From the NCBI RefSeq assembly GCF_009695545.1, contig NZ_VUNS01000008.1:124001-188000 (forward strand): 64,000 bases of DNA, in the 5' to 3' direction. Both the position numbers and the translations under genes were made by a program. The notes under the pieces were generated by a model. It was not told the origin of the DNA and made no database searches. It saw only the letters and a list, made by a program, of their open reading frames with translations. The first letter of the stretch is position 1. The number at the start of each line of letters is the position of its first letter. Source of the stretch: Victivallis lenta (GTDB lineage Bacteria > Verrucomicrobiota > Lentisphaeria > Victivallales > Victivallaceae). Below, one piece after another: positions 1-64,000 of the stretch.

Positions 1-268
1 TCCGGCAGCCGGTCACCGCGACAACCACGACCTTCGTGCTGTTCAGCAGCCCGTCCGAAGCGCTCTCGGCATCCGCGATGGCGTTGCCGAGCTGCTCGAA
101 GGCGAGGTCCATATCCTCAATCTCGCCCTTGACCACCGAACCGGCGGAAGGGGCGGAACCGCGCCCGACCACATTTACGCGCCCGTCCGGCCCGGCTTCA
201 CCGACCAGCACATTGATCTTCGATGTGCCGATTTCGATCGCGGTGACGATGTCCCTGGTATGAAACAT
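1..268 (-). CDS. ftsA: Cell division protein FtsA, N-terminal part (runs off left edge)
   Basis: The minus-strand frame starts with MFHTRDIVTAIEIGTSKINV and continues for 89 codons to the window edge. EIGTSKINVLVGE is the phosphate-1 motif of the actin-fold ATPase FtsA, and the following VVGRGSAPSAGSVVKGEIED is the usual beta-strand and Gly-Ser segment of the family. FtsA anchors FtsZ to the membrane at the septum. The start is supported by GGAGGAG placed 4-5 nt upstream of the ATG. The SHS2/1C domain and the C-terminal membrane helix lie outside the window. An MreB or DnaK relative is less likely because of the GXGS-(S/A)G segment. Confidence 0.85.
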   Translation of the reverse strand, partial: MFHTRDIVTAIEIGTSKINVLVGEAGPDGRVNVVGRGSAPSAGSVVKGEIEDMDLAFEQLGNAIADAESASDGLLNSTKVVVVAVTGCR

Positions 269-382
269 GACTCCTCCGTAACTGGTGGAATTGCAAAAAA
301 CTCTTCCCTAAAATATACAGGAGTTTACCGCAAATTACCAGCCGCCCGGAAGATTTTTCCCCATCAAAGCCGGGGGCCCTCC

Positions 383-1519
383 TCAAATACGCTTCTTTCC
401 GGCAACGGATGGAATTCCGTTTCCGCAAAATCGGTCGATCCGGTGCAGATAGCGCAGCGTCTTGAGCCCGTCGAACCAGCCGTGAAACGCGGCCAGACGG
501 GCGTCACGGCGATCCGGCGTATTGGCCAGCACCTTCGGCCAGATGAGCAGGAAACCCTCCTGACGCAGGAAGTCGGCGGAACATGAATCAATCTGGTCCA
601 GAAAGAGTTCCGCCTCTTCAAGCCCGCCGGGACCGGCAGCGCGGGCCAGCAGCCGGCCGAGAAAAGCAAACGCGGCGTCGGAAATTTCTGCGGGCGCCTC
701 CCCGGCCATCAGCTTCCGCACCGCCGGACCGGTTCCGAACGGGACCCGGTCCGACGGGCGCGGCGACGGGTGAACCAGCACCCGGTCCCCTGTGACGACC
801 CGGCCGGTTTTGGCGGCGGCCTGCAGGAAATAGAAATCCTCGCCCCCCTTGCGGACCCGCATGCCGCCGGCGCGCACATAGGCTGCCGCCCGCACTGCAA
901 ACGCCGAACCGACCGTCAGGAACGCATACGGCGAACCGGCCCGGCGCAGGCGGTCGACATAGCGTTCCAGATACGCCTCATAGCTGCGGATCGCCCGTTC
1001 CTCCTCCGGCGTCGCGCCGGGACGGTGCGAAAACGGAATCGACAGCGCCGATGCCGCAGGATTCCGTTCAAAGCAGCCCCGGACAGCATCAAAGTAGTCC
1101 GGTTCCGCAACCGTATCCGCATCGAGAGAGGCCAGAATCACGCGCTCCGCCTGTTCCGCATGGCACGAAGCGATGACGGCGTCCATGCCGAGCTTGCGCG
1201 CTTCGCCGACGCCGCCGGTCAGATCCGGGGCGTCGATCCAGAAGAGGTTGCGGCAGGAAAACGCGCCGGACGCCAGCAGCCGGAGCAGTTCTCCCGATGC
1301 CGCCTTGACCCGCGACGGCGCGTCGGCCGGATGATTCACGACAAGAAGCACCATATCATCCGCGCCGGGCGCGAGCGACGCCAGCGTGTTGCCGATCTCC
1401 TCCAGCTCGTCGCAGGCCGGAATCACCGCGGCGCAACGGAATCCGGCAACGACCGGACCGGGTTCGACCGGCAGCAACCGGCACTTGCGCAAATACTTCT
1501 GAAGTTCCCGCTCTTTCAA
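383..1519 (-). CDS. Family 2 glycosyltransferase
   Basis: This 378-residue protein has a GT-A fold signature: an N-terminal AAVIPACDELEEIGNTL strand and acidic turn (about residues 30-50), an ILASLDADT metal/nucleotide-sugar motif (about 125-135), and a GGEDFYFL motif near residue 225. It has no clear membrane helix, so it is probably a cytosolic or peripheral enzyme; acceptor and donor cannot be read from sequence. The start is a TTG that overlaps the stop of the upstream small gene by 4 nt (TTGA), with GGAGAAA just upstream. The two genes are therefore translationally coupled. Confidence 0.75.
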   Translation of the reverse strand: MKERELQKYLRKCRLLPVEPGPVVAGFRCAAVIPACDELEEIGNTLASLAPGADDMVLLVVNHPADAPSRVKAASGELLRLLASGAFSCRNLFWIDAPDLTGGVGEARKLGMDAVIASCHAEQAERVILASLDADTVAEPDYFDAVRGCFERNPAASALSIPFSHRPGATPEEERAIRSYEAYLERYVDRLRRAGSPYAFLTVGSAFAVRAAAYVRAGGMRVRKGGEDFYFLQAAAKTGRVVTGDRVLVHPSPRPSDRVPFGTGPAVRKLMAGEAPAEISDAAFAFLGRLLARAAGPGGLEEAELFLDQIDSCSADFLRQEGFLLIWPKVLANTPDRRDARLAAFHGWFDGLKTLRYLHRIDRFCGNGIPSVAGKKRI

Positions 1520-1926
1520 GGCCGTTTCTCCTCCGGCAGGCGGAAGAACCGGACGAACGGTCCCCCCCTGCGCCGCACCTGCCTCTGCAGAATCCCGGCT
1601 TTTCCGAGACTGATCAGAAAAGCGACGGCGAAGAAAAGCAGGCGCCGGAAAATCACTGCCGCACCGCGCCGCGGCAGGTCGCGCAGCCAGGCAAGAAAAA
1701 GGCGGAACGGATTGCCCGAAGGCAGCAGCTTCCAGATTTTCCCGAAAGAGGCGCCGGAGTCTTTTCCTTCGGGAAGGCGGTAATGCGCGAAAGCCGCGGG
1801 CGGGCGAACCGGCGGAAACGGCGCGATGAACGACGGCAGGGAAACGGACGTCTGTTCTGCCTCGGGCGGTACAGCCGGTTCGGGTTCTCCGGCGATTCCG
1901 GGACCGGTATTGTTATCGTTCATCAT
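1516..1926 (-). CDS. Small Pro-rich protein with one hydrophobic segment, unknown function
   Basis: The 136-residue product has an acidic, Pro-rich N-terminal half (about residues 1-55) followed by a basic region, one hydrophobic stretch (IFRRLLFFAVAFLISLG, about 95-112) and an Arg-rich tail. No family is recognised. An AGGAGA site lies 5 nt upstream of the ATG, and the gene overlaps the next glycosyltransferase by 4 nt. The context suggests an accessory, perhaps membrane-tethering, partner of that enzyme; this is inference only. Confidence 0.5.
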   Translation of the reverse strand: MMNDNNTGPGIAGEPEPAVPPEAEQTSVSLPSFIAPFPPVRPPAAFAHYRLPEGKDSGASFGKIWKLLPSGNPFRLFLAWLRDLPRRGAAVIFRRLLFFAVAFLISLGKAGILQRQVRRRGGPFVRFFRLPEEKRP

Positions 1927-1986
1927 CAAATCTCCTGGGCAGACGATGTTCAGGTATTTGCAGATAATGACGTGACTCCGCGGTCA

Positions 1987-2014
1987 ATCTTATCTCTCTT
2001 CTCGATTGATGCAA
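1987..2014 (-). promoter_or_regulatory. Candidate promoter for the small protein/GT2 pair
   Basis: On the minus strand TTGCAT (2009-2014) and TAAGAT (1987-1992) are separated by 16 nt, about 60 nt upstream of the 1926 start. No experimental support. Confidence 0.35.
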
Positions 2015-2164
2015 GTGTTTTGCAAAAAACATTGCATATCATCAACGCCGACTGCCGCAAAGGAAACGCCTGCATGACCGGTTTCCTGGAGCTTCGGAAG
2101 GAATTCCAGAGGGGCGAAAGCCTTCCGCGGAGTCTGCCCGGAAAAGCGCAACAGCCCCAGGAAG

Positions 2165-2275
2165 ATCCGCCGCATGGCGCGTTCCCTTCCGAAAACACGA
2201 TCCTTATGCACGTTCATGCAACAGGCCGGCCGGGAATTCCATCCGAATCGCCGATTCGGTTTGTGAACTTCGCCG
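2165..2275 (+). repeat. Degenerate copy of the A repeat of the 36-37.7 kb array
   Basis: The 370-nt gap 1930-2302 holds a decayed copy of the A unit seen three times at 36.2-37.6 kb. The matching stretch includes CTTATGCACGTTCATGCAAC (in the array TTTATGCGCATTCGCGCAAC) and CCGAATCGCCGATTCGG followed by TTTGTGA. The 7-bp stem of that palindrome is intact and only its loop differs. The promoter-like head of the unit is not recognisable here. A small 8-bp stem (GAGCTTAT/ATAAGCTC, 2280-2301) abuts the miaB stop. Confidence 0.7.
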
Positions 2276-2302
2276 CCTTAGAGCTTATTCAGGGATAAGC
2301 TC

Positions 2303-3649
2303 TTACTCCTGCACCAGCTCGCCGAAGAGCGAAACGCTTCCGGCACGCGTGATTTTCACCCTTCGCAGCGTCCCCGCCTCCAAATCCGGCTCCGGCAGAA
2401 AATGGATCACCCGATTCGTCCCGGTGCGTCCGCTCCAACGCTCCGGATTGCGCGGGCTCGTCCCTTCCACCAGCACCTCCTGCACCGAACCGACCTGCCG
2501 CCGCAACGCCGCTTCGACCCGCGTCTTCAAATCGGCGAGCAGCAGCGCATTGCGCTCCTCCTTCACCTCCTGCGGCACCGAATCCTCCTGCGCCGCCGAC
2601 TTCGCCCCGGGACGCGGCGAATACTTGAAGATGAAGCTGTTGTCGAACCCGATCTCATTCATCAGCTCCCGGGTCAGGCGGAAATCCTCATCGCTCTCCC
2701 CCGGGAAACCGACGATCACATCGGTCGAAAACGTCACATCCGGCATGGCCGTCCGCAGCGCGGCGGCCACCGCCCGGTAGCCGTCCGCCGTATACTGCCG
2801 GTTCATCGCCGCCAGAATGCGGTCCGAACCGGATTGCAGCGGCAGGTGAATATTGTGACAGACCGTCCGGCTTTGCGCAATCGCCGCAATCAGCCGGTCG
2901 TTGAAATAGGTCGGATACGGCGAAGTGAAGCGAATCCTCAGCAGGCCCGGAATCCGGTCGAGCTCTTCCAGCAGCTCCGCGAACGGCGAAACTCCCGCCG
3001 GCGGAGGATTCACGTTCCCGCCCCACCCGTAAGCCGCCACATTCTGCCCGAGCAGCATGATCTCCTTCGCGCCGCCCGCAACCAGTTCGCGCGCCTCGGC
3101 AACCACATCCGCCGGCTCCCGGCTGATCTCCCGGCCCCGCACATACGGCACAATGCAGTAACTGCAGAAGCGGTTGCAGCCGCGCGTGATCGCAATCTGA
3201 GCCTTGAAATTCATCCCGTCCCCTTCCGGCCGGTAATGACTGCCCATCCCGGTCAGCACATCCGCCGATTCCGTGATCGACGCAACCTGCCGCCGGTCGG
3301 CACGGATCGACTCGATCAGCGGCACAAGCGTGTGAAGCTGCCCGGTGCCGAGCACGAAATCAAGGTGCGGCAGCTCGTTCAGCAGTTCGTTCCCGAGCCG
3401 CTGCGCCATGCAGCCGAGCGCGCCGATCACCAGCTCCGGTTTTCGCGCCTTGAGCTTCCGCATATAACCGATTTTGCCCTTCGCCTTGCGTTCGGCCTGC
3501 TCGCGGACGCTGCAGGTGTTGAAGAGCAGCACATCCGCCGCCTCCTCCGAATCGACCATCACGTGACCGGCTTCGGTCAGCATTCCGGCCAGCGCTTCGG
3601 AGTCGCGCTCGTTCATCTGGCAGCCGTAAGTTTTGATATGGATTTTCAT
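2303..3649 (-). CDS. miaB: tRNA-2-methylthio-N6-dimethylallyladenosine synthase MiaB
   Basis: This 448-residue radical-SAM enzyme adds a methylthio group to i6A37 of tRNAs. The N-terminal MTTase domain carries its three cluster cysteines (C10 in KTYGCQMN, C46 in FNTCSVR, C80 in LGCMAQ). The radical-SAM cluster motif is C158-x3-C162-x2-C165 in RGCNRFCSYC, and a TRAM domain ends the protein (VLVEGTSPRNPERWSGRTGT region). Length and all six cysteines fit functional MiaB rather than MtaB or RimO. Its start overlaps the proB stop by 4 nt, so the two are co-transcribed. Confidence 0.95.
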   Translation of the reverse strand: MKIHIKTYGCQMNERDSEALAGMLTEAGHVMVDSEEAADVLLFNTCSVREQAERKAKGKIGYMRKLKARKPELVIGALGCMAQRLGNELLNELPHLDFVLGTGQLHTLVPLIESIRADRRQVASITESADVLTGMGSHYRPEGDGMNFKAQIAITRGCNRFCSYCIVPYVRGREISREPADVVAEARELVAGGAKEIMLLGQNVAAYGWGGNVNPPPAGVSPFAELLEELDRIPGLLRIRFTSPYPTYFNDRLIAAIAQSRTVCHNIHLPLQSGSDRILAAMNRQYTADGYRAVAAALRTAMPDVTFSTDVIVGFPGESDEDFRLTRELMNEIGFDNSFIFKYSPRPGAKSAAQEDSVPQEVKEERNALLLADLKTRVEAALRRQVGSVQEVLVEGTSPRNPERWSGRTGTNRVIHFLPEPDLEAGTLRRVKITRAGSVSLFGELVQE

Positions 3650-4776
3650 GGGATATTCAAGGTCAGGTTGTCGCGGTGAATCACTTCCTCATCCACATTC
3701 GGCCCCAGAATCGTGTGGACCTGCGCCGACCCCCGGCCGCAGATCTGCAGGCAGTCGGCCGCATCGAAGTTGACCAGCCCGCGCGCGAACGGAACGCCGT
3801 CCGGACCGGAAATCTCGACCGTGTCCCCGCGCTTGAACGCACCCGACACAAACTTCACCCCCGAAGGCAGCAGACTGCGCCCCTGCTCCCGGACCGCCTT
3901 CGCCGCCCCCTCATCGACCAGCAGAGAGCCGGAAACCCGGCTGAAAAAACTGATCCAGCGCTTGCGGCCCGGAATCCGGCGGGCCCGCGGCAGAAATACC
4001 GTGCCGATGTCCTCCCCGGCCAGAACCTTTTCGAGCGCCCCCTTCTCGCGGCCGTCCGCGATCCAGAGATACTCGCCCGCGGCGGTCACAATCTCGGCGG
4101 CGTGCAGCTTCGAACTCATCCCGCCGATCGAAAACTCCGAATTGTCGGTGCCTCCGGCCATCGCACGGACCGATTCGGAAAGCTCCTTCACCACCGAAAT
4201 CCGCTTCCCGAGCGTGCCGTCCTCATTGCGTTCGCGCAACCCCTGCTCGGTGGTCAGGATCACCGTCAGCCGGGAATCGGTAATCGAGGCGAGCATGCCG
4301 GCCAGCGTGTCGTTGTCGCCGAACTTCAGCTCGCTGACCGACACCGAGTCGTTTTCATTCACGATCGGCAATACGCCGGCATCCCAGATCGCATTCACGC
4401 AGTTCATCACATTCAAATAACGCTCGCGGTTCCGCAGATCGGCGGCCGTCAGCAGCAGCTGCGCGGTTTTGAAGCCTCGCTTGCGGCACTCCGCGTCATA
4501 GATCGCCATCAGTCGGCTCTGGCCGATGGCCGCCAGCGCCTGTACCTGCGCCAGCTCCTTCGGACGCCTCTTGAGCTCAAGGGCCCGCATCCCCATGCCG
4601 ACCGCGCCGGAGGTCACGAGCAGAACCCGTTTGCCCGCCCGCCGCAGAACGTCGATGCCGGAAACCAGCTCGGCAATCGCCTCCTGACTCGTCAACAGCC
4701 GCGTTCCGGCCTTGACCACCACCTGACGGGCGCTCTTCAGGAGCTCCCGCCGCACCGCAAGATTGTTCTCATCCAT
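3646..4776 (-). CDS. proB: Glutamate 5-kinase ProB with PUA domain
   Basis: The 376-residue protein phosphorylates L-glutamate in the first step of proline synthesis. The amino-acid-kinase domain shows VVKAGTRLL, TSGAVGMG and the substrate loop VNENDSVS. A C-terminal PUA domain (about residues 280-365) is present, as in the long bacterial form. A canonical proA neighbour is absent; instead the gene is fused transcriptionally to miaB by a 4-nt overlap. Confidence 0.93.
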   Translation of the reverse strand: MDENNLAVRRELLKSARQVVVKAGTRLLTSQEAIAELVSGIDVLRRAGKRVLLVTSGAVGMGMRALELKRRPKELAQVQALAAIGQSRLMAIYDAECRKRGFKTAQLLLTAADLRNRERYLNVMNCVNAIWDAGVLPIVNENDSVSVSELKFGDNDTLAGMLASITDSRLTVILTTEQGLRERNEDGTLGKRISVVKELSESVRAMAGGTDNSEFSIGGMSSKLHAAEIVTAAGEYLWIADGREKGALEKVLAGEDIGTVFLPRARRIPGRKRWISFFSRVSGSLLVDEGAAKAVREQGRSLLPSGVKFVSGAFKRGDTVEISGPDGVPFARGLVNFDAADCLQICGRGSAQVHTILGPNVDEEVIHRDNLTLNIP

Positions 4777-4824
4777 GATTGTTCCAGATTGAAATCGTTG
4801 ATAAATCGCGGGTAATATACACCT

Positions 4825-6723
4825 TCAACGCACGACTTTCAACAGCCGGTAGCGGCCGCTCCCCGGAACCGGCACGAAAAGAAGCTTTTCTCTTTTCAGG
4901 AGCTCGAGAAAATGCAGCGTCAACTGCTCGTTCTCCCGGTCGAAATCCGAAATCGGGTCCGGGTTGCGCGGAGATTCGCCGCCGACCAGAATCACGATGT
5001 AATCGACTCCGCCCCGCACAAGCTCGCCGTACGCCTCTTCCGGCGATCCCGGAACCGGCGTGAAAAACGCCTCCTGGAAGAACGGGGTGCCCAGCACGCA
5101 GCGGCGCGGCATGTAAAGTCCCCGGCGGTCGAACACCAGCATGACCTTCGCCTCCTCCGGAAGCGTGCGGCCGATATAGTCGAGCAGATTCGCATACTCC
5201 TTTTCCCGGTCCGCAAAACGCAGAAAGTCGGCGGGCGCCTGCCGGGCGACCGGCATGGAGCGCCAGGCGTAATAGAAATTTTTCCAGACCTCGGGCTGAA
5301 ACGACAGAAGCGTCGCCGCCGCAATGACGGCCAGGGCCGCATTGCGCCACCGCACCGGCAGCCAGGCCAGACCGGAGGCCGCCAGAAACAGGACCGGAAA
5401 GAAAAGCGGCAGGATAAAACGCGCCTGCTGCGAACTCACGCACCAGTACAGGTAAAAGAGAACGCCCCCGGCCGCCGCCCAGAGAAACGCCAGTCCCTTC
5501 CGGCGGAAACGCCGCGCCGCCCAATACCAGGCGAACGCGCCGATTGCCAGCATCACCGGGAATTGCCAGCCGAGCACATAACCGTCATAAATCTCCCTCC
5601 GGTAAGCGACAATAATCCACGAGGAGAAGAAACTCCCGATGCCGGCCAGCCCGAACCGGCTGGTTCCCAGCAGAGAATGGTAGACCTCCACGGCGGCGGC
5701 CGGAGCGGCCGGGTCGATATATGCCGCCCCGAACGGATAGAACGGATTCCCGGTCGCCAGCAGCGGCCGCAGGTAAAACGGAACCGCCGCCGCCAATCCC
5801 GCCGCCGCAAACCAGGCAAAGGCGAAACCGGCCCGCCTGCGCGGCACCCGGTCGAACGCCAGAACGCAGAAGAAGAGGCAGAGCAGCGCGAGAGAGGCCG
5901 CGCCTCCGGTCAGCTTCACCGCCGCCGCCATGCCGGCAAAGAAACCGGTCAGCAGCGCCAGCGGCAGCAGCCGGCCGCGAAACACGCGGACCGCCTGCGC
6001 CCCGGCCAGCAGATTCAGCAGGATGAACGGCTCCAGGTAAACCTCGCGCCACATGCCGCCGGTCAGCGGGGAGAGCAGAAACGCGGCGGTGAGGACCAGC
6101 GCCGTCTTCCGGCCGAAGCGGAGCAAAAGCAGATAAATCCACGGAACCGCAATCAGGCAGCAGCCCAGCACCAGCAGCCGCGGAAAATTCACTCCGCCGA
6201 GCCGGACGCCCCAGAGCATCAGGAAGTGCGGCATCGACGACAAAGCCGAATAAGGGTTGTCCGCAACCACCGCCGTGGACCCCTGCTCCAGATACCGGTA
6301 CATCAATGCGACCTGATAGGACTGCTCATCCCACGAAAACGGCGGGACGAAGGCCGGAGCGGCGGTGATCCCGGCCAGAATCAGCACGCCTCCCCAGAGG
6401 ACCCACTCCTCCCGGCCGAAGCCAGCCGCTCTCCGCGCCAGGCGGCAGGTGCCGTAAACGGCCGGAACAGCCGCAGCCCCGTACAGAACTCCGGCCGGAA
6501 GATGAATGACGGCATAATCCCCCAGCCGGAAAACGACCGCCAGCAGATCGAGTCCGGCGACCAGTGCAAGAAGCCCGCTCCCCGGATGCGCATCCTTCCG
6601 GCATCCAAGCTTCTCCAGCAGCAGGCAGCCGATCCCGTAAGCGGCAAGCAGCAGAATCAGAAACGCCGCCGCCGGCTCATACCATGCGCCCTGCATGGCT
6701 GCAATCAATTCGTTCAGAGTCAT
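4825..6723 (-). CDS. GT39/ArnT-like multispanning membrane glycosyltransferase
   Basis: The 632-residue protein has about 10-12 hydrophobic segments in its first 480 residues. The first periplasmic loop carries PPFSWDEQSYQ, the acidic catalytic motif expected of GT-C (dolichyl-phosphate-mannose-type, PMT/ArnT) enzymes. The last ~150 residues are soluble and end in GSGRYRLLKVVR. It should transfer a sugar from a polyprenyl-phosphate donor on the outer face of the cytoplasmic membrane; the acceptor is unknown. It overlaps the O-antigen-ligase-like gene by 4 nt, which places it in surface polysaccharide or glycoprotein assembly. Confidence 0.7.
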   Translation of the reverse strand: MTLNELIAAMQGAWYEPAAAFLILLLAAYGIGCLLLEKLGCRKDAHPGSGLLALVAGLDLLAVVFRLGDYAVIHLPAGVLYGAAAVPAVYGTCRLARRAAGFGREEWVLWGGVLILAGITAAPAFVPPFSWDEQSYQVALMYRYLEQGSTAVVADNPYSALSSMPHFLMLWGVRLGGVNFPRLLVLGCCLIAVPWIYLLLLRFGRKTALVLTAAFLLSPLTGGMWREVYLEPFILLNLLAGAQAVRVFRGRLLPLALLTGFFAGMAAAVKLTGGAASLALLCLFFCVLAFDRVPRRRAGFAFAWFAAAGLAAAVPFYLRPLLATGNPFYPFGAAYIDPAAPAAAVEVYHSLLGTSRFGLAGIGSFFSSWIIVAYRREIYDGYVLGWQFPVMLAIGAFAWYWAARRFRRKGLAFLWAAAGGVLFYLYWCVSSQQARFILPLFFPVLFLAASGLAWLPVRWRNAALAVIAAATLLSFQPEVWKNFYYAWRSMPVARQAPADFLRFADREKEYANLLDYIGRTLPEEAKVMLVFDRRGLYMPRRCVLGTPFFQEAFFTPVPGSPEEAYGELVRGGVDYIVILVGGESPRNPDPISDFDRENEQLTLHFLELLKREKLLFVPVPGSGRYRLLKVVR

Positions 6724-8528
6724 TTCCGCAATTCCTCCAGAAACGTCCGCAGTTCAAGCGGGCTGTCATCCAATATCTGGTTCCGGAGCAGATACGGAAA
6801 CTCCTCCGGACGCAGCCCTTTCCGGGTCATCAGCTCAAGCCAGCGCTCTTCGAGGCGCCCGGCCTCTTCCCGGCGCCCCAGATGTTCAAGCACGCTCTGC
6901 CAGAGCCGGAGATTCACCGCGCTGCGCGGAAAATTTTTCTGCTCCGCTTCGAAATACGGCAGAGCGGCTTCCGGCTGCCCGGAGGCCGCCAATGCCCGCG
7001 CCATTCTCCCGAAGCTGTGCGAATAGGAGGAGAGCCGGCACTCCGCCGGAATTCCGGCAAGCGTCGCCGCCGCCGGGCGCGGGTCCTGAAAATCGAAAAG
7101 CTCCACGCCCGACAGCGTATACAGATTTTCCGCAGTCGGCCGGATCTCCACGCTGCGCTCCAGATCGCGCCGGGCCGTCGCCGGGTCCCCGTCCAGCAGA
7201 GCGAGCTTTCCGCTGCGGCAATACCATCCGCCGGCAAAATTCACCCCGAACAGAACCAGCGCCCCTCCCCACAGAAGCGCGGCCGGAGCAAAGCGGCTCC
7301 AGGCTGGAGGCACGGCCCGGACCCGCCTGACGCCAACCGCCAGCAACACCCCGGTCAGCAGTGCAAAAAGACCGCCGGCCAGCGGTGTGGCCAGCAGCAC
7401 ATCAAGCTGCCCGTGCAGCAGCAGCACAGCCCAGCACCAGGCGACCGGCAGAATCAGTTCGTCTCCCCGGCGGCGGCGGATCATTCCCCGGAAACCGGCG
7501 GCAAGGGTCAGAATGCCCCAGACAATCCCGAACAGCCCGAAGCCGCACCAGTAAAAAAGCAGTTCGTTATGCGGATGCGGATGCCGGTCCGCCGCGAAAT
7601 CCGAATCGAAATAGGAAACCGGCAAATAAGGGGCGATCTCCCCCTCGAACCGGGAAGGTCCCACTCCCAGCAGCAGACGTTCTTCGCCAAGAGCGATCGC
7701 TCCCTGCCAGACCATCAGCCGGTTTTCCTGCGGCAGCCGGTCGGCCGGATACCCCGAACGCAAGCTGAGATAAACCGTACAGCCCAGAACCGCCGCCGTG
7801 AGAACCGTCGCGACGGCAACCGGCATCCGCCATTGCCGATGCCGGTGAAGCAGAGCCGCCCCGCCGAGCAGAACCGCGGCGCAAAACGTGCTGAACAGCG
7901 TCCCGCGGGAAGCGTAGTGCGGAATCAGCAGGAACTGTCCCCCCGCAAGTCCGAAAGCCAGCAGAAAACCAACGGCCAGGCGAAAACGCGCCGGCAGAAA
8001 AAACGCGAGCGACGGGATGGAGATCACCAGAAGAGTCCAGTTCCAGTTCCAGTTGCCCGCAAGACCGGTTGCCGGTAAACCGGCGGCCAGTTCGCGCAGG
8101 GAGATCGCTGCGGAGGCCAGAAACAGAACCAGCAGAAAACAGGGAAGCCGCCGCCGGATCTCCCGCGCCAGCACCAGACCCGCCAGCGGAAAGACAAAAT
8201 AAAAAAGACCGTTCAGAAAATGGCCGGAATTCCAGCCGAAAGAAACCTGCTGGAGCAGGAGCACCACCATACCGATTCCGGCCAGAAGCAGGAAAAGCCG
8301 GAACAGGAGATCCCTGCCGCCCATGCGCAGCAGGGTCGGCAGAAAACAGAGCACCGGCCCGAGCCCCAGCAATGCAAGGACAGAAAAATCCACTCCGGCA
8401 ACCTCGCCGAAGAGCGGCACCGTCACCGCCGCCGTCTTCCACCAGGCAAGCGGAAACTGCAGCAGCAGCGCCGACAGCAGCAACACCGCGCTCCAGCCCG
8501 GCAGAGATTCAGCTTTCAATCGGGTCAT
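6720..8528 (-). CDS. O-antigen ligase/polymerase-family membrane protein with C-terminal repeats
   Basis: This 602-residue protein has about ten or more membrane segments. A large periplasmic loop carries the Wzy_C/WaaL signature (LLLGVGPSRFEG, then HPHPHNELLFYWCGFGL). Residues about 430-600 are soluble and TPR-like (LDGDPATARRDLERSVEIRP), common in this family outside enterics. Expected role: ligation or polymerisation of undecaprenyl-linked glycans at the periplasmic face. The first gene of a two-gene unit with the GT39-like enzyme downstream. A strong terminator separates it from the upstream prepilin-like gene. Confidence 0.75.
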   Translation of the reverse strand: MTRLKAESLPGWSAVLLLSALLLQFPLAWWKTAAVTVPLFGEVAGVDFSVLALLGLGPVLCFLPTLLRMGGRDLLFRLFLLLAGIGMVVLLLQQVSFGWNSGHFLNGLFYFVFPLAGLVLAREIRRRLPCFLLVLFLASAAISLRELAAGLPATGLAGNWNWNWTLLVISIPSLAFFLPARFRLAVGFLLAFGLAGGQFLLIPHYASRGTLFSTFCAAVLLGGAALLHRHRQWRMPVAVATVLTAAVLGCTVYLSLRSGYPADRLPQENRLMVWQGAIALGEERLLLGVGPSRFEGEIAPYLPVSYFDSDFAADRHPHPHNELLFYWCGFGLFGIVWGILTLAAGFRGMIRRRRGDELILPVAWCWAVLLLHGQLDVLLATPLAGGLFALLTGVLLAVGVRRVRAVPPAWSRFAPAALLWGGALVLFGVNFAGGWYCRSGKLALLDGDPATARRDLERSVEIRPTAENLYTLSGVELFDFQDPRPAAATLAGIPAECRLSSYSHSFGRMARALAASGQPEAALPYFEAEQKNFPRSAVNLRLWQSVLEHLGRREEAGRLEERWLELMTRKGLRPEEFPYLLRNQILDDSPLELRTFLEELRK

Positions 8529-8553
8529 TCTTCCGCCACCACTCAGAAATCAC

Positions 8554-8588
8554 AAAAAAGGGCAGGGTTGCACACCCCGCCCTTTTCA
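8554..8588 (-). terminator. Intrinsic terminator of the prepilin-like gene
   Basis: The minus strand reads a GC-rich hairpin (AAGGGC arm paired with GCCCTT, with GGGG/CCCT inside) followed by six T residues, about 20 nt after the stop at 8608. Confidence 0.8.
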
Positions 8589-8607
8589 TTACGAGCGAAT
8601 CACAAAA

Positions 8608-9219
8608 TTACTTGGTAGCGCCATCCCACGTGCCATTCGGCTCAATGGAGATGGTGTAACCACGATTGGCATTGGAATACCACTTGACGGTGCTGAAACC
8701 ATTGACGTTGCCGCCGAGGAACAGGATGTTGCCGTAATCGGAGTGGTTCGGCGAATTGCCGTTACGCTTGGTGCTGCCGCTGCCGTTATCAGCCATGTCG
8801 GCCGCGACGCCGGAGTCGGAACGGCCGAACTTGGCCGAGTCGCCGAGCATCATGTTCGGGCTGTAGGCGTAGTCAATCGTATCGCTGTTGAGCTTGGCAG
8901 TGCCGGTCTGGGCGCTGGTGGTCGAAGACGGGCAGAGGAACACGGCATAATCGGTCAGAACGCCGGACGCGCGCAGCTCTTCAAAACCATTATCCCCAGT
9001 ATTCCCCTTGGGATTTCCCTTCTCGGGAAGACGGCTGTCGAAATCGCCCGCATACTGCGCAAGGGCCAGACCGATCTGCTTCAGATTGCTGGTGCAGGCA
9101 ATACGGCGGGCGCGTTCGCGCGCCTGGTTCAGAGCCGGCAGCAGCATGCCCGCCAGAATCGCGATGATCGCGATCACGACGAGGAGTTCGATCAGGGTAA
9201 ACCCACGACTTTTCTTCAT
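8608..9219 (-). CDS. Prepilin-like secreted protein with type II pseudopilin leader
   Basis: The 203-residue protein begins MKKSRG followed by [18 protein letters not shown], a prepilin peptidase site (cleavage after G, Phe methylated) and amphipathic helix with the conserved Glu5. The body has the cysteine pair and N-x3-D pattern of the DUF1559-like family. Near the C-terminus it has H-x9-GG ([14 protein letters not shown]) where relatives carry H-x9-DG. A strong AAGGAGATAAAAGGAA leader supports the start. It has its own promoter and terminator, so it is a single-gene unit. No secretion apparatus gene lies nearby. Confidence 0.85.
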
Positions 9220-9311
9220 TTCCTTTTATCTCCTTTAGATGTTATTTCAGATCTCGAACCCGTCCTTGAAACGCCAATAATTAGAAAGACGAGTTCTCGC
9301 TCGTTACATAT

Positions 9312-9340
9312 ATTTTAGCAAAGAATTGTGAAATATGCAA
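9312..9340 (-). promoter_or_regulatory. Sigma70-type promoter of the prepilin-like gene
   Basis: TTGCAT (9335-9340) and TAAAAT (9312-9317) on the minus strand are exactly 17 nt apart in an AT-rich gap, about 95 nt upstream of the start codon. Confidence 0.65.
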
Positions 9341-9495
9341 GAGTGTTTCAGTTTTTTTTTCATTTTTTTCCTGAAAAACAGCGTTCCACGGTAAGAAATC
9401 GAAAATTAACCGCCCAAACTCGCATTTCTTTCGTCCGACCGGAAAATTCCCGGTTTTCACCGGTCGAAGCATGAAACCGTTTCCGTTACATTTCT

Positions 9496-10572
9496 TCATA
9501 AATTGGTCCGGATCAGTTCGGAATAACCGAGCTCCGACGGGAGTGCGGCGTAAAGGTCCGCCAGCCGCCGCTTCTTCAGTTCCGGAAACGTCTCCTCCTC
9601 CTGGTGCTTCAAATAACCGAGCTCGAACAGCAGTTCATCCGAATAGCCGTTCAGGAGAAGACGCAGATCCCCCTCGAAGGTCGGGTCGATCACCCGCAGC
9701 AGCGGCCCCAGGCTCGTCGTGCAGTTGCGCGTGATGCTGTTGTAGAACTCCGGATGCCGGGAGAGCGAGTCGGCCCGCAGAATCACATAGTCCAGCAGCT
9801 CCCGCGCCTGCGCCGGAGTCGCGTTGGTGCGGTAGAGATAGAGCTCTTCATGGCGGTAATCGGTCCGCAGCTTGAACAGATCCTCCTCCGTCGCCAGAAT
9901 CATCAGAATCTCATACTGATGATAGAGGCCGGGAAGGAATCCCTGCTCCACCCCTTCCGGCAGGCGCGTCTCCATCGAAACGGCCAGATAGCGCCCGTCG
10001 GCAAAACCGAACGAGAGCATGGTGTGCGCAATCGCCTGCAGCCCGTCCCAGTGAGACACTGCGACATCCACCGTCCGCACGGTGGACGGATCGATGCAGA
10101 AATCGGTGTAACGGATATCGTAATCGTCCACGCTGCGGTAATGAAAATCCCTGACATTGTGCAGCATCACCCGGCTGCCGACAAACTCGACGGTCGGCGC
10201 GCGGCCCCACGGCTTCTGCCAGACCACATCGGCAAACATCCGTTCCGGCGTCATGGCCAGAAAAGCGCCGATCACCGCCAGCTCGACCGCCCCGACCGCC
10301 GCCAGGAAACGGCGCCGGCGCACGGAGATCAGCCAGAAGGCCAGAAGCGTCCCGGCGAAAACAGCCACGGAAGCACCGGACCAGTGGAACGCATAATACA
10401 CCGCACCGACGCACCAGAGCCACGCCCCCAGCAGAAGAAGATACAGCGGCCCCCAGACCAGAAATGCGTGGAGCCGCGATCTCCCGAACAGCACCCGAAT
10501 CCGCTTCCACCAAGAGACCGGGGCTCCGCTTTCCGGAACCGGCCTACTTTCGGGACAGTTCTTCATCTTCAT
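9496..10572 (-). CDS. DUF4105 (Lnb N-terminal periplasmic type) membrane protein
   Basis: The 358-residue protein has three hydrophobic segments near the N-terminus (about residues 35-125). The periplasmic DUF4105 domain that follows is recognisable from HWDGLQAIAHTMLSFGF, the Tyr-rich YRHEELYLYRTNATP and the ITRNCTTSL motif. That domain has a papain-like cysteine arrangement, and C and H candidates are present. Its start overlaps the end of the lipoprotein hydrolase gene by 29 nt, so it is the last gene of a coupled envelope operon. Substrate unknown. Confidence 0.75.
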   Translation of the reverse strand: MKMKNCPESRPVPESGAPVSWWKRIRVLFGRSRLHAFLVWGPLYLLLLGAWLWCVGAVYYAFHWSGASVAVFAGTLLAFWLISVRRRRFLAAVGAVELAVIGAFLAMTPERMFADVVWQKPWGRAPTVEFVGSRVMLHNVRDFHYRSVDDYDIRYTDFCIDPSTVRTVDVAVSHWDGLQAIAHTMLSFGFADGRYLAVSMETRLPEGVEQGFLPGLYHQYEILMILATEEDLFKLRTDYRHEELYLYRTNATPAQARELLDYVILRADSLSRHPEFYNSITRNCTTSLGPLLRVIDPTFEGDLRLLLNGYSDELLFELGYLKHQEEETFPELKKRRLADLYAALPSELGYSELIRTNL

Positions 10573-12472
10573 TCCCCACTTTTCCCGGAAATTTCGGCAA
10601 TTCGACCTTCAGCTCCGGAAACTGCCGCAGATGTTCGATCAGAATCCGCCGCAGCTCCTGAATCGCCAGGGGGTTGACCTGTACGCTGTGGCCGGATTTG
10701 ACCACCAGCTCGCTCGCGGCGCCGTCCAGATGGCTGGAAAGATACGGCACGACTCCGTCGCTGCCGCCCGGCACGCCGTCCTCTTCCCGGTTGCCGATGA
10801 TCGAATGGTAAACGACGCCCGGCGCAAACGGCAGGCTGCTCAGCAGCTTCAAGGTCCCGTTGTTCGGGTCGAGATTATCGATGCCGGTCGCGAACTTCGC
10901 GTCGTGCGGCATGAAAACCCCCTGATTCATCAGGGTCTTGATGATGCCGTCCCCGCGCGTCACGAGCGAAACCGGCAGCTCCACCATCTGCGAACCGATC
11001 CGGCCGATCCAGCTGTGCGCATAATCCGAACCGCGGTGCGGCACGGCGAGAAAAACCACGCGCTTCACAAACGGCAGCGCCTCGAAGGAGAACATCTCAT
11101 CCAGAAACTCCCGCTGCTCCGGTTTCAGGTTCCGGAGAATTTCATCGGCCTGCTCCCCGAACAACCGCCCGACCAGATCTTCGCCTGAATTCATGACCAT
11201 CGTCTTGGCAACCAGCCCGCCCATCGAATGGCCGACCAGCACCATGCGCGAAAACATCGTGGTCGGCCGCCCCGAGGCGCTCAGCCGTTCCGCTTCGAGC
11301 TGCAGGTCCTCGCGGAGCATCCTGGCCGAAAACAGCACCGGATTCCCGCTCGAATAAGTGAACCCCCAGAACTGATAATACTTCCGCAGCACCGGGTCGC
11401 TCTGCAGGGTGTTGATCATCTGCATCCAGGTGCGGATGTTCGACATGAGACCGTGCACCAGCACCACCGGAATCCGGTCGTCACGGAACGGTTCGAGCAT
11501 ATAAAGCCCCTGCATCTGCCGCGTCTCCTCCGGCTTGAGCATATAAGTCAGATAATCGAACGGCAGCGGATTGCGCACCATATAGGCCAGCGGAGTCGAG
11601 AAATCAAGTTCGAGCGGAAGCGAATATTTGCCGATCCTGACCGTCTCCCGGTTCCGGGAGTCGAGGAACGACAGCCGCGCCGTCAGCTGGCCGCCGCCTT
11701 CGTTGTCGAAATTGATCATCAGCGTGCCGGGCAGCGTCTGCTGCTGGGCGAACCGGGTCCGGTCTTCCTCCACCGCGTCGATCGCCTCTTCGGAGACCTG
11801 ACAGATCAGGGGCGCGCCGATCCCGAAGCTCCGGCTCACATGGGTCAGATTTTTCGTGCGGAAATCGGCGCAGAGCAGAAATTCCGAAAAACTCTTCGGT
11901 TCAAGCGGCAATTCGTAACGCGGCGGCAGGAACGTGACGCGCTGGCCGCCGGCCGTGTTCAGCGAAAACGACGACTTCAGCTGAAGTCCGCGCTCCTGAA
12001 GATAATCGAAGATCTCCGCGATGGCGATATTGTAGATCCGCATCATCAGCAATCGCTCGGCATTGTACGGTTTCAAGTCGGGCTGATCCAGCACCGACAG
12101 ATAGCCGTAACTGTAAAGCGCGGCCGAAAGATGAAAACGCACCGCCAGGTCGGGATCGCTTCTCTCACGCAGCCCGAGATTCAGCGCACAGTCCGCCAAT
12201 GCGGCCAGATACTCGGGCCGCGGCTCCGAGCGGAACAGCTTTTCGAGCTCCCCGATCAGCTCCAGCGGCCGCTCGTCGTAGGTCTCTTCCAGCAGGAAGT
12301 TGCCGAGCAGGTTGTAGGTATCCTGCGTGATCCCCTTGGCGGTGACCGGGGCGCCGTATTCCGCCCGCCCCGCGGCGCCGACCCGGGTCACGCCGATTTC
12401 GCCGGCACAGCCGGCCAGCAGCAGGACGGCGGCGGCGAGCGCCGCCGGACGCAGCCGGTTCCGTACGTTCAT
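10544..12472 (-). CDS. Outer-envelope lipoprotein with alpha/beta-hydrolase (lipase-like) domain
   Basis: The 642-residue protein starts with a lipoprotein signal peptide, lipobox LLAG-C22. Residues about 30-325 form a helical/beta N-terminal region of unknown fold. A lipase-type alpha/beta-hydrolase follows: oxyanion strand VVLVHGLMS (H340-G341), nucleophile elbow GHSMGG (S416), and late SDGVVPYLSSH and SGHSVQ segments carrying likely Asp and His. Predicted role: ester or amide hydrolysis at the envelope. It overlaps the upstream permease gene by 4 nt. Confidence 0.75.
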   Translation of the reverse strand: MNVRNRLRPAALAAAVLLLAGCAGEIGVTRVGAAGRAEYGAPVTAKGITQDTYNLLGNFLLEETYDERPLELIGELEKLFRSEPRPEYLAALADCALNLGLRERSDPDLAVRFHLSAALYSYGYLSVLDQPDLKPYNAERLLMMRIYNIAIAEIFDYLQERGLQLKSSFSLNTAGGQRVTFLPPRYELPLEPKSFSEFLLCADFRTKNLTHVSRSFGIGAPLICQVSEEAIDAVEEDRTRFAQQQTLPGTLMINFDNEGGGQLTARLSFLDSRNRETVRIGKYSLPLELDFSTPLAYMVRNPLPFDYLTYMLKPEETRQMQGLYMLEPFRDDRIPVVLVHGLMSNIRTWMQMINTLQSDPVLRKYYQFWGFTYSSGNPVLFSARMLREDLQLEAERLSASGRPTTMFSRMVLVGHSMGGLVAKTMVMNSGEDLVGRLFGEQADEILRNLKPEQREFLDEMFSFEALPFVKRVVFLAVPHRGSDYAHSWIGRIGSQMVELPVSLVTRGDGIIKTLMNQGVFMPHDAKFATGIDNLDPNNGTLKLLSSLPFAPGVVYHSIIGNREEDGVPGGSDGVVPYLSSHLDGAASELVVKSGHSVQVNPLAIQELRRILIEHLRQFPELKVELPKFPGKVGNEDEELSRK

Positions 12473-14415
12473 TCCTCCACCTCCTTCCGGCTTCCGGATG
12501 CGCCGCCCCAGGCGTGGTAGATCTGGGGGACCAGGTATTTGATCACCGACGCCGCCGGGAGCGCCAGAATCATGCCGGGAATCCCGGCGAAAATCGCGCC
12601 GAGCAGCACGACGATAATCGTTTCAAGCGTGGTGAGCCCGAGCGATTCCCCGATCACCGCCGGATACAGGATGAACTGCTCGATGACCCCGTTGTAAATC
12701 AGGTAGGCGGCGATGATCCCGGCCAGCTGCACGCCGCTCACCGAAGAGCCGCCGACCGCCAGCGTAATCAGCACCGTCACCAGCGCGGACAGGATCGGCC
12801 CGATATACGGCAGCAGAATGCCGCAGCCGGCCAGCAGCCCGAGAACCGGAAAGTATGGAACGCCGAGAAAAAAGAAGCAGGTCGTGTAAACCGTCGCATC
12901 GACCACCATCAGAGTCAGATAACCGCGCACCCAGACCCGGAGCTTGTTGATGACTTCACCGATGATGCGCTGCGCTTCGGCGATCGTCTCCGGACTCGCC
13001 CCCGGCAGCCAGTTGCCGTTGAACACGGTCCGCACCAGATACTCGCTCTGCCGCTTCCGGCTCGGATCGTCGCCGGGACCGCAGAACTCCGCCAGCTTCA
13101 TCAGGAACAGCAGGAAGAAGAAGATCGCCAGCAGCAGATCTGCCAGAATCACGCCGATCGTACCGATCACCCCGGCGGTGAAGGAAAAAAGGCCGCCGGT
13201 CCGCTGCAGCAGATAGCCGGCCAGCTCGCGCTGCGCCGATTCGTCGTGCAGAATCCGGCTGATCTGGTCGAGCCCCCATTTGACGAGCGGAAGATTCTCG
13301 AAACGCTCGCGCAGCCGTTCGAGGTAGACCTGCCCCTGCGCGATCAGCTTCCCGGCCCCGGTATCCCAGATGCCGTTGCCGGAGGCCGCCGGAAGCGCCG
13401 GCTCCGGGCCGGGAACGGCCGGTTCCGGCAGCGGCTCGCGGACGGCGGGAATGTCGTCGAGCGCGGTTTCGGCGCTCTCGACGATATGAGTACGCGTCCA
13501 CCCCTTCAGATTCTGAAAATAATGATTGGTAAGGGCAGAAATCCCGCTCAGCAGCAGAATCGCGAAAATCAGCATGACGCCGCAGGTCAGCGCAACCGCC
13601 TGCGTGATGAGCTTGTGCTCCCGCCGTTTGTCCTCCTCCCCGGGCGAAGGCGGACCGGTCCGGCGGCGGCGCTGAATCCCCTCGGCAAGCCGCTGAAGCG
13701 GCGAAAACAGAAAATCGCCCGCCCGGAACAGCAGGTAGCCGACTCCCTTGCGCTGCCGCAGCCGCCGCTCGAAGTATTTCTCGAGCGGCAGCATGACATA
13801 GGCGGCGATCAATCCGAAAATCACGGACCGGAGCAGCGTCGCGGTCAGGATAAAAACGGCGATCACGATCAGCGCCACCAGCACGCCTGCGCCGGAACGC
13901 AGAATCCGCGCCCGGCGCAGCTGCGACTCGACGACTTCCCCGCGCATCTCCGCCATCTCCTTCCCGGAGAAGCCAAGCTTCCGGCCCAATTCCTCAATCA
14001 GTCCGGCGCTCTCCGGCAGGCTGTCGTTGCTCGCGGCCAGAATCAGAAGCGACCGGATCAGCCGCTCGCGTTCCTCTTCGGAATACTCCCGGAACAACGG
14101 CGCGGCCTCATCGGCCGTGACAAGCGGGCTCTGTCGCATTTCGGCGATCACCCGTTCGATCTTGACCGGAGAAAACTCATCCGCCAGCAGCCGCCGGAAC
14201 GCATCGGCCTTCCGCTCCGTCATCGGCCCGTCGCTCTCCATGACCGTGCGGACCAGCGAAAGCACCATGCGGCGGCAGGCGAGCTCCTCGCGGCTGACCT
14301 CCTCGGCGCCCTCGCCGCCGAAAAAGGCGACGGCACGGGCAAAATTCCGGCGCAGCGAACGCTCCACGCGAACGCCGAACTTCAACGACCCCGGAATTTT
14401 CGAGAAATCAACCAT
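12469..14415 (-). CDS. AI-2E/PerM-family transporter with N-terminal TerB-like domain
   Basis: This 648-residue protein is longer than usual (about 350). Residues about 45-170 form a helical acidic region with the TerB/YebE pattern (VRTVMESDGPMTERKADAF, then AASNDSLPESAGLIEELGRK). From about 180 it is an AI-2E-family permease with about seven or eight membrane segments, ending with the typical GPILSALVTVLITL and AIFAGIPGMILALPAASVIK blocks. A long soluble insert (about 265-430) sits between the first helices and the rest. It opens the operon that continues with the lipoprotein hydrolase and DUF4105 gene. The cargo is unknown; true AI-2 export is only one possibility in this family. Confidence 0.75.
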   Translation of the reverse strand: MVDFSKIPGSLKFGVRVERSLRRNFARAVAFFGGEGAEEVSREELACRRMVLSLVRTVMESDGPMTERKADAFRRLLADEFSPVKIERVIAEMRQSPLVTADEAAPLFREYSEEERERLIRSLLILAASNDSLPESAGLIEELGRKLGFSGKEMAEMRGEVVESQLRRARILRSGAGVLVALIVIAVFILTATLLRSVIFGLIAAYVMLPLEKYFERRLRQRKGVGYLLFRAGDFLFSPLQRLAEGIQRRRRTGPPSPGEEDKRREHKLITQAVALTCGVMLIFAILLLSGISALTNHYFQNLKGWTRTHIVESAETALDDIPAVREPLPEPAVPGPEPALPAASGNGIWDTGAGKLIAQGQVYLERLRERFENLPLVKWGLDQISRILHDESAQRELAGYLLQRTGGLFSFTAGVIGTIGVILADLLLAIFFFLLFLMKLAEFCGPGDDPSRKRQSEYLVRTVFNGNWLPGASPETIAEAQRIIGEVINKLRVWVRGYLTLMVVDATVYTTCFFFLGVPYFPVLGLLAGCGILLPYIGPILSALVTVLITLAVGGSSVSGVQLAGIIAAYLIYNGVIEQFILYPAVIGESLGLTTLETIIVVLLGAIFAGIPGMILALPAASVIKYLVPQIYHAWGGASGSRKEVEE

Positions 14416-14466
14416 CTTTCCGCTCTCCGCGGTGGATGCGAAACCGGCGCCGCCGGCCGCAGGCCA

Positions 14467-15510
14467 TCAATGAATCCGCACGTCGCGGTGGCCGGGAACG
14501 ACTTCCCCGATCACCCCGGCGGTAAAACCCTTGCCGCGCGCGATCTCAAGCGCCTGGTCCACCGCCTTCGGCGGAACGAACCAGACCATGCCGACGCCCA
14601 TGTTGAACACGCGGTACGCTTCGACCGGGTCGACATGCCCCTTCTCGACCAGCACCTTGAATACCGGCGGAATCGGCAGAACATCGGTGCGGAACACCAC
14701 CGACACATCGTCCGGCAGAATGCGCGGAACGTTGTCGTAGAGTCCGCCGCCGGTGATGTGCGCGATGCCGTGGAGCGGCAGATCCGCATCCTGCGCCGCC
14801 CGGATCGCCGGGTAGTAGCAGATGTGCGGCTTCAGCAGCGCTTCGCCGACCGTCTCGCCAAGCTCTTCCAGATAGGTCTTGACCGTATAACCGCACTGCG
14901 AGAAAAAGATGTTGCGAGCCAGACTGAAGCCGTTGGTGTGCAGTCCGTTCGAACCGAAACCGATCGCAACGTAGCCCGGACGAATCTTCTCGCCGGTGAT
15001 CATCTTCGACTTCTCGACCACGCCGGTGATGACGCCGACCAGGTCGAAATCATTGCCGTACATGCCGGGCATTTCGGCGGTTTCGCCGCCGAGGACCGCG
15101 CAGTTCGCCGCCTTGCAGGCATCGGCGATTCCGGTCAGCACATGCTCGTAGAGCGGGCTGCGGAGCTTGCCGATCCCGATATAGTCGAGGAAATAGAGCG
15201 GTTCGGCGCCCTGCACGGAAATGTCGTTGATGCAGTGGTTCACGATATCGTGGCCGACCGTGTCGTACTTCTCCATCATCATGGCGATCATGAGCTTCGT
15301 ACCGACACCGTCGATGCTGGCGACCAGAACCGGCTCTTTGTACTTCGAGAGATCGAGCTGGAAGAGACCGCCGAAACCGCCGACCGGAGCGAGCATCTCG
15401 GGCCGCCGCGCTTCGGCGAACTTCTTCTTGACCTGGTCCAGTAGTGACGTCGCCAGGTCGATATCCACGCCGGCAGCCTTGTATAAATCGCTCTTCACCT
15501 TTTCGCTCAT
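14467..15510 (-). CDS. purM: Phosphoribosylformylglycinamidine cyclo-ligase PurM
   Basis: The 347-residue AIR synthetase closes the imidazole ring in purine synthesis using ATP. The SIDGVGTKL, DIVNHCINDI, GGETAEMPGM and GITGVVEKSK-type motifs and the C-terminal HITGGGLYDNVPR loop are present. The frame is open further upstream, but the ATG at 15510 (MSEKVKSDLYKAAGVDID) has GAGGAA 8 nt before it and matches the family N-terminus. Purine gene purB lies two genes upstream on the same strand. Confidence 0.93.
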   Translation of the reverse strand: MSEKVKSDLYKAAGVDIDLATSLLDQVKKKFAEARRPEMLAPVGGFGGLFQLDLSKYKEPVLVASIDGVGTKLMIAMMMEKYDTVGHDIVNHCINDISVQGAEPLYFLDYIGIGKLRSPLYEHVLTGIADACKAANCAVLGGETAEMPGMYGNDFDLVGVITGVVEKSKMITGEKIRPGYVAIGFGSNGLHTNGFSLARNIFFSQCGYTVKTYLEELGETVGEALLKPHICYYPAIRAAQDADLPLHGIAHITGGGLYDNVPRILPDDVSVVFRTDVLPIPPVFKVLVEKGHVDPVEAYRVFNMGVGMVWFVPPKAVDQALEIARGKGFTAGVIGEVVPGHRDVRIH

Positions 15511-15595
15511 ATGAATTTCCTCGGAAGTATTAAAAAAAACGTATTGTAAAAATCCCTTTTTTACATTTCGGGAATATACATGCCAAACGGCCCGA

Positions 15596-16966
15596 TTACA
15601 AGTTCCAGAAGCGCTTGACGCCGGAATAGGAGATCCGCTCCGCGAGAGACATGGCGATCTCTTCCGGCATCTGGCCGCGCTCGACCATGCCGCCGAGAAC
15701 ATCCGCGAGTACGCGGCGGAACATTTCGAAGCGCGAACCGTAGCTCAGCAGCTTGCGCGAATCCGAAACCATGCCGGCGTAATTCGCCAGCACGTCGATC
15801 GAACCGACATATTCGAGCTGCCGGCGCATGCCGATCGGCGTGTCGTTCAGCCACCAGGCCGCACCGAGCGAAACCGTCGCTCCGAAAGCGCGGGTCAGCG
15901 TAGCAAGCGTCATCTGATGGATCGCGTCCATGCAGTAGAGCACGACCTTCAGCCGCCCGTCGAAACGGTTCAGGAAGCGGACCAGCGACGGCGTGTAGTC
16001 GATGAAATGGCTCGACACATCGCCGCCGACGTCGGGGCCGAGCTTTTCGTAAAGCGAGTAACGGACATCGCGCACCGCGCCGATATGAAGCTGGGTCACC
16101 CAGCCGGTCTCCGCATTCAGTGCGGCGGCTTCGGCCATGAAGGTCCCCATGTAGCAGTCGATCTCGGCCTGGGTCAGCTCCTTGCCGGCCAGCGCCTTCC
16201 GGAACGTCTCGTCCACATTGCCGAACGTGCAGTCGGCGTAAACCGGATACTCGAGCCCGTGATCGCTCGCCCGGCAGCCGTTCGCGGCAAAGTGCGCGTG
16301 CGACAGCTTCATCGCCGCAAGCATATCGTCGAAGCTCTCGACCTTCATGCCGAACCGCGCTTCGACCTGACGGATGTAGTCGCGCCAGCCGGGTGCGAAG
16401 ATTTTCATCGCCTTGTCCGGACGCCAGGTCGGGCGCACCAGCACCCGGCCGACCGCCTCGTTGACCTGCTTGTGATACTCGAGCGTATCGATCAGGTCGT
16501 CGGTCGAGCTCATGACTTCGACATTCAGCGGCCCGGTCAGCAGCGCCTGCGGCCGGAAGGCGTCGGTGGCCAGCTTCGCATTGACCTCGTTCCAGATCTT
16601 CTCGCCGGTCGCTTCGGAAAGCTGTTCGGCGATGCCGAAGTAGTTCTTCAGGTCGAGATGGACCCACTCATAGACCGGATTCCCCGCCAGCTCCGGAAAA
16701 ACCGCGGCCATGGCCAGGAATTTCGCCTTCGGTTCGGCGCAGCCGGTGATCAGGTCTTCGGGCACGCCGCGCTTGCGGAGCATCTCCCAGACGTAATGGT
16801 CGGTTGCGGCGAACAGCTGCCAGGCGTCCCGGTAGTTGTCGTTTTCCGCAATCTCCTTCAGATTCGCGTGGTTGTGCGGGTCGACGACCGGAAGATCCTT
16901 GATCGATGCAAAAATGCGCTTGCCGGTCTCATTCGAAATCAGGTAATCGGCATCCAGAAAAGCCAT
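15596..16966 (-). CDS. uxaC: Uronate (glucuronate/galacturonate) isomerase UxaC
   Basis: The 456-residue amidohydrolase-superfamily protein interconverts D-glucuronate/fructuronate or D-galacturonate/tagaturonate. The metal-binding DPHNH (H31, H33) is near the N-terminus, and the conserved RPTWRPDKAM and FIDYTPSLVRFLNRFDGRLK-type segments are present. GGAGA lies upstream of the ATG. It sits between purB and purM rather than with other uronate genes, so its pathway partners must be elsewhere. The heparinase-like proteins at 46-53 kb would yield uronates, a possible link. Confidence 0.92.
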   Translation of the reverse strand: MAFLDADYLISNETGKRIFASIKDLPVVDPHNHANLKEIAENDNYRDAWQLFAATDHYVWEMLRKRGVPEDLITGCAEPKAKFLAMAAVFPELAGNPVYEWVHLDLKNYFGIAEQLSEATGEKIWNEVNAKLATDAFRPQALLTGPLNVEVMSSTDDLIDTLEYHKQVNEAVGRVLVRPTWRPDKAMKIFAPGWRDYIRQVEARFGMKVESFDDMLAAMKLSHAHFAANGCRASDHGLEYPVYADCTFGNVDETFRKALAGKELTQAEIDCYMGTFMAEAAALNAETGWVTQLHIGAVRDVRYSLYEKLGPDVGGDVSSHFIDYTPSLVRFLNRFDGRLKVVLYCMDAIHQMTLATLTRAFGATVSLGAAWWLNDTPIGMRRQLEYVGSIDVLANYAGMVSDSRKLLSYGSRFEMFRRVLADVLGGMVERGQMPEEIAMSLAERISYSGVKRFWNL

Positions 16967-17013
16967 GATTCTCCATCTCCTTATTTATTCACGATTCTGC
17001 CACAGAATGAAAA

Positions 17014-18453
17014 TCACACATTGACCGAGTCGGCGGCGGCGGCGGAAAGCTCTTTCCCGTACCGCTCCAGAATCGGCCGGATCTCCTCCGCGAGGAACTC
17101 CTGCACCTGCTGCGGCGCGCGGCCGACGAAGGTCGCCGGGTCGAGCAGCGAATCGAACTCGTCCCGGATGCAGTTGAACGCCGGATCGCTTTTCAGCCGT
17201 TCGAGCAGGTCGTTGTCGGCCCCCTCCTCCTTGACCCGGCGCGCCGCCGCCATCGAATGGGTCCGGATCACCTCGTGCAGCTCCTGCCGGTTGCCTCCCT
17301 TCTTCACGGCGGCCATCAGCAGATTTTCGGTCGCCATGAACGGCAGTTCGGCCTGGATGTGCTTTCTGATCACGTTCGGCCAGAGCTGGAGGCCGTCGGT
17401 GATGTTGATGAGCAGCGACAGGATGATGTCGACCGTCAGGAACCCTTCGCCGAGAATGATGCGGCGGTTCGCGGAGTCGTCCAGCGTCCGCTCGAACCAC
17501 TGGGTTGATTCGGTCATCGCGGCATTACCGGGCAGGTTCATGACATAACGCGCCAGAGAACAGACCCGCTCGCTGCGCATCGGATTGCGCTTGTAAGCCA
17601 TGGCGGAGGAACCGATCTGCTTCTTTTCAAACGGTTCCTCGACTTCTTTCAGGTTCGCGAGCAGCCGGATGTCGGTCGCCATCTTGGCCGCCGACTGGGC
17701 AATGCCGGAGAGGATCGACATGACGAAATAGTCGATCTTGCGCGTGTAGGTCTGCCCGGAGACCGCGATCACCCGGTCGAACCCCATTGCGGCCGCGACC
17801 GACTTCTCAAGCTCCCGGCACTTCGCATGGTCGCCGTCGAAGAGCTCGAGGAAGCTCGCCTGCGTCCCGGTCGTGCCTTTCACGCTGCGGAACGGCAGCT
17901 CCTCGATCTCGCGCTCCAGCCGCTCGAAGTCGAGCATGAAATCCTGAAGGTAGAGGCTGAAACGCTTGCCGACCGTGGTCAGCTGCGCCGGCTGGTAGTG
18001 CGTGAAGCCGAGCGTCGGCAGCGCCTTGTTGCGCTCGCAGAAGGCGGCCAGCTGATCCATGAGCTTCAGGAGCTTGCCGCGCAGGACCTTCATCCCCTCG
18101 CGCATCTGGATGAGCTCGGTGTTGTCGGTCACGAAGCAGCTCGTCGCCCCGAGATGGATGATCGGCATCGCATCGGGGCAGGATTCGCCGAACACATGGA
18201 TATGGCTCATGACGTCGTGCCGCAGTTCCTTCTCCTTCGCCGCGACGCGGTCGAAATCGATATCCTCAAGGTGTTCGGACATCTGTTTGATCTGCCCGTC
18301 CGTAATGGCCAGTCCGAGCTTCTGCTCGCACTTCGCAAGCTCGAGCCAGAGCCGCCGCCAGGTTGAATGCTTGAACTGCGGCGACCAGATGTAGCTCATT
18401 TCTGCACCGGCGTAACGGTCGGTCAGCGGACTGGAATAGACATTGTGATTCAC
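17014..18453 (-). CDS. purB: Adenylosuccinate lyase PurB
   Basis: The fumarase/aspartase-superfamily signature [15 protein letters not shown] is present. The N-terminus [20 protein letters not shown] matches the eukaryote-like ADSL subfamily. It cleaves SAICAR and adenylosuccinate in purine synthesis. I chose the GTG at 18453 (479 residues) because GGGAGAAG precedes it by 5 nt; an ATG 21 nt upstream (18474) keeps the frame but has no ribosome site. Confidence 0.92.
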
Positions 18454-18516
18454 GAACACTTCTCCCTTCACCATGCGGCTTCAAACTGAAAATCACGCTT
18501 ATTTATAAAATCGGAG

Positions 18517-18545
18517 TTGACTTCACTCGAAACAAAGCTTATTAT
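18517..18545 (+). promoter_or_regulatory. Promoter for the VOC gene
   Basis: TTGACT (18517-18522), 17 nt, TATTAT (18540-18545) on the plus strand. The rest of this divergent AT-rich gap contains a weaker minus-strand TTTCGA/TTATAA pair that could serve purB. Confidence 0.6.
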
Positions 18546-18596
18546 AATTTAAGTCACAAATGCCGTTTTGGCAAGGAAAGAAATGGTAAATTATCT

Positions 18597-18950
18597 ATGA
18601 ATGCAACTCGTTTCGGCCTGATCCTCAAGGTAAACGATCTTGATGCGTGCCGAATCTTCTACCGCGACCTTCTCCAGCTCGGCGAACCGGTCCTCGACAG
18701 CACGTTCGCCGTGGTCTTCCATCTGACGGAGGAATTGGCCCTGACCCTCGAAAAAAGCGCGGCCGGTTATCTCGAACACGCCTCGGCCGCTTCGACCTTC
18801 TCCTTCGCCGTCCCCGACCTCGAAGCGTTCGCCTGCCGGCTCGACGACTGCGGTTATCCGCTCGAAAAAGACCCGATCCGCATCGGCATCATCGAGTACC
18901 GCCGGGGAACCGATCCGGAAGGAAATCCGTTTCTCGTTTTTCAGGAATAA
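18597..18950 (+). CDS. VOC (glyoxalase/bleomycin-resistance fold) protein
   Basis: The 117-residue protein has the paired beta-alpha-beta-beta-beta pattern of the vicinal-oxygen-chelate family: GLILKVNDLDACRIFYRDLL at the start, a mid-protein FSFAVPDLEAFACRLDDCG and the ending DPEGNPFLVFQE. The last motif contains the usual metal-site glutamate. It may bind a small ligand or act as a dioxygenase or lyase; no substrate can be assigned. It is transcribed alone, away from purB. Confidence 0.75.
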   Translation: MNATRFGLILKVNDLDACRIFYRDLLQLGEPVLDSTFAVVFHLTEELALTLEKSAAGYLEHASAASTFSFAVPDLEAFACRLDDCGYPLEKDPIRIGIIEYRRGTDPEGNPFLVFQE

Positions 18951-19033
18951 CAGGCCGCGGAACTCGATGGCAAGGCGAAGCGCCTCCTCCGAGTCGCGCG
19001 GCGCATGGGTGTGCGGCATGAGATTCCGAACCG

Positions 19034-19720
19034 TTATTCCGGGATGATCAACTGCTGGCCGACGCGCAGATTTCCGCTGCCGGTCAGGTGGTTCGCTTCC
19101 ATGATCTTCGGGTATTTCGAGGCGGTTCCGTAAAACCGCTGCGCGATTTTGCCCGGCGTATCCCCCTGACGCACGGTGTAGGTGCGGGGGCCGGAGGATA
19201 CGGACGGCGACGGCACGGAGGCCGGAGCGCCGTTCAGCAGCTCCGCAATCTTCCGGTTCTGGTTCTGGATGTAACGCTTCAGCTGGTCGTTCGTCCGGCG
19301 CAGCTGACGGTTCTCCGCCGCAAGCACTGCGACCGGCACCACCGGCAGCGGCTCGCCGGAGAGCTCTTTCAGCAGTTTGGCGCGAACCAGCTGCCGGTAA
19401 TGCTCGACCGTGGCCCGGTCCGCCGCATCCTCCGGCACCAGGCGCAGATACTCTTCGTAGTGGTAAAGCGCGGAGGTCGGGTTGCCGAGCGTTTCGTCGT
19501 AAAGGCTGGCCAGCGCCAGATGACCCGGCGCGGAGTCCGGAACCCGCTCGAGATAACGCCGGAGATATCCCTCCGCCTCCACCGGATTCCCCTCGGAACG
19601 CAGTTGAGCCGCCTTCAGATAAAGCGGATGCTTCTCCGGTTCGGAGGGGCTGCAGCCCGCCGGAAACAGTCCGGCGAAGATCAGAAGCGGCAGCAGGAGC
19701 GGCAGGACCGTCGTTTTCAT
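19034..19720 (-). CDS. LysM-domain lipoprotein with tetratricopeptide-like region
   Basis: The 228-residue protein has a signal peptide ending in a lipobox (LFPAGC). Residues about 30-110 look like TPR helices (GYLRRYLERVPDSAPGHLALASLYDETLGN), followed by a short coiled coil (LAAENRQLRRTNDQLKRYIQ). A C-terminal LysM domain (TYTVRQGDTPGKIAQRFYG to LRVGQQLIIPE) should bind peptidoglycan. The chosen ATG has GAGGTG 4 nt upstream and lies 3 nt after the rsmE stop, so the two genes are coupled. Confidence 0.8.
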   Translation of the reverse strand: MKTTVLPLLLPLLIFAGLFPAGCSPSEPEKHPLYLKAAQLRSEGNPVEAEGYLRRYLERVPDSAPGHLALASLYDETLGNPTSALYHYEEYLRLVPEDAADRATVEHYRQLVRAKLLKELSGEPLPVVPVAVLAAENRQLRRTNDQLKRYIQNQNRKIAELLNGAPASVPSPSVSSGPRTYTVRQGDTPGKIAQRFYGTASKYPKIMEANHLTGSGNLRVGQQLIIPE

Positions 19721-19722
19721 GT

Positions 19723-20403
19723 TCACCTCATCCATTGTCTCAGCACGGCGAGGCCGCAGACCGCGGCGGTTTCGAGCCGCAGCACATAGGGGCCGAGATT
19801 CAGCCCGCGCACGCCGGCCTCCCGCATCGCCGATTCCTCTTCTTCCGTAAAACCGCCTTCGGGGCCGACGAACCAGGCGAAGTCGCCGTCCGCCGCGACC
19901 GCCCGCTCCGCGGAACGGACGGCGCCGAAGAAAGCGCTCACCCCGCCGCGCCGGACCTCCTCCAGCGCGGCCGCCAGCGGAACCGGAGGCACGATGCGGG
20001 GCAGAAACGGGTTCTTCGACTGCTTGCACCCCTCCTGCAGCAGAAGCTGCCAGCGGTCGCTGCCCTCCGGCTTCGCCACCGACCGGGCACATTCAATGAG
20101 GCGGACCGACCAGACGCCGAGCTCCGCCGCCTGTTTCAGCAGCACATCGAACTTCGCCTTGCGCGGAACCGCGCAGAACAAATGAAGCTTCTTCTCCGGC
20201 TCCGGACAGCGCTCCGTTTCCAGAAGTTCGATGCATCTCTCCTCACGGACGATACCCGTCATGCGGCAGCCCCGGCCGTCGAACAGCTCGACCTCGTCGC
20301 CGGGACGCGCCCGCAGCGTCTTGAAAAGGTGGTCGCGTTCCCGCGGATTCAACGCGACGGCCTCCCCCGGATTTCCCGACAGTTCTGTAAAAAATGTATG
20401 CAT
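19723..20403 (-). CDS. rsmE: 16S rRNA m3U1498 methyltransferase RsmE
   Basis: This 226-residue SPOUT-family enzyme methylates U1498 of 16S rRNA. The N-terminal PUA-like domain has HLFKTLRARPGDEVELFDG, and the trefoil-knot SAM site has WFVGPEGGFTEEEE and LNLGPYVLRLETAA. Initiation is ambiguous: TTG codons at 20412 and 20409 are in frame, but the ATG at 20403 best matches the family start. GGAAGG, the only ribosome-site-like sequence, is the 3' arm of the preceding terminator. A second RsmE-family gene lies at 24773-25483. Confidence 0.9.
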   Translation of the reverse strand: MHTFFTELSGNPGEAVALNPRERDHLFKTLRARPGDEVELFDGRGCRMTGIVREERCIELLETERCPEPEKKLHLFCAVPRKAKFDVLLKQAAELGVWSVRLIECARSVAKPEGSDRWQLLLQEGCKQSKNPFLPRIVPPVPLAAALEEVRRGGVSAFFGAVRSAERAVAADGDFAWFVGPEGGFTEEEESAMREAGVRGLNLGPYVLRLETAAVCGLAVLRQWMR

Positions 20404-20410
20404 GGCCAAC

Positions 20411-20447
20411 AAAAAACCTTCCGGCCGATTACTTTACAGCCGGAAGG
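20411..20447 (-). terminator. Intrinsic terminator after the NhaD-type transporter gene
   Basis: The minus strand has a perfect 9-bp stem CCTTCCGGC/GCCGGAAGG followed by six T residues (20416-20411), 33 nt after the transporter stop. The T run touches the possible rsmE start codons. Confidence 0.85.
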
Positions 20448-20479
20448 AGAAAAAAGCAAGACTCTCCCGTTGTGAACGG

Positions 20480-21862
20480 TCAGAAAATATATCTGAAATA
20501 CAGATAGACCGAGCAGATCGCCACCGAAAGAATCATCAGCGGGAACCCGTAACGGGTGAATTGCCAGAAGGTGACCGGATAACGGTTCTTGCGCGCGATC
20601 TGACAGACCACGACGTTGGCCGAGGCGCCGATCAGCGTTCCGTTGCCGCCGAGGCAGGCGCCGAGCGCAAGCGCCCAGAACAGCGGCTCCCGGATCTGCG
20701 CGGTAATCAGCTCCTCCGAACCGGCAATGCCCATCTGCCCGGCGAATATCGGGACGATCGACTGAATCAGCGGAATCATCGAAATCACCAGCGGGATGTT
20801 GTCGATAACCGCCGACAGGATCGCGCTCCCCCAGAGAATGATCATCATGGTCAGGGCGAAATTGCCGTCGGTCATATGGATCATCCACTGGCCGAGACTG
20901 TTGAATACGCCGTCGATCTCGAGCGCGCCGACCATCATGAAGAGTCCGCTGAAAAAGAGGATCGTGTTCCACTCGACCTTTTCGAGCATGTGCGAAAGTT
21001 CGATTTTGCAGACCAGCGCCATGACGAAGGCGCCGCAGATCGCGATGATGCCGGGTTCAAGTCCGGTCAGGCGGCTGGTGAAAAAGCCGAGCAGGACGAA
21101 GGCGAACACCCACATCGAGCGGGAGAGCCGGGCCGGTTCGAGAATCGCAAGCTTCGGCTCGGTCAGGCGGACCTGCGCCACGGCGCTCGGCGCCGTCCTC
21201 AGGTTCTTGCGCATCTGAAGCAGCACCACGCCGAGCGTCACGGCCATCACGATCAGGACGACCGGGGTCAGGTTGATCAGGAAATCGTTGAACGAAAGGT
21301 TGCAGCTCGCGCCGATCAGGATGTTCGGCGGGTCGCCGATCAGCGTCGCCGTGCCGCCGATGTTCGAGAAGATCGCCTCCATGATCAGGATCGGCACGGT
21401 CGGCAGCCGCAGAAGCTGCGTAATGAGAATCGTCACCGGCGCCATCAGGATGACGGTCGTCACATTGTCCATGAAGGCCGAAATGAAGGCGGTCGCCAGC
21501 AGGAACTCCATGACGACCAGCACGCCGTTGCCCTTGGTCTGCCGGGCGATCTTCACCGCCAGGTATTCGAAAACGCCGGTCGTCGCCATGATGTTGACGA
21601 TGACCATCATGCCGATCAGCAGCCCGAGCACATTCAAATCGATCTTCCCGAGCATGTCGTTGAAACCGGCTACGCCGAGAGCGATCATCAGCCCGGCGCC
21701 GAGCATGGCCGCGATCGTCTTGTCGACTTTCTCGGACGCGATGAAAAGGTAGGCGGCTGCGAAAATGGCCACCCCGATCCACATATGGGTGCTGCCTGCG
21801 GCGCTTCCGGCAAGTTCGGAGGCAGCCTCCGCCGCACCGAAGAATAAATTGGATGCAAACAT
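20480..21862 (-). CDS. NhaD/ArsB-type ion transporter (Na+/H+ antiporter family)
   Basis: The 460-residue membrane protein has about 11-12 helices. It carries the ion-transporter superfamily blocks SAFMDNVTTVILMAPVTI and SNIGGTATLIGDPPNIL and the second-half LGACLGGNGTLIGASANVV, typical of NhaD/ArsB permeases. Likely function: Na+/H+ exchange or anion export across the cytoplasmic membrane. The upstream EIIA-CBS gene is only 13 nt away, indicating a two-gene operon in which that protein could regulate the transporter. Confidence 0.85.
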   Translation of the reverse strand: MFASNLFFGAAEAASELAGSAAGSTHMWIGVAIFAAAYLFIASEKVDKTIAAMLGAGLMIALGVAGFNDMLGKIDLNVLGLLIGMMVIVNIMATTGVFEYLAVKIARQTKGNGVLVVMEFLLATAFISAFMDNVTTVILMAPVTILITQLLRLPTVPILIMEAIFSNIGGTATLIGDPPNILIGASCNLSFNDFLINLTPVVLIVMAVTLGVVLLQMRKNLRTAPSAVAQVRLTEPKLAILEPARLSRSMWVFAFVLLGFFTSRLTGLEPGIIAICGAFVMALVCKIELSHMLEKVEWNTILFFSGLFMMVGALEIDGVFNSLGQWMIHMTDGNFALTMMIILWGSAILSAVIDNIPLVISMIPLIQSIVPIFAGQMGIAGSEELITAQIREPLFWALALGACLGGNGTLIGASANVVVCQIARKNRYPVTFWQFTRYGFPLMILSVAICSVYLYFRYIF

Positions 21863-21875
21863 GATGAACTGCTCC

Positions 21876-22793
21876 TCAGAGATTGATGATTCGTTTCAAA
21901 AGCAGCGTGCGGTCGATCACGCCCAGCAGCTTGTTGCGTTCGCCGACGATGTAGATCAGCGGACACTTCTGCACCGATATCGCAAAGACGATTTCGATCA
22001 GCGTGGCGGTCTCGGGAAACGCCTTGAATTCCGTATTCATGACATCCGACACCTTCGAGGCGATCTCGACGGCGAAATACTCTTCGAACGGGTCGAAGTA
22101 GCGGATGAAACCGACGCTCTTCAGCTGCGAAAAGAAATCCGGAATGCCGAGCTTGAACAGGTCGTCGGCGACGATCTCGCCGACCAGTTTGTCGCCGTCG
22201 AGCACCGGAACCGCCGCGGCGCGGTGATCCGCCATCAGCCGGGTCGCCTCCTGCAGCGGCATCTCGGGGGAGAGCGCGAGCCGGGGCGGTCCCATGATGT
22301 CGGAAGCGATGACCGCCGGCGGCCGCTGCTTGCGGATCTCCCGGAACAGCCGGACCATCTCGTCACTGGACTCGCAGGAGCGCAGCCGGTCCCGCCAGAC
22401 CGGATTGTGCATGACGGCGGCGAGGTCGGCCATGAAGCGCAGCCCCTCCATCGGCCGTTCCTCCGGAATCAGCAGCATACAGCCGAAGACAACCGGCACA
22501 TCGTCCGGCGTCTCGCAATCGAGCGGATGCTCCAGCGTGGTGCAGACCGCGCACAGAGATTCGAGTTTGCCCACCCGGGCATGCGGCAGGATCAGGCCGC
22601 AGCCGAGCGTGGTGGGGCTCTGGTTTTCGCGTTCCCAGATCATATCGAGGATCGCGCTGGAAGTCAGGTCGAGCTTGCGCAGCGGTTCGAGCTTGGCTGC
22701 GTGCGAGGCCAGCTTCCGGAACAGTTCGGCCGGATCCGCGGCCGACATGCGGCTCACCACGTTCCAGGCAACATTGAACGGAGCGTCATTCAT
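21876..22793 (-). CDS. PTS EIIA-like domain fused to a CBS pair, putative transporter regulator
   Basis: The 305-residue protein combines an EIIA (fructose/nitrogen-type) domain at about 20-150 with two CBS motifs at about 160-305 (VIASDIMGPPRLALSPEMPLQEA; VSDVMNTEFKAFPETATLIE). The EIIA active-site histidine is conserved (GCGLILPHARVG, H71). No EIIB or EIIC lies nearby, so a regulatory rather than transport phosphorelay role is likely, with the CBS pair sensing adenine nucleotides. GAGGAGATGATGCC before the ATG is a good ribosome site. Confidence 0.8.
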   Translation of the reverse strand: MNDAPFNVAWNVVSRMSAADPAELFRKLASHAAKLEPLRKLDLTSSAILDMIWERENQSPTTLGCGLILPHARVGKLESLCAVCTTLEHPLDCETPDDVPVVFGCMLLIPEERPMEGLRFMADLAAVMHNPVWRDRLRSCESSDEMVRLFREIRKQRPPAVIASDIMGPPRLALSPEMPLQEATRLMADHRAAAVPVLDGDKLVGEIVADDLFKLGIPDFFSQLKSVGFIRYFDPFEEYFAVEIASKVSDVMNTEFKAFPETATLIEIVFAISVQKCPLIYIVGERNKLLGVIDRTLLLKRIINL

Positions 22794-22986
22794 GGCATCA
22801 TCTCCTCATTCATCCGCGCGGATCCGTTCCGCACGGAGGCGTTTCCCTTCATCCTCCCGACGGTGCGGGAAGCGGACAATCGCAATAAAGTTCGACTGTC
22901 CTGAAATTTTCAAATTCCTCACTCCTGAAATAAATTAACACCGGAGCCGTTGATTTTCAAGCAGAAAACCGGAACGGCCGATAAAA

Positions 22987-23310
22987 TCAGCAGCGCAGAT
23001 GGGGAATGATGCCGGAATGAATCCGGACCGGAACTGACTCGAAGGACGATTCCGGCAAATGGAAGTTCTGCCGGAAAAAAAACGGCTGCTCCTGCAGAAG
23101 CAGCGGCGGAGCCGGAACGAACAACTGCTCCGCCTTGAACGAAATCACGGCAGGCGGCAGATCCGTATCATGGCTGCCGGTGAGGGCGGAGAACACCGGG
23201 CCGCCCTGCTCCAGGCAGAAAACGGGCGGCTGAAACGCCGCGCACCAGCCCGACACGCACAAAACGAGCAGGAGGGCGCAGAAACTGAAAAAGCATGCAT
23301 TCGCTCTCAT
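22987..23310 (-). CDS. Small secreted protein, unknown
   Basis: The 107-residue product starts with a signal peptide (FFSFCALLLVLCVSGWCAAF). The mature part is Pro/Phe-rich (VPAPPLLLQEQPFFFRQNF) with no family match I recognise. AAAAGG 6 nt upstream supports the ATG. It follows the 23389-24495 gene by 78 nt on the same strand. It could be a non-functional remnant; the coding call rests on signal peptide and ribosome site. Confidence 0.45.
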   Translation of the reverse strand: MRANACFFSFCALLLVLCVSGWCAAFQPPVFCLEQGGPVFSALTGSHDTDLPPAVISFKAEQLFVPAPPLLLQEQPFFFRQNFHLPESSFESVPVRIHSGIIPHLRC

Positions 23311-23388
23311 AATAGCCTTTTAACATACACCCTTCCGCCTCAAAATACAAGCGGGATACCGATCCGGACGGCGAAAAAGCGGCGATGC

Positions 23389-24495
23389 TCAGGGACGGTT
23401 GCGGCGAAAATAGTTGGTGTACGGAAGTTCGGCGGGGTACGGCGTGCACCAGTCCCAGCCGCGCTTTTCAGCCGCATCGATGAAACGGCCCGGGACGTCA
23501 CTCTCGAAGGTCCGGACGAAAATCCGGGCGCCGTTGCGCCGCTGGAAGCCGATGAGCGACGCGAGCCGTTCCTCCGGCGGCCTTCCGCCGCTCCCGCGAA
23601 TATCGACCGCATAGACGATATCCGGCAGCGGCAGCGCGGAAAAACCGTCGAATGCTTCGGGGGAGCCGAACACATCCGCCGAAACCAGAAGCGGCACCGT
23701 CCCGCCAGCCTGCCGCACAGCCAGAGCGCGTTCGTATCCGGCCGGACCGCCGCCGAGATCGAGCCCGGCCAGCGCCGGATGCTCCTTCACATTCCGGGCC
23801 AGCTCCGCCAGAGAAGCGGGAGAGAGCGCGGCGCAGTCGACCACGGCTTTCAGCCCGGCCTCCCGCGCGGCATCCAGCTGCCGCTCCGGCCGCGTCCCGG
23901 CGCGGAAGCGGAGCAGGTTGGCGCCGGCAGCGGCGGCGGCACGGGCTTCGTCCACGCCGAACTCCTCCGGCATCGAACAGCCGCGCCGCAGCGGAGAGTC
24001 GGTCACCCGCGCCGTATACTCCGACTTGAAATTCTCCGGCAGAACCGGCGGCTCCTCCGGAAAAAAATTGACCAGCTGACCGAAAGCTGAGCGGATAAAC
24101 GGTCCGTCAAGCCGGTAAGGCGACGACGGCAGCGGCTCTTCGGATTTTTCACTTTCCGGCAGCAGGAACACCAGTTGGCCGACTTCGCCGTACACGTCGC
24201 CGTCCCAGTAATGCAGCCGGACACAGCCAGCCGGATAACGCAGGACTGCGTAACGACCGCTCTCCGCATCGGTCGGGACAACCCTGCTCCGCACCAGCGG
24301 CCGCTCCGCCGTTTCCGACGCGAAAAAGCGCCACGGCCGCCCCGCCGGGACCACCGGCTGCAAAACGGGACAGCTGCCGGAAAGGAGCGGCGGCGCCCCG
24401 TCGGATTCGGAGAAAAACTCCACCCGGAAACACGGCTCCCCGGCAAACAGGGCGAAAACGGCGAAAAAAGCCGGAAGTCCCCATAAAAATCTCAT
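23389..24495 (-). CDS. Secreted protein with TIM-barrel-like (glycosidase-type) C-terminal region
   Basis: The 368-residue protein has a signal peptide (FLWGLPAFFAVFALFAGE), a beta-rich region to about 165, and then alternating helix/strand blocks: EARAAAAAGANLLRFRAG, LDAAREAGLKAVVDC, VKEHPALAGLDLGGGP, VPLLVSADVFGS. These resemble strands of a GH5/cellulase-like barrel, with DLGGGP where the acid/base Asn-Glu would be expected, so catalysis is doubtful. It ends in NYFRRNRP. Function unknown; probably extracytoplasmic. Confidence 0.6.
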   Translation of the reverse strand: MRFLWGLPAFFAVFALFAGEPCFRVEFFSESDGAPPLLSGSCPVLQPVVPAGRPWRFFASETAERPLVRSRVVPTDAESGRYAVLRYPAGCVRLHYWDGDVYGEVGQLVFLLPESEKSEEPLPSSPYRLDGPFIRSAFGQLVNFFPEEPPVLPENFKSEYTARVTDSPLRRGCSMPEEFGVDEARAAAAAGANLLRFRAGTRPERQLDAAREAGLKAVVDCAALSPASLAELARNVKEHPALAGLDLGGGPAGYERALAVRQAGGTVPLLVSADVFGSPEAFDGFSALPLPDIVYAVDIRGSGGRPPEERLASLIGFQRRNGARIFVRTFESDVPGRFIDAAEKRGWDWCTPYPAELPYTNYFRRNRP

Positions 24496-24589
24496 GAACG
24501 CAGCATCCTCATTTTTTCCTTCGATTCCGGAAGAACCATCGCAGATTCATGATGGTGAATGAATTGGTATAAGATAGCGCCCCGGCCGG

Positions 24590-24648
24590 AAAAAAGCAAG
24601 GCGCCGCCCGGAAAATCCCGGGAGTTCCGGCCGGCGGAATGCGGCGCC
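24590..24648 (-). terminator. Candidate terminator downstream of the RsmE paralogue
   Basis: On the minus strand GGCGCCGC and GCGGCGCC arms (24600-24648), with an inner CCCGGGA-type stem, are followed by TTGCTTTTTT. The remainder of the 277-nt gap 24496-24772 shows nothing else I can name. Confidence 0.5.
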
Positions 24649-24772
24649 CCCGCAAATTGCCGGCTGCGGAGGAGATGCCGATACGCCCTCAAAGTCCCGT
24701 TGCACGGCAAAATCCCAACCGGGTCCGGAGCAGAACCGGACAATGCCGGATGTGCCGCCTGCATTCTCCGGT

Positions 24773-25483
24773 TCAGGGCGCGATGCGGGCCAGCAGCGCC
24801 GTGACGGCGAATTCCGTCCGCATGATCCGGCGGCCGAAACTCATCGGCGTCACTCCGTTCGCGGCCAGCAAACCGATCTCATACTCCGTGAATCCTCCCT
24901 CAGGACCAACGACAAGCGTGATTTTGCCGGATAAGTGACGGGGAAGTGACGCCTCGGCTGCCGGGTGACCCGCTATCGCCGTCGTCCCGGCCGCAACGCC
25001 GGGCAGCTCGTCCTCGACGAACGGCTTGAACCGGCGCCGGAATTCAACCGCCGGCAATACCGTATCCCCGGCCTGTTCCAGCGCCAGCAGCAGATTTTCC
25101 CGGACGCTTTCCGGCCCGATCAGCGGCGTCGACCAGTAACTCTTATCGACCTTCCAGCTCTCGATGAAAATCATCCGTTCCGTCCCCATGACCGTCGCCG
25201 TGTGCAGGACTTTCAGAAATGTCTTGGGGCGCGGCAGCGCCGCGATCAGAGTGACGGCCAGCTTCGGCGGCGGCTCCCCGTTCCAGGCGACGGAGAGCTC
25301 CGCCGTTTCCGGCGTGATCGACAAAAGCTCCGCCGTGCCGGTCAGACCGTTCAGCAGGCCGGCCTTGCAGCGCTTGCCGGGCTCGGCGCGGATCACGTCG
25401 GCAAGCTGGCGCAGACGCCGTCCCGAAATACGCACGACGGAGCCGGAAATGAAGTCGGAGGGTTCCAGCAGCAGAAGATTCAA
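24773..25483 (-). CDS. RsmE-family rRNA methyltransferase paralogue
   Basis: The 236-residue protein has the same architecture as RsmE: an N-terminal PUA-like domain (RRLRQLADVIRAEPGKRCKAG) and a SPOUT knot with VVGPEGGFTEYEIGLLAANG and SFGRRIMRTEFAV, where the usual LGxxILRxET is altered. It starts at a TTG preceded by GGGAGA. The target base is uncertain, since the genuine RsmE is at 19723-20403. Relatives with the RIMRTE ending occur as a divergent clade. It is 21 nt from the upstream gene. Confidence 0.85.
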   Translation of the reverse strand: MNLLLLEPSDFISGSVVRISGRRLRQLADVIRAEPGKRCKAGLLNGLTGTAELLSITPETAELSVAWNGEPPPKLAVTLIAALPRPKTFLKVLHTATVMGTERMIFIESWKVDKSYWSTPLIGPESVRENLLLALEQAGDTVLPAVEFRRRFKPFVEDELPGVAAGTTAIAGHPAAEASLPRHLSGKITLVVGPEGGFTEYEIGLLAANGVTPMSFGRRIMRTEFAVTALLARIAP

Positions 25484-25504
25484 CGGATTCTCCCGGGTAC
25501 AGCC

Positions 25505-26020
25505 TTATTTTTCCAGCACGTCCCGGACCGATATGCTCGTGATCAGCCAGCGGTCCTCCCGCTTTTCGAGCGTACAGTAGAGATCGCGCACCTCGTTGAC
25601 CGTCTTGCCGTCGTTCAGCCGCCCGTCCAGCGTGCCCGTGAATACCGCCGACGCCCTGTCCGGCGGTTCGACCGTGATCGCGACATCGCGCATATCCACG
25701 ACGCAGCTGCGGAACATCGAGCGCACCCGCGCCATCGTCGAAGTGATTTCGGCCGGCGTGTAAATGCCGCCGAACATCTCGTGCCGGAAATCGATCCGGC
25801 ACTCCGGCGCAAACACCTTGTCCGTACCGTTGATCTTCATCACTCCGACCGCCGCCTTCTCATTCTCGTACTTGGACGAAATCCGGCAGAGCTGCCGCAG
25901 TGTCCGGCGAACCTGCGCCTCGTCACTGTCTTGACCCAGATACCAGAGCGACACCCCGCCGAGGGCGAACACGACTGCAAACAGCAGCCACAACCATTTT
26001 TTCTTCAGAAAACCATACAT
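25505..26020 (-). CDS. Membrane-anchored NTF2-like protein, unknown function
   Basis: The 171-residue protein has one N-terminal membrane anchor (WLWLLFAVVFALGGVSLWYLG) and a periplasmic alpha+beta domain. Its pattern (EAQVRRTLRQLCRISSKYE, ITSTMARVRSMFRSC, then strands ending DLYCTLEKREDRWLITSISV) resembles NTF2/SnoaL-like folds. I set the start at the ATG with AGAGGTG upstream. The frame is open further 5' through a dispersed repeat but has no ribosome site there. Confidence 0.65.
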   Translation of the reverse strand: MYGFLKKKWLWLLFAVVFALGGVSLWYLGQDSDEAQVRRTLRQLCRISSKYENEKAAVGVMKINGTDKVFAPECRIDFRHEMFGGIYTPAEITSTMARVRSMFRSCVVDMRDVAITVEPPDRASAVFTGTLDGRLNDGKTVNEVRDLYCTLEKREDRWLITSISVRDVLEK

Positions 26021-26062
26021 CTGACACCTCTTATATTCCTCAAAAAGTTGCTTCATCTTCGA

Positions 26063-26120
26063 CCACCGGTCCCAGATCTTCCGGGCTCGCCGCCCAGAAG
26101 TTTCGGGTACTTTTCGGGAG
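26063..26120 (-). repeat. Dispersed ~58-bp repeat, copy 1
   Basis: On the minus strand TCCCGAAAAGTACCCGAAAC and the following GGGCGGCGAGCCC match TCCCGAAAAGCACCCGAAGC and GGGCGACGGGCCC at 35.9 kb. It lies in the 195-nt gap upstream of the NTF2-like gene. Confidence 0.6.
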
Positions 26121-26215
26121 CCCGGTTCTCTGAAAAAACCAGGCCCGACACTCCATGCCGTGCTTGTCGAGAAAGGCACTGTTCCTGTTTCGACGGCATA
26201 ACATGCCACCTCTTT

Positions 26216-28012
26216 CTATTGCATGTTCAGCTCCGCGAAACTGAGCGGTTTGAATGTACTCCGGAGACGGTCCCGTTTCGCCGGGTCGACCGACAGATAT
26301 TTCCATTTGAAAAAGACGAAATCGTGCGGGTGATAATTCTCCAGCCACGCATGATTCAGCTGATACGCGATCGGGAACCCCTCGAAAACCCACGGCACCC
26401 GGTCGGCCAGATAACGGACCATCTGCTTGTAACGCCTGGTCCGCTCCGGAGAATCCGGCATCGGCAGAATCTCTTCGAACATCCGGTCGAACTCCGGGTC
26501 GCTGAAGCCGACCCGGTTGCAGCCGCCGATGTTCTTGCTGTAAAAGAGCTGCAGAAAGTTCTCCGCATCCGGATAATCCCCGACCCACGACAGCCGAAAC
26601 AGCTGGAGCTTCCCCTGACGCAGCTTTTCGTAGAAACGAGGATTGTTGTTCAGCACCGGTTCGACCTCGATGCCGATCGCGCCGAGATCCGCCGCCGTCA
26701 GCTCGCCGAGCTGCCGGTAGGCCGAACTGTTGCCGGTCTGGTCGAAGCTGAAACGGAGCGGTTTTCCGGTGGCGGGGTCGATCCCGTCCTTGAACCCGGC
26801 CTTTTCCAGATGCAGCTTCGCAAGCTCCGGGTCATCCGCACACCACGGATTCCGGAACGCCTCGTCGAATCCGGCCACGCCGGGCGGAATCGGTCCCTGC
26901 GCCGGAATCAACTGGTAATTCGTATGCTCGACGCGCCGCTGAACATTGTAGGCGAGGCTGATTGCGCGCCGGAGCTCGAGGTTCTTCCCGAGCAGCGGGT
27001 CCGAAAAGTTGAATCCGACATAGCGCACCTCGAATTCCGGAGTCCGCAGCAGCCTGATCCCGCGCGCCGCCAGCGCCGGGGAAAGCGTTTTTCCCCCGCC
27101 TGCAACAAGGTCGAGGTTGTCCTTGTCGAGCGCATTCAGATCGAGCCGTCCCTGCAGAAACAGCAAATAAGAGGACATCGGCTGCTTGACCAGGTAGAAG
27201 ACCACCCGGTCGGCCAGCGGCAGCGGACGGCTCCGGTCAGCCGGATTCTCGGCTTCCGGATAGTACTGAACCCGGTAGTCCGGATTCCGGTCGAGCTGGA
27301 GCTTGTAATCGTTGATCCAGCTGGTCAGCACGAACGGACCGGAGCCGACCGGATGGCGCGCGAGCGACTCCCCGTAGAATTCCGCCGCCCGCCGCGACAC
27401 GACCGCCGCATTCGGAATTGCCAGCATATACAGAAAACGCGGGTCGGGCTTGGTCAGGTGAATCTCGAAATTCAGGTCGTCGAGAATGCGGAAGCCTTCG
27501 ATTCCGGCATCGTAATCGGGCGCATCCGCTTCATGAAACGCATCGAGCCCCCGGATTTTGCCGCGAAAAAGCCAGTAAACCGGGCTGTGGTTCCGGCGGT
27601 CGGCGATGCGCAGAATCGAATAAAGCACATCCCTGGCGGTGATCCGCCGCACCTCCTCCGGCAAACCGTCAAAACAGCGGTCCGCCGCAAACCGCAGGTC
27701 GTCCCGCAGCCGGAACGAGTAGACGTCGAGCGCCGCATTCGCCTTCGGCATCCCGGCCAGCATGGAGGGGACGAGTTTGTACGGGCGTGCCGCATAATCG
27801 TATTCGAGCAGCGTGTCGTAAATGCCGGCGACCATATTCCGGCTCGACAGATCGTCCGCCTGCGCCGGGTCGAGTGTCTTGACCCGGCTGCCGCCGGAGG
27901 AATAGAGCGTCCTCAGCGGCGTTTCGCCGCCGGCTGCCGCCGAACACAGCAAAAAGAGCGCCGCCGCCGTCAGGCGGAGCGCTCTTCCGATGCTGGTAGT
28001 CCTGCTGCCCAC
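26216..28012 (-). CDS. ABC transporter substrate-binding protein, family 5 (peptide/nickel type)
   Basis: The 598-residue SBP_bac_5 protein has an N-terminal signal peptide (LTAAALFLLCSAAAGGE). The family pattern is visible in KTLDPAQADDLSSRNMVAGIYDTLLEYD and in the central RDDLRFAADRCFDG, followed by a long C-terminal lobe ending VFFKWKYLSVDP. It would deliver oligopeptides or other solutes to an ABC importer, but no permease genes adjoin it. The GTG start is directly after the rhamnulokinase stop (TAAGTG), so it is co-transcribed with rhaB and may bind a rhamnose-containing ligand (inference). Confidence 0.85.
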   Translation of the reverse strand: MGSRTTSIGRALRLTAAALFLLCSAAAGGETPLRTLYSSGGSRVKTLDPAQADDLSSRNMVAGIYDTLLEYDYAARPYKLVPSMLAGMPKANAALDVYSFRLRDDLRFAADRCFDGLPEEVRRITARDVLYSILRIADRRNHSPVYWLFRGKIRGLDAFHEADAPDYDAGIEGFRILDDLNFEIHLTKPDPRFLYMLAIPNAAVVSRRAAEFYGESLARHPVGSGPFVLTSWINDYKLQLDRNPDYRVQYYPEAENPADRSRPLPLADRVVFYLVKQPMSSYLLFLQGRLDLNALDKDNLDLVAGGGKTLSPALAARGIRLLRTPEFEVRYVGFNFSDPLLGKNLELRRAISLAYNVQRRVEHTNYQLIPAQGPIPPGVAGFDEAFRNPWCADDPELAKLHLEKAGFKDGIDPATGKPLRFSFDQTGNSSAYRQLGELTAADLGAIGIEVEPVLNNNPRFYEKLRQGKLQLFRLSWVGDYPDAENFLQLFYSKNIGGCNRVGFSDPEFDRMFEEILPMPDSPERTRRYKQMVRYLADRVPWVFEGFPIAYQLNHAWLENYHPHDFVFFKWKYLSVDPAKRDRLRSTFKPLSFAELNMQ

Positions 28013-29491
28013 TTACTTCGCGAGCTTTTCGAACCGCTCGATCTGGCTGTTGTAAAACGCATGACGCGCTGCATCCGGCACGTAGGTCTTGACCTCGAAC
28101 GAGCTGTTCACGACCCGGCGCGCTTCGGCCAGCGAACCGACTTTGCCGGCCGCCATCGCCTGCGCAAGCAAATTCCCGATCGCAGTCGCCTCGACCGGCC
28201 CCGCCACGACCGGGAAATTCAGCGCATCGGCGGTCAGCTGCATCAGCAGCCCGTCCTTCGTGCCGCCGCCGACCACGTTCAGGCACTGATACCGGGTTCC
28301 AAGCAGCTGTGCCAGCACATTGAGCTTCGTGCGGAAATAGAGCGCCAGCGAATCGTAAATCGCCCGCACGACTTCGCCGTCGTTCGTGATCTTCCCCTGC
28401 CCGGTCCGCTCGCAGAAATCGATAATGCGCTGCGGCATGTCGCCCGGCGTGACGAACGAAGCGTCGTTCGGGTTGATCAGGAATCTGCAGGGCTCGGAGC
28501 TGAGCGCCATCTGTTCCATCTCGGCGAAGGAAACCGGCGTCGGCTTCGTTTCGTTCCAGACCCGGCGCGTCTCCTGGAAGAGCCAGCTGCCCATGATATT
28601 CGACAGGAAGCGGATCTTGCCGTCAAGCCCGCCTTCGTTCGTGAAACTGTTCTTCTCGGAATCCGCGTTGCGGAACGGTTTTTCAATTTCGGCGCCGAGC
28701 AGCGCCCAGGTTCCTGCGCTGATGTAGGCCCAGCTGCCGCTTTCGGGCGCCGGGACCGCCGCCACCGCGCTGGCCGTGTCGTGCGAACCGACCTTGATGA
28801 TCGGAACCGGTCCGCAGCCGAGCTCCTTCTGCAGCTCCTCCGACAACGTGCCGGAGAAGGTGCACGGCTTGACGATCTCCGGAAACACATCGCGCGGCAG
28901 GCCGAGCCGGTCGATGATCTCCCAGTCCCACTCTTTCCCGACCGGATCGAGCAGATTCGTCGTCGAGCATTCGGTGTACTCGCTCGTGCGTTCGCCGCCG
29001 AGATAGTAGGCCAGCGCATCCGGCATGGTCAGGAAGAAGCTGTCTTTGAAATCCTCCGGATGCATCCGGTGATGCGCCGCAAGCTGGTAGACCGTGTTCA
29101 GAAGCATGCACTGGATGCCGGTCCGCTCATAAAGCTCCTGTTTCGAAATCTTGTTCCAGACGTCGGTCTCCGGCGAATCCGTGCGCACATCGCGATAGTG
29201 ATACGGCCAGCGCCGCATCTTTCCGGTCGCCTTATCGAAAAAGACATAGTCGACGCCCCAGGTGTCGATGCCGATGCCGTCGAGCTCCGGCTCGACCGCA
29301 AGCGCCTTGCGCAACCCGTTTTTAAGCTCCAGGCAAAGCTGCGGATAATCCCAGTAAATCGCGCCGTCCTTCTCCGTCGGGCCGTTTGCGAAGCGATGCA
29401 CCTCGGTCAGAGAAAGCCTGCCGTTCTCCAGTCTGCCGATCATCGCCCGCCCGCTCGAGGCCCCCAGATCAAATGCCAGAAAGCTGCTCAT
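28013..29491 (-). CDS. rhaB: Rhamnulokinase RhaB
   Basis: The 492-residue FGGY kinase phosphorylates L-rhamnulose. LAFDLGASSGRAM is the phosphate-1 motif, GIGIDTWGVDYVFFD the substrate segment, VGSHDTASAVAAVP the phosphate-2 motif and NVVGGGTKDGLLMQLTAD the adenosine motif. GGAGAGGAAC precedes the ATG. RhaA (isomerase) and RhaD (aldolase) are not in the window. Confidence 0.92.
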   Translation of the reverse strand: MSSFLAFDLGASSGRAMIGRLENGRLSLTEVHRFANGPTEKDGAIYWDYPQLCLELKNGLRKALAVEPELDGIGIDTWGVDYVFFDKATGKMRRWPYHYRDVRTDSPETDVWNKISKQELYERTGIQCMLLNTVYQLAAHHRMHPEDFKDSFFLTMPDALAYYLGGERTSEYTECSTTNLLDPVGKEWDWEIIDRLGLPRDVFPEIVKPCTFSGTLSEELQKELGCGPVPIIKVGSHDTASAVAAVPAPESGSWAYISAGTWALLGAEIEKPFRNADSEKNSFTNEGGLDGKIRFLSNIMGSWLFQETRRVWNETKPTPVSFAEMEQMALSSEPCRFLINPNDASFVTPGDMPQRIIDFCERTGQGKITNDGEVVRAIYDSLALYFRTKLNVLAQLLGTRYQCLNVVGGGTKDGLLMQLTADALNFPVVAGPVEATAIGNLLAQAMAAGKVGSLAEARRVVNSSFEVKTYVPDAARHAFYNSQIERFEKLAK

Positions 29492-29503
29492 CAAGTTCCT
29501 CTC

Positions 29504-30583
29504 CTATTCTTCGGTATTTGTTTTGAAGGCGTCCCTGCCGTAAATCTCCCCGAGCCGGTCGTAGCTCATGCGGATCAGCTCCTCGGTTTCTTCCCAGCCG
29601 ACACAGCCGTCGGTGATCGAGATGCACGGGTCCGGCTTTTCGCCCGGCTTGATCTTCTGTGCCCCGGGCTGGAGATTGCTCTCGAGCATGACGCCGGCCA
29701 GCGCGGTTTCGCCGTCGGCGATCTGGCTGAGCACGTCCCTGAGGACGATCCCCTGCTTGCGGTAATCCTTGCCCGAATTCGCATGGCTGCAGTCCACGAT
29801 GATCGCGGGCGGAATTTTCGCCTTTTTCATCGCGACCTTCAGAAACGCGATATGCTCAGCCCCGTAGTTCGGGCCGCCGCCGCCGCGCAGCACGATATGC
29901 GCGTACGGGTTCCCGCGCGTGCGGAAAACTCCGACGTGGCCGTCCTCCAGCACACCGATGAAGCTGTGCTCGCTGCGCGCCGTCGAAATCGCGTCGATCG
30001 CAATCTGGAACGAACCGTCCGTCGCATTCTTGAAACCGACCGGCATCGAGAGGCCGCTGCCGAGCTGGCGGTGGGTCTGCGCCTCGGTCGTGCGCGCGCC
30101 GATCGCGGCCCAGGAGACCGCGTCGGCGATGTACTGCGCGATGATCGGGTCCAGCATCTCGGTCGCAACCGGCAGCCCGAGATCGACGATCTTCAGCATG
30201 AGACGGCGCGCGATGAAAATACCCTTCTCGATGTTGTAGCTCGCATTCAGATCGGGATCGTAGATCAGCCCCTTCCAGCCGAGCGTCGTCCGCGGCTTCT
30301 CGAAATAGACCCGCATGACGATCAGTATCCGTTCCTTCACCTCTTCGCTGAGCGCGCGGAGCCGCTCGGCATATTCGATCGCGGAATCCGGATTGTGGAT
30401 CGAGCACGGTCCGACGATCATCATGAGACGCTTCGATTTTCCGTCCAGGATATCGCAGATCTCCTGCCGCGAATCCATGACCTTCATCACCGCGTCCAGC
30501 GACAGCGGCAGTTCGGAGCGGATTGCGCCCGGACTCGAAAGCACGCTGCGGCTTGCGATATTGATATTGTTGCTGCTCTTCAT
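29504..30583 (-). CDS. aroF: 3-deoxy-7-phosphoheptulonate (DAHP) synthase, class I
   Basis: The 359-residue enzyme condenses PEP and erythrose-4-phosphate, the first shikimate-pathway step. The class I alpha motifs are clear: IVGPCSIHN, MRVYFEKPRTTLGWKG, IGARTTEAQTHRQL, GVFRTRGNPYAHIVLRGG and VDCSHANSGKDYRKQ. The start at 30583 (MKSSNNINIAS) has AGGGA upstream and follows a clear promoter. Which of AroF/G/H it resembles in feedback control cannot be told; the symbol is generic. Confidence 0.93.
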   Translation of the reverse strand: MKSSNNINIASRSVLSSPGAIRSELPLSLDAVMKVMDSRQEICDILDGKSKRLMMIVGPCSIHNPDSAIEYAERLRALSEEVKERILIVMRVYFEKPRTTLGWKGLIYDPDLNASYNIEKGIFIARRLMLKIVDLGLPVATEMLDPIIAQYIADAVSWAAIGARTTEAQTHRQLGSGLSMPVGFKNATDGSFQIAIDAISTARSEHSFIGVLEDGHVGVFRTRGNPYAHIVLRGGGGPNYGAEHIAFLKVAMKKAKIPPAIIVDCSHANSGKDYRKQGIVLRDVLSQIADGETALAGVMLESNLQPGAQKIKPGEKPDPCISITDGCVGWEETEELIRMSYDRLGEIYGRDAFKTNTEE

Positions 30584-30640
30584 GATACAGTTCCCTGAGG
30601 CACTCGTGTCAATTCTTCCATCATGCCTCACATGAAAGAA

Positions 30641-30670
30641 ATAATATACTGTCTTTCCGGCGTATTGCAA
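30641..30670 (-). promoter_or_regulatory. Promoter of the DAHP synthase gene
   Basis: TTGCAA (30665-30670), 18 nt, TATTAT (30641-30646) on the minus strand, about 58 nt upstream of the ATG. Confidence 0.6.
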
Positions 30671-30723
30671 GCCGCACCGGCGGCTGTTCCGGAAGGATTC
30701 CCTCCGGGCTATTCAACGCAACA

Positions 30724-30761
30724 GCGCTCTTTCAAACGGATCCGCCGATTTGAAAGAGCGC
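30724..30761 (-). terminator. Perfect hairpin after the V-ATPase operon
   Basis: A 13-bp stem (GCGCTCTTTCAAA paired with TTTGAAAGAGCGC) lies 33 nt after the V-ATPase D stop. No T run follows it on the minus strand, so termination may be weak or Rho-assisted. Confidence 0.45.
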
Positions 30762-30793
30762 ATTGCCGCAGGAACGGGAAACCGTTCCCGGAA

Positions 30794-31414
30794 TCAGGAA
30801 GCGGCCTGTTCCGCCGCTTCCTGAGATTTCTTCTTGGCGATTTTCGACCGCGCCACGGCACTCGTGTCGAGGTCGCCGAGCATGATCCGGATCCGGCGGA
30901 TATTCTCTTTGCACTCCGGAATCTTGACCTTCTCGAAGAGGTTCACGCGCTGCGACGTGCTGCGCAGCTCCGCCGACAGCAGCCGGTGCTGCTCTTCGAG
31001 CACCTTGTACGCCTCGCGCAGCGAAACCGCATCCTTCAGCGCCTGCACCGCGTCATCGACATACCACTCCGTATCGAACAGATCCCAGTCGGCCGGCTCG
31101 AACTCGACCCGGTCGAAGGTCGGAATCGCAATGCCCGCGATATTCTCCTCGCCGGTGAGCACACGGCGCACCCGGACCAGGCCCTCGAAGAAAGCGACTT
31201 CCGCATCGCTGCTGAAAAGCTCAAGGAAGCTGCTCATGCGGTCGACCAGCTCCTTCTGCTCCGCGAGATTCCGTTCGAGCTCCTCGGTACTGAGCCGCAC
31301 CTCCATCTGGAGCTGCTGCTTCTTCAGCTGCAGCGTCGGCAGGAAACGGACGAACTGCTTCAGCGCGTCCTGCTGGCTCTTGAGCTCGGTTTTCGTGAAT
31401 TTGATCTTGGCCAT
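30794..31414 (-). CDS. atpD: V-type ATP synthase subunit D
   Basis: The 206-residue protein is the coiled-coil central-stalk subunit: KFTKTELKSQQDALKQFVRF at the start and long heptad-rich helices at both ends, with the C-terminal SQRVNLFEKVKIPECKENIR motif that defines the family. It couples rotation of the membrane ring to the A3B3 head. Last V-ATPase gene in this operon; normally I and K subunit genes follow, but here a hairpin and the DAHP synthase gene do. Confidence 0.92.
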   Translation of the reverse strand: MAKIKFTKTELKSQQDALKQFVRFLPTLQLKKQQLQMEVRLSTEELERNLAEQKELVDRMSSFLELFSSDAEVAFFEGLVRVRRVLTGEENIAGIAIPTFDRVEFEPADWDLFDTEWYVDDAVQALKDAVSLREAYKVLEEQHRLLSAELRSTSQRVNLFEKVKIPECKENIRRIRIMLGDLDTSAVARSKIAKKKSQEAAEQAAS

Positions 31415-31430
31415 CGCTTGCCCTCCGGGC

Positions 31431-32732
31431 TTATTTCTTCGCCTCGGGCCAGTACTGGTCGACGAGGTCGGTCTTGATGCCGACTTCGTTCCGGTCGAAA
31501 CAGTCGGCCAGAATCTTCCAGCCGAGATCGAGCGCGTCTTCGAGCGAAATATTGACCGTCAGATCCATCATATTCTTCTCGAACAGCCTGCCGTACTTCA
31601 GGAGTTTCTTGTCCCACGCCGACATCTGGAAACCCATCGACTGCTTTTCGAGCGTGCTCTTGTAGTCCGAATAGAGCCGGATCATCGAATCCATGATCGC
31701 GCGGTGGTCCGGCCGGGTCTTGCCGTTGACCTGCTGCTTCAGGCGTGACAGCGAACCGAACGGCTCGATGCGGCCGTTGCGCAGATAGAACTGTCCCTCG
31801 GTGATGTAACCGGTGTTGTCCGGCACCGGATGGGTCACGTCGTCGCCCGGCATGGTGGTTACGGCGAGAATCGTGATCGAACCGGCCGAATCGAAGTCGA
31901 CCGCCTTCTCGTAGCGGCTCGCCAGCTGGCTGTAGAGGTCGCCCGGATAACCGCGGGTCGCCGGAATCTGCTCCATCGTAATCGCGATTTCCTTCAGCGC
32001 ATCCGCAAAGTTCGTCATGTCGGTCAGCAGCGCGAGGACCCGCTTGCCCTCGAGCGCGTACTGCTCGGCCACGGCGAGCGCCATGTCCGGCACCATCAGG
32101 CATTCCACGATCGGGTCCGACGCGGTGTGGACAAACATGACCGTGCGGGAGAGCGCCCCGTGCTCATCGAGCGTATTCTTGAACTTCAGATAGTCATCGT
32201 ACTTGAGCCCCATGCCGCCGAGCACGATCACGTCGACCTCCGCCTGCAGCGCAATGCGCGCAAGCAGCTCGTTGTACGGTTCGCCCGCAATCGAGAAGAT
32301 CGGCAGCTTCTGCGACTCGACCAACGTGTTGAACACGTCGATCATCGGAATGTTCGTGCGGATCATGTTGCGCGGAATGATGCGCTTGGCCGGATTCACC
32401 GACGGTCCGCCGATGTCGACCATGTCGGAGGTGACGTCCGGCTTGCCGTCGCGCGGCGCGCCGCGGCCGGTGAACACGCGCCCGAGCAGCGCATCCGAAC
32501 TCGAAACCTGCATCTGCCGCCCGAGGAAACGCACCTGGTCGCCCGTGCTGATGCCGCGGCTGCCCGCGAACACCTGCAGAGAAACCTTGCCGTCCGCGAG
32601 GCGGATGACCTGCGCGAGGGAGACGCCGCGCGCGCTGGTGACTTCGGCGAGCTCGTTGTAGCTGACGTCGTCGGCTTCGACGGTGATCACGTTGCCGGCG
32701 ATATGGATGATTTTGTGATAGACTTTACGCAT
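31431..32732 (-). CDS. atpB: V-type ATP synthase subunit B
   Basis: The 433-residue non-catalytic head subunit shows [37 protein letters not shown]-like and [17 protein letters not shown] segments, and the [21 protein letters not shown] motif. As expected for B it lacks a Walker A lysine. It starts inside the end of the A gene (8-nt overlap), giving the 1:1 stoichiometry of the A3B3 ring by coupling. Confidence 0.94.
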
Positions 32733-34479
32733 TTACCGTGCTCCGTTCCGCGATTTTGGCTTCGATGGCAGCTTCCTGATCCTTGAACTCCTGCGTGTCC
32801 ATGGCGAGATAGTTGAGGTCCATGAACATCTGGCGCAGGTTCAGGAAATAGCTGCGGGCGGTATCTTTGTCCGGCAGCGAGAAAGCGCCGGAGAGAACCT
32901 TGTAGATCCGGTCGAACATGTATCGCTGGCGTTCCGCGCTGGTGGCGCCGTCGACGTCGTCGAAGGTGTTCTGCTGCAGATAGACGTAGTCGAGGAATTC
33001 GCTCTTCAGATAGACGACGAAGTCGTTCAGGCTCGTTCCCTCCTCACCGATGACCTTCATCATCTGGTTGACCTCGGCGCCCTGCCGCAGAATGCCGCGC
33101 GCGAATTCAACCTCCTTCTGGTCGACCACGCTTTTGTATTTGCTCCAGCTGTCGAGCGGGTGGATCGCCGGGTAGCGGCGCGCGTCGGAACGCTCGCGCG
33201 AAAGCCCGAGGAATGCGCCGACCACCTTCAGCGTCGCCTGCGTCACCGGCTCTTCGAAGTTGCCGCCGGCCGGAGAAACCGCGCCGCCGATGGTGACCGA
33301 CCCGAGTTCACCGGTCCGCAGCTTCACAAGCCCGGCACGTTCGTAGAAACCGGCGATCAGCGACTCGAGATAGGCCGGAAACGCCTCCTCGCCCGGAATC
33401 TCCTCAAGGCGGCCGGACATTTCGCGGAGCGCCTGCGCCCAGCGCGAGGTCGAGTCAGCCAGCAGAAGGGTATTGAGCCCCATCTGGCGGTAATATTCGG
33501 CGAGCGTCACCGCCGTATAAACCGACGCTTCACGCGCGGCCACCGGCATTGAGCTCGTGTTGCAGATGATGATCGAACGGTTGATGAGCGGCTGGCCGGT
33601 GCGCGGGTCCTCGAGCTCCGGGAACTCGCGCAGGATCTCGACGACTTCGCCCGCCCGCTCGCCGCATGCCGCGATGATGACCACGTCGGCTTCGGCATAG
33701 CGGCTGATCGCGTGCTGCAGAACCGTCTTCCCGGCGCCGAACGGCCCCGGCGTACAGAAGGTTCCGCCGACCGCAACCGGGAAAAAGGTGTCGATGGTCC
33801 GCTGCTGGGTCACGAGCGTCTTCTCCGGCAGCAGCTTTTCCGCATAGTCGGAAATCGGAATCTTGACCGGCCACTGCTGGGTCATCGTGATATTCCGCTT
33901 CTCGCCCTGTTCATTTACGGCGACGGCCATTACGTCGTCGATCGTGTATTCACCGGCGGGCGTGACTGATTCGAGCGTCCATTCGCCCTTCCAGGCGAGC
34001 GGAACCATGATATAATGCCTGATGATGCCTTCCGGCACGAAACCGACGCGGTCGCCCGGACGGACCTTGTCGCCGGCAGCGGCGACCGGCGTATACGCCC
34101 ACTTCACCGTACGGTCGAGCGCGCGCAGATAGACGCCGCGCTGCAGGAAGAAGCCGGACTTCTCCGCCAGCAGCGGCAGCGGATTCTGCAGCCCGTCATA
34201 AACCTGGGTCAGAAGGCCGGGACCGAGCTCGACCGAAAGCAGTTCGCCGGTGAATTCGACTTCGTCACCGACCTTGAGGCCGTTCGTGCTCTCGAATACC
34301 TGCAGGTCGGCGCGGTTGCCGCGGACGCGGATGACTTCGCTTTTGAGCTTGGTGTCGGCGTCGTCGCCGACGCGGGCGAACGCCACTTCATTCTGCATGA
34401 CGCGGTCGGTGAATTCAATGGTGATCATATTCCCATTGACCGCGACCACCTTTTCAGTGTTCTTCTTACCCTCTGCCAT
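32725..34479 (-). CDS. atpA: V-type ATP synthase subunit A (catalytic)
   Basis: The 584-residue catalytic subunit has the Walker A motif GPFGAGKT at 245-252, the extra non-homologous region (about 110-200) that separates V/A-type A subunits from F1 beta, and [20 protein letters not shown]. It hydrolyses or makes ATP, with H+ or Na+ as coupling ion; the ion cannot be inferred without the K subunit. GGAGTTTC upstream of the ATG. Confidence 0.95.
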
Positions 34480-34510
34480 TTATTGAAACTCCTGACTCAA
34501 ATGGATGTTA

Positions 34511-35065
34511 TTACTCGTTGCCGGAGGCGGCTCCGCCTGCGATGCGGTCGACTGCCGCGTTGAAGTTCGACCGTCCCTTTTCCACGCTGCGGCCGCGGTA
34601 CCGATTCAGAATCTCGAGCCGGAGCCGGTAGACGCAAAGCCCGTCAAAATCGAATTCATGCCCCGCTTCGAGGTCGTCGAGCATGCGCCAGCGGATGCGG
34701 TCGACGGCCTTTTCCCGCTCGACCGGGTCGGAAACCGCGGCCAGCGCCCCCATGGCGGCATCGACTTCGCCGAAATAGAGTTCGGGGTCCGGGAGATGGA
34801 CGGCCCGCTCTTCATCCCTGCCGGCGCGGCGCTCGGCGATGCGGGTCCGCAGATACTGTTCGAACCGGGCATAGGCGGCATAGACGGGCGGAAGTCCGGC
34901 GGCGGAGCCGGGCTCCCTGCCGACCCGGAGCGAGCCCTGCTTCAACCGGGCCAGCGCCCCGGGGGTCATCTGACCGGCGCAGAGCTCGTCGAAATCGGCA
35001 ACGCTCATGCCGGGGTCCCTGCCCAGGGCCAGGCCCGGCAGAGAAGCGGAAAGAAAGTAGTACAT
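34511..35065 (-). CDS. DUF2764 family protein of the V-ATPase operon
   Basis: The 184-residue protein starts MYYFLSASLPGLALGRDPGM, the signature of DUF2764, a family found between E and A subunit genes in Chlamydiae, Bacteroidetes and relatives. It is helical and acidic, with a central RWRMLDDLEAGHEFDFDGLC segment. It is assumed to be a stalk or assembly component replacing subunits C/F, which are missing here; no biochemical function is established to my knowledge. Confidence 0.85.
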   Translation of the reverse strand: MYYFLSASLPGLALGRDPGMSVADFDELCAGQMTPGALARLKQGSLRVGREPGSAAGLPPVYAAYARFEQYLRTRIAERRAGRDEERAVHLPDPELYFGEVDAAMGALAAVSDPVEREKAVDRIRWRMLDDLEAGHEFDFDGLCVYRLRLEILNRYRGRSVEKGRSNFNAAVDRIAGGAASGNE

Positions 35066-35093
35066 GGTTCGCCGTCCCGTTTCGCTTGAACTG

Positions 35094-35696
35094 TTATTCG
35101 CCCTTCAGGATCGACGCCAGCCGGGGGCCGATGTAGTCCGCGACAAGCTCGGTCACCGCTTCGCTGGTGAAATCGAAATAAACTTCGCCGTCCTTGAAAC
35201 TGACCTCGAAACCGCCCTTGATCCCGGAGTCGCCGAACACCTGCGGCGCATTCCGGAATCCGGCGGCCAGAGAGGCTTTCATGGCCTTGTCGAGTGCCGG
35301 AACGTCCTTGACGGCGGTAAGAACGGTGATCCGGCCGTTCGGATCGGTTGCGAATTTCGCAGCGAACTCCTTGATGAGGGAAGCCATGAATTCGGGAGTC
35401 AGCGCCTGGTCGGCGGCGGCGGAGACGGCGCGGGTCATACGTTTTTCAAGCTCCTGCCGGAGCTCGAGGATGATGTCGCGCGCGGCCTGGCGGACTGCCG
35501 CCTCGGCCCGTTTTTCGATGCCTTCGGCCTGTTCTTCGGCCTGCCTGACCGCCGCCTCGGCGTCGGCCTTCGCCTTCGCCCGGATCGCTTCGGCCTCTTT
35601 TTTCGCTTCGGCGATAATCCCGGCGGCAGTTGCTTCCGCCTCCTTCACGCCTTTTTCATTGATTTTATCGAGCAGACTCTGGAGTTTTTCCGCCAT
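35094..35696 (-). CDS. atpE: V-type ATP synthase subunit E
   Basis: The 200-residue peripheral-stalk subunit has an N-terminal Ala/Glu/Lys-rich coiled coil of about 85 residues (AAGIIAEAKKEAEAIRAKAK) and a globular C-terminal head (EVSFKDGEVYFDFTSEAVTEL). First gene of the operon E-DUF2764-A-B-D. An AT-rich leader with TTGCGA and TATAAG elements 16 nt apart lies just upstream but would place transcription very close to the start. Confidence 0.88.
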   Translation of the reverse strand: MAEKLQSLLDKINEKGVKEAEATAAGIIAEAKKEAEAIRAKAKADAEAAVRQAEEQAEGIEKRAEAAVRQAARDIILELRQELEKRMTRAVSAAADQALTPEFMASLIKEFAAKFATDPNGRITVLTAVKDVPALDKAMKASLAAGFRNAPQVFGDSGIKGGFEVSFKDGEVYFDFTSEAVTELVADYIGPRLASILKGE

Positions 35697-35895
35697 CTTG
35701 GTTGCCCCCGCTTATAAATACAGTTGTTTTTGTCGCAAATATTCGCTTGGTAATGTAGTTCCGAAACAATCTTTTTTCAAATAAGGAGTTCCGAAAATAG
35801 CGGAAATAACCGTTTTTTCCCGCGAATCTCCGACAAAGCGGCAAAAAGCGCGGCATGTGCCGCTGTAACATAAAAGCGCGGCATGTGTCAGTACA

Positions 35896-35955
35896 GTTCC
35901 CGAAAAGCACCCGAAGCTTTCGGGCGACGGGCCCAAAGACCCGGAACCGGGAAAC
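35896..35955 (+). repeat. Dispersed ~58-bp repeat, copy 2, with inverted ends
   Basis: The unit runs from TCCCGAAAAGCACCCGAAGC to GGAACCGGGAAACTGT, and its flanks ACAGTTCCCG and CGGGAAACTGT are imperfect inverted repeats. It matches the minus-strand copy at 26063-26120. Just to the left, AAGCGCGGCATGTG occurs twice in direct orientation (about 35846-35890), and AGTTCCGAAA occurs twice at about 35756-35797. Confidence 0.6.
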
Positions 35956-35959
35956 TGTG

Positions 35960-36240
35960 TTCAGGGGACCGCTCACAATGTTAAAATGCGCACTTCTGAT
36001 GCCACAACGCACCCGGCAGGGAGCGAAGCGACCGGGTTCAGGGCCATTCGGCCCTGGCGAGGTTCCAAGGGGCACGGAGCCCCTTGGCGGAGTCCGAGGC
36101 GGCGCCTCAGGTTGACCCGGGCGAAGCCCCTGCGCAAAAATCCGCAACGAAGTTGCGGTGCTTCGCCCGGTGTGAGCGGCGCGGCGGACGCCGCGGAGCG
36201 GTCAAAGGGTCTATCGCGTTGCAATCCCGGCTAACAAGGA
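35960..36240 (+). repeat. B unit 0 (degenerate head)
   Basis: The head has drifted to TTCAGG-16-TAAAAT (35960-35987). The hairpins match the later B units, including CAGGGCCATTCGGCCCTG, CCAAGGGGC/GCCCCTTGG, CTGAGGC-type and CCGCAACGAAGTTGCGG, and the optional GCGGC/GCCGC stem at 36177-36195. Confidence 0.8.
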
Positions 36241-36508
36241 TTGACCGGAGCCGCGAACATTGTTAAAATGCGAGCCGTCAATGTTGCAGACAGGGGGGAG
36301 CGCGCCCCTTCCGGGGCGCGGTCTTTATGCGCATTCGCGCAACAGACCGTGCGGGCTCCCCGTCCGAATCTTCGATTCGGTTTGTGAGCTGGTCGTTCCG
36401 CCCGCAGGCTGCCTCCGGCGGCCGGGGCGCTTCGCCCCCGGACCCCAGACCGGCAGGGTGCCGGTGCCGGCGGCGGCGAAGCCGCCTTGTAATTCCGGGC
36501 AACCATGA
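36241..36508 (+). repeat. A unit 1
   Basis: Head TTGACC (36241-36246)-17-TAAAAT (36264-36269). A predicted transcript would start near 36276 and meet GCGCCCCTTCCGGGGCGC (36302-36319) followed by GGTCTTT after about 25-45 nt. Further palindromes: CCGAATCTTCGATTCGG and GGGGCGCTTCGCCCC. Confidence 0.85.
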
Positions 36509-36775
36509 TTGACCGGAGCCGCGAACATTGTTACAATGCGAACCCTTGGTGTCACAACACGCCTGTGGGGAGCGCCTGCGCGACCGGGTTCAGGGCCTTT
36601 TGGCCCTGGCGAGGTTCCAAGGGGCGCGGAGCCCCTTGGCGGAGTCTGAGGCGGCGCCTCAGGTTGACCCGGGCGAAGCCCCTGCGCAAAAATCCGCAAC
36701 AAAGTTGCGATGCTTTGCCCGGTGTGAGCGGAGCGGTCAAAGGGTCTATCGCGTTGCAATCCCGGCTAACAAGGA
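36509..36775 (+). repeat. B unit 1
   Basis: Head TTGACC (36509-36514)-17-TACAAT (36532-36537). It lacks the 18-nt GCGGC/GCCGC stem present in B0 and B2, a clean deletion of one hairpin. Confidence 0.85.
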
Positions 36776-37044
36776 TTGACCGGAGCCGCAAACATTGTTA
36801 AAATGCGAGCCGTCAATGTTGCAGACAGGGGGGGAGCGCGCCCCTTTCGGGGCGCGGTCTTTATGCGCATTCGCGCAACAGACCGTGCGGGCTCCCCGTC
36901 CGAATCTTTGATTCGGTTTGTGAGCTGGTCGGTACGCCCGCAGGCTGCCTCCGGCGGCCGGGGCGCTTCGCCCCCGGACCCCAGACCGGCAGGGTGCCGG
37001 TGCCGGCGGCGGCGAAGCCGCCTTGTAATTCCGGGCAACCATGA
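36776..37044 (+). repeat. A unit 2
   Basis: Head TTGACC (36776-36781)-17-TAAAAT (36799-36804). Differs from A1 mainly in hairpin loops (GCGCCCCTTTCGGGGCGC, CCGAATCTTTGATTCGG). Confidence 0.85.
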
Positions 37045-37328
37045 TTGACCGGAGCCGCGAACATTGTTACAATGCGAACCCTTGGTGTCACAACACGCCT
37101 GTGGGGAGCGCCTGCGCGACCGGGTTCAGGGCCTTTTGGCCCTGGCGAGGTTCCAAGGGGCGCGGAGCCCCTTGGCGGAGTCTGAGGCGGCGCCTCAGGT
37201 TGACCCGGGCGAAGCCCCTGCGCAAAAATCCGCAACAAAGTTGCGGTGCTTTGCCCGGTGTGAGCGGCGCGGCGAACGCCGCGGAGCGGTCAAAGGGTCT
37301 ATCGCGTTGCAATCCCGGCTAACAAGAA
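37045..37328 (+). repeat. B unit 2
   Basis: Head TTGACC (37045-37050)-17-TACAAT (37068-37073). Nearly identical to B1 but retains the extra GCGGC/GCCGC stem (37266-37283). Confidence 0.85.
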
Positions 37329-37576
37329 TTGACCGGAGCCGCGAACATTGTTAAAATGCGAACCGTCAATGTTGCAGACAGGGAGGAGCGCGCCCCTTCC
37401 GGGGCGCGGTCTTTATGCGCATTCGCGCAACAGACCGTGCGGGCTCCCCGTCCGAATCTTCGATTCGGTTTGTGAGCTGGTCGTTCCGCCCGCAGACTGC
37501 CTCCGGCGGCCGGGGCGCTTCGCCCCCGGACCCCAGACCGGCAGGGTGCCGGTGCCGGCGGCGGCTCCGCCGCCTT
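37329..37576 (+). repeat. A unit 3 (3' end lost)
   Basis: Head TTGACC (37329-37334)-17-TAAAAT (37352-37357). The unit ends at GGCGGCGGCTCCGCCGCC instead of the usual tail. Confidence 0.8.
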
Positions 37577-37612
37577 GACCTTCACTTCATCATCTCTTCG
37601 GCCAACTTCAGC

Positions 37613-37692
37613 GTCGTTCCGCCCGCAGGCTGCCTCCGGCGGCCGGGGCGCTTCGCCCCCGGACCCCAGACCGGCAGGGTGCCGCCGCCTTA
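37613..37692 (+). repeat. Partial A unit (internal 80 bp duplicated)
   Basis: Copy of the segment CGTTCCGCCCGCAGGCTGCC through GACCGGCAGGGTGCC of unit A3 (from about 37478), displaced by about 135 nt and without a promoter head. It abuts the stop of the GT4 gene. Confidence 0.75.
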
Positions 37693-37708
37693 ACCGGCGC
37701 GGGCACGT

Positions 37709-38848
37709 TTACTTCAGCGTCTCCGCCACGATGCGGGAGATTTTATCGCGGAAGATCTCACCCGAAAAGCGCGCCGCGTTTCTTCGCAACTCCGCCGGCA
37801 GGAAACAGCGCCCCTTGAACTCCTCAACCGCTCCGAGCAGCGACGCTTCGCTCTGCTCGTCAAAAAACAGTCCCGTCCGGCCTTCCACAACGCTCTCAAG
37901 CGCGCCCCCGGCACGGAACGCGATGACCGGGCAGCCGGCCGCTTGCGCTTCAACCGGCACAATCCCGAAATCCTCGATCCCCGGAAACACCAGCGCCCGG
38001 GCCCCTGCGTACAGCTTCCGCAATGTCTCATCGTCCGGCGCCACGACGAATTCGACGTTTTTCCCGGCTATCGCCCGCAGCCTCGGCAGCTCCTCGCCGG
38101 AACCGGCCACAATCAGCCGGTCGTCAAGCCGCGAAAAAGCACGGACCGCAAGCTCCGGCCGTTTGTAGGCGGTCAACTGCCCGGCCAGCAGGAAATAACC
38201 GCGCTCCATCTCCGGCGCAGCCCCGAAGAAGCCGATATCCGCCGGAGGATGAACCACCTCCGCGTCACGCCCGTAAATCCGCCTGATCCGCTCGGCCACA
38301 AAACGGGAATTCGCGATGAAGCGATCCACGCATTCGGCCGATTCAAGGTCGTACCGCCGCAGCCGGTCGCGGAACAGCCGCATCGCCAGCCGCCCCGGCA
38401 GCGAGGCGTTCCGGTAATATTCGTCATAGAGGTCCCAGACATAGCGCATCGGCGTATGGCAGTAGCAGATGTGGCGGCAGCCGGCCGGCTTGCGGACCCC
38501 CTTCACCGGACCCGATTCGCTGCTGAACAGCAATTCGTATTCCGAAAAATCCCATCGTTTCTGGGCCGCCGGCATCAGCGGAAGGCAGCATTGGCAGAAA
38601 CGACGTCCTCCGGGGAGCCGCGCAATCATCGACTCGCGGATCGGATGGCGCGTGATCTCCGCCGACAGCCGGTCGCGGCAGCAGGCGTGCGTATAAATAT
38701 CCGCCTCCGGAAAAAGGCGGCAGAGCTGCTCGAATACCCGCTCGCCGCCACGCATGGCCACCAGCCAGTAATGCAGCAGCGCCGTCTTCTGTCCATTTTC
38801 CCGATCCACTGCTATCCGGCCCGTTTCCCTGTTATCGAAATGATCCAT
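37709..38848 (-). CDS. Family 4 glycosyltransferase
   Basis: The 379-residue GT-B protein has HYWLVAMRGGERVFEQL at the donor-cleft start, AGQLTAYKRPELAVRAF (the K of the R/K pair) and the C-terminal E-x7-E motif in GIEDFGIVPVEAQAAGCPVIAF. It probably adds a sugar to a cell-surface glycan on the cytosolic side. I placed the start at the ATG of 38848 because the -10 element of its promoter ends at 38863; the ATG at 38860 would lie upstream of transcription. No ribosome site is visible. Confidence 0.85.
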   Translation of the reverse strand: MDHFDNRETGRIAVDRENGQKTALLHYWLVAMRGGERVFEQLCRLFPEADIYTHACCRDRLSAEITRHPIRESMIARLPGGRRFCQCCLPLMPAAQKRWDFSEYELLFSSESGPVKGVRKPAGCRHICYCHTPMRYVWDLYDEYYRNASLPGRLAMRLFRDRLRRYDLESAECVDRFIANSRFVAERIRRIYGRDAEVVHPPADIGFFGAAPEMERGYFLLAGQLTAYKRPELAVRAFSRLDDRLIVAGSGEELPRLRAIAGKNVEFVVAPDDETLRKLYAGARALVFPGIEDFGIVPVEAQAAGCPVIAFRAGGALESVVEGRTGLFFDEQSEASLLGAVEEFKGRCFLPAELRRNAARFSGEIFRDKISRIVAETLK

Positions 38849-38862
38849 GCGAATTCGCATTC

Positions 38863-38891
38863 ACTATACATGAAAAGACGTCGTTTTACAA
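38863..38891 (-). promoter_or_regulatory. Promoter of the GT4 gene
   Basis: TTGTAA (38886-38891), 17 nt, TATAGT (38863-38868) on the minus strand. Confidence 0.6.
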
Positions 38892-38993
38892 ACAATCCGA
38901 AGCGAAAAGCGGGGGAATTCACCGGCAGAAGCAGAGATTTCCGCCGTATTTGCCGGAATGGAAAGAAAAAAACGAAAAAAATAATCTGCACGG

Positions 38994-39023
38994 TTGACAT
39001 AAGTATGGTTTTATTCCCATAAT
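38994..39023 (+). promoter_or_regulatory. Strong promoter with a ~380-nt leader for the prepilin-like gene
   Basis: TTGACA (38994-38999), 18 nt, CATAAT (39018-39023). The next gene begins at 39412, so the transcript has a long leader (about 39030-39411). It contains no convincing coding sequence and no riboswitch class I can name. Confidence 0.65.
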
Positions 39024-39411
39024 TAACTACAAAGGGTAATCGGCGAATTCGGAAGAGAAAATCACAACCGCGTATAATAATTAGTATGTCGTGCACATGC
39101 ACCAGAAGTTGTTGCTTTAATGCCCTCCTGCTTAAACGGTTGTTGTTTTTCGGCAAAATCCGGGTGATGGCGACTCTCCTGCTTTTCCGGCCTCCGGCGG
39201 CTGCAATGTTCCGGTTGTATCCTGTTCGCAATGACTGCATGTTTTATTCGGAGCTTCACGGGGGAAGATACTCCCTCCGCGCCCCATTTCTTACGCTCAT
39301 GCGGCGGATATGTCATCATACGGCGGTTCCCCCCTGCCGCGCTTTTTGCCGGGCGGCAATGAATCCGCCTCCGCTTCACTTATTAATTATTATGTGACGG
39401 AGGAAGGAAAC

Positions 39412-40104
39412 ATGAAAAAGAGTAGATTCACCTTGATCGAACTTCTGGTCGTTATTGCGATCATCGCGATTCTCGCGTCGATGCTGCTTCCGGCCCTGAA
39501 TCAGGCCCGCGAAAAGGCGCAGAGCATCAAATGCACGGGCAACGTCAAGCAACTGGCGCTCAATACCGCAATGTATGCGAATGTTTCGCAGGACTTCCTG
39601 CCCCGCGTCTGGAATCCGAATACGAATGAGATGTGGTTCGACCAGCTTTACAAGGCGGGACTGGTCCACAAACCGGTCAACGTAACAAACGAAAACAAGG
39701 ATGCCGTTACCGGAATCTTCGCCTGTCCGACCGAACTTCGGGCCCGGGAGACGCCGAACGGCACCACAACCCATTACGGCATGAACCGCATGGCCTGGAC
39801 CTGGAACTGTCAGCTCAAGACCGGACAGATCAAGCGCCCGACCATCACCGTCCTCCAATACGACACGGCGATCCATCCGAACTTCGACAACTACGTTTCG
39901 ACCACCGATCTGGCTTCGGCGAAAAACATCGCCGCCAACCGTCACAACAAGGATTCGGCACGCAATATTTCGTTTGTCGACGGTCATGTTCAGTTGATCG
40001 GCAAAGGCGAGGTCGCCCAGCCGAAGAAGTATATCTGGAAAATTTTCAAGTGGAACAACGGCGAATACTTTCCGGATGACGACAATGAAATCTGGGTTCT
40101 CTGA
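39412..40104 (+). CDS. Prepilin-like secreted protein with type II pseudopilin leader
   Basis: The 230-residue protein starts MKKSR then [18 protein letters not shown], a prepilin peptidase substrate. The C-terminal segment [20 protein letters not shown] is an H-x11-DG form of the processing-associated motif found in this family. GGAGGAAGGAAAC before the ATG fixes the start. It is followed after 21 nt by the 1,494-residue secreted protein, so the pair is an operon. This arrangement suggests that the prepilin-like protein serves the neighbouring carbohydrate-active protein at the surface (inference). Confidence 0.88.
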
Positions 40105-40125
40105 CGGAAACAGGAAGGGAAAAGC

Positions 40126-43100
40126 ATGAAACGATTTCTGATTCTCTGCGGCCTGGCCGCCTGCGCCGCAGCCGGCGCTGCAAACTGGGAGCTCCTGTCG
40201 GCCGGCAGCAGGGGAGATGCCCGGGTCATTCCGTCTCCGGACGGTTTTTCGATCGAGCTCGTGAACGCCGACGGCGTCAACAACTACGCCACCGTGATGT
40301 GCAACCCGGAAGCCGTTCCGGCCGAAGGCAAGCAGATGAATTTCACCCTGAAAGGAGCCGAAGGGAACGGCAAGGCCGTCCTGACTCCGTTCGTCCTGAT
40401 CGAGCGCGGCGGCAAGTGGATGGCCCATGAGGGGCGGACGCTCCCGCTCCTCTCCGGCGAAGAAAAACCGTTCCAACTCGATTTCAAGGAATTTCAGGGC
40501 AATAACGCCCCCGGAACGCTGCGCCAACTGAAATTCGTCCTGCGTTCGACCGGCGAACCGAAGGGGAAGAAAAGCATGGTCATCATCCGCAATTTCAATA
40601 TTTCCGAGGCGGCAACGGAGAAGCCGGCACCGGCGCCGGCCAAACCGGGCGAACTGCGGTTCCGGCTGCTGCCCGTCGCCGGAGTCGGCGAAGGAAAAGT
40701 GACGGACAACGGCAGCGGCGGCTGCACCATTTCGCTGACCAATACGGCCAAAAACAATTACGTGATCGCCCTGGCCGGACTCGACCGCCGGGCCGCCGCC
40801 CAGCAGAAACTCGCCTTCCGCGTGCGCGGAAAAGCCGCGAACGGCGGCGCGCACCTGACCGCCTGCCTCGTGGTCGACCGGAACGGCAGGTGGGACAACA
40901 TCAACGCGCCGGGAATCGAGGTGCGCAACGATGAATTCAAGAGCGTCGTCCTCGGACTCGACACCGATTTCAGCCTCGGCGACGCGCTCTGGAACCTGAA
41001 GCAGCTGAAGTTCGTCCTGAACGGTTCCGGCAATCCGGCCGGCAGCACGGCGGAGGTCGAGATCGAAAATGTCCGCATCGTCAGCGCCGACGAGCTCTCC
41101 GGCGCCGGCGCCGATTTCCTCGTGGTTCCGTTCCCGAAAAAGCCGGAGTCCCGCGCGGTCCCCGGCGTCACCCCGGTCAAAGTCTGGTTCGATTTCGACA
41201 ATGACGACCTGTCGGGCCGTGTGCAGAGCCGGGTTTCGCCGGGCGTCATCGACGACGAAGTGCCGACCGCCGGATTCCGCAGCCGCCTGCTCGCCGGCGC
41301 CGAGGGGATCGTCGAACTCGCTTCCTCGCCGGAGGAAGCCGACGTGCTCGTCTACTCGCGTGCCGCAGCCGGAAATCCGGAGCCGCTTCTCCGGGCGCTG
41401 GGAAACGGCAAACGGCTGATCGTCTACGGCCGTCCCGCCGATCCGGAACTGGCGGGGAAACTGCCGCTCGCCCTCGAGCCTCTGCCGCTTGCCGGGTTCG
41501 CGCCGCGCTCCAAGGTCAAACCGGCGGCGGAGCATCCGCTGTTCGCCGGGCAGGCGCCGGCCGGCGGCGACTTCGGGCGTTACTTCAAAAGCGCCCTTCA
41601 AAGCGGCAAAACGCTTCTCGCCTTCGAGGACGGTTCGCCGTTTCTGGCCGAAGACGGCAATGTTCTGCAGTTCGCAGCGGGCATCGGCGGCGCGCTGCTG
41701 CCGGGAGAGCTCTTTTACGACAAGCTCTTCCTGCGCGCCGCCGCGCTCGGCAACGCTCCGGCGCTCGCCGCGCTTGCCGCACGTGAAGACGAAGTGACGT
41801 CCCGACGCAGGGCGGAGGAGGTGAAATACGTCGAATCCGTTCTCGCCGCCGCCGGAATCGACCCGGGCAGCCGGCATTACCGCCCCGGCATGTCGCGCGA
41901 CAATATGGGCCGGTTCGGCTGGCTCATCGGCGAAGGACTCTCCTGCGACAGCATCGGCCGCGACCTGACCGTGGCGAACGGCGCGCAGAGCTACCGCTTC
42001 GACGCGGACGGCAAACTGTCGGTCCCGTTTGCGAACTGGAGCCGCAAAGCCGTGAAGGGCAACATCCAATTCCCGCCCTCCTCCGGGGAGATCGATCCGT
42101 GCGAGGAGTGGACCGGCGTCGGCGAAGTCGAATATACGGCCGATCTGGTCATGGACCCGGCCTGGAAGGGAAAAATCCTGAAGTTCGAGGTCAAGGCCGG
42201 CATCGACGACATCGACAGCGCCTCGCTCAACGGCGTTCCGATCGGGGAAACCGGCGAAAAGGTGCCGTACCACTGGATGACGCCGCGCGCCTACGCCATC
42301 CCGCAAAACGCGGTGCGCTGGGGAGAGCCGAACCGCTTTACCGTCCGGGTCGGCAACCTGCGCGGCGGCGCCCGGTTCGGCTCGCGCCCGTACCTGACCG
42401 TCGCGGAGAACGCCGGAACGCCCGAAATCGCGGTCAGCGCCGTCGACTGGGTCGGCAAAACCTGCCGCATATCCTCGAACGGACAGGCGCGCGAGCTTCA
42501 GATGACGCTGCTCGCGCCGTTTATCCGCTACACGTTCCCGCAAACCGAAATCATGCTGGCACAGGAAAATACGGCCGATTACGCGGCATGGAGCACGCCG
42601 GTGGGAATCCGCATCGCCGATTTGCGCCGGACGCCCGATTTCTTCGAGCTGAAGCGCGACGGCAGGTGGAACGCGCCGTGGCTGCTCCTGTTCCGGGAGA
42701 AAGCCGGCAACCCGCTGCTGCTGGTCTTCGCGGAACAGCCCGGCAGCCTGCAGGCCCAGGTCCGCGGCAGCGTGCTTGAGGGCATCCGCATCGGCGGTGA
42801 GGAGAACCGGCCGGTCGGCATCGTCGCGGCCGGCTGGCCGTGGGGAATCACCGCCCCGGAGACCGCCGGCTGGTCGAAGGAACTCCCGGACGCCGCCCTC
42901 CGGCAGATCGCGCAGGGAGTCAACATGGCGCTGAATCTGCCGGTCGGCTGCGACGAGGTCTTTTCGCTCGACACGCGGAACAACCGGGTCGAGATCGTGA
43001 ACCGCTTCCGGTTCCGGCCGGTCGAAGACGCCTGGCATACGCCGCTCGAACCGTTTGCGACGCTGCCGCCGCTCGCCGCCTTCGCGCTCCGGCAGGGCAA

Positions 43101-44610
43101 GCTGGTCGAAACGGATGAGGTGACGGATTTCAAGCTCAACACACGGCTCGGGCCGACCGTCGGCAGGCGCAACAGCGCGACGATCCGCTACTCGCTGCCG
43201 CTGCCGCCGCCGGAAGACCTGACCATCACCGGCATCCGGGATTCCGGCCCGCTCGGGCGCGAGTGGAACGACATCTTCCGCTCCGGCGTCCGCTACTCCT
43301 GCGGCGGGGGCGTCCCGGTCACGGCATGGACTCCGGCGAAACCGGCCGGCGGCCTGCCGACCGGAAACATCGATCTCTTCGCCTGGAATTTCGGCATGAC
43401 GACCGCGCTGCAGGGCGGGCTCCTGCTCAACGACGAGAACCGGCAGAAGCTCGAGGAGCGCTGCCGCCGCCGCTTCATCGAGCCGATCGAGCTCTACCAG
43501 TACAAGAACTTCGCGCGGCACCGCAAGGAACCGTTCAGCGGGCTCGAGTACCCGATCAGCTTCAACAGCTTCTACCCGAACAACACGGCCTATGCGCCCG
43601 GAATGGGGTCAAAGGTCATCTACGGAGACGCGAACGAAGCGTGTTCGGTCGCGGTCTGGGTCGGGCAGCAGCTCGCCGACGTCTACGGCCACGCCGGGCT
43701 GGTCCGCGGCAACTGGAACTTTTTCAAGGAGGTCATGCGCCAGAATCTCTTTATCGACGATTATGCGTTTCACGCCGGCAGCTGTCGCGAATTCGGCGTC
43801 GGCGCCTGGATCGACATGCTGAACGGAGAATACGCCGGAATGCTCTACTTCGCCCGTCTCGCGGCACTGGCCGGGGATACGGAGACCGAGGCGCACGCCC
43901 TCTACCGCGCCGCCAAGCGCATGCTGCCGACGCTCATGCGGCTGAACTTCAAGGCGTACATGGCCGAAGCGATGCCGGAGGTCGACACGGCCGCAATCGG
44001 CCTTGTGACCGGTTTCGGCGAGGACGGCGTCAAGACCATGCGGTTCCCGACCGAAAATTTCGTGACCGCCATGGACCTCTTCGACTTCTCGCAGGGGTCG
44101 CCCGGCGTCCTCTACCGGCTCTACCGCAGCCGGGCGCTGCCGGAAATCCGGACCTATCTGCGCGAAACGGCCCTGCCGCTGCTGACCGATGAAAAGAATT
44201 TCCTCATGCGGTCGGCTTACCTGCAGCCGTTCGCAATGTACGGAGAGGACCTGGCGGCGCTCGAAAAATCCGCGGCGAAAGTCGCAGAGCTGCGCGGCCC
44301 CGGACTCAGACAGGACTGGCCCGGCATCTGCGCGCCGTTCCACTTCGGCTGCACGCTCTGGCGCAAATACGCGGCTCCGGCCTTCTCCGAATGCCGGGAA
44401 CTCGATATCGCCCGGGCCGAATATGATCCCGCGGCAAAACGGCTGGCCGTCGAACTGAAGGCCGTGCCGCAAAGCAGGCTCGTCGTCGAAAGCGCGGCGC
44501 CGCCGAAGCGCATCCTGCGGAACGGAACGCCGGTCGAAGCCGGGAAAGCCGCCTCCGGCTTCGCCCTGCCGCTGCTTGAGGGGGAAAACGAATTCATCGT
44601 CGAATTCTGA
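40126..44610 (+). CDS. Large secreted multidomain protein, probable polysaccharide-active enzyme of unknown family
   Basis: The 1,494-residue protein has a signal peptide (RFLILCGLAACAAAGAA). Residues about 20-162 and 178-325 are two copies of the same beta-sandwich domain, each ending LKFVL followed by a short Ser/Gly loop and an IRNFNI/IENVRI strand. They are joined by a Pro/Ala linker (EKPAPAPAKP). About 340-560 is a Rossmann-like, amidotransferase-type region (EADVLVYSRAAAGNPEP); about 640-780 is a jelly-roll like GH2 sugar-binding domains. About 1,060-1,420 is rich in paired helices with aromatic and acidic motifs (NGEYAGMLYFARLAALAGD), suggesting an (alpha/alpha)6 barrel. No catalytic residues can be assigned. 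GGAAGGGAAAAGC precedes the ATG. Confidence 0.75.
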   Translation: MKRFLILCGLAACAAAGAANWELLSAGSRGDARVIPSPDGFSIELVNADGVNNYATVMCNPEAVPAEGKQMNFTLKGAEGNGKAVLTPFVLIERGGKWMAHEGRTLPLLSGEEKPFQLDFKEFQGNNAPGTLRQLKFVLRSTGEPKGKKSMVIIRNFNISEAATEKPAPAPAKPGELRFRLLPVAGVGEGKVTDNGSGGCTISLTNTAKNNYVIALAGLDRRAAAQQKLAFRVRGKAANGGAHLTACLVVDRNGRWDNINAPGIEVRNDEFKSVVLGLDTDFSLGDALWNLKQLKFVLNGSGNPAGSTAEVEIENVRIVSADELSGAGADFLVVPFPKKPESRAVPGVTPVKVWFDFDNDDLSGRVQSRVSPGVIDDEVPTAGFRSRLLAGAEGIVELASSPEEADVLVYSRAAAGNPEPLLRALGNGKRLIVYGRPADPELAGKLPLALEPLPLAGFAPRSKVKPAAEHPLFAGQAPAGGDFGRYFKSALQSGKTLLAFEDGSPFLAEDGNVLQFAAGIGGALLPGELFYDKLFLRAAALGNAPALAALAAREDEVTSRRRAEEVKYVESVLAAAGIDPGSRHYRPGMSRDNMGRFGWLIGEGLSCDSIGRDLTVANGAQSYRFDADGKLSVPFANWSRKAVKGNIQFPPSSGEIDPCEEWTGVGEVEYTADLVMDPAWKGKILKFEVKAGIDDIDSASLNGVPIGETGEKVPYHWMTPRAYAIPQNAVRWGEPNRFTVRVGNLRGGARFGSRPYLTVAENAGTPEIAVSAVDWVGKTCRISSNGQARELQMTLLAPFIRYTFPQTEIMLAQENTADYAAWSTPVGIRIADLRRTPDFFELKRDGRWNAPWLLLFREKAGNPLLLVFAEQPGSLQAQVRGSVLEGIRIGGEENRPVGIVAAGWPWGITAPETAGWSKELPDAALRQIAQGVNMALNLPVGCDEVFSLDTRNNRVEIVNRFRFRPVEDAWHTPLEPFATLPPLAAFALRQGKLVETDEVTDFKLNTRLGPTVGRRNSATIRYSLPLPPPEDLTITGIRDSGPLGREWNDIFRSGVRYSCGGGVPVTAWTPAKPAGGLPTGNIDLFAWNFGMTTALQGGLLLNDENRQKLEERCRRRFIEPIELYQYKNFARHRKEPFSGLEYPISFNSFYPNNTAYAPGMGSKVIYGDANEACSVAVWVGQQLADVYGHAGLVRGNWNFFKEVMRQNLFIDDYAFHAGSCREFGVGAWIDMLNGEYAGMLYFARLAALAGDTETEAHALYRAAKRMLPTLMRLNFKAYMAEAMPEVDTAAIGLVTGFGEDGVKTMRFPTENFVTAMDLFDFSQGSPGVLYRLYRSRALPEIRTYLRETALPLLTDEKNFLMRSAYLQPFAMYGEDLAALEKSAAKVAELRGPGLRQDWPGICAPFHFGCTLWRKYAAPAFSECRELDIARAEYDPAAKRLAVELKAVPQSRLVVESAAPPKRILRNGTPVEAGKAASGFALPLLEGENEFIVEF

Positions 44611-44628
44611 ACCGTTGCGAAAAAAGAG

Positions 44629-44676
44629 CGCCCGGCCGTTTCCCTGTTCTGCGGGAAAAAACGGCCGGGCGTTTTT
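44629..44676. terminator. Bidirectional intrinsic terminator
   Basis: A 12-bp stem CGCCCGGCCGTT/AACGGCCGGGCG is followed by TTTTT on the plus strand and flanked by AAAAAA on the other side, so it serves both the large secreted protein and the convergent GH1 gene. Confidence 0.88.
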
Positions 44677-44678
44677 CG

Positions 44679-46031
44679 TCACCGGCTGTTCCGGATGATC
44701 TCCCGGTAGGCGTAAAACGACGCTTTGGGAACCCGTTCGAGGTTGTCCGGGCTCACGCGGATCAGTCCCAGGCGCTTGCCGTACCCGTGGACCCATTCAA
44801 AGTTGTCCATGAGCGTCCAGCAGAAGTATCCCCGGACATCGACTCCGTCCTCGTCGATCGCCGTTTGCATCGCAGCGGTATAATCCCGGAGGAATCGGCA
44901 GCGCTGTTCATCGTTCAGCGCGGCGGCGGCATCCGGCTCCGCGCAGGTGCAGCCGTTTTCGGTGACGTAAACGGCGTAGCCCGGATAGCGGGCGGCGATC
45001 CAGTTGAGCAGTTTGCGGAATCCCCACGGAACGATGTTCCACGGCATGTCGTTCTGCTCCCATGCGGGGTCGGCTGAGAGGTAAACCTCCTGATCCGCAT
45101 TCATGCCGCCGTTGCCGTCGGCGCTCTGTTCGGCGGGCGGCGTCGCGGAGGCGTAGAGCGTCGTATAATGATTGAGCCCGAGAAAGTCGCAGCTGCCCTT
45201 CAGCAGTGCCTGTTCCGAAGTTGTGAATTCCGGCAGCCGGGAGCCGACCCGTTCGCGCATGCAGCGCGGGTAGTCGCCGAAAACCACCGGATCGGTGAAC
45301 CAGCCGTAAAAGAATTCGAGGCTGCGCTGAGCCGCCTCCCGGTCTTCGGGCGAATCGGTCAGAGGCTCCCGGAAGTCGCAGTTGTTGGCGATCCCGATAA
45401 CGCCGCCGCCGCTTCCTTCGCGGAAGAGCCTTGCCGCATGCGCATGGGCGAGCAGCATGTGATGCCCGGCCGAATAGGGTTCGGAATCGCTGACGCGCCC
45501 GGGCGGAAAACAGCCGCTGCCGTGCCCGAGCCGCGCAACGCACCAGGGCTCGTTGAAGGTGATCCAATGCTTCACGCGGTCCCCGAAGGCGTCGAAACAG
45601 ATCTTCGCGTAGCGGGAGAAGTCGCGGACGATTTCAGGATTCAGCCAGCCGTCATGCGCCATTTGCAGATCGAGCGGCAGATCCCAATGATAAAGCGTGA
45701 CGAAGGGCGTGATGCCGTTTTCCAGCAGAAGATCGATCAGCCGGTCGTAGTAAGCGATTCCGGCCGGATTCGCCTCCCCGCGTCCGGTCGGCTGAATGCG
45801 CGGCCAGCTGATGGAAAAACGGTAGGCGTTGACGCCGAGAAGCTTCATCATCTTCACATCTTCGGCAAAGCGGTGAAAGCTGTCGCAGCCGACGTCGCCG
45901 TCGGCCATTCCCTTCACGCGGCCCGGAATCCGGCAGAAAGCGTCCCAGACGGACCACCCCCTGCCGCCCTCGCTGACGCCGCCTTCGATCTGATAGGCGG
46001 CAGTGGCGGTTCCCCAGAGGAAATGCTTCAT
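44679..46031 (-). CDS. bglA: GH1 beta-glucosidase
   Basis: The 450-residue family 1 glycosidase has its N-terminal signature FLWGTATAAYQIEGG, acid/base E161 in TFNEPW and nucleophile E358 in YVTENG, plus FEWVHGYGKRLGL near the C-terminus. There is no signal peptide, so it acts on imported disaccharides in the cytoplasm. GGAGCAGGAGCG precedes the ATG, which overlaps the end of the truncated heparinase frame by 4 nt. It was therefore part of a uronan- or glycan-degradation operon whose 5' part is gone. Confidence 0.93.
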   Translation of the reverse strand: MKHFLWGTATAAYQIEGGVSEGGRGWSVWDAFCRIPGRVKGMADGDVGCDSFHRFAEDVKMMKLLGVNAYRFSISWPRIQPTGRGEANPAGIAYYDRLIDLLLENGITPFVTLYHWDLPLDLQMAHDGWLNPEIVRDFSRYAKICFDAFGDRVKHWITFNEPWCVARLGHGSGCFPPGRVSDSEPYSAGHHMLLAHAHAARLFREGSGGGVIGIANNCDFREPLTDSPEDREAAQRSLEFFYGWFTDPVVFGDYPRCMRERVGSRLPEFTTSEQALLKGSCDFLGLNHYTTLYASATPPAEQSADGNGGMNADQEVYLSADPAWEQNDMPWNIVPWGFRKLLNWIAARYPGYAVYVTENGCTCAEPDAAAALNDEQRCRFLRDYTAAMQTAIDEDGVDVRGYFCWTLMDNFEWVHGYGKRLGLIRVSPDNLERVPKASFYAYREIIRNSR

Positions 46032-46648
46032 CGCTCCTGCTCCAGGCCGAGCGACGCGACGGTTTTGCCGCCGGCGTCGAATTTTGCCGCGAAGACGCGC
46101 TTTGTGCTCCGCAGGCCCGCCAGCTCGCTTTCGCCGTCAACCTTCGAGAAGCCGACGATGGCGCCGGAGCCGTCGGGATGAGTGATTTTCACGCCATGCG
46201 CAGTGGCGCTGTCAAGTTTTTCGACCTTCGGCTGCTTCGCCTCTTCGCCGGTCCGCCCGGGCAGCAGGACTGAAATCAGGTCCATGCTCTTCGCCGCGGC
46301 GGGAGCGGAGGCGACGCAGTGCCACTGCTCGGGCCAGAGCTTCTCCACATCCTTATGTCCGCGCGCATTGTTGATCGGCACCGGGAATTTGTCGAACGAA
46401 CGGAATTTCCAGGGAACGTCGGCGAAGAACAGCACCTTCAGGAACGCCTTGTCCATCCGGATGGTGACGGCCTGATTTCCGGCGTCGACCGAACCGGGCC
46501 GGACCGCGTGCATATTGTATTCGAAGGTATGCGGTTCAGGAGCCGAATTCTCATCGCGGATCACGAAGATTCCGGGCCGGACGTGGACGATGGTCCGCAG
46601 CGAACGGTCCAGTTCGCGGTAGGCGCGGGAGGCGTCTCCGACCGCCAG
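46028..46648 (-). pseudogene. C-terminal remnant of a heparinase II/III-like protein
   Basis: The frame can be read from about 46648 as GDASRAYRELDRSLRTIV, HVRPGIFVIRDENSAPEPHT and FEYNMHAV, the C-terminal beta-sandwich of heparinase II/III-like enzymes. It continues about 180 residues to a stop overlapping the GH1 start. Upstream of that there is an in-frame TGA exactly where the ~58-bp direct repeat begins, and the catalytic barrel is missing. A GTG at 46564 could start a 178-residue fragment but has no ribosome site. It is unlikely to be functional. Confidence 0.75.
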
Positions 46649-46706
46649 CCGTCAGTAAAACAACATTCAAGACAGCTTCCCTCCGCTATGGAGAGAGGTT
46701 TTCTTA
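46649..46706 (+). repeat. Direct repeat, left copy (58 bp, terminator-like)
   Basis: GCCGTCAGTAAAACAACATT followed by CAAGACAGCTTCCCTCCGCT and a hairpin arm. It matches 47765-47823 at almost every base, and most stem differences still pair or wobble. It abuts the truncated heparinase frame. Confidence 0.75.
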
Positions 46707-46879
46707 TTATGTTTTAAACATGAAATAGTTAATAATGTGTTTGTATTAAGTGGCGGGTTGAGCTAGTTTAGTATTGAGAGAGATGAATGTCAACATGAAA
46801 GGAGGGTCTATTTTTAAATAATCTGAACCTGTAAGGTATGCAAACATGTTTTCGGCAATTACAAAACCGGAGGTACCAA

Positions 46880-47689
46880 ATGGCGATGGAGAAGATTATG
46901 AAATCAGCTTTGCACACAATCGCTCCTGCAATGATGCTTGCAATGGCACTTTTGCTGTCGATGAACCTCATTGCAGATGTATCGGGGGACGACATGATAG
47001 CCTCATCTTCCTCTTCGAATCCTCCAGGGACAATTGAAATCCAGCAACCGGATTTCTTTGACATCGGCATAGAATATAATTCATCCATCAGAGATGGTTC
47101 GCTTAGAGAAGCGATTTTGGGTAAACTGATCGAAATCGTCGGACAACCGATCTTTCGTATTGAGGGGCCAGCCACTTTTACAGATGGTTCCATTGCGACC
47201 CAGACTGTGATCATTGATTTTTTGGGCGTGTGGGAGCTAAAAGGTAATTTACATCGAAATGACACGGTTTATTTAAGAGAGGGAATCGTTACGGACCGGG
47301 CTTTTTTGAAGTTTGGATTGACCGAAGACAATGGTGATGGAGCCAAGTGGAGAATCATGGATGGTGCAGTACCCAATGCCACAATTGATCCCGGGCACCC
47401 CCAAGGAGACCTTCAGGTTATACATACCGGCTTCGGATTATGCATGGGGGCCGCCCTTAACGGTATTTCTTATGAGCTGTTCAACGATTTGAATTATTTA
47501 GAAGAAAATCAGGATGAAAACTCTTACGGAAGAATGCATCAAACACTTTCCACATCCGACTGCACATCGATATATCCAAACTTTATTTTGCACAGCAATT
47601 ACGGTTATTCAGCCAGATTAGGTGATCTGGAAGAGCAAGAAAACTATACTCTAATCATAACTTTAACGTCAGGGATAAATGTAGAATAA
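46880..47689 (+). CDS. AT-rich secreted protein of unknown function
   Basis: The 269-residue product has a signal peptide (MLAMALLLSMNLIADVSG) and an acidic mature part without recognisable domains; strands with IRDGSLREAILGKLIEIVG and YTLIITLTSGINVE are visible, and three cysteines. GGAGGT 6 nt upstream of the ATG makes it a credible gene. Base composition and codon use are clearly more AT-rich than the neighbours, and the gene lies between two direct repeats, so it looks acquired. The 46707-46879 leader has nothing I can name. Confidence 0.7.
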   Translation: MAMEKIMKSALHTIAPAMMLAMALLLSMNLIADVSGDDMIASSSSSNPPGTIEIQQPDFFDIGIEYNSSIRDGSLREAILGKLIEIVGQPIFRIEGPATFTDGSIATQTVIIDFLGVWELKGNLHRNDTVYLREGIVTDRAFLKFGLTEDNGDGAKWRIMDGAVPNATIDPGHPQGDLQVIHTGFGLCMGAALNGISYELFNDLNYLEENQDENSYGRMHQTLSTSDCTSIYPNFILHSNYGYSARLGDLEEQENYTLIITLTSGINVE

Positions 47690-47764
47690 ATTTTGTAGAC
47701 GTTATAAAGTGCCGAGTCATACTGGCATGGATATTCACCGATGAGCTGGTCCGGTGGTAGCCCT

Positions 47765-47828
47765 GCCGTCAGTAAGACAAGCATTCAAGACAGCCTCCCT
47801 CCGCTATGGGGGGAGGCTTCTTTATATA
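47765..47828 (+). terminator. Direct repeat, right copy, forming an intrinsic terminator
   Basis: The right copy ends in a 10-bp stem GCCTCCCTCC/GGGGGGAGGC with loop GCTAT and then TTCTTTATAT, about 100 nt after the AT-rich gene stop. The same hairpin in the left copy is less perfect. Confidence 0.75.
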
Positions 47829-47898
47829 GCGTTCTCTCCCCGAATCGGTGAGCTGGGCGGCGATCCTGAGCGGATCAGGTTACTCAGGGACAACGTCT

Positions 47899-49046
47899 GA
47901 AGCAAAAACGGGGGACAGGCTGCCGTTGCGGCTCTGCAGGAGGAGCGCGCCGAGGTGACGGCGTTTTTCGCCCTGAGCGATTTTCTGACCTTCAATGCCA
48001 TCCGGTATTTTATCGGGCACGGAGTCAGTGTCCCGGAGAATATATCGGTCGTCGGTTTCGATAACGCCGTGCTGGCGGCGGCGCTGACCGTTTTCTGCAT
48101 CTTCTGGTTCATGCTGGATTTCGGGACGACGCTGGCCAACGGCATTTTCGTCGCTTTGGTCAACGACGTGGTGCCGCGCAATTTCCTCGGGCGCTTCTTC
48201 GGGCTGTTCCGCGGCGTGAGCCTGATTGCCGGAATCCTCTTCAACTATTTCCTGTTCGGAATCGCCGAGCAGAACTTCTTCCTGATTTTCCTGGGTCTGG
48301 CCGTCATCTATGCCGCGGGGTTCGTGACCGTCTGCCTGAAGGTCAAAGAGGGAACATATCCGCCGGTCGAGCCGGAAGAGGAAAAGGCGGGCGGCTTCTC
48401 CGCCGCCGCGAAGAACTATTTCGTCGAATGTTTCGGGCACCCCTTCTACCGCTGGGTGATCCTGGCCTATGTCACCTGCGGGCTGGCCAACATTCCTTTC
48501 AACGCCTATACGATCTTCTACGCGAAAAGCATCGGCGTCGATATGGACGCGGTCGGCAAATACCTGGCGATCACTTACCTGATCTCATTGTGCCTGAGCT
48601 ATTTTCTCGGAATGCTGGCCGACCGGTTCCATCCGATCCGGATGGGACTCGTTTCGATGGTCCTGTACGGCATCGTGGCGATCTGCGGCATTTTCTTCAT
48701 CCGGGGAACCGTCTCCTTTGCGATCATCATGATCCTTCACGGCGTCGTGACCGGCAGCTACTTCACGCTGATCGCCTCCTACGCGCAGAGGCTGTTTCCG
48801 CGGGAACTGTTCGCGCAGTTCAACTCCGCGATGGCGATCGCCGTCTCCCTGAGCTGGGTGTTCGTCTCAACGGTCGTCGGCGGGATGCTGGACCTGACCG
48901 GGCACCGGTATCATTACGTCTGGTACGCGGGAGCCCTCTTCTCGTTCCTCGGAATCGCTTTCCTGTGGGTGGTCTACCGGAAATATCTGGAACTCGGCGG
49001 CGACTCCGCCTATCAGGCGCCGGCGGTGCAGGCGGTGGAATCATGA
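47899..49046 (+). pseudogene. Fusion of a LacI-type regulator tail to an N-terminally truncated MFS transporter
   Basis: A frame open from a TGA near 47898 reads GQAAVAALQEERAEVTAFFA, then LSDFLTFNAIRYFIGHGVSV, PENISVVGFDN. That is the effector-binding domain end of LacI/GalR regulators. Directly after it, at about 48070, it becomes an MFS permease (FCIFWFMLDFGTTLANGIFV, then about eight helices to VAYRK-type tail) without its first membrane segments. GGAGGA lies 9 nt before a GTG at 47955, so a 363-residue chimera could be made, but neither half is complete. It reflects a deletion between a regulator gene and a transporter gene. Its TGA overlaps the next ATG. Confidence 0.75.
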
Positions 49047-50047
49047 AAATCGTCACCATCGGCGCCGGCGCCCACGCGGCCCTGACCCACGGCCCGGCCC
49101 TGGCCGCGATCGCGCAGGAGGACCCGGCAGTGGAGCTGGCCGCCGTCTGCGATGTCCGGCGCGAAAGGGCCGAAGAGTTTTCGCGGCAGTTCGGCTACCG
49201 GAGAACCTATGCCGATTACGAGGAGATGCTCGATGCGGAAGCTCCGGACGGCGTGACTTTGCTCTCCTCCGAATCCATGACCTCCCGGATCGGCAGCGCC
49301 GTCCTGCGGCGCGGCATTCCGCTTCTGCTGGAGAAACCGCCCGGCCGCAATTCCGCCGAGCATGAACAGCTGCTCCGGGCGTATCAGCTGCGCCGGACGC
49401 CGCACCTGATCGCCTTCAACCGGCGCTATATGCCGCTGGTCAGCCGGGCGCGCCGCCTCTGGCGGCAGCTGGTCCCGCCGGAAAAGCTCCAGAGCGTCCG
49501 GTGCGACTTCTACCGGCACAACCGGCACGACCCGGATTTCTCCACCACCGCGATTCACGGCATCGATCTGGCCGCTTATCTGGCGGAAGCGTCATACACG
49601 GATTTCCGGATCAGCCTGCAGCGGAACGGAAAGGGAGAGTGCACGGCGATCTCCCTCTGGAGCGGGATGACCGGGGGAAGCTGCGCGCAGTTTCTCTTCT
49701 GCCAGCAGTCCGGCTGCAGCTTCGAAAGAGTCCACATGGCTTCGGAACATTATGCCATGACCCTCGAGTTGCCGGCCCTCGGCACCTGCGACATTCCCGG
49801 CCGGATCGTGCTGTACCACCGCGGCGGCCTCCTCCGGGAAATTCCGATGGAGGGGGATGCCCGGAGCTGCCGCCCCTTCCTGCTGGGCGGATTTTATCAC
49901 GAAAATCTCGCATTCATCGATATGCTGAAAAAGAAAAATTTCGACGGCAGGAACGCCGATCTGGAACGGGTGCTCTCCGTCATCCGGGTGACGGAGGCGG
50001 TCAGCAGCTCCATTCTTCCGGCCGGACTCTGTCAGATGGAATCATGA
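49043..50047 (+). CDS. Gfo/Idh/MocA-family NAD(P)-dependent oxidoreductase
   Basis: The 334-residue protein has the N-terminal Rossmann fold (KIVTIGAGAHAALTHGP, then AAVCDVRRERAEEFSRQFG) and the EKPPGRNSAEHEQ motif, whose Glu-Lys-Pro is the family catalytic lysine site. It also has the HGIDLAAYLAE helix. It would oxidise or reduce a sugar or sugar acid. ATGA overlap with the chimeric transporter frame shows the original operon order transporter-dehydrogenase. It converges on and overlaps the araC-type gene by 16 nt. Confidence 0.85.
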   Translation: MKIVTIGAGAHAALTHGPALAAIAQEDPAVELAAVCDVRRERAEEFSRQFGYRRTYADYEEMLDAEAPDGVTLLSSESMTSRIGSAVLRRGIPLLLEKPPGRNSAEHEQLLRAYQLRRTPHLIAFNRRYMPLVSRARRLWRQLVPPEKLQSVRCDFYRHNRHDPDFSTTAIHGIDLAAYLAEASYTDFRISLQRNGKGECTAISLWSGMTGGSCAQFLFCQQSGCSFERVHMASEHYAMTLELPALGTCDIPGRIVLYHRGGLLREIPMEGDARSCRPFLLGGFYHENLAFIDMLKKKNFDGRNADLERVLSVIRVTEAVSSSILPAGLCQMES

Positions 50048-50937
50048 TCGGCGGGGGGCTGTTTCCGGTATTCGTGCGGCGTCATTCCAGTGGCCGCCTT
50101 GAAGATGCGGGTGAAGTAGTTGTGACGGGAAAAACCCGCTTTCGCCGCGATTTCGGCAATGCTGTAAGGCGTCCTCTGCAGCAGGTCCTTGGCGTATTCG
50201 AGCCGGTAGGTCCGGATCAGCCGGCCGATGGAGGAGCCGGTCTCCCGGGCGAACATCGTGTTCAGATAATTGGGGTGCATGTGGAGCTCCTGCGCCAGAT
50301 AGTTGACGCTGAAGCTGGTCAAATTGAAATTCATCTCGACCAGCTTGTGAATGTTCTCGACCATCGCATGCCTGGAGTCGGTCTGCAGCTTCGGAATTTT
50401 CGTATTGGTCTCCATGACGAGGCTGTAACCGGTCAGCCAGAGCCGGAAAAGACTGCTGGAGGCGTCGAAGGGGGAGCCGGTCGGCTTGAATTCGTTCCTG
50501 CTCTCGTTGAAGTAGTTCTCCGCGAGGCGGTGGAGACGCTGGAAGCCGGACGCTTCGAGGTCGGTCAGCGATTTGATGATGAAATCGCGCGTGTCGCGTT
50601 CATCGCTCAGAGCCTGCAGCGGGAAAAGGCCGTAACCGCCTTCCCGGTCCCGGAAGCGCCAGATGCAGGAGGTGTGCTCCACGCCGGTCTCCGCGTTCGG
50701 GATGAACAAATGAGGGACATTCGGATTGATGAACAGCAGATCCTTCTCTTTGAGAAAGATCGGAGCCAGGTTCGGGAACCGGACATAGCAGTCGCCCTGT
50801 GAAATGAGAATCAGGTGATAGGAAGGATGGGTATGAAGCTTTTCAATCGACCAGCGGAAAAACAACTGATGGTGCAGATGTTCGATCTCAATGCTGTATT
50901 CCGTCTCCATGCAGCGGATCAGGCATTCGGCTTTCAT
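50032..50937 (-). CDS. AraC-family transcriptional regulator
   Basis: The 301-residue protein has an N-terminal cupin-like sensor domain (LHTHPSYHLILISQGDCYVRFP, then LLFINPNVPHLF) and two C-terminal helix-turn-helix motifs (TSFSVNYLAQELHMHPNYLN and YSIAEIAAKAGFSRHNYFTR, with the family ending FKAATGMTPHEYRK). AGGAGT precedes the ATG. The divergent heparinase-like gene starts 57 nt away, so that promoter region is its likely target. Confidence 0.9.
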   Translation of the reverse strand: MKAECLIRCMETEYSIEIEHLHHQLFFRWSIEKLHTHPSYHLILISQGDCYVRFPNLAPIFLKEKDLLFINPNVPHLFIPNAETGVEHTSCIWRFRDREGGYGLFPLQALSDERDTRDFIIKSLTDLEASGFQRLHRLAENYFNESRNEFKPTGSPFDASSSLFRLWLTGYSLVMETNTKIPKLQTDSRHAMVENIHKLVEMNFNLTSFSVNYLAQELHMHPNYLNTMFARETGSSIGRLIRTYRLEYAKDLLQRTPYSIAEIAAKAGFSRHNYFTRIFKAATGMTPHEYRKQPPADHDSI

Positions 50938-50994
50938 ATGGCAGGACTCCTTCCGCCAGTTAAAATAGCAACGAAAAACATAAAGTCAAGAAAA

Positions 50995-53391
50995 ATGAAA
51001 ATATTCCGAAACCGATTCCGTGCCGCAAAACCGTTTCTGGCCTCTCTTCTGATCGCATTTGCCGCCGCCGTGTTCGGCGCCGCGCCGCGGGAAACGACCC
51101 CGGACGAGGTCCGGCAGCTGTTCGAACGGAACTCGCCGGAGCATCCCCGGCTGTTCCTGCGCGACTTCGGAATTCTCGAACAGGCCCGGCAGACCCCCTC
51201 GGGAGCCGCGCTCTCCGGGCGGATTCTGCACGAGGCCGGAAAAATGCTGGAGTATCCGGTTGTCGAGCGCACCCTGATCGGCACGCAGATGCTCCACGTC
51301 AGCCGCACGGTTCTCTACCGGGTCAATACGCTGACGCTTGCCTGCCGCCTGAGCGGCGAACGCCGCTACGCCGACCGGGCGATCCGGGAAATGCGGAACG
51401 CCGCCGCCTTTCCGGACTGGAATCCGCAGCATTTCCTCGATGTCGCCGAAATGACGCTCGCCCTCTCCTTCGGCTACGACTGGCTTTACGACCTGCTCAG
51501 CAGCGACGACCGCAAGGCGATCGAAGAGGCGATCGTCGCCAAAGGGCTGCTGCCCTCCTGGGAAAACCGGAGCGGCAACTGGTGGATCCGGGGCGCCAGC
51601 AACTGGAATCAGGTCTGCCATGCGGGAATGGCGGCCGGTTCGCTCGCCGTCTTCGAGAAAAATCCGGAGCTGGCGGCCCGGACCGTCGCCCGCGCGGTCA
51701 ACAACCTGCCGATCGCGCTGCGTGCGTCCTATTTTCCGCGCGGCGCATATCCGGAGGGACCGATGTACTGGAGCTACGGCACCGATTTCACGGCCGTCCT
51801 GCTCGCCGTCCTGACGAGCTCGCTCGGTACGGAGTTCGATCTCTCCCGGGCTCCGGGCTTCGCCGAAACCGGGGAATACATGCTCGCGGTGCGCGCGCCG
51901 AGCGGCCTCGCCTTCAACTATGCGGACTCCGTCGGGGATATCGGCACCGGCTTCGCGCAGGTGTTCCTGGCCGGGCACTTCGACCGGCCGGACTGGATCC
52001 CGCCCCGGATGCAGGAGGACCTGCTCTCCGCCGGCGCGTACCGCCGGGAGGATGTCAGCAAGGAGGGCAACCGGATGCTGCCGCTGGCCATGATCTTCTT
52101 CCGCGATTACCGCCGGCCCGTCAGAGAAGCGCCCAGGACATACTTCAGCGGAAACGAGGCAGCCGTGCCGGTCGCAATGCTCCGCACCGGCTGGGAGCCG
52201 GAAGCCGGTTATCTCGGCGTCAAGGCCGGCAGCCCGAGCTGGCCGCACGGCCATATGGACGCAGGTTCGTTCGTCTATGAGGCGGACGGCGTGCGCTGGG
52301 CGCAGGAGATCGGCTGGAACAATTACGACAATTTCCTGTCGCGCGGCATGAAGCTGTGGAACACGGAGCAGGACTCCGACCGCTGGAAAATTTTCTGCAT
52401 CGGCCCCTTCAGCCACAACATCCTGCTGATCGACGGACAGCTCCAGGCGGCAAAGCACAAAGCGCATATCCTGGAATGCACGGAGAACTCCGTCGTCGTC
52501 GAGCTTTCGGACCTCTACGAAGGCCGGGCCGACCGGGTGACCCGCTCCTTCCGGCTGAATCCGGACCGCAGCGTCGACATCACGGACCGGGTCGCCGGAG
52601 TCCGGCCGGGCTCCGTGCTCCGCCGGCAGATGCTGACCGGAGCCGCCGCAACCGTCGAACAGTCGGAGCTCCTCCTGACCGAAAACGGCAAACAACTCCG
52701 GCTGTCGGTCGATTCTCCGGTTCCGGGGACGTGGAAGATCACGGAGACAAAGGAGCTCGAGGCGGAGTGGGACACTCCGAACCGGGGGCGGCGCATCGTC
52801 GCCTACGAACAGGCCGTGCCTGCGGACGGGCGGCTCATCAGCACGGTTCATCTGGTTCCCGGTTCGACGCAGGAGATTCCCGCCGGAGTCATTTCGCCGG
52901 GAAGTGCGGAAAAATGGGCGGCGACGCACGAGCTGCCCGAGTTTGCGCTGGAGGGGGAATTCACGTTTGAATGCAAGGTGCGTCCGGTCAGGAGCCGCGC
53001 TCCGGAGAAAGTCTGGAAAAACGGCGGCGTCGCCGTCTGCCGCGACGAACGGAATTACTTCCTTTTCTCCTTCTGCGAAGCCCCGGCGGCAAGCGGCGGC
53101 CGCCGATTCCTCGAATTGAAACAGCAGAAGGACGGCCGCTGGGGAGCCGCCGACGGGATCGCCCCCGGCGAACACCGCTCCGACTTCCGCTGGGAGTACG
53201 GCACGGACTACCGGATGAGCATCGCCGTATCCAGGACGGCCGTCACCGGCACTCTCCGCACGATGGACGGGAACGAAGCGGCGAAAATCACCGTGCCCCG
53301 CACACCGGGTGAAGCGGTGACCTCCGGCCGGGCGGCGCTGCGCGTCTCCGGACTCCAGATATATTTCTCCGAACCGGAACGAAGCCGCTGA
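50995..53391 (+). CDS. Secreted heparinase II/III-family polysaccharide lyase-like protein
   Basis: The 798-residue protein has a signal peptide (FLASLLIAFAAAVFGAA). An alpha-helical toroid (about 35-400) includes SFGYDWLYDLLSSDDRKAIE and GNWWIRGASNWNQVCHAG. The heparinase II/III beta-domain follows, with the signature WPHGHMDAGSFVYEADGVRW (metal or catalytic His). The last ~120 residues (ELPEFALEGEFTFECKVRPV) look like an added beta-sandwich. It should cleave uronate-containing glycans by beta-elimination, feeding UxaC at 15.6 kb. The ATG at 50995 is chosen by signal peptide position; its ribosome site is weak. Confidence 0.85.
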   Translation: MKIFRNRFRAAKPFLASLLIAFAAAVFGAAPRETTPDEVRQLFERNSPEHPRLFLRDFGILEQARQTPSGAALSGRILHEAGKMLEYPVVERTLIGTQMLHVSRTVLYRVNTLTLACRLSGERRYADRAIREMRNAAAFPDWNPQHFLDVAEMTLALSFGYDWLYDLLSSDDRKAIEEAIVAKGLLPSWENRSGNWWIRGASNWNQVCHAGMAAGSLAVFEKNPELAARTVARAVNNLPIALRASYFPRGAYPEGPMYWSYGTDFTAVLLAVLTSSLGTEFDLSRAPGFAETGEYMLAVRAPSGLAFNYADSVGDIGTGFAQVFLAGHFDRPDWIPPRMQEDLLSAGAYRREDVSKEGNRMLPLAMIFFRDYRRPVREAPRTYFSGNEAAVPVAMLRTGWEPEAGYLGVKAGSPSWPHGHMDAGSFVYEADGVRWAQEIGWNNYDNFLSRGMKLWNTEQDSDRWKIFCIGPFSHNILLIDGQLQAAKHKAHILECTENSVVVELSDLYEGRADRVTRSFRLNPDRSVDITDRVAGVRPGSVLRRQMLTGAAATVEQSELLLTENGKQLRLSVDSPVPGTWKITETKELEAEWDTPNRGRRIVAYEQAVPADGRLISTVHLVPGSTQEIPAGVISPGSAEKWAATHELPEFALEGEFTFECKVRPVRSRAPEKVWKNGGVAVCRDERNYFLFSFCEAPAASGGRRFLELKQQKDGRWGAADGIAPGEHRSDFRWEYGTDYRMSIAVSRTAVTGTLRTMDGNEAAKITVPRTPGEAVTSGRAALRVSGLQIYFSEPERSR

Positions 53392-53443
53392 CGGACTCCG
53401 GCAGGGGGAAACCGGAAGCCGTTGCAGATTCTTTTTTCCGGAC

Positions 53444-53472
53444 TTGAAACCGGCGCAATTCCGTGATAGAGT
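53444..53472 (+). promoter_or_regulatory. Promoter of the HlyD-RbbA-YhhJ operon
   Basis: TTGAAA (53444-53449), 17 nt, TAGAGT (53467-53472), about 78 nt before the first gene. The preceding 53392-53443 has only a small TCCGG/CCGGA stem with a downstream T run. Confidence 0.55.
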
Positions 53473-53550
53473 ATTCAAATTGACGAAATCAAAAAGCGGA
53501 GCGGCACTTCAATAACCGGCTCCGGAACTCAAGGCGGGGATGGCGGATCG

Positions 53551-54618
53551 GTGAAGAAAATCATTTTGCTGCTGGTGATCGCGGCGGTGGCCGCGGCAGG
53601 GTATTTCTTTTATAAAAAGTACAGTGACGCCGGGAAGAACGGCAACGGCCGGCTGGTTTCCGGCAACGGCCGGCTGGAAGCCACCGAGGTCAGCATTGCG
53701 ACCAAGCTTGCCGGGCGGATCGAGGAGGTCATGGTCAACGAGGGCGACTTCGTCACCCGGGGGCAGCCGCTGGCGCGGATGCAGACCAACGTGCTTGAGG
53801 CGCAACTCGCGCAGGCCCAAGCCCAGCACAGCCGGGCGGTGACCGCCGAAGCCAGCGCCAAGGCGACCATCGAAGTCCGCCTCAGCGAAAAGGAGGCGGC
53901 CAAAGCCGTCGTCCTCCAGAAGAAGAGCGGCCTCGACGGCGCCCGGAAACGCTATGAGCGGCTGAAGCTGCTGGATCAGGCCGACGCGACCTCAAAACAG
54001 CAGTATGAAGATGCCGAGACCGCCTTTTTCGCAGCGGAGGCGGAGCTGGCGGCGGCGCAGGCCAGCCTGAAGCAGGCCGACGCCGCCATCGAAGTGGCCA
54101 AAGCGGAGGCGGCCGGCGCGGCTGCCGCCATCGAAGCCGCCGATGCCGATATCGCCCGCATTCAGGCCGACATCGACGACAGCCTTCTTACGGCGCCCCG
54201 CGAAGGGCGCATCCAATACCGCATCGCCCAGCCCGGCGAAGTGCTTTCCGCCGGCGGCCGGGTGCTGAACCTGGTGGACCTGACCGATGTATATATGACC
54301 TTTTTCCTGCCGGAGGAGGTTGCGGGCAAGGTCTCTCTCGGAGCGGACGTCCGGCTGGTGTTCGACGCCATCCCGGATATTCCCATCCCGGCCGAGGTCT
54401 CCTATGTGGCCAGCGTCGCGCAGTTCACCCCGAAAACGGTGGAGACCCAGAGCGAGCGGCAGAAGCTGATGTTCCGCGTAAAGGCGCGCATCGATCCGGC
54501 CCTGCTCCGGAAATACATCAAACTGGTCAAGACCGGAATTCCCGGCGTAACCTGGGTCAAACTCGATCCCGCGGCGGAATGGCCCGAGGCCCTGCAGTTG
54601 AAGAAGAGGGAGTTATGA
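53551..54618 (+). CDS. HlyD-family membrane fusion protein (YhiI-like)
   Basis: The 355-residue protein has an N-terminal membrane anchor ([20 protein letters not shown]). The lipoyl half-motifs [20 protein letters not shown] and [20 protein letters not shown] flank a long Ala/Glu/Lys coiled coil (about 85-210), and a beta-barrel follows. It spans the periplasm between inner-membrane ABC proteins and an outer-membrane channel, which is not encoded here. The start is a GTG. Gene order matches E. coli yhiI-rbbA-yhhJ, and the stop overlaps the ABC gene by 4 nt. Confidence 0.85.
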
Positions 54619-57395
54619 GCGCACGCCCCCCGGAGCCGCTTCGGTCCGGGGAGCCGGTCGTCCGGATCACGGACGTGAGTCTGCATTACGGGAAGACACC
54701 GGCTCTGGACCGGGTGACGGCGGAGATTCCCCCCGGCCTGATGGTCGGCCTGATCGGGCCGGACGGCGTCGGCAAATCGAGCCTGCTGTCGCTGGTCACC
54801 GGCGCGCACGCCATGCAGGCGGGGGAACTGCATGTGCTCGGCGGCGACATGCGCAGCCGGACGCACCGCAAACGAGTCTGCCCCCGTATCGCCTATATGC
54901 CGCAGGGACTCGGGAAAAACCTCTATTTCACCCTGACGGTGGAGGAGAACCTGCAATTTTTCGCCCGCCTTTTCGGTCACGGCGCCGCCGAGCGCCGCCG
55001 CCGGATCGACCGGCTCACCCGGAGCACCGGGCTCCACGCCTTCCTGGACCGGCCGGCCGGAAAACTCTCCGGCGGCATGAAACAGAAGCTCGGACTCTGC
55101 TGCGCCCTGATTCACGATCCAGATCTGCTGGTGCTCGACGAGCCGACGACCGGTGTCGACCCGCTGGCGCGCCGCCAGTTCTGGGATCTGATCGACAGCG
55201 TCCGGGCGGAGCAGCCGGAGATGGGCGTCATCGTCGCCACCGCCTATATGGACGAAGCGCAGCGGTTCGACTGGCTGATCGCCATGGACGACGGCAGGAT
55301 CCTCGATACCGGTTCTCCGAAGGAGCTGCTCGAAAAGACCGGGAGCGACAATCTCGATGCAGCCTTCATCGGACTCCTGCCCGAAACCAAACGGGCGGCC
55401 CACAGGGAACTCGTCGTACCGCCGCTTCCGCAGGGCGGTGAAAACGATATCGCCATCGAGGCGCGCGGCCTGACCAAACGGTTCGGATCGTTCACGGCGG
55501 TGGATCATGTCAGCTTCCGCATCCGCCGCGGCGAGATCTTCGGCTTTCTCGGTTCCAACGGCTGCGGCAAAACCACCACCATGCGGATGCTGACCGGCCT
55601 GATCCCGGCCACGGAAGGGGAAGCGCGGCTCTTCGGCAAGCCGGTCGGCGACGACGACATTGCGGTGCGCCGGCAGCTGGGATACATGACCCAGAGCTTT
55701 TCCCTGTACGGCGAGTTGAACGTGCGTCAGAATCTGCTCCTCTACGCCCGGCTTTACCGCATCCCCGAGGAGGAGGTCGCCGGCCGGGTGGAGGAGATGC
55801 TCAAGCGGTTCGGGCTCGAAAGCGTGGCGCAGAGCCTCCCGGACTCCCTGCCGCTCGGAATCAGGCAGCGCCTGTCGCTGGCCGCGGCAGTGGTGCACCG
55901 GCCGCAGATCCTCATTCTCGATGAACCGACCTCCGGAGTGGACCCGGTGGCGCGGGACGGTTTCTGGGAGCTTATCATCGAACTGTCGCGGCGTGACGGG
56001 GTGACGATCTTCATCACCACCCACTTCATGAACGAGGCGGAACGCTGCGACCGCATCTCCCTGATGCACGCGGGGAAATCCCTCGCCTGCGATTCTCCTG
56101 CGGCGCTGGTGAAGGCGCGCGGCACGGCCACGCTGGAAGAGGCCTTCATCGACTATCTGCGCGAGGCGGAACCGGCCTCCGGAACGGCTCCGGCGGAGAA
56201 AATGGCGCTGACGGCAAACGCGGAACAGGAAGAGGATGGCGCAGCACAGCACCGCTTTCTCCCCTCCCTGTTCAACCTCCGGCGCTGGTACAGCTGCTGC
56301 TGGCGTGAAAGCCTCGAACTGAGCCGGGACCCCATCCGGCTGACGCTGGCGCTGTTCGGCGCCATCCTCCTGATGCTGGTGATGGGGTTCGGCATCAGCA
56401 TGGACGTGGAGGACCTCTCGTTCGCCGTGCTGGACCGCGACCAGAGCGAACTGAGCCGGAATTACGCTCTGAACATCGCCGGCTCCCGCTATTTCGTGGA
56501 GAAACCGCCGATCCGGGACTATGAAGACCTCGATTACCGGATGCGGAGCGGCGAGGTCAGTCTGGTGGTGGAGTTTCCGCCTCAGTTCGGCAAAATGGCG
56601 GAACAGGGATATTCCCCGCAGGTCGCGTTCTGGATCGACGGCGCCATGCCCACGCGGGCGGAGACCATTCAGGGCTACGTGAAGGCGATGCACGCCTCCT
56701 GGCTGGCGGACCGGGCCAAATACCATTCCGGCGCGGCCGGAGCGACGGCGGCCGCCTCCATCGAAACCCGCTACCGCTACAACCCCGATGTGATGAGCCT
56801 CCCGGCGATGGTGCCCGCGGTGATTCCGATCCTGCTGCTGATGATTCCGGCGATTCTGGCCGCGCTGGCCGTGGTCCGTGAAAAAGAGATGGGGTCGATC
56901 ATCAATCTGTACGTGACGCCGCTGACCCGCACGGAGTTCCTGCTCGGCAAGCAGCTGCCCTATATCCTGCTCTCCTCGCTGAGTGCGCTCCTGCTTCTCC
57001 TGATGGCCGTGACGATCTTCGACGTGCCGATCAAGGGCAGCCTTCCGACGCTCGTGCTGTCGCTGGCGGTGTACTGCACGATCTCCACCGGCATGGGGCT
57101 TCTGGCCTCGGCGGTGACGCGCAGCCAGATTGCCGTGATCTTTCTGACCATGATCGGCACCATGCTGCCGGCGGTTCAGTTCTGCGGCCTGATCAACCCG
57201 GTGACGACGCTGGAGGGATTCGGGCGCTTCATCGGCAGCATCTATCCGACGACCTACATGCTGCTCATCAGCCGGGGCGTGTTCAATAAGGCGCTGAATT
57301 TCTCCGACCTCCACGTGCCGTTCTTCTGCATGCTTGTGATGGTTCCGATCATCCTGGGGCTCGGCATCGCCGTTTTGAGAAAGCAGGAGGCGTGA
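54615..57395 (+). CDS. rbbA: RbbA-type double ATPase with ABC-2 membrane domain
   Basis: The 926-residue protein contains two ABC ATPase domains and a C-terminal ABC-2 permease. The first domain has Walker [10 protein letters not shown], signature LSGGMKQK and Walker [14 protein letters not shown]. The second has [10 protein letters not shown] and [12 protein letters not shown] but a non-standard signature, PLGIRQR in place of LSGGxRQR, a trait of this family. From about residue 570 a helix, a periplasmic loop and about five more helices follow. The E. coli homologue is described as a ribosome-associated ATPase; an exporter role with HlyD and YhhJ partners is more in line with the operon. GAGGGAG precedes the ATG. 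Confidence 0.85.
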
Positions 57396-57397
57396 GG

Positions 57398-58549
57398 ATG
57401 AAGCAGCAGGAAAAAACGCGCCGCGCCGCCGTCCGGCAGAAGATCAAAAACATTTTTCAGCTCGGTCTGAAGGAACTCCGGGGGCTGGTGCGGGACCCGC
57501 TGATGCTGGCGCTGATTCTCTATACCTTCACGCTCGGCGTCTACGTCGCGGCGACGGCCGCCCCGGACTCCATCTCGAATGCGGCTCTGGCCGTGGTCGA
57601 TGAGGACGATTCGCAGCTCTCCCGGCGCATCACCGACGCCTTTTTCCCGCCGATGTTCCTGCCGGCAGCGCGAATCGACCGCTCCGAGATCGATCCGGAA
57701 ATGGACAACGGCAAATACACGTTCGTGCTGGTCATCCCCTACGATTTCCAGAAGGACGTCCTTGCCGGCAACCGGCCGGAGATCCAGCTCAACATCGACG
57801 CCACGCGCATGTCGCAGGCGTTCACCGGCGGCGGCTACATCCAGGAGATCATCATGAACGAAGTCGGTTCGTTCGTGAACCGGAACGATCCCTCCGCTCC
57901 GCAGCCGGTCGAGATCGTGACGCGCAACCGCTTCAATCCGAACCTGACCCAGGCGTGGTTCGGGTCGGTGATGGAACTCATCAACAACATCACCATGCTC
58001 GCCATCATCCTGACCGGCGCGGCCCTGATCCGCGAACGGGAGCACGGGACGCTGGAACACCTCCTGGTGATGCCGGTGACCGCCTTCGAAATCATGGCCT
58101 CCAAGGTGTGGTCGATGGCGCTGGTGGTCATGGCCGCTGCCGGCTGCTCGCTGATCTTCGTCATTCACGGAATGCTTCAGGTTCCGGTGGAGGGCTCCGT
58201 TCCGCTCTTCATGCTGGGCGTGGCGCTGCACCTTTTCGCGGTGACTTCCCTCGGAATTTTTCTGGCGACCGTCGCTCAGAACATGCCCCAGCTCGGCATG
58301 CTGCTGATTCTGGTGCTGATGCCCATGCAGATGCTTTCCGGGGGCATGACGCCCCGCGAGAGCATGCCGGAAGGAGTCCGCTGGGTCATGCAGCTGGCGC
58401 CGACCACGCACTTCGTGGAGTTCAGCCAGGCGATCCTCTACCGCGGGGCCGGTTTCGATGTGGTGTGGAAACCGTTCCTGCTGCTGGCCGTGATCGGCTC
58501 GGCGCTGTTCGTGATCTCCTGGATCCGCTTCCGCCGGACGGTTGCGTGA
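57398..58549 (+). CDS. ABC-2 type permease (YhhJ-like)
   Basis: The 383-residue permease has an N-terminal helix (LMLALILYTFTLGVYVAAT), a large periplasmic domain (about 50-170) and five or more C-terminal helices with the ABC-2 motif LIREREHGTLEHLLVMPVT. It pairs with RbbA as the second membrane subunit. AGGAGG 8 nt upstream favours the ATG at 57398 over the overlapping GTG at 57392. Confidence 0.85.
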   Translation: MKQQEKTRRAAVRQKIKNIFQLGLKELRGLVRDPLMLALILYTFTLGVYVAATAAPDSISNAALAVVDEDDSQLSRRITDAFFPPMFLPAARIDRSEIDPEMDNGKYTFVLVIPYDFQKDVLAGNRPEIQLNIDATRMSQAFTGGGYIQEIIMNEVGSFVNRNDPSAPQPVEIVTRNRFNPNLTQAWFGSVMELINNITMLAIILTGAALIREREHGTLEHLLVMPVTAFEIMASKVWSMALVVMAAAGCSLIFVIHGMLQVPVEGSVPLFMLGVALHLFAVTSLGIFLATVAQNMPQLGMLLILVLMPMQMLSGGMTPRESMPEGVRWVMQLAPTTHFVEFSQAILYRGAGFDVVWKPFLLLAVIGSALFVISWIRFRRTVA

Positions 58550-58568
58550 AGAACGCCGCGGTTTTCAT

Positions 58569-58597
58569 TTGATTTTCCGCTTCCGAAGCACTATGTT
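58569..58597 (+). promoter_or_regulatory. Promoter of the M16 peptidase gene
   Basis: TTGATT (58569-58574), 17 nt, TATGTT (58592-58597), about 29 nt upstream of the ATG. Confidence 0.45.
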
Positions 58598-58625
58598 GAA
58601 AAAAACATTCAGTCAAGGAGGCGCC

Positions 58626-61571
58626 ATGTTTCACAAATTCGTTTTCGCCCTGCTGCTGTGCATGGTTTTCGCAACCGGGCTCTCTGCCGGAGCCCGGCCG
58701 CTTTTCGGGACGCCGCTGGCGGATGACCCGCTTCAGGCTCGCATCTACCGGCTGGACAACGGTCTCACCGTCGCTTTTTCGGTCAACCGGGAGACGCCGA
58801 ACATCCGGGGCTGCATCGCCTTCCGGGTCGGTTCCGGCGACGACCCGGCCGACAAGACCGGGCTCGCTCACTACCTGGAACACCTGCTCTTCAAAGGGTC
58901 CGAAAAGCTCGGCACGACCGACTACCGGGCTGAATGGCCTCTGCTGGAGCAGATCGAGAAGCTGTATGACCGCCGCGAGGCCAGCCGGGACCCGGACGAG
59001 AGACAGGAACTTTACAGGGAGATCGACCGGCTCTCCGCGCAGGCCGGCCAATACACCGTTCAGAACGAATTCGTGCAGGCGATCAACGAGATGGGCGGCA
59101 GCGGCCTCAACGCCTACACGAGCCTCGACCGGACCGTCTATTTCAACAGCCTGCCGGCCAACCAGCTGGAAAAATTCATCCGACTCCAGTTCGACCGGTT
59201 CCGTTCCCCGGTGTTCCGCGGCTTCCACACAGAGCTGGAAACGGTTTTCGAGGAGTTCAATCTCTATCAGGACCGGCCGGGCGCGCGCTTCAGCCAGCTG
59301 ATGCTTTCCACGCTGTTCCCGGACCACCCTTACGGCCGTCCGGTGATCGGCCTGCCGAAAGACCTGAAGAATCCGTCGCCCCGCCGGGTGATGGAGTTCT
59401 ACCGCCGCTACTATGTTCCCGGCAATATGATCATCGTGCTGGCCGGCGATTTCGATCCGGATTCCGCCCTGCGGCTGATCGAGGAAACCTTCGGCACGCT
59501 GCCGGCCGGGGAAGTCCCGGAATCCGGGCTGCCGCCGCTTGAACCGCTCCGGGGAGAGAGCGTCCATACCCTGATCACGCCGGAACATGAGATGTGCCGC
59601 GCGGTCTGGCGGCTCGACCGGCCGGGGCTGCGGGAGCTTGACCTGCTCGAGCTTTCCGCCCGGATTCTCTCCAACGGCTCGGCCGGACTCTTCGACCAGA
59701 ATCTGACGATTCCGCAGAAAGTCGCCGATGCCGCCGCCGGCGCCGGCGGCAAGCCGGGCGTCTACGGCATGCTGATCGTCAACGCGGTGCCGAACCGGGG
59801 AGACTCTCCCGAACAGGCGCTGAAGCTGCTCGACGCGGAAATCGAAAAACTCAAGCGCGGCGACTTCCCCGACTGGCTCCTGCCGGCGATCGGCGACCAT
59901 GCCGAATTCGATCTGGCCCGTTCGCTGAGGGATAACGAATTCCGCGCCGACCGGCTGCTCGACAGCTATCTGGACCGGATCGACTGGCCGGATGCGGCAA
60001 ATGAACCCGCCCGCCGGAAATCGATCACCAAAGCGGAGATCATGGAGTTCGCCCGGAAGCATCTGACCGGCGACCGGATCGTGCTCTACCGGAAGAACGG
60101 CCCGCTTTCTCCCGGCGAAAAGCTGCCGAAGCCGCCGCTGACGCCGCTCAAAACCGCGAAAGGGCATTCGGAGTTCTTCCGCGAAATCAGCCGGATGAAG
60201 GTTGCGGAAATCCGTCCGGAATTTCCCGATCTCGAGCATGGAATCCGCCGTGACGAGCTGTGCGTCGAAGCCGGGCTGCCGTTCGAGGGGGAGCTGGTCC
60301 GGGTCCGGCGCCGCGCCGATTTCGAATGGATTCCCAACACCCGGAACGACTATTTTCAACTGCGGTACGTCTTTCCGGTCGGCAGCCGCCACAACCGCCT
60401 CTGGCAGCTGGCCGGCGGTTACAGCGCGGTCGCCGGCACGGAAACCCGTTCCGCCGAAGCGCTGAAACTCGAGCTTTACAGACTGGCCGGCTCGGTCTCG
60501 GTCTCCTCCGGACCGGAAGAGACGGTCGTCACGATCAACGGGCTTGCCCGGAACCTGCCCGCCATTGCCGGAATCGCGGAAGAGCTGCTGACCCGTCCCG
60601 CCGTCAACGATGAGGCGCTTCAACGCATGGTCAGCCGGATTCTGCTGGCCCGCAAGAGTCAAAAGGAGAATCCGAATGCCGTCCTTGCCGACGGACTCCT
60701 GCCCTATGTCCGCTACGGCAGAGAGTATCTGGAGAAATCGAACCTTTCCTCCGAAGAGCTGAACAAAGTCAGGCCTGCGGAAGTCGCCTCCCTGCTCCGG
60801 GAGCTGAAGAGCTATCCGGTCCGGATTCAATACTACGGCCCCGAGCTGCCGGAGTTGAAACGGACTGTCGGCGAGCTGCTGCCGCTGCCGCTGCCGGAAA
60901 AGCGGCCGCCGCTGCCGTTTGTGCCGGAGGAGAAGAAAATCGAAACTCCGGCCGTTTACCTCGTGCATATTCCGAACGTCAGCCAGCTCCATTTGCTCTA
61001 CCTGACCAGCGGCAGGCGATACAATCCGGACGATGTCGGAACGCGTTTTCTGTTCAACAGCTATTACGGCAGCGGCATGGCGTCGGTCACGTTCCGGAAG
61101 CTGCGCGAATCGAACTCGCTGGCTTACGGCTGTTACTCCTATTACGGAACGCCGGATGATCCGGCGGGGAACCACTATTTCGTGACCTACCTTTCCACTC
61201 AGGCGGACAAGCTCCCCGACGCGATGAAGGCGGTCGAATCGATGGGATTTCCCGTCGATCTGGCGGCGATCGGGAACAGCCGCGACACGCTGCTAAAATC
61301 CCAGGCCGCGGAACGCTGGCTCGACGAGCGGTTGTTTTCGCTGGCGGACAACTACCGGAAGCTGGGGCTGCCGCAGAACTACCGCGAAGAGACCTACCGG
61401 CAGCTGCAGGATGCGTCGGTGTTCGACCTGCTGGAGTTTTACCGTCAGGAGATCGAGGACAAGCCCCGCGCTCTTCTGGTGGTAGGCGATGCCGACACGA
61501 TCGACCGGAAAGCGCTTGAACGCTTCGGCCCGGTCAAGCAGCTCTCCGCCGACGACGTGTTCCCGCGCTGA
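58626..61571 (+). CDS. M16-family (pitrilysin/insulinase) zinc metalloprotease
   Basis: The 981-residue protein has a signal peptide (FVFALLLCMVFATGLSAG) and the inverted zinc site HYLEH (H82, E85, H86) with the distal Glu in ELETVFEEF (about 203-210). Three more M16 repeats follow without the zinc residues, including the HIPNVSQLHLLYLTSGRRYN segment and the SYYGSGMASVTFRKLRESNS-type substrate groove. It would degrade peptides in the periplasm or outside. AAGGAGGCGCC precedes the ATG. The 61572-61679 tail has only long-range GC stems (CCGGCCGAT/ATCGGCCGG). Confidence 0.9.
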   Translation: MFHKFVFALLLCMVFATGLSAGARPLFGTPLADDPLQARIYRLDNGLTVAFSVNRETPNIRGCIAFRVGSGDDPADKTGLAHYLEHLLFKGSEKLGTTDYRAEWPLLEQIEKLYDRREASRDPDERQELYREIDRLSAQAGQYTVQNEFVQAINEMGGSGLNAYTSLDRTVYFNSLPANQLEKFIRLQFDRFRSPVFRGFHTELETVFEEFNLYQDRPGARFSQLMLSTLFPDHPYGRPVIGLPKDLKNPSPRRVMEFYRRYYVPGNMIIVLAGDFDPDSALRLIEETFGTLPAGEVPESGLPPLEPLRGESVHTLITPEHEMCRAVWRLDRPGLRELDLLELSARILSNGSAGLFDQNLTIPQKVADAAAGAGGKPGVYGMLIVNAVPNRGDSPEQALKLLDAEIEKLKRGDFPDWLLPAIGDHAEFDLARSLRDNEFRADRLLDSYLDRIDWPDAANEPARRKSITKAEIMEFARKHLTGDRIVLYRKNGPLSPGEKLPKPPLTPLKTAKGHSEFFREISRMKVAEIRPEFPDLEHGIRRDELCVEAGLPFEGELVRVRRRADFEWIPNTRNDYFQLRYVFPVGSRHNRLWQLAGGYSAVAGTETRSAEALKLELYRLAGSVSVSSGPEETVVTINGLARNLPAIAGIAEELLTRPAVNDEALQRMVSRILLARKSQKENPNAVLADGLLPYVRYGREYLEKSNLSSEELNKVRPAEVASLLRELKSYPVRIQYYGPELPELKRTVGELLPLPLPEKRPPLPFVPEEKKIETPAVYLVHIPNVSQLHLLYLTSGRRYNPDDVGTRFLFNSYYGSGMASVTFRKLRESNSLAYGCYSYYGTPDDPAGNHYFVTYLSTQADKLPDAMKAVESMGFPVDLAAIGNSRDTLLKSQAAERWLDERLFSLADNYRKLGLPQNYREETYRQLQDASVFDLLEFYRQEIEDKPRALLVVGDADTIDRKALERFGPVKQLSADDVFPR

Positions 61572-61679
61572 CTCCCGCCGCCCGGCCGATCCGCCGCCCG
61601 AAAGCGCCGCTCCCGCTTTCACCGCCCGGAGAAAATCGGCCGGCCGGCTCTCATTGACGGGAAATGAAGACAAAAAAAA

Positions 61680-61732
61680 TGGTACACCCGGCGAGATTCG
61701 AACTCACGACCTTCTACTCCGGAGGCAGACGC
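61680..61732 (-). tRNA. 3' half of tRNA-Arg (anticodon CCG), integration-site remnant
   Basis: The minus strand reads the anticodon stem-loop TCTGC-CTCCGGA-GTAGA (anticodon CCG), the variable loop, the T arm GTGAG-TTCGAAT-CTCGC and CGGGTGTACCA. The D arm and 5' acceptor strand are absent: at 61733 the sequence becomes AT-rich. It therefore is the fragment of an attachment site, not a functional tRNA. Confidence 0.85.
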
Positions 61733-61858
61733 AAAACGGCACTTTTTGAGCTTGATTTTACTGCAAATATACATTTTCGCAAAATTTTCGCAAAATGATT
61801 TTGAGTTTGAGTCTTTTCATGGTATCTTATTTGTCAGATCAAGGAAAGGGCTGGTATC

Positions 61859-63280
61859 ATGGGAATCGAGTATAAGAATGGAACCTATTATTACCGCTTC
61901 ATGATACGTGGAAAGATGCTGCGGGGAACTTGCACCAATTGCCGAACCAGACGGCAGGCTGAAGCCTATGAACAGAGAATAAAGAAGGAACATGTCGAGG
62001 AAAAGGTACAGATTGATAAAGTCAAGTACCTCGAAAAACGGCTTGTGGAAGTTCAAGGTGGAAGCATTATTCCTTTATCCCGGGCAATCGATATGGCTTT
62101 GGAGAAGCCTCCTTTGTCGGGATCAACGCCCAAAGTACTTGCTCAGCATAGGCATTTCTTCCATGATTTCGTTGCCTATATGTCCGATACCTACCAGATA
62201 ACCACCTTGCAGCAAGTCAGAAAAAAGCATGCCGAGGCGTATATGGAATATGTTCGCACCAACGGGCGATATCTGCATACCGTATCGTATAACCGGGGAG
62301 GAAAAACGATTACCTACTCCAGCCGTGTGAAACATTTGTCTTCCATGACGCAAAATAAAATCCATATGACTTGCAAGCTGGTTTTCTCCAAATTGCAGGA
62401 AGACGGAGGTTTGACTAAGAATCCCTTTGATTTCACAAGAATGCAGTTGGATAAGGAAAACAGAGAAATATTCGACTCGGAAGAGATACAAGCCATATTG
62501 TCAGGTTCAGACGATTTTGTTGTTCCCATCATGCGAATTGCATTGTATACTGGTCTGCGGTTAGGCGATGTTGTTTCTCTCAAATGGGAAAACGTCGATT
62601 TCAAGAATGGATTTATCACCAAGAAAATGGAGAAAACCGACAAGACAGTCGTAGTCCCCGTACTTGACTACGACTACATGCAATCCTTATATGCCGCCCG
62701 GCAATCAGATGAGTACGTTTTGCCACAACAAATGAAGATGTACACTGCCAATCAGAGCGGAATTTCATATCGAGTCAAAAAATATCTCAAATCGTTGGGA
62801 ATACAAACCACACGGCAAACGGCACACGGCAGGAATCAATCCATCAAAGATGTTCACTCTTGCCGACATACCTTTGCAACCATTTGCGCAGAGAGAGGAA
62901 TCCCTTTGTCCGTCGTTCAAAATGCCTTGGGGCACAGTTCGCAAATTGTCACCGAAATTTATACCGCTCATCTGAAAAAGAAGACACTTGCCGAGGAATT
63001 CAAAAAATTCAAATTGTCAGATCAAAAGATGACTCGGCACGGATTGCCGAATATCTTCAAAATGTGCGTATGCCTCCTGAAGCTGAAAGATTTGCCGAGA
63101 AGAAATGTTCAAAAGGTTGCTTATATCATAAGCGAGAACCTTTCCAAAGAAGATATGGAAACCGTTTTTAAGGTCTGTGGAATTTCCTATACCCCTTATT
63201 CCGAGCATCAGAACATTCCCGATGCAAATACTTCAGAAGAGGACTTTGATGACTTTATGCTCGAAATGCCATATGAATGA
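61859..63280 (+). CDS. int: Tyrosine recombinase/integrase
   Basis: The 473-residue site-specific recombinase has its catalytic residues in place: R234 (ALYTGLRLGD), H333-x2-R336 (HSCRHTFA), H359 (LGHSS) and Y368 (TEIYTAH). The N-terminal part carries an arm-binding-like strand segment (GTYYYRFMIRGKMLRGTCTN) and a core-binding SAM-like domain (about 90-185). About 95 residues beyond the nucleophile form an unusual C-terminal extension. AAGGAAAGG lies upstream of the ATG. It should catalyse insertion at the adjacent tRNA site. Confidence 0.93.
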   Translation: MGIEYKNGTYYYRFMIRGKMLRGTCTNCRTRRQAEAYEQRIKKEHVEEKVQIDKVKYLEKRLVEVQGGSIIPLSRAIDMALEKPPLSGSTPKVLAQHRHFFHDFVAYMSDTYQITTLQQVRKKHAEAYMEYVRTNGRYLHTVSYNRGGKTITYSSRVKHLSSMTQNKIHMTCKLVFSKLQEDGGLTKNPFDFTRMQLDKENREIFDSEEIQAILSGSDDFVVPIMRIALYTGLRLGDVVSLKWENVDFKNGFITKKMEKTDKTVVVPVLDYDYMQSLYAARQSDEYVLPQQMKMYTANQSGISYRVKKYLKSLGIQTTRQTAHGRNQSIKDVHSCRHTFATICAERGIPLSVVQNALGHSSQIVTEIYTAHLKKKTLAEEFKKFKLSDQKMTRHGLPNIFKMCVCLLKLKDLPRRNVQKVAYIISENLSKEDMETVFKVCGISYTPYSEHQNIPDANTSEEDFDDFMLEMPYE

Positions 63281-63337
63281 TCACGGGAACTCTCGAATCA
63301 TCTTCGTTCCCGTGCCATTCCATAACAGTTTCTCGTA

Positions 63338-64000
63338 TTATCCTGCAATAACGTTTCCGGTATTGGAAAAATTGACGAATCGGGTTTCTTTGATTGTCGG
63401 AGTCAAATCCCCGGAATAAATGACCGCACCGGGTTTGGCATCCGGCACCAGTGAACGGAACGAAGTAATCGCTTCGGTAAAATCAGGATTGTAGCTCCGG
63501 GCGGCTTTGATTTCCATCGGCAGGAGTTCCCGATTTTCATTGAGCAGCAGATCAATTTCCATACCTTTGCTGTCCCGATAAAAATAGAGTTCGCCTTCTT
63601 TGCCCGCATTGTATCGGGCTTTCAGGGCTTCGACCACCACCATGTTTTCAAATAGCCCACCGAGAAGCGGATCTCGTGCCACCTGTGATACATCCTTAAT
63701 TCCAAGCAGGTAGGTAGCCAAGCCGACTTCGTTAAAATAAAGTTTCGGAGTTTTCACCAGCCGCTTGCCGAAATTCTGGAAGTAGCACGGCAGCCGGAAC
63801 ACAATATGACTTGCCTCCAATACAGAGAGCCATTCGGAGAGCGTCGAAACGGAAACGCCCACATCATTGGACAAACTGCTGAGGTTGACCAATTGTCCAA
63901 CTCTACCTGCCAGCAACTTGATGAACAGCTCGAAATTCAAGCTGTTGCGGAGGTTGATTAACTGCCGGGCATCCCGTTCTATATAAGTCATATAGTAGTT
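63338..64000 (-). CDS. DUF4143 ATPase, C-terminal part (runs off right edge)
   Basis: The frame is open to the edge (NYYMTYIERDARQLINL), so the ATG at 63989-63991 is internal and the P-loop domain is outside. What remains is the winged-helix segment (LSSLSNDVGVSVSTLSEWLS) and the DUF4143 nuclease-like domain with DPLLGGLFENMVVVE and DSKGMEIDLLL...PMEIKAA, retaining the E, D and ExK residues. These AAA-type proteins of archaea and anaerobic bacteria have no firmly established role. It is convergent with the integrase gene, 57 nt apart. Confidence 0.88.
   Translation of the reverse strand, partial: NYYMTYIERDARQLINLRNSLNFELFIKLLAGRVGQLVNLSSLSNDVGVSVSTLSEWLSVLEASHIVFRLPCYFQNFGKRLVKTPKLYFNEVGLATYLLGIKDVSQVARDPLLGGLFENMVVVEALKARYNAGKEGELYFYRDSKGMEIDLLLNENRELLPMEIKAARSYNPDFTEAITSFRSLVPDAKPGAVIYSGDLTPTIKETRFVNFSNTGNVIAG

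Follow-up and report, generated by a model that had tools for sequence, protein, structure and literature searches.

A probable BOX-like interspersed repeat with two folded modules and a promoter-like linker in Victivallis lenta

The tandem array described here, found in a 64,000-nucleotide stretch of the Victivallis lenta genome (the window), is probably the locally expanded form of a modular, non-autonomous, lineage-specific and non-coding interspersed repeat of the BOX/REP kind. In its basic element, a palindromic, promoter-like linker would join a B body to a following A body, each module being a chain of near-perfect hairpins. The repeat occurs in many copies across the genome, the arms of its hairpins change in a compensatory manner, it is preferentially located between convergent genes, and it lies at gene ends where relatives have no element. 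Modularity, dispersal, tandem expansion, enrichment in convergent gaps, the substitution of gene ends and a distribution limited to close relatives together constitute a BOX-type syndrome, and we classify the repeat as a new family of BOX-like kind, separate from the BOX, REP and Correia families proper. It appears to be an undescribed, abundant family in Lentisphaerota that combines two structure-conserved modules with a linker resembling a strong promoter; in the literature on Victivallis repeats and on structured RNAs of Lentisphaerae, we found no description of such an element.

The initial annotation of the window reported five successive units that each start with a sigma70-like head, and this layout was recovered exactly: units A1, B1, A2, B2 and A3 have heads at 36241, 36509, 36776, 37045 and 37329, all consisting of TTGACC, exactly 17 nt and either TAAAAT in A units or TACAAT in B units, the -10 being of the extended TG type. 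The A and B bodies are indeed unrelated (51% on a forced alignment). The array extends beyond these five units, with a further B unit preceding them and an A remnant following. The features are as follows.

35094-35696, minus strand: V-ATPase subunit E gene, flanking the array
35959-36240, plus strand: unit B0, with a diverged head or leader (TTCAGG-16-TAAAAT) and a B body at 36018-36212; 81.8-87.4% to B1/B2
36226-36249: linker palindrome before A1, CCCGGCTAA-N6-TTGACCGGA, 6/9 paired; the right arm includes the -35-like hexamer
36241-36508, plus strand: unit A1, head TTGACC-17-TAAAAT at 36241-36269, A body from about 36294 to 36489
36494-36517: linker palindrome before B1, TCCGGGCAA-N6-TTGACCGGA, 8/9 paired
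36509-36775, plus strand: unit B1, head TTGACC-17-TACAAT at 36509-36537, B body at 36567-36747
36776-37044, plus strand: unit A2, 97.8% to A1
37045-37328, plus strand: unit B2, 93.3% to B1
37329-37577, plus strand: unit A3, the last full A body, then CCTTCACTTCATCATCTC, as after other terminal A copies
37613-37684, plus strand: A remnant of 72 nt, corresponding to A body query positions 132-203, 100% identical
37709-38860, minus strand: GT4 glycosyltransferase gene, flanking the array
2198-2269, plus strand: isolated, diverged A fragment elsewhere in the window, 76%

The dimer spacing of 536 and 552 nt, together with the identity of A1 to A2 (97.8%) and of B1 to B2 (93.3%), shows that the array arose by tandem duplication of an A-B dimer, so that the identity of the heads within the window stems in part from recent duplication. 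Because the array lies on the plus strand and both flanking genes on the minus strand, it is antisense to both neighbours, including the GT4 gene, as had been noted. The V-ATPase operon and B0 diverge from a gap of ~260 nt (35700-35960) that holds a further inverted repeat, CCCGAAGCTTTCGGG. The units do not appear to encode proteins, in agreement with the initial annotation: the longest open reading frames within the array, including long ones on the minus strand, had no Pfam match, and the frames that start from the ATG in AATGCG are disrupted by small indels between copies, which led us to reject coding units. The statement that no named family fits likewise held, with no match of Rfam covariance models to positions 34000-40000 even at E up to 1; across six related loci, the same search yielded one weak, sub-threshold match outside the elements. 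Searches with A, B and the head in plasmid and phage collections and in viral contigs returned no match.

DNA searches and covariance models, the latter a check proposed in the initial annotation, returned matches to A and to B, about 30 of each, in the 5.5 Mb Victivallis lenta genome. Several contigs (C7, C14, C18, C49, C2, C3 and C20) begin or stop within or beside A elements, so the repeat breaks assemblies and its copy number is probably underestimated; the dispersed, near-identical arrays probably act as recombination sites as well. Genes were predicted around 20 array loci, which display the arrangements BBBBAA, BBAA, BBA, BABA, BBB, AAA and solo A. The B modules precede the A modules almost throughout (BABA occurs in two arrays), and the copy number varies among these dispersed intergenic sites.

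Under strict filters, the A model matched only Victivallis lenta and V. vadensis, 2 of the 137 genomes of the order, and a search of a named genome collection with the A-hairpin pattern had V. vadensis DSM 14823, of the same genus, as its sole match. The V. vadensis relatives of A are diverged in sequence and conserved in structure. In this species (loci L074-L102), many A units are followed by a two-hairpin module of the GCCTCCGGCGG..GACCGGCAAGGTGCCGG type, a spacer hairpin and an inverted module; some units are in tandem, about 330 nt apart. The B model detected weaker relatives in other genomes, including 22 copies in a single genome from a different genus. In that genome, B-like hairpins are located inside a ~330-bp element present in about 20 copies (loci L131 and L133, roughly 1390-1760). 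This element has clear terminal inverted repeats (GGCTNTGTACTAAACA..TGTTTAGTACACAGCC / GGCTNTGTACTAAACATAGACTGA..TCAGTCATTGTTTAGTACACAGCC) and looks like a typical MITE.

Both bodies possess a conserved secondary structure with compensatory changes. Among 41 distinct A sequences from the two species, 96.2% of the cells were paired and 20 of the 31 pairs had changed on both sides, with a covariation score of 0.372, against 0.136 for shuffles and <=0.061 for slid controls, a result biased towards structure because the alignment was fitted to its own model. The effect is also visible by eye, given that A arms are swapped consistently as wholes (TGCGGGC/GCCCGCA, TGTACGC/GCGTACA and TGTGCGC/GCGCACA types). 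For B, 8 of the 40 pairs had changed on both sides (score 0.157 vs 0.077). DNA hairpins, too, are compatible with these patterns.

The main alternative is that the array expresses small structured RNAs, each unit from its own sigma70 promoter, with A and B representing two trans-acting or protein-binding RNA species. Expression of A and B as small RNAs is possible, and we regard this explanation as a whole as tentative and unlikely. Several features of the bodies speak for it, namely, the strong covariation, folding z-scores of -3.1 and -2.6, and a GGTCT..AGACC stem that is strongly conserved between A types and across the two species and could reflect a specific RNA or protein function. Structured RNAs under selection on the plus strand tolerate G-U pairs far more often than A-C mismatches. 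In the helices, G-U is no commoner than A-C (G-T against A-C cells, all small counts: 9 to 16 for A, 5 to 5 for B and 10 to 25 for the linker). This speaks against selection as plus-strand RNA, and neither strand folds markedly better than the other. Small as these numbers are, they suggest either a process at the DNA level or a constraint that acts on either strand.

The promoter-like heads bear on this alternative from both sides. Within 2.2 kb, we found 11 promoter-like sites, compared to 0.3 +/- 0.5 in shuffles. Across another 240 kb of the genome, the pattern TTGAC-N(17-19)-TANNAT appears 5 times, and the rest of the window contains it once. Housekeeping-type sites of the form TTGACA-N17-TATAAT are present in the genome, the five window heads are near-consensus with extended -10 and 17-nt spacing, and the -10-like TAAAAT is kept in eight A heads outside the window in addition to all three within it. 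It is because of these eight A heads and the near-consensus heads of the window that the small-RNA explanation retains some plausibility. The initial annotation took the shared head to be the part of the units that had been kept or re-used; retention of the head by selection was not borne out. Across 11 A units with linkers, compared between arrays, the mean pairwise identity of the head (0.862) is below that of the body (0.923). Except in the eight A heads, the -35 and -10 hexamers are largely scrambled in homologous copies, which the initial annotation had named as an outcome contrary to its view: TACAAT is confined to B1 and B2 of the window, the corresponding position reads TTGAAT in eight of the nine B heads outside it, and solo A copies have TAAACT, TGGAAT, CGGAAT or nothing, most of them having neither hexamer. 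The first B of the arrays and the A elements of V. vadensis have no head. What stands of the proposal that the units are an expressed structured RNA array or a mobile promoter-hairpin unit is that they are structured and repeated across the genome; the promoter head as the selected part does not.

The sequence that A and B units have in common starts about 25 nt upstream of TTGACC. Since the head is missing both from the first B and from the sequence that follows the last A, the shared part is the linker between bodies, ~60 nt long, with the head as its right half. The linker arms, TCCGGTCAA-N6-TTGACCGGA, are perfect in seven linkers, all outside the window (9/9 paired), and form 6-8 of the 9 pairs in most others, including those of the window. 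The -35-like TTGACC is thus also an arm of a palindrome, which accounts for this hexamer without small-RNA expression. As a stem-loop, the window linker alone folds no better than shuffles; a less decayed linker (L054) has z = -7. The heads are good sigma70 look-alikes that may work in some copies, and preservation of a promoter is not the defining trait of the family. Under the BOX-like interpretation, the heads would be by-products of the linker, and some of them (the A heads and all five in the window) may drive weak transcription in the antisense direction to the GT4 gene. A promoter-like consensus can sit in a palindrome and be amplified through tandem duplication. A more specific version of the RNA explanation would make A and B two new Victivallis structured RNA families, expressed in tandem from their own promoters where read-through from upstream cannot serve the arrays, as in the window, and functioning in trans or as antisense to the neighbouring genes; we consider this rather unlikely.

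The genomic context of the arrays is best described from the gene ends. Convergent gaps harbour 11 of the 18 evaluable arrays, an over-representation given that 24 of 180 adjacent gene pairs sampled from the genome are convergent. Arrays are often located within 10-20 nt of stop codons, and four begin directly 3' of one. Comparison with orthologues shows that, in at least two cases, the element replaced the end of the gene and supplied a new stop: one protein ends in ..MQL-QQS (stop) where two relatives have ..MQL (stop), and another in ..DRL-QR (stop) where two relatives have ..DRLNTA(M/T)EQVGADARPAGEKR (stop). The new stop lies directly before the B start, GGGGAGCG, and the 5' end of the element, about GCCGACANNCGTAAGGGGAGCG, brings a stop codon. 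Elements positioned on gene ends in this way alter the C-termini of proteins. We suggest that the element is copied non-autonomously by an enzyme that recognises a folded single strand, lands at the 3' ends of genes, where its 5' end can give a new stop codon, and, being an untranslated, folded 3' extension, is tolerated at these positions; copies would then be multiplied in tandem through unequal recombination.

The gene-end position also raises the alternative that B and A are domesticated 3'-end elements which, between convergent genes, terminate transcription in both directions or stabilise 3' UTRs and are kept as replacements for ordinary terminators. The preference for convergent gaps and the proximity of many arrays to stop codons fit this explanation, as do the 13 terminator-like sites in the array (4.1 expected) and one locus where the equivalent junction in relatives bears a plain, terminator-like hairpin. 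However, a tolerated mobile element predicts the same preference, as has been argued for BOX (PMC3049150); arrays contain up to six units, more than a terminator needs; the terminal hairpins have no good U run; and three arrays or solo copies, the window array among them, are antisense between co-directional genes. Domestication as a 3'-end element is quite improbable.

Returning to the BOX-like interpretation, the locus with the plain hairpin is also informative with regard to recombination. The convergent pair that flanks this hairpin in two relatives is split in Victivallis lenta: a B array adjoins the left gene and an A copy the right one, the outcome predicted if dispersed arrays had recombined with each other. 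Among 16 other convergent pairs used as a synteny control, only 1 adjacency was conserved, so no general claim on arrays as rearrangement points is made; the idea that they are special in this respect was dropped as indistinguishable from the generally low synteny between the species. The orientation of arrays relative to genes was likewise dropped as evidence for RNA function because convergent gaps are symmetric and co-directional gaps are unbiased (4 sense vs 3 antisense).

Among the closest known systems is the pneumococcal BOX element, which is modular, folded, concentrated between convergent genes and almost confined to one species group, and is thought to be parasitic and non-autonomous and to affect co-transcribed genes through its folds (PMC3049150). 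BOX elements of S. pneumoniae and S. suis combine end modules with variable inner modules and resemble the A/B element in being folded, non-coding, multi-copy, located in convergent gaps and restricted to close relatives; they can also form 3' extensions of operons (PMC3049150). In contrast to BOX, the A/B element has an unrelated host, is GC-rich and has much longer modules (200-270 nt), arranged as B(n) followed by A(n) and connected by a palindromic linker that resembles a promoter; the likeness is one of kind, and membership in the streptococcal family is not claimed. Correia elements of Neisseria and other promoter-bearing MITEs are similarly dispersed, contain promoter-like sequence and can alter transcription of neighbours, but the B..A ends (5' about GCCGACANNCGTAAGGGGAGCG, 3' about CCGCCTTGACTTTTACTTCATTATCT) are not inverted repeats, no terminal inverted repeats are recognised, and the promoter is not preserved across copies. 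The STAXI motif and similar repeats are tandem, structured, non-coding units of uncertain RNA or single-stranded DNA nature (PMC2864571); A/B shares all of these properties, the uncertainty included, but differs in structure, and no Rfam model matches it.

REP/BIME/REPIN repeats with their RAYT transposases are comparable in being palindromic, extragenic and clustered in tandem, and the V. vadensis copies contain a short two-hairpin module that is repeated in inverted orientation. The A/B units are much longer and more complex, and no repeat-flanked RAYT was found. Inspection of the element ends revealed no GTAG or CGTC tag, and no mobilising enzyme for the A/B element was identified in the Victivallis lenta genome. 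This genome contains two Y1_Tnp genes, with no T-module in the 4.5-5.5 kb around each; a RAYT/REPIN system was rejected, given that these Y1 transposase genes are not flanked by the repeat. A separate locus (L141, contig C3:205500-211000) contains a small Y1-transposase-like gene (2520-3083) that adjoins a long open reading frame on the plus strand (3378-5501), the start of which, MSRILGLDVGTNSLGWAILDPFQKVF, is Cas9-like by eye.
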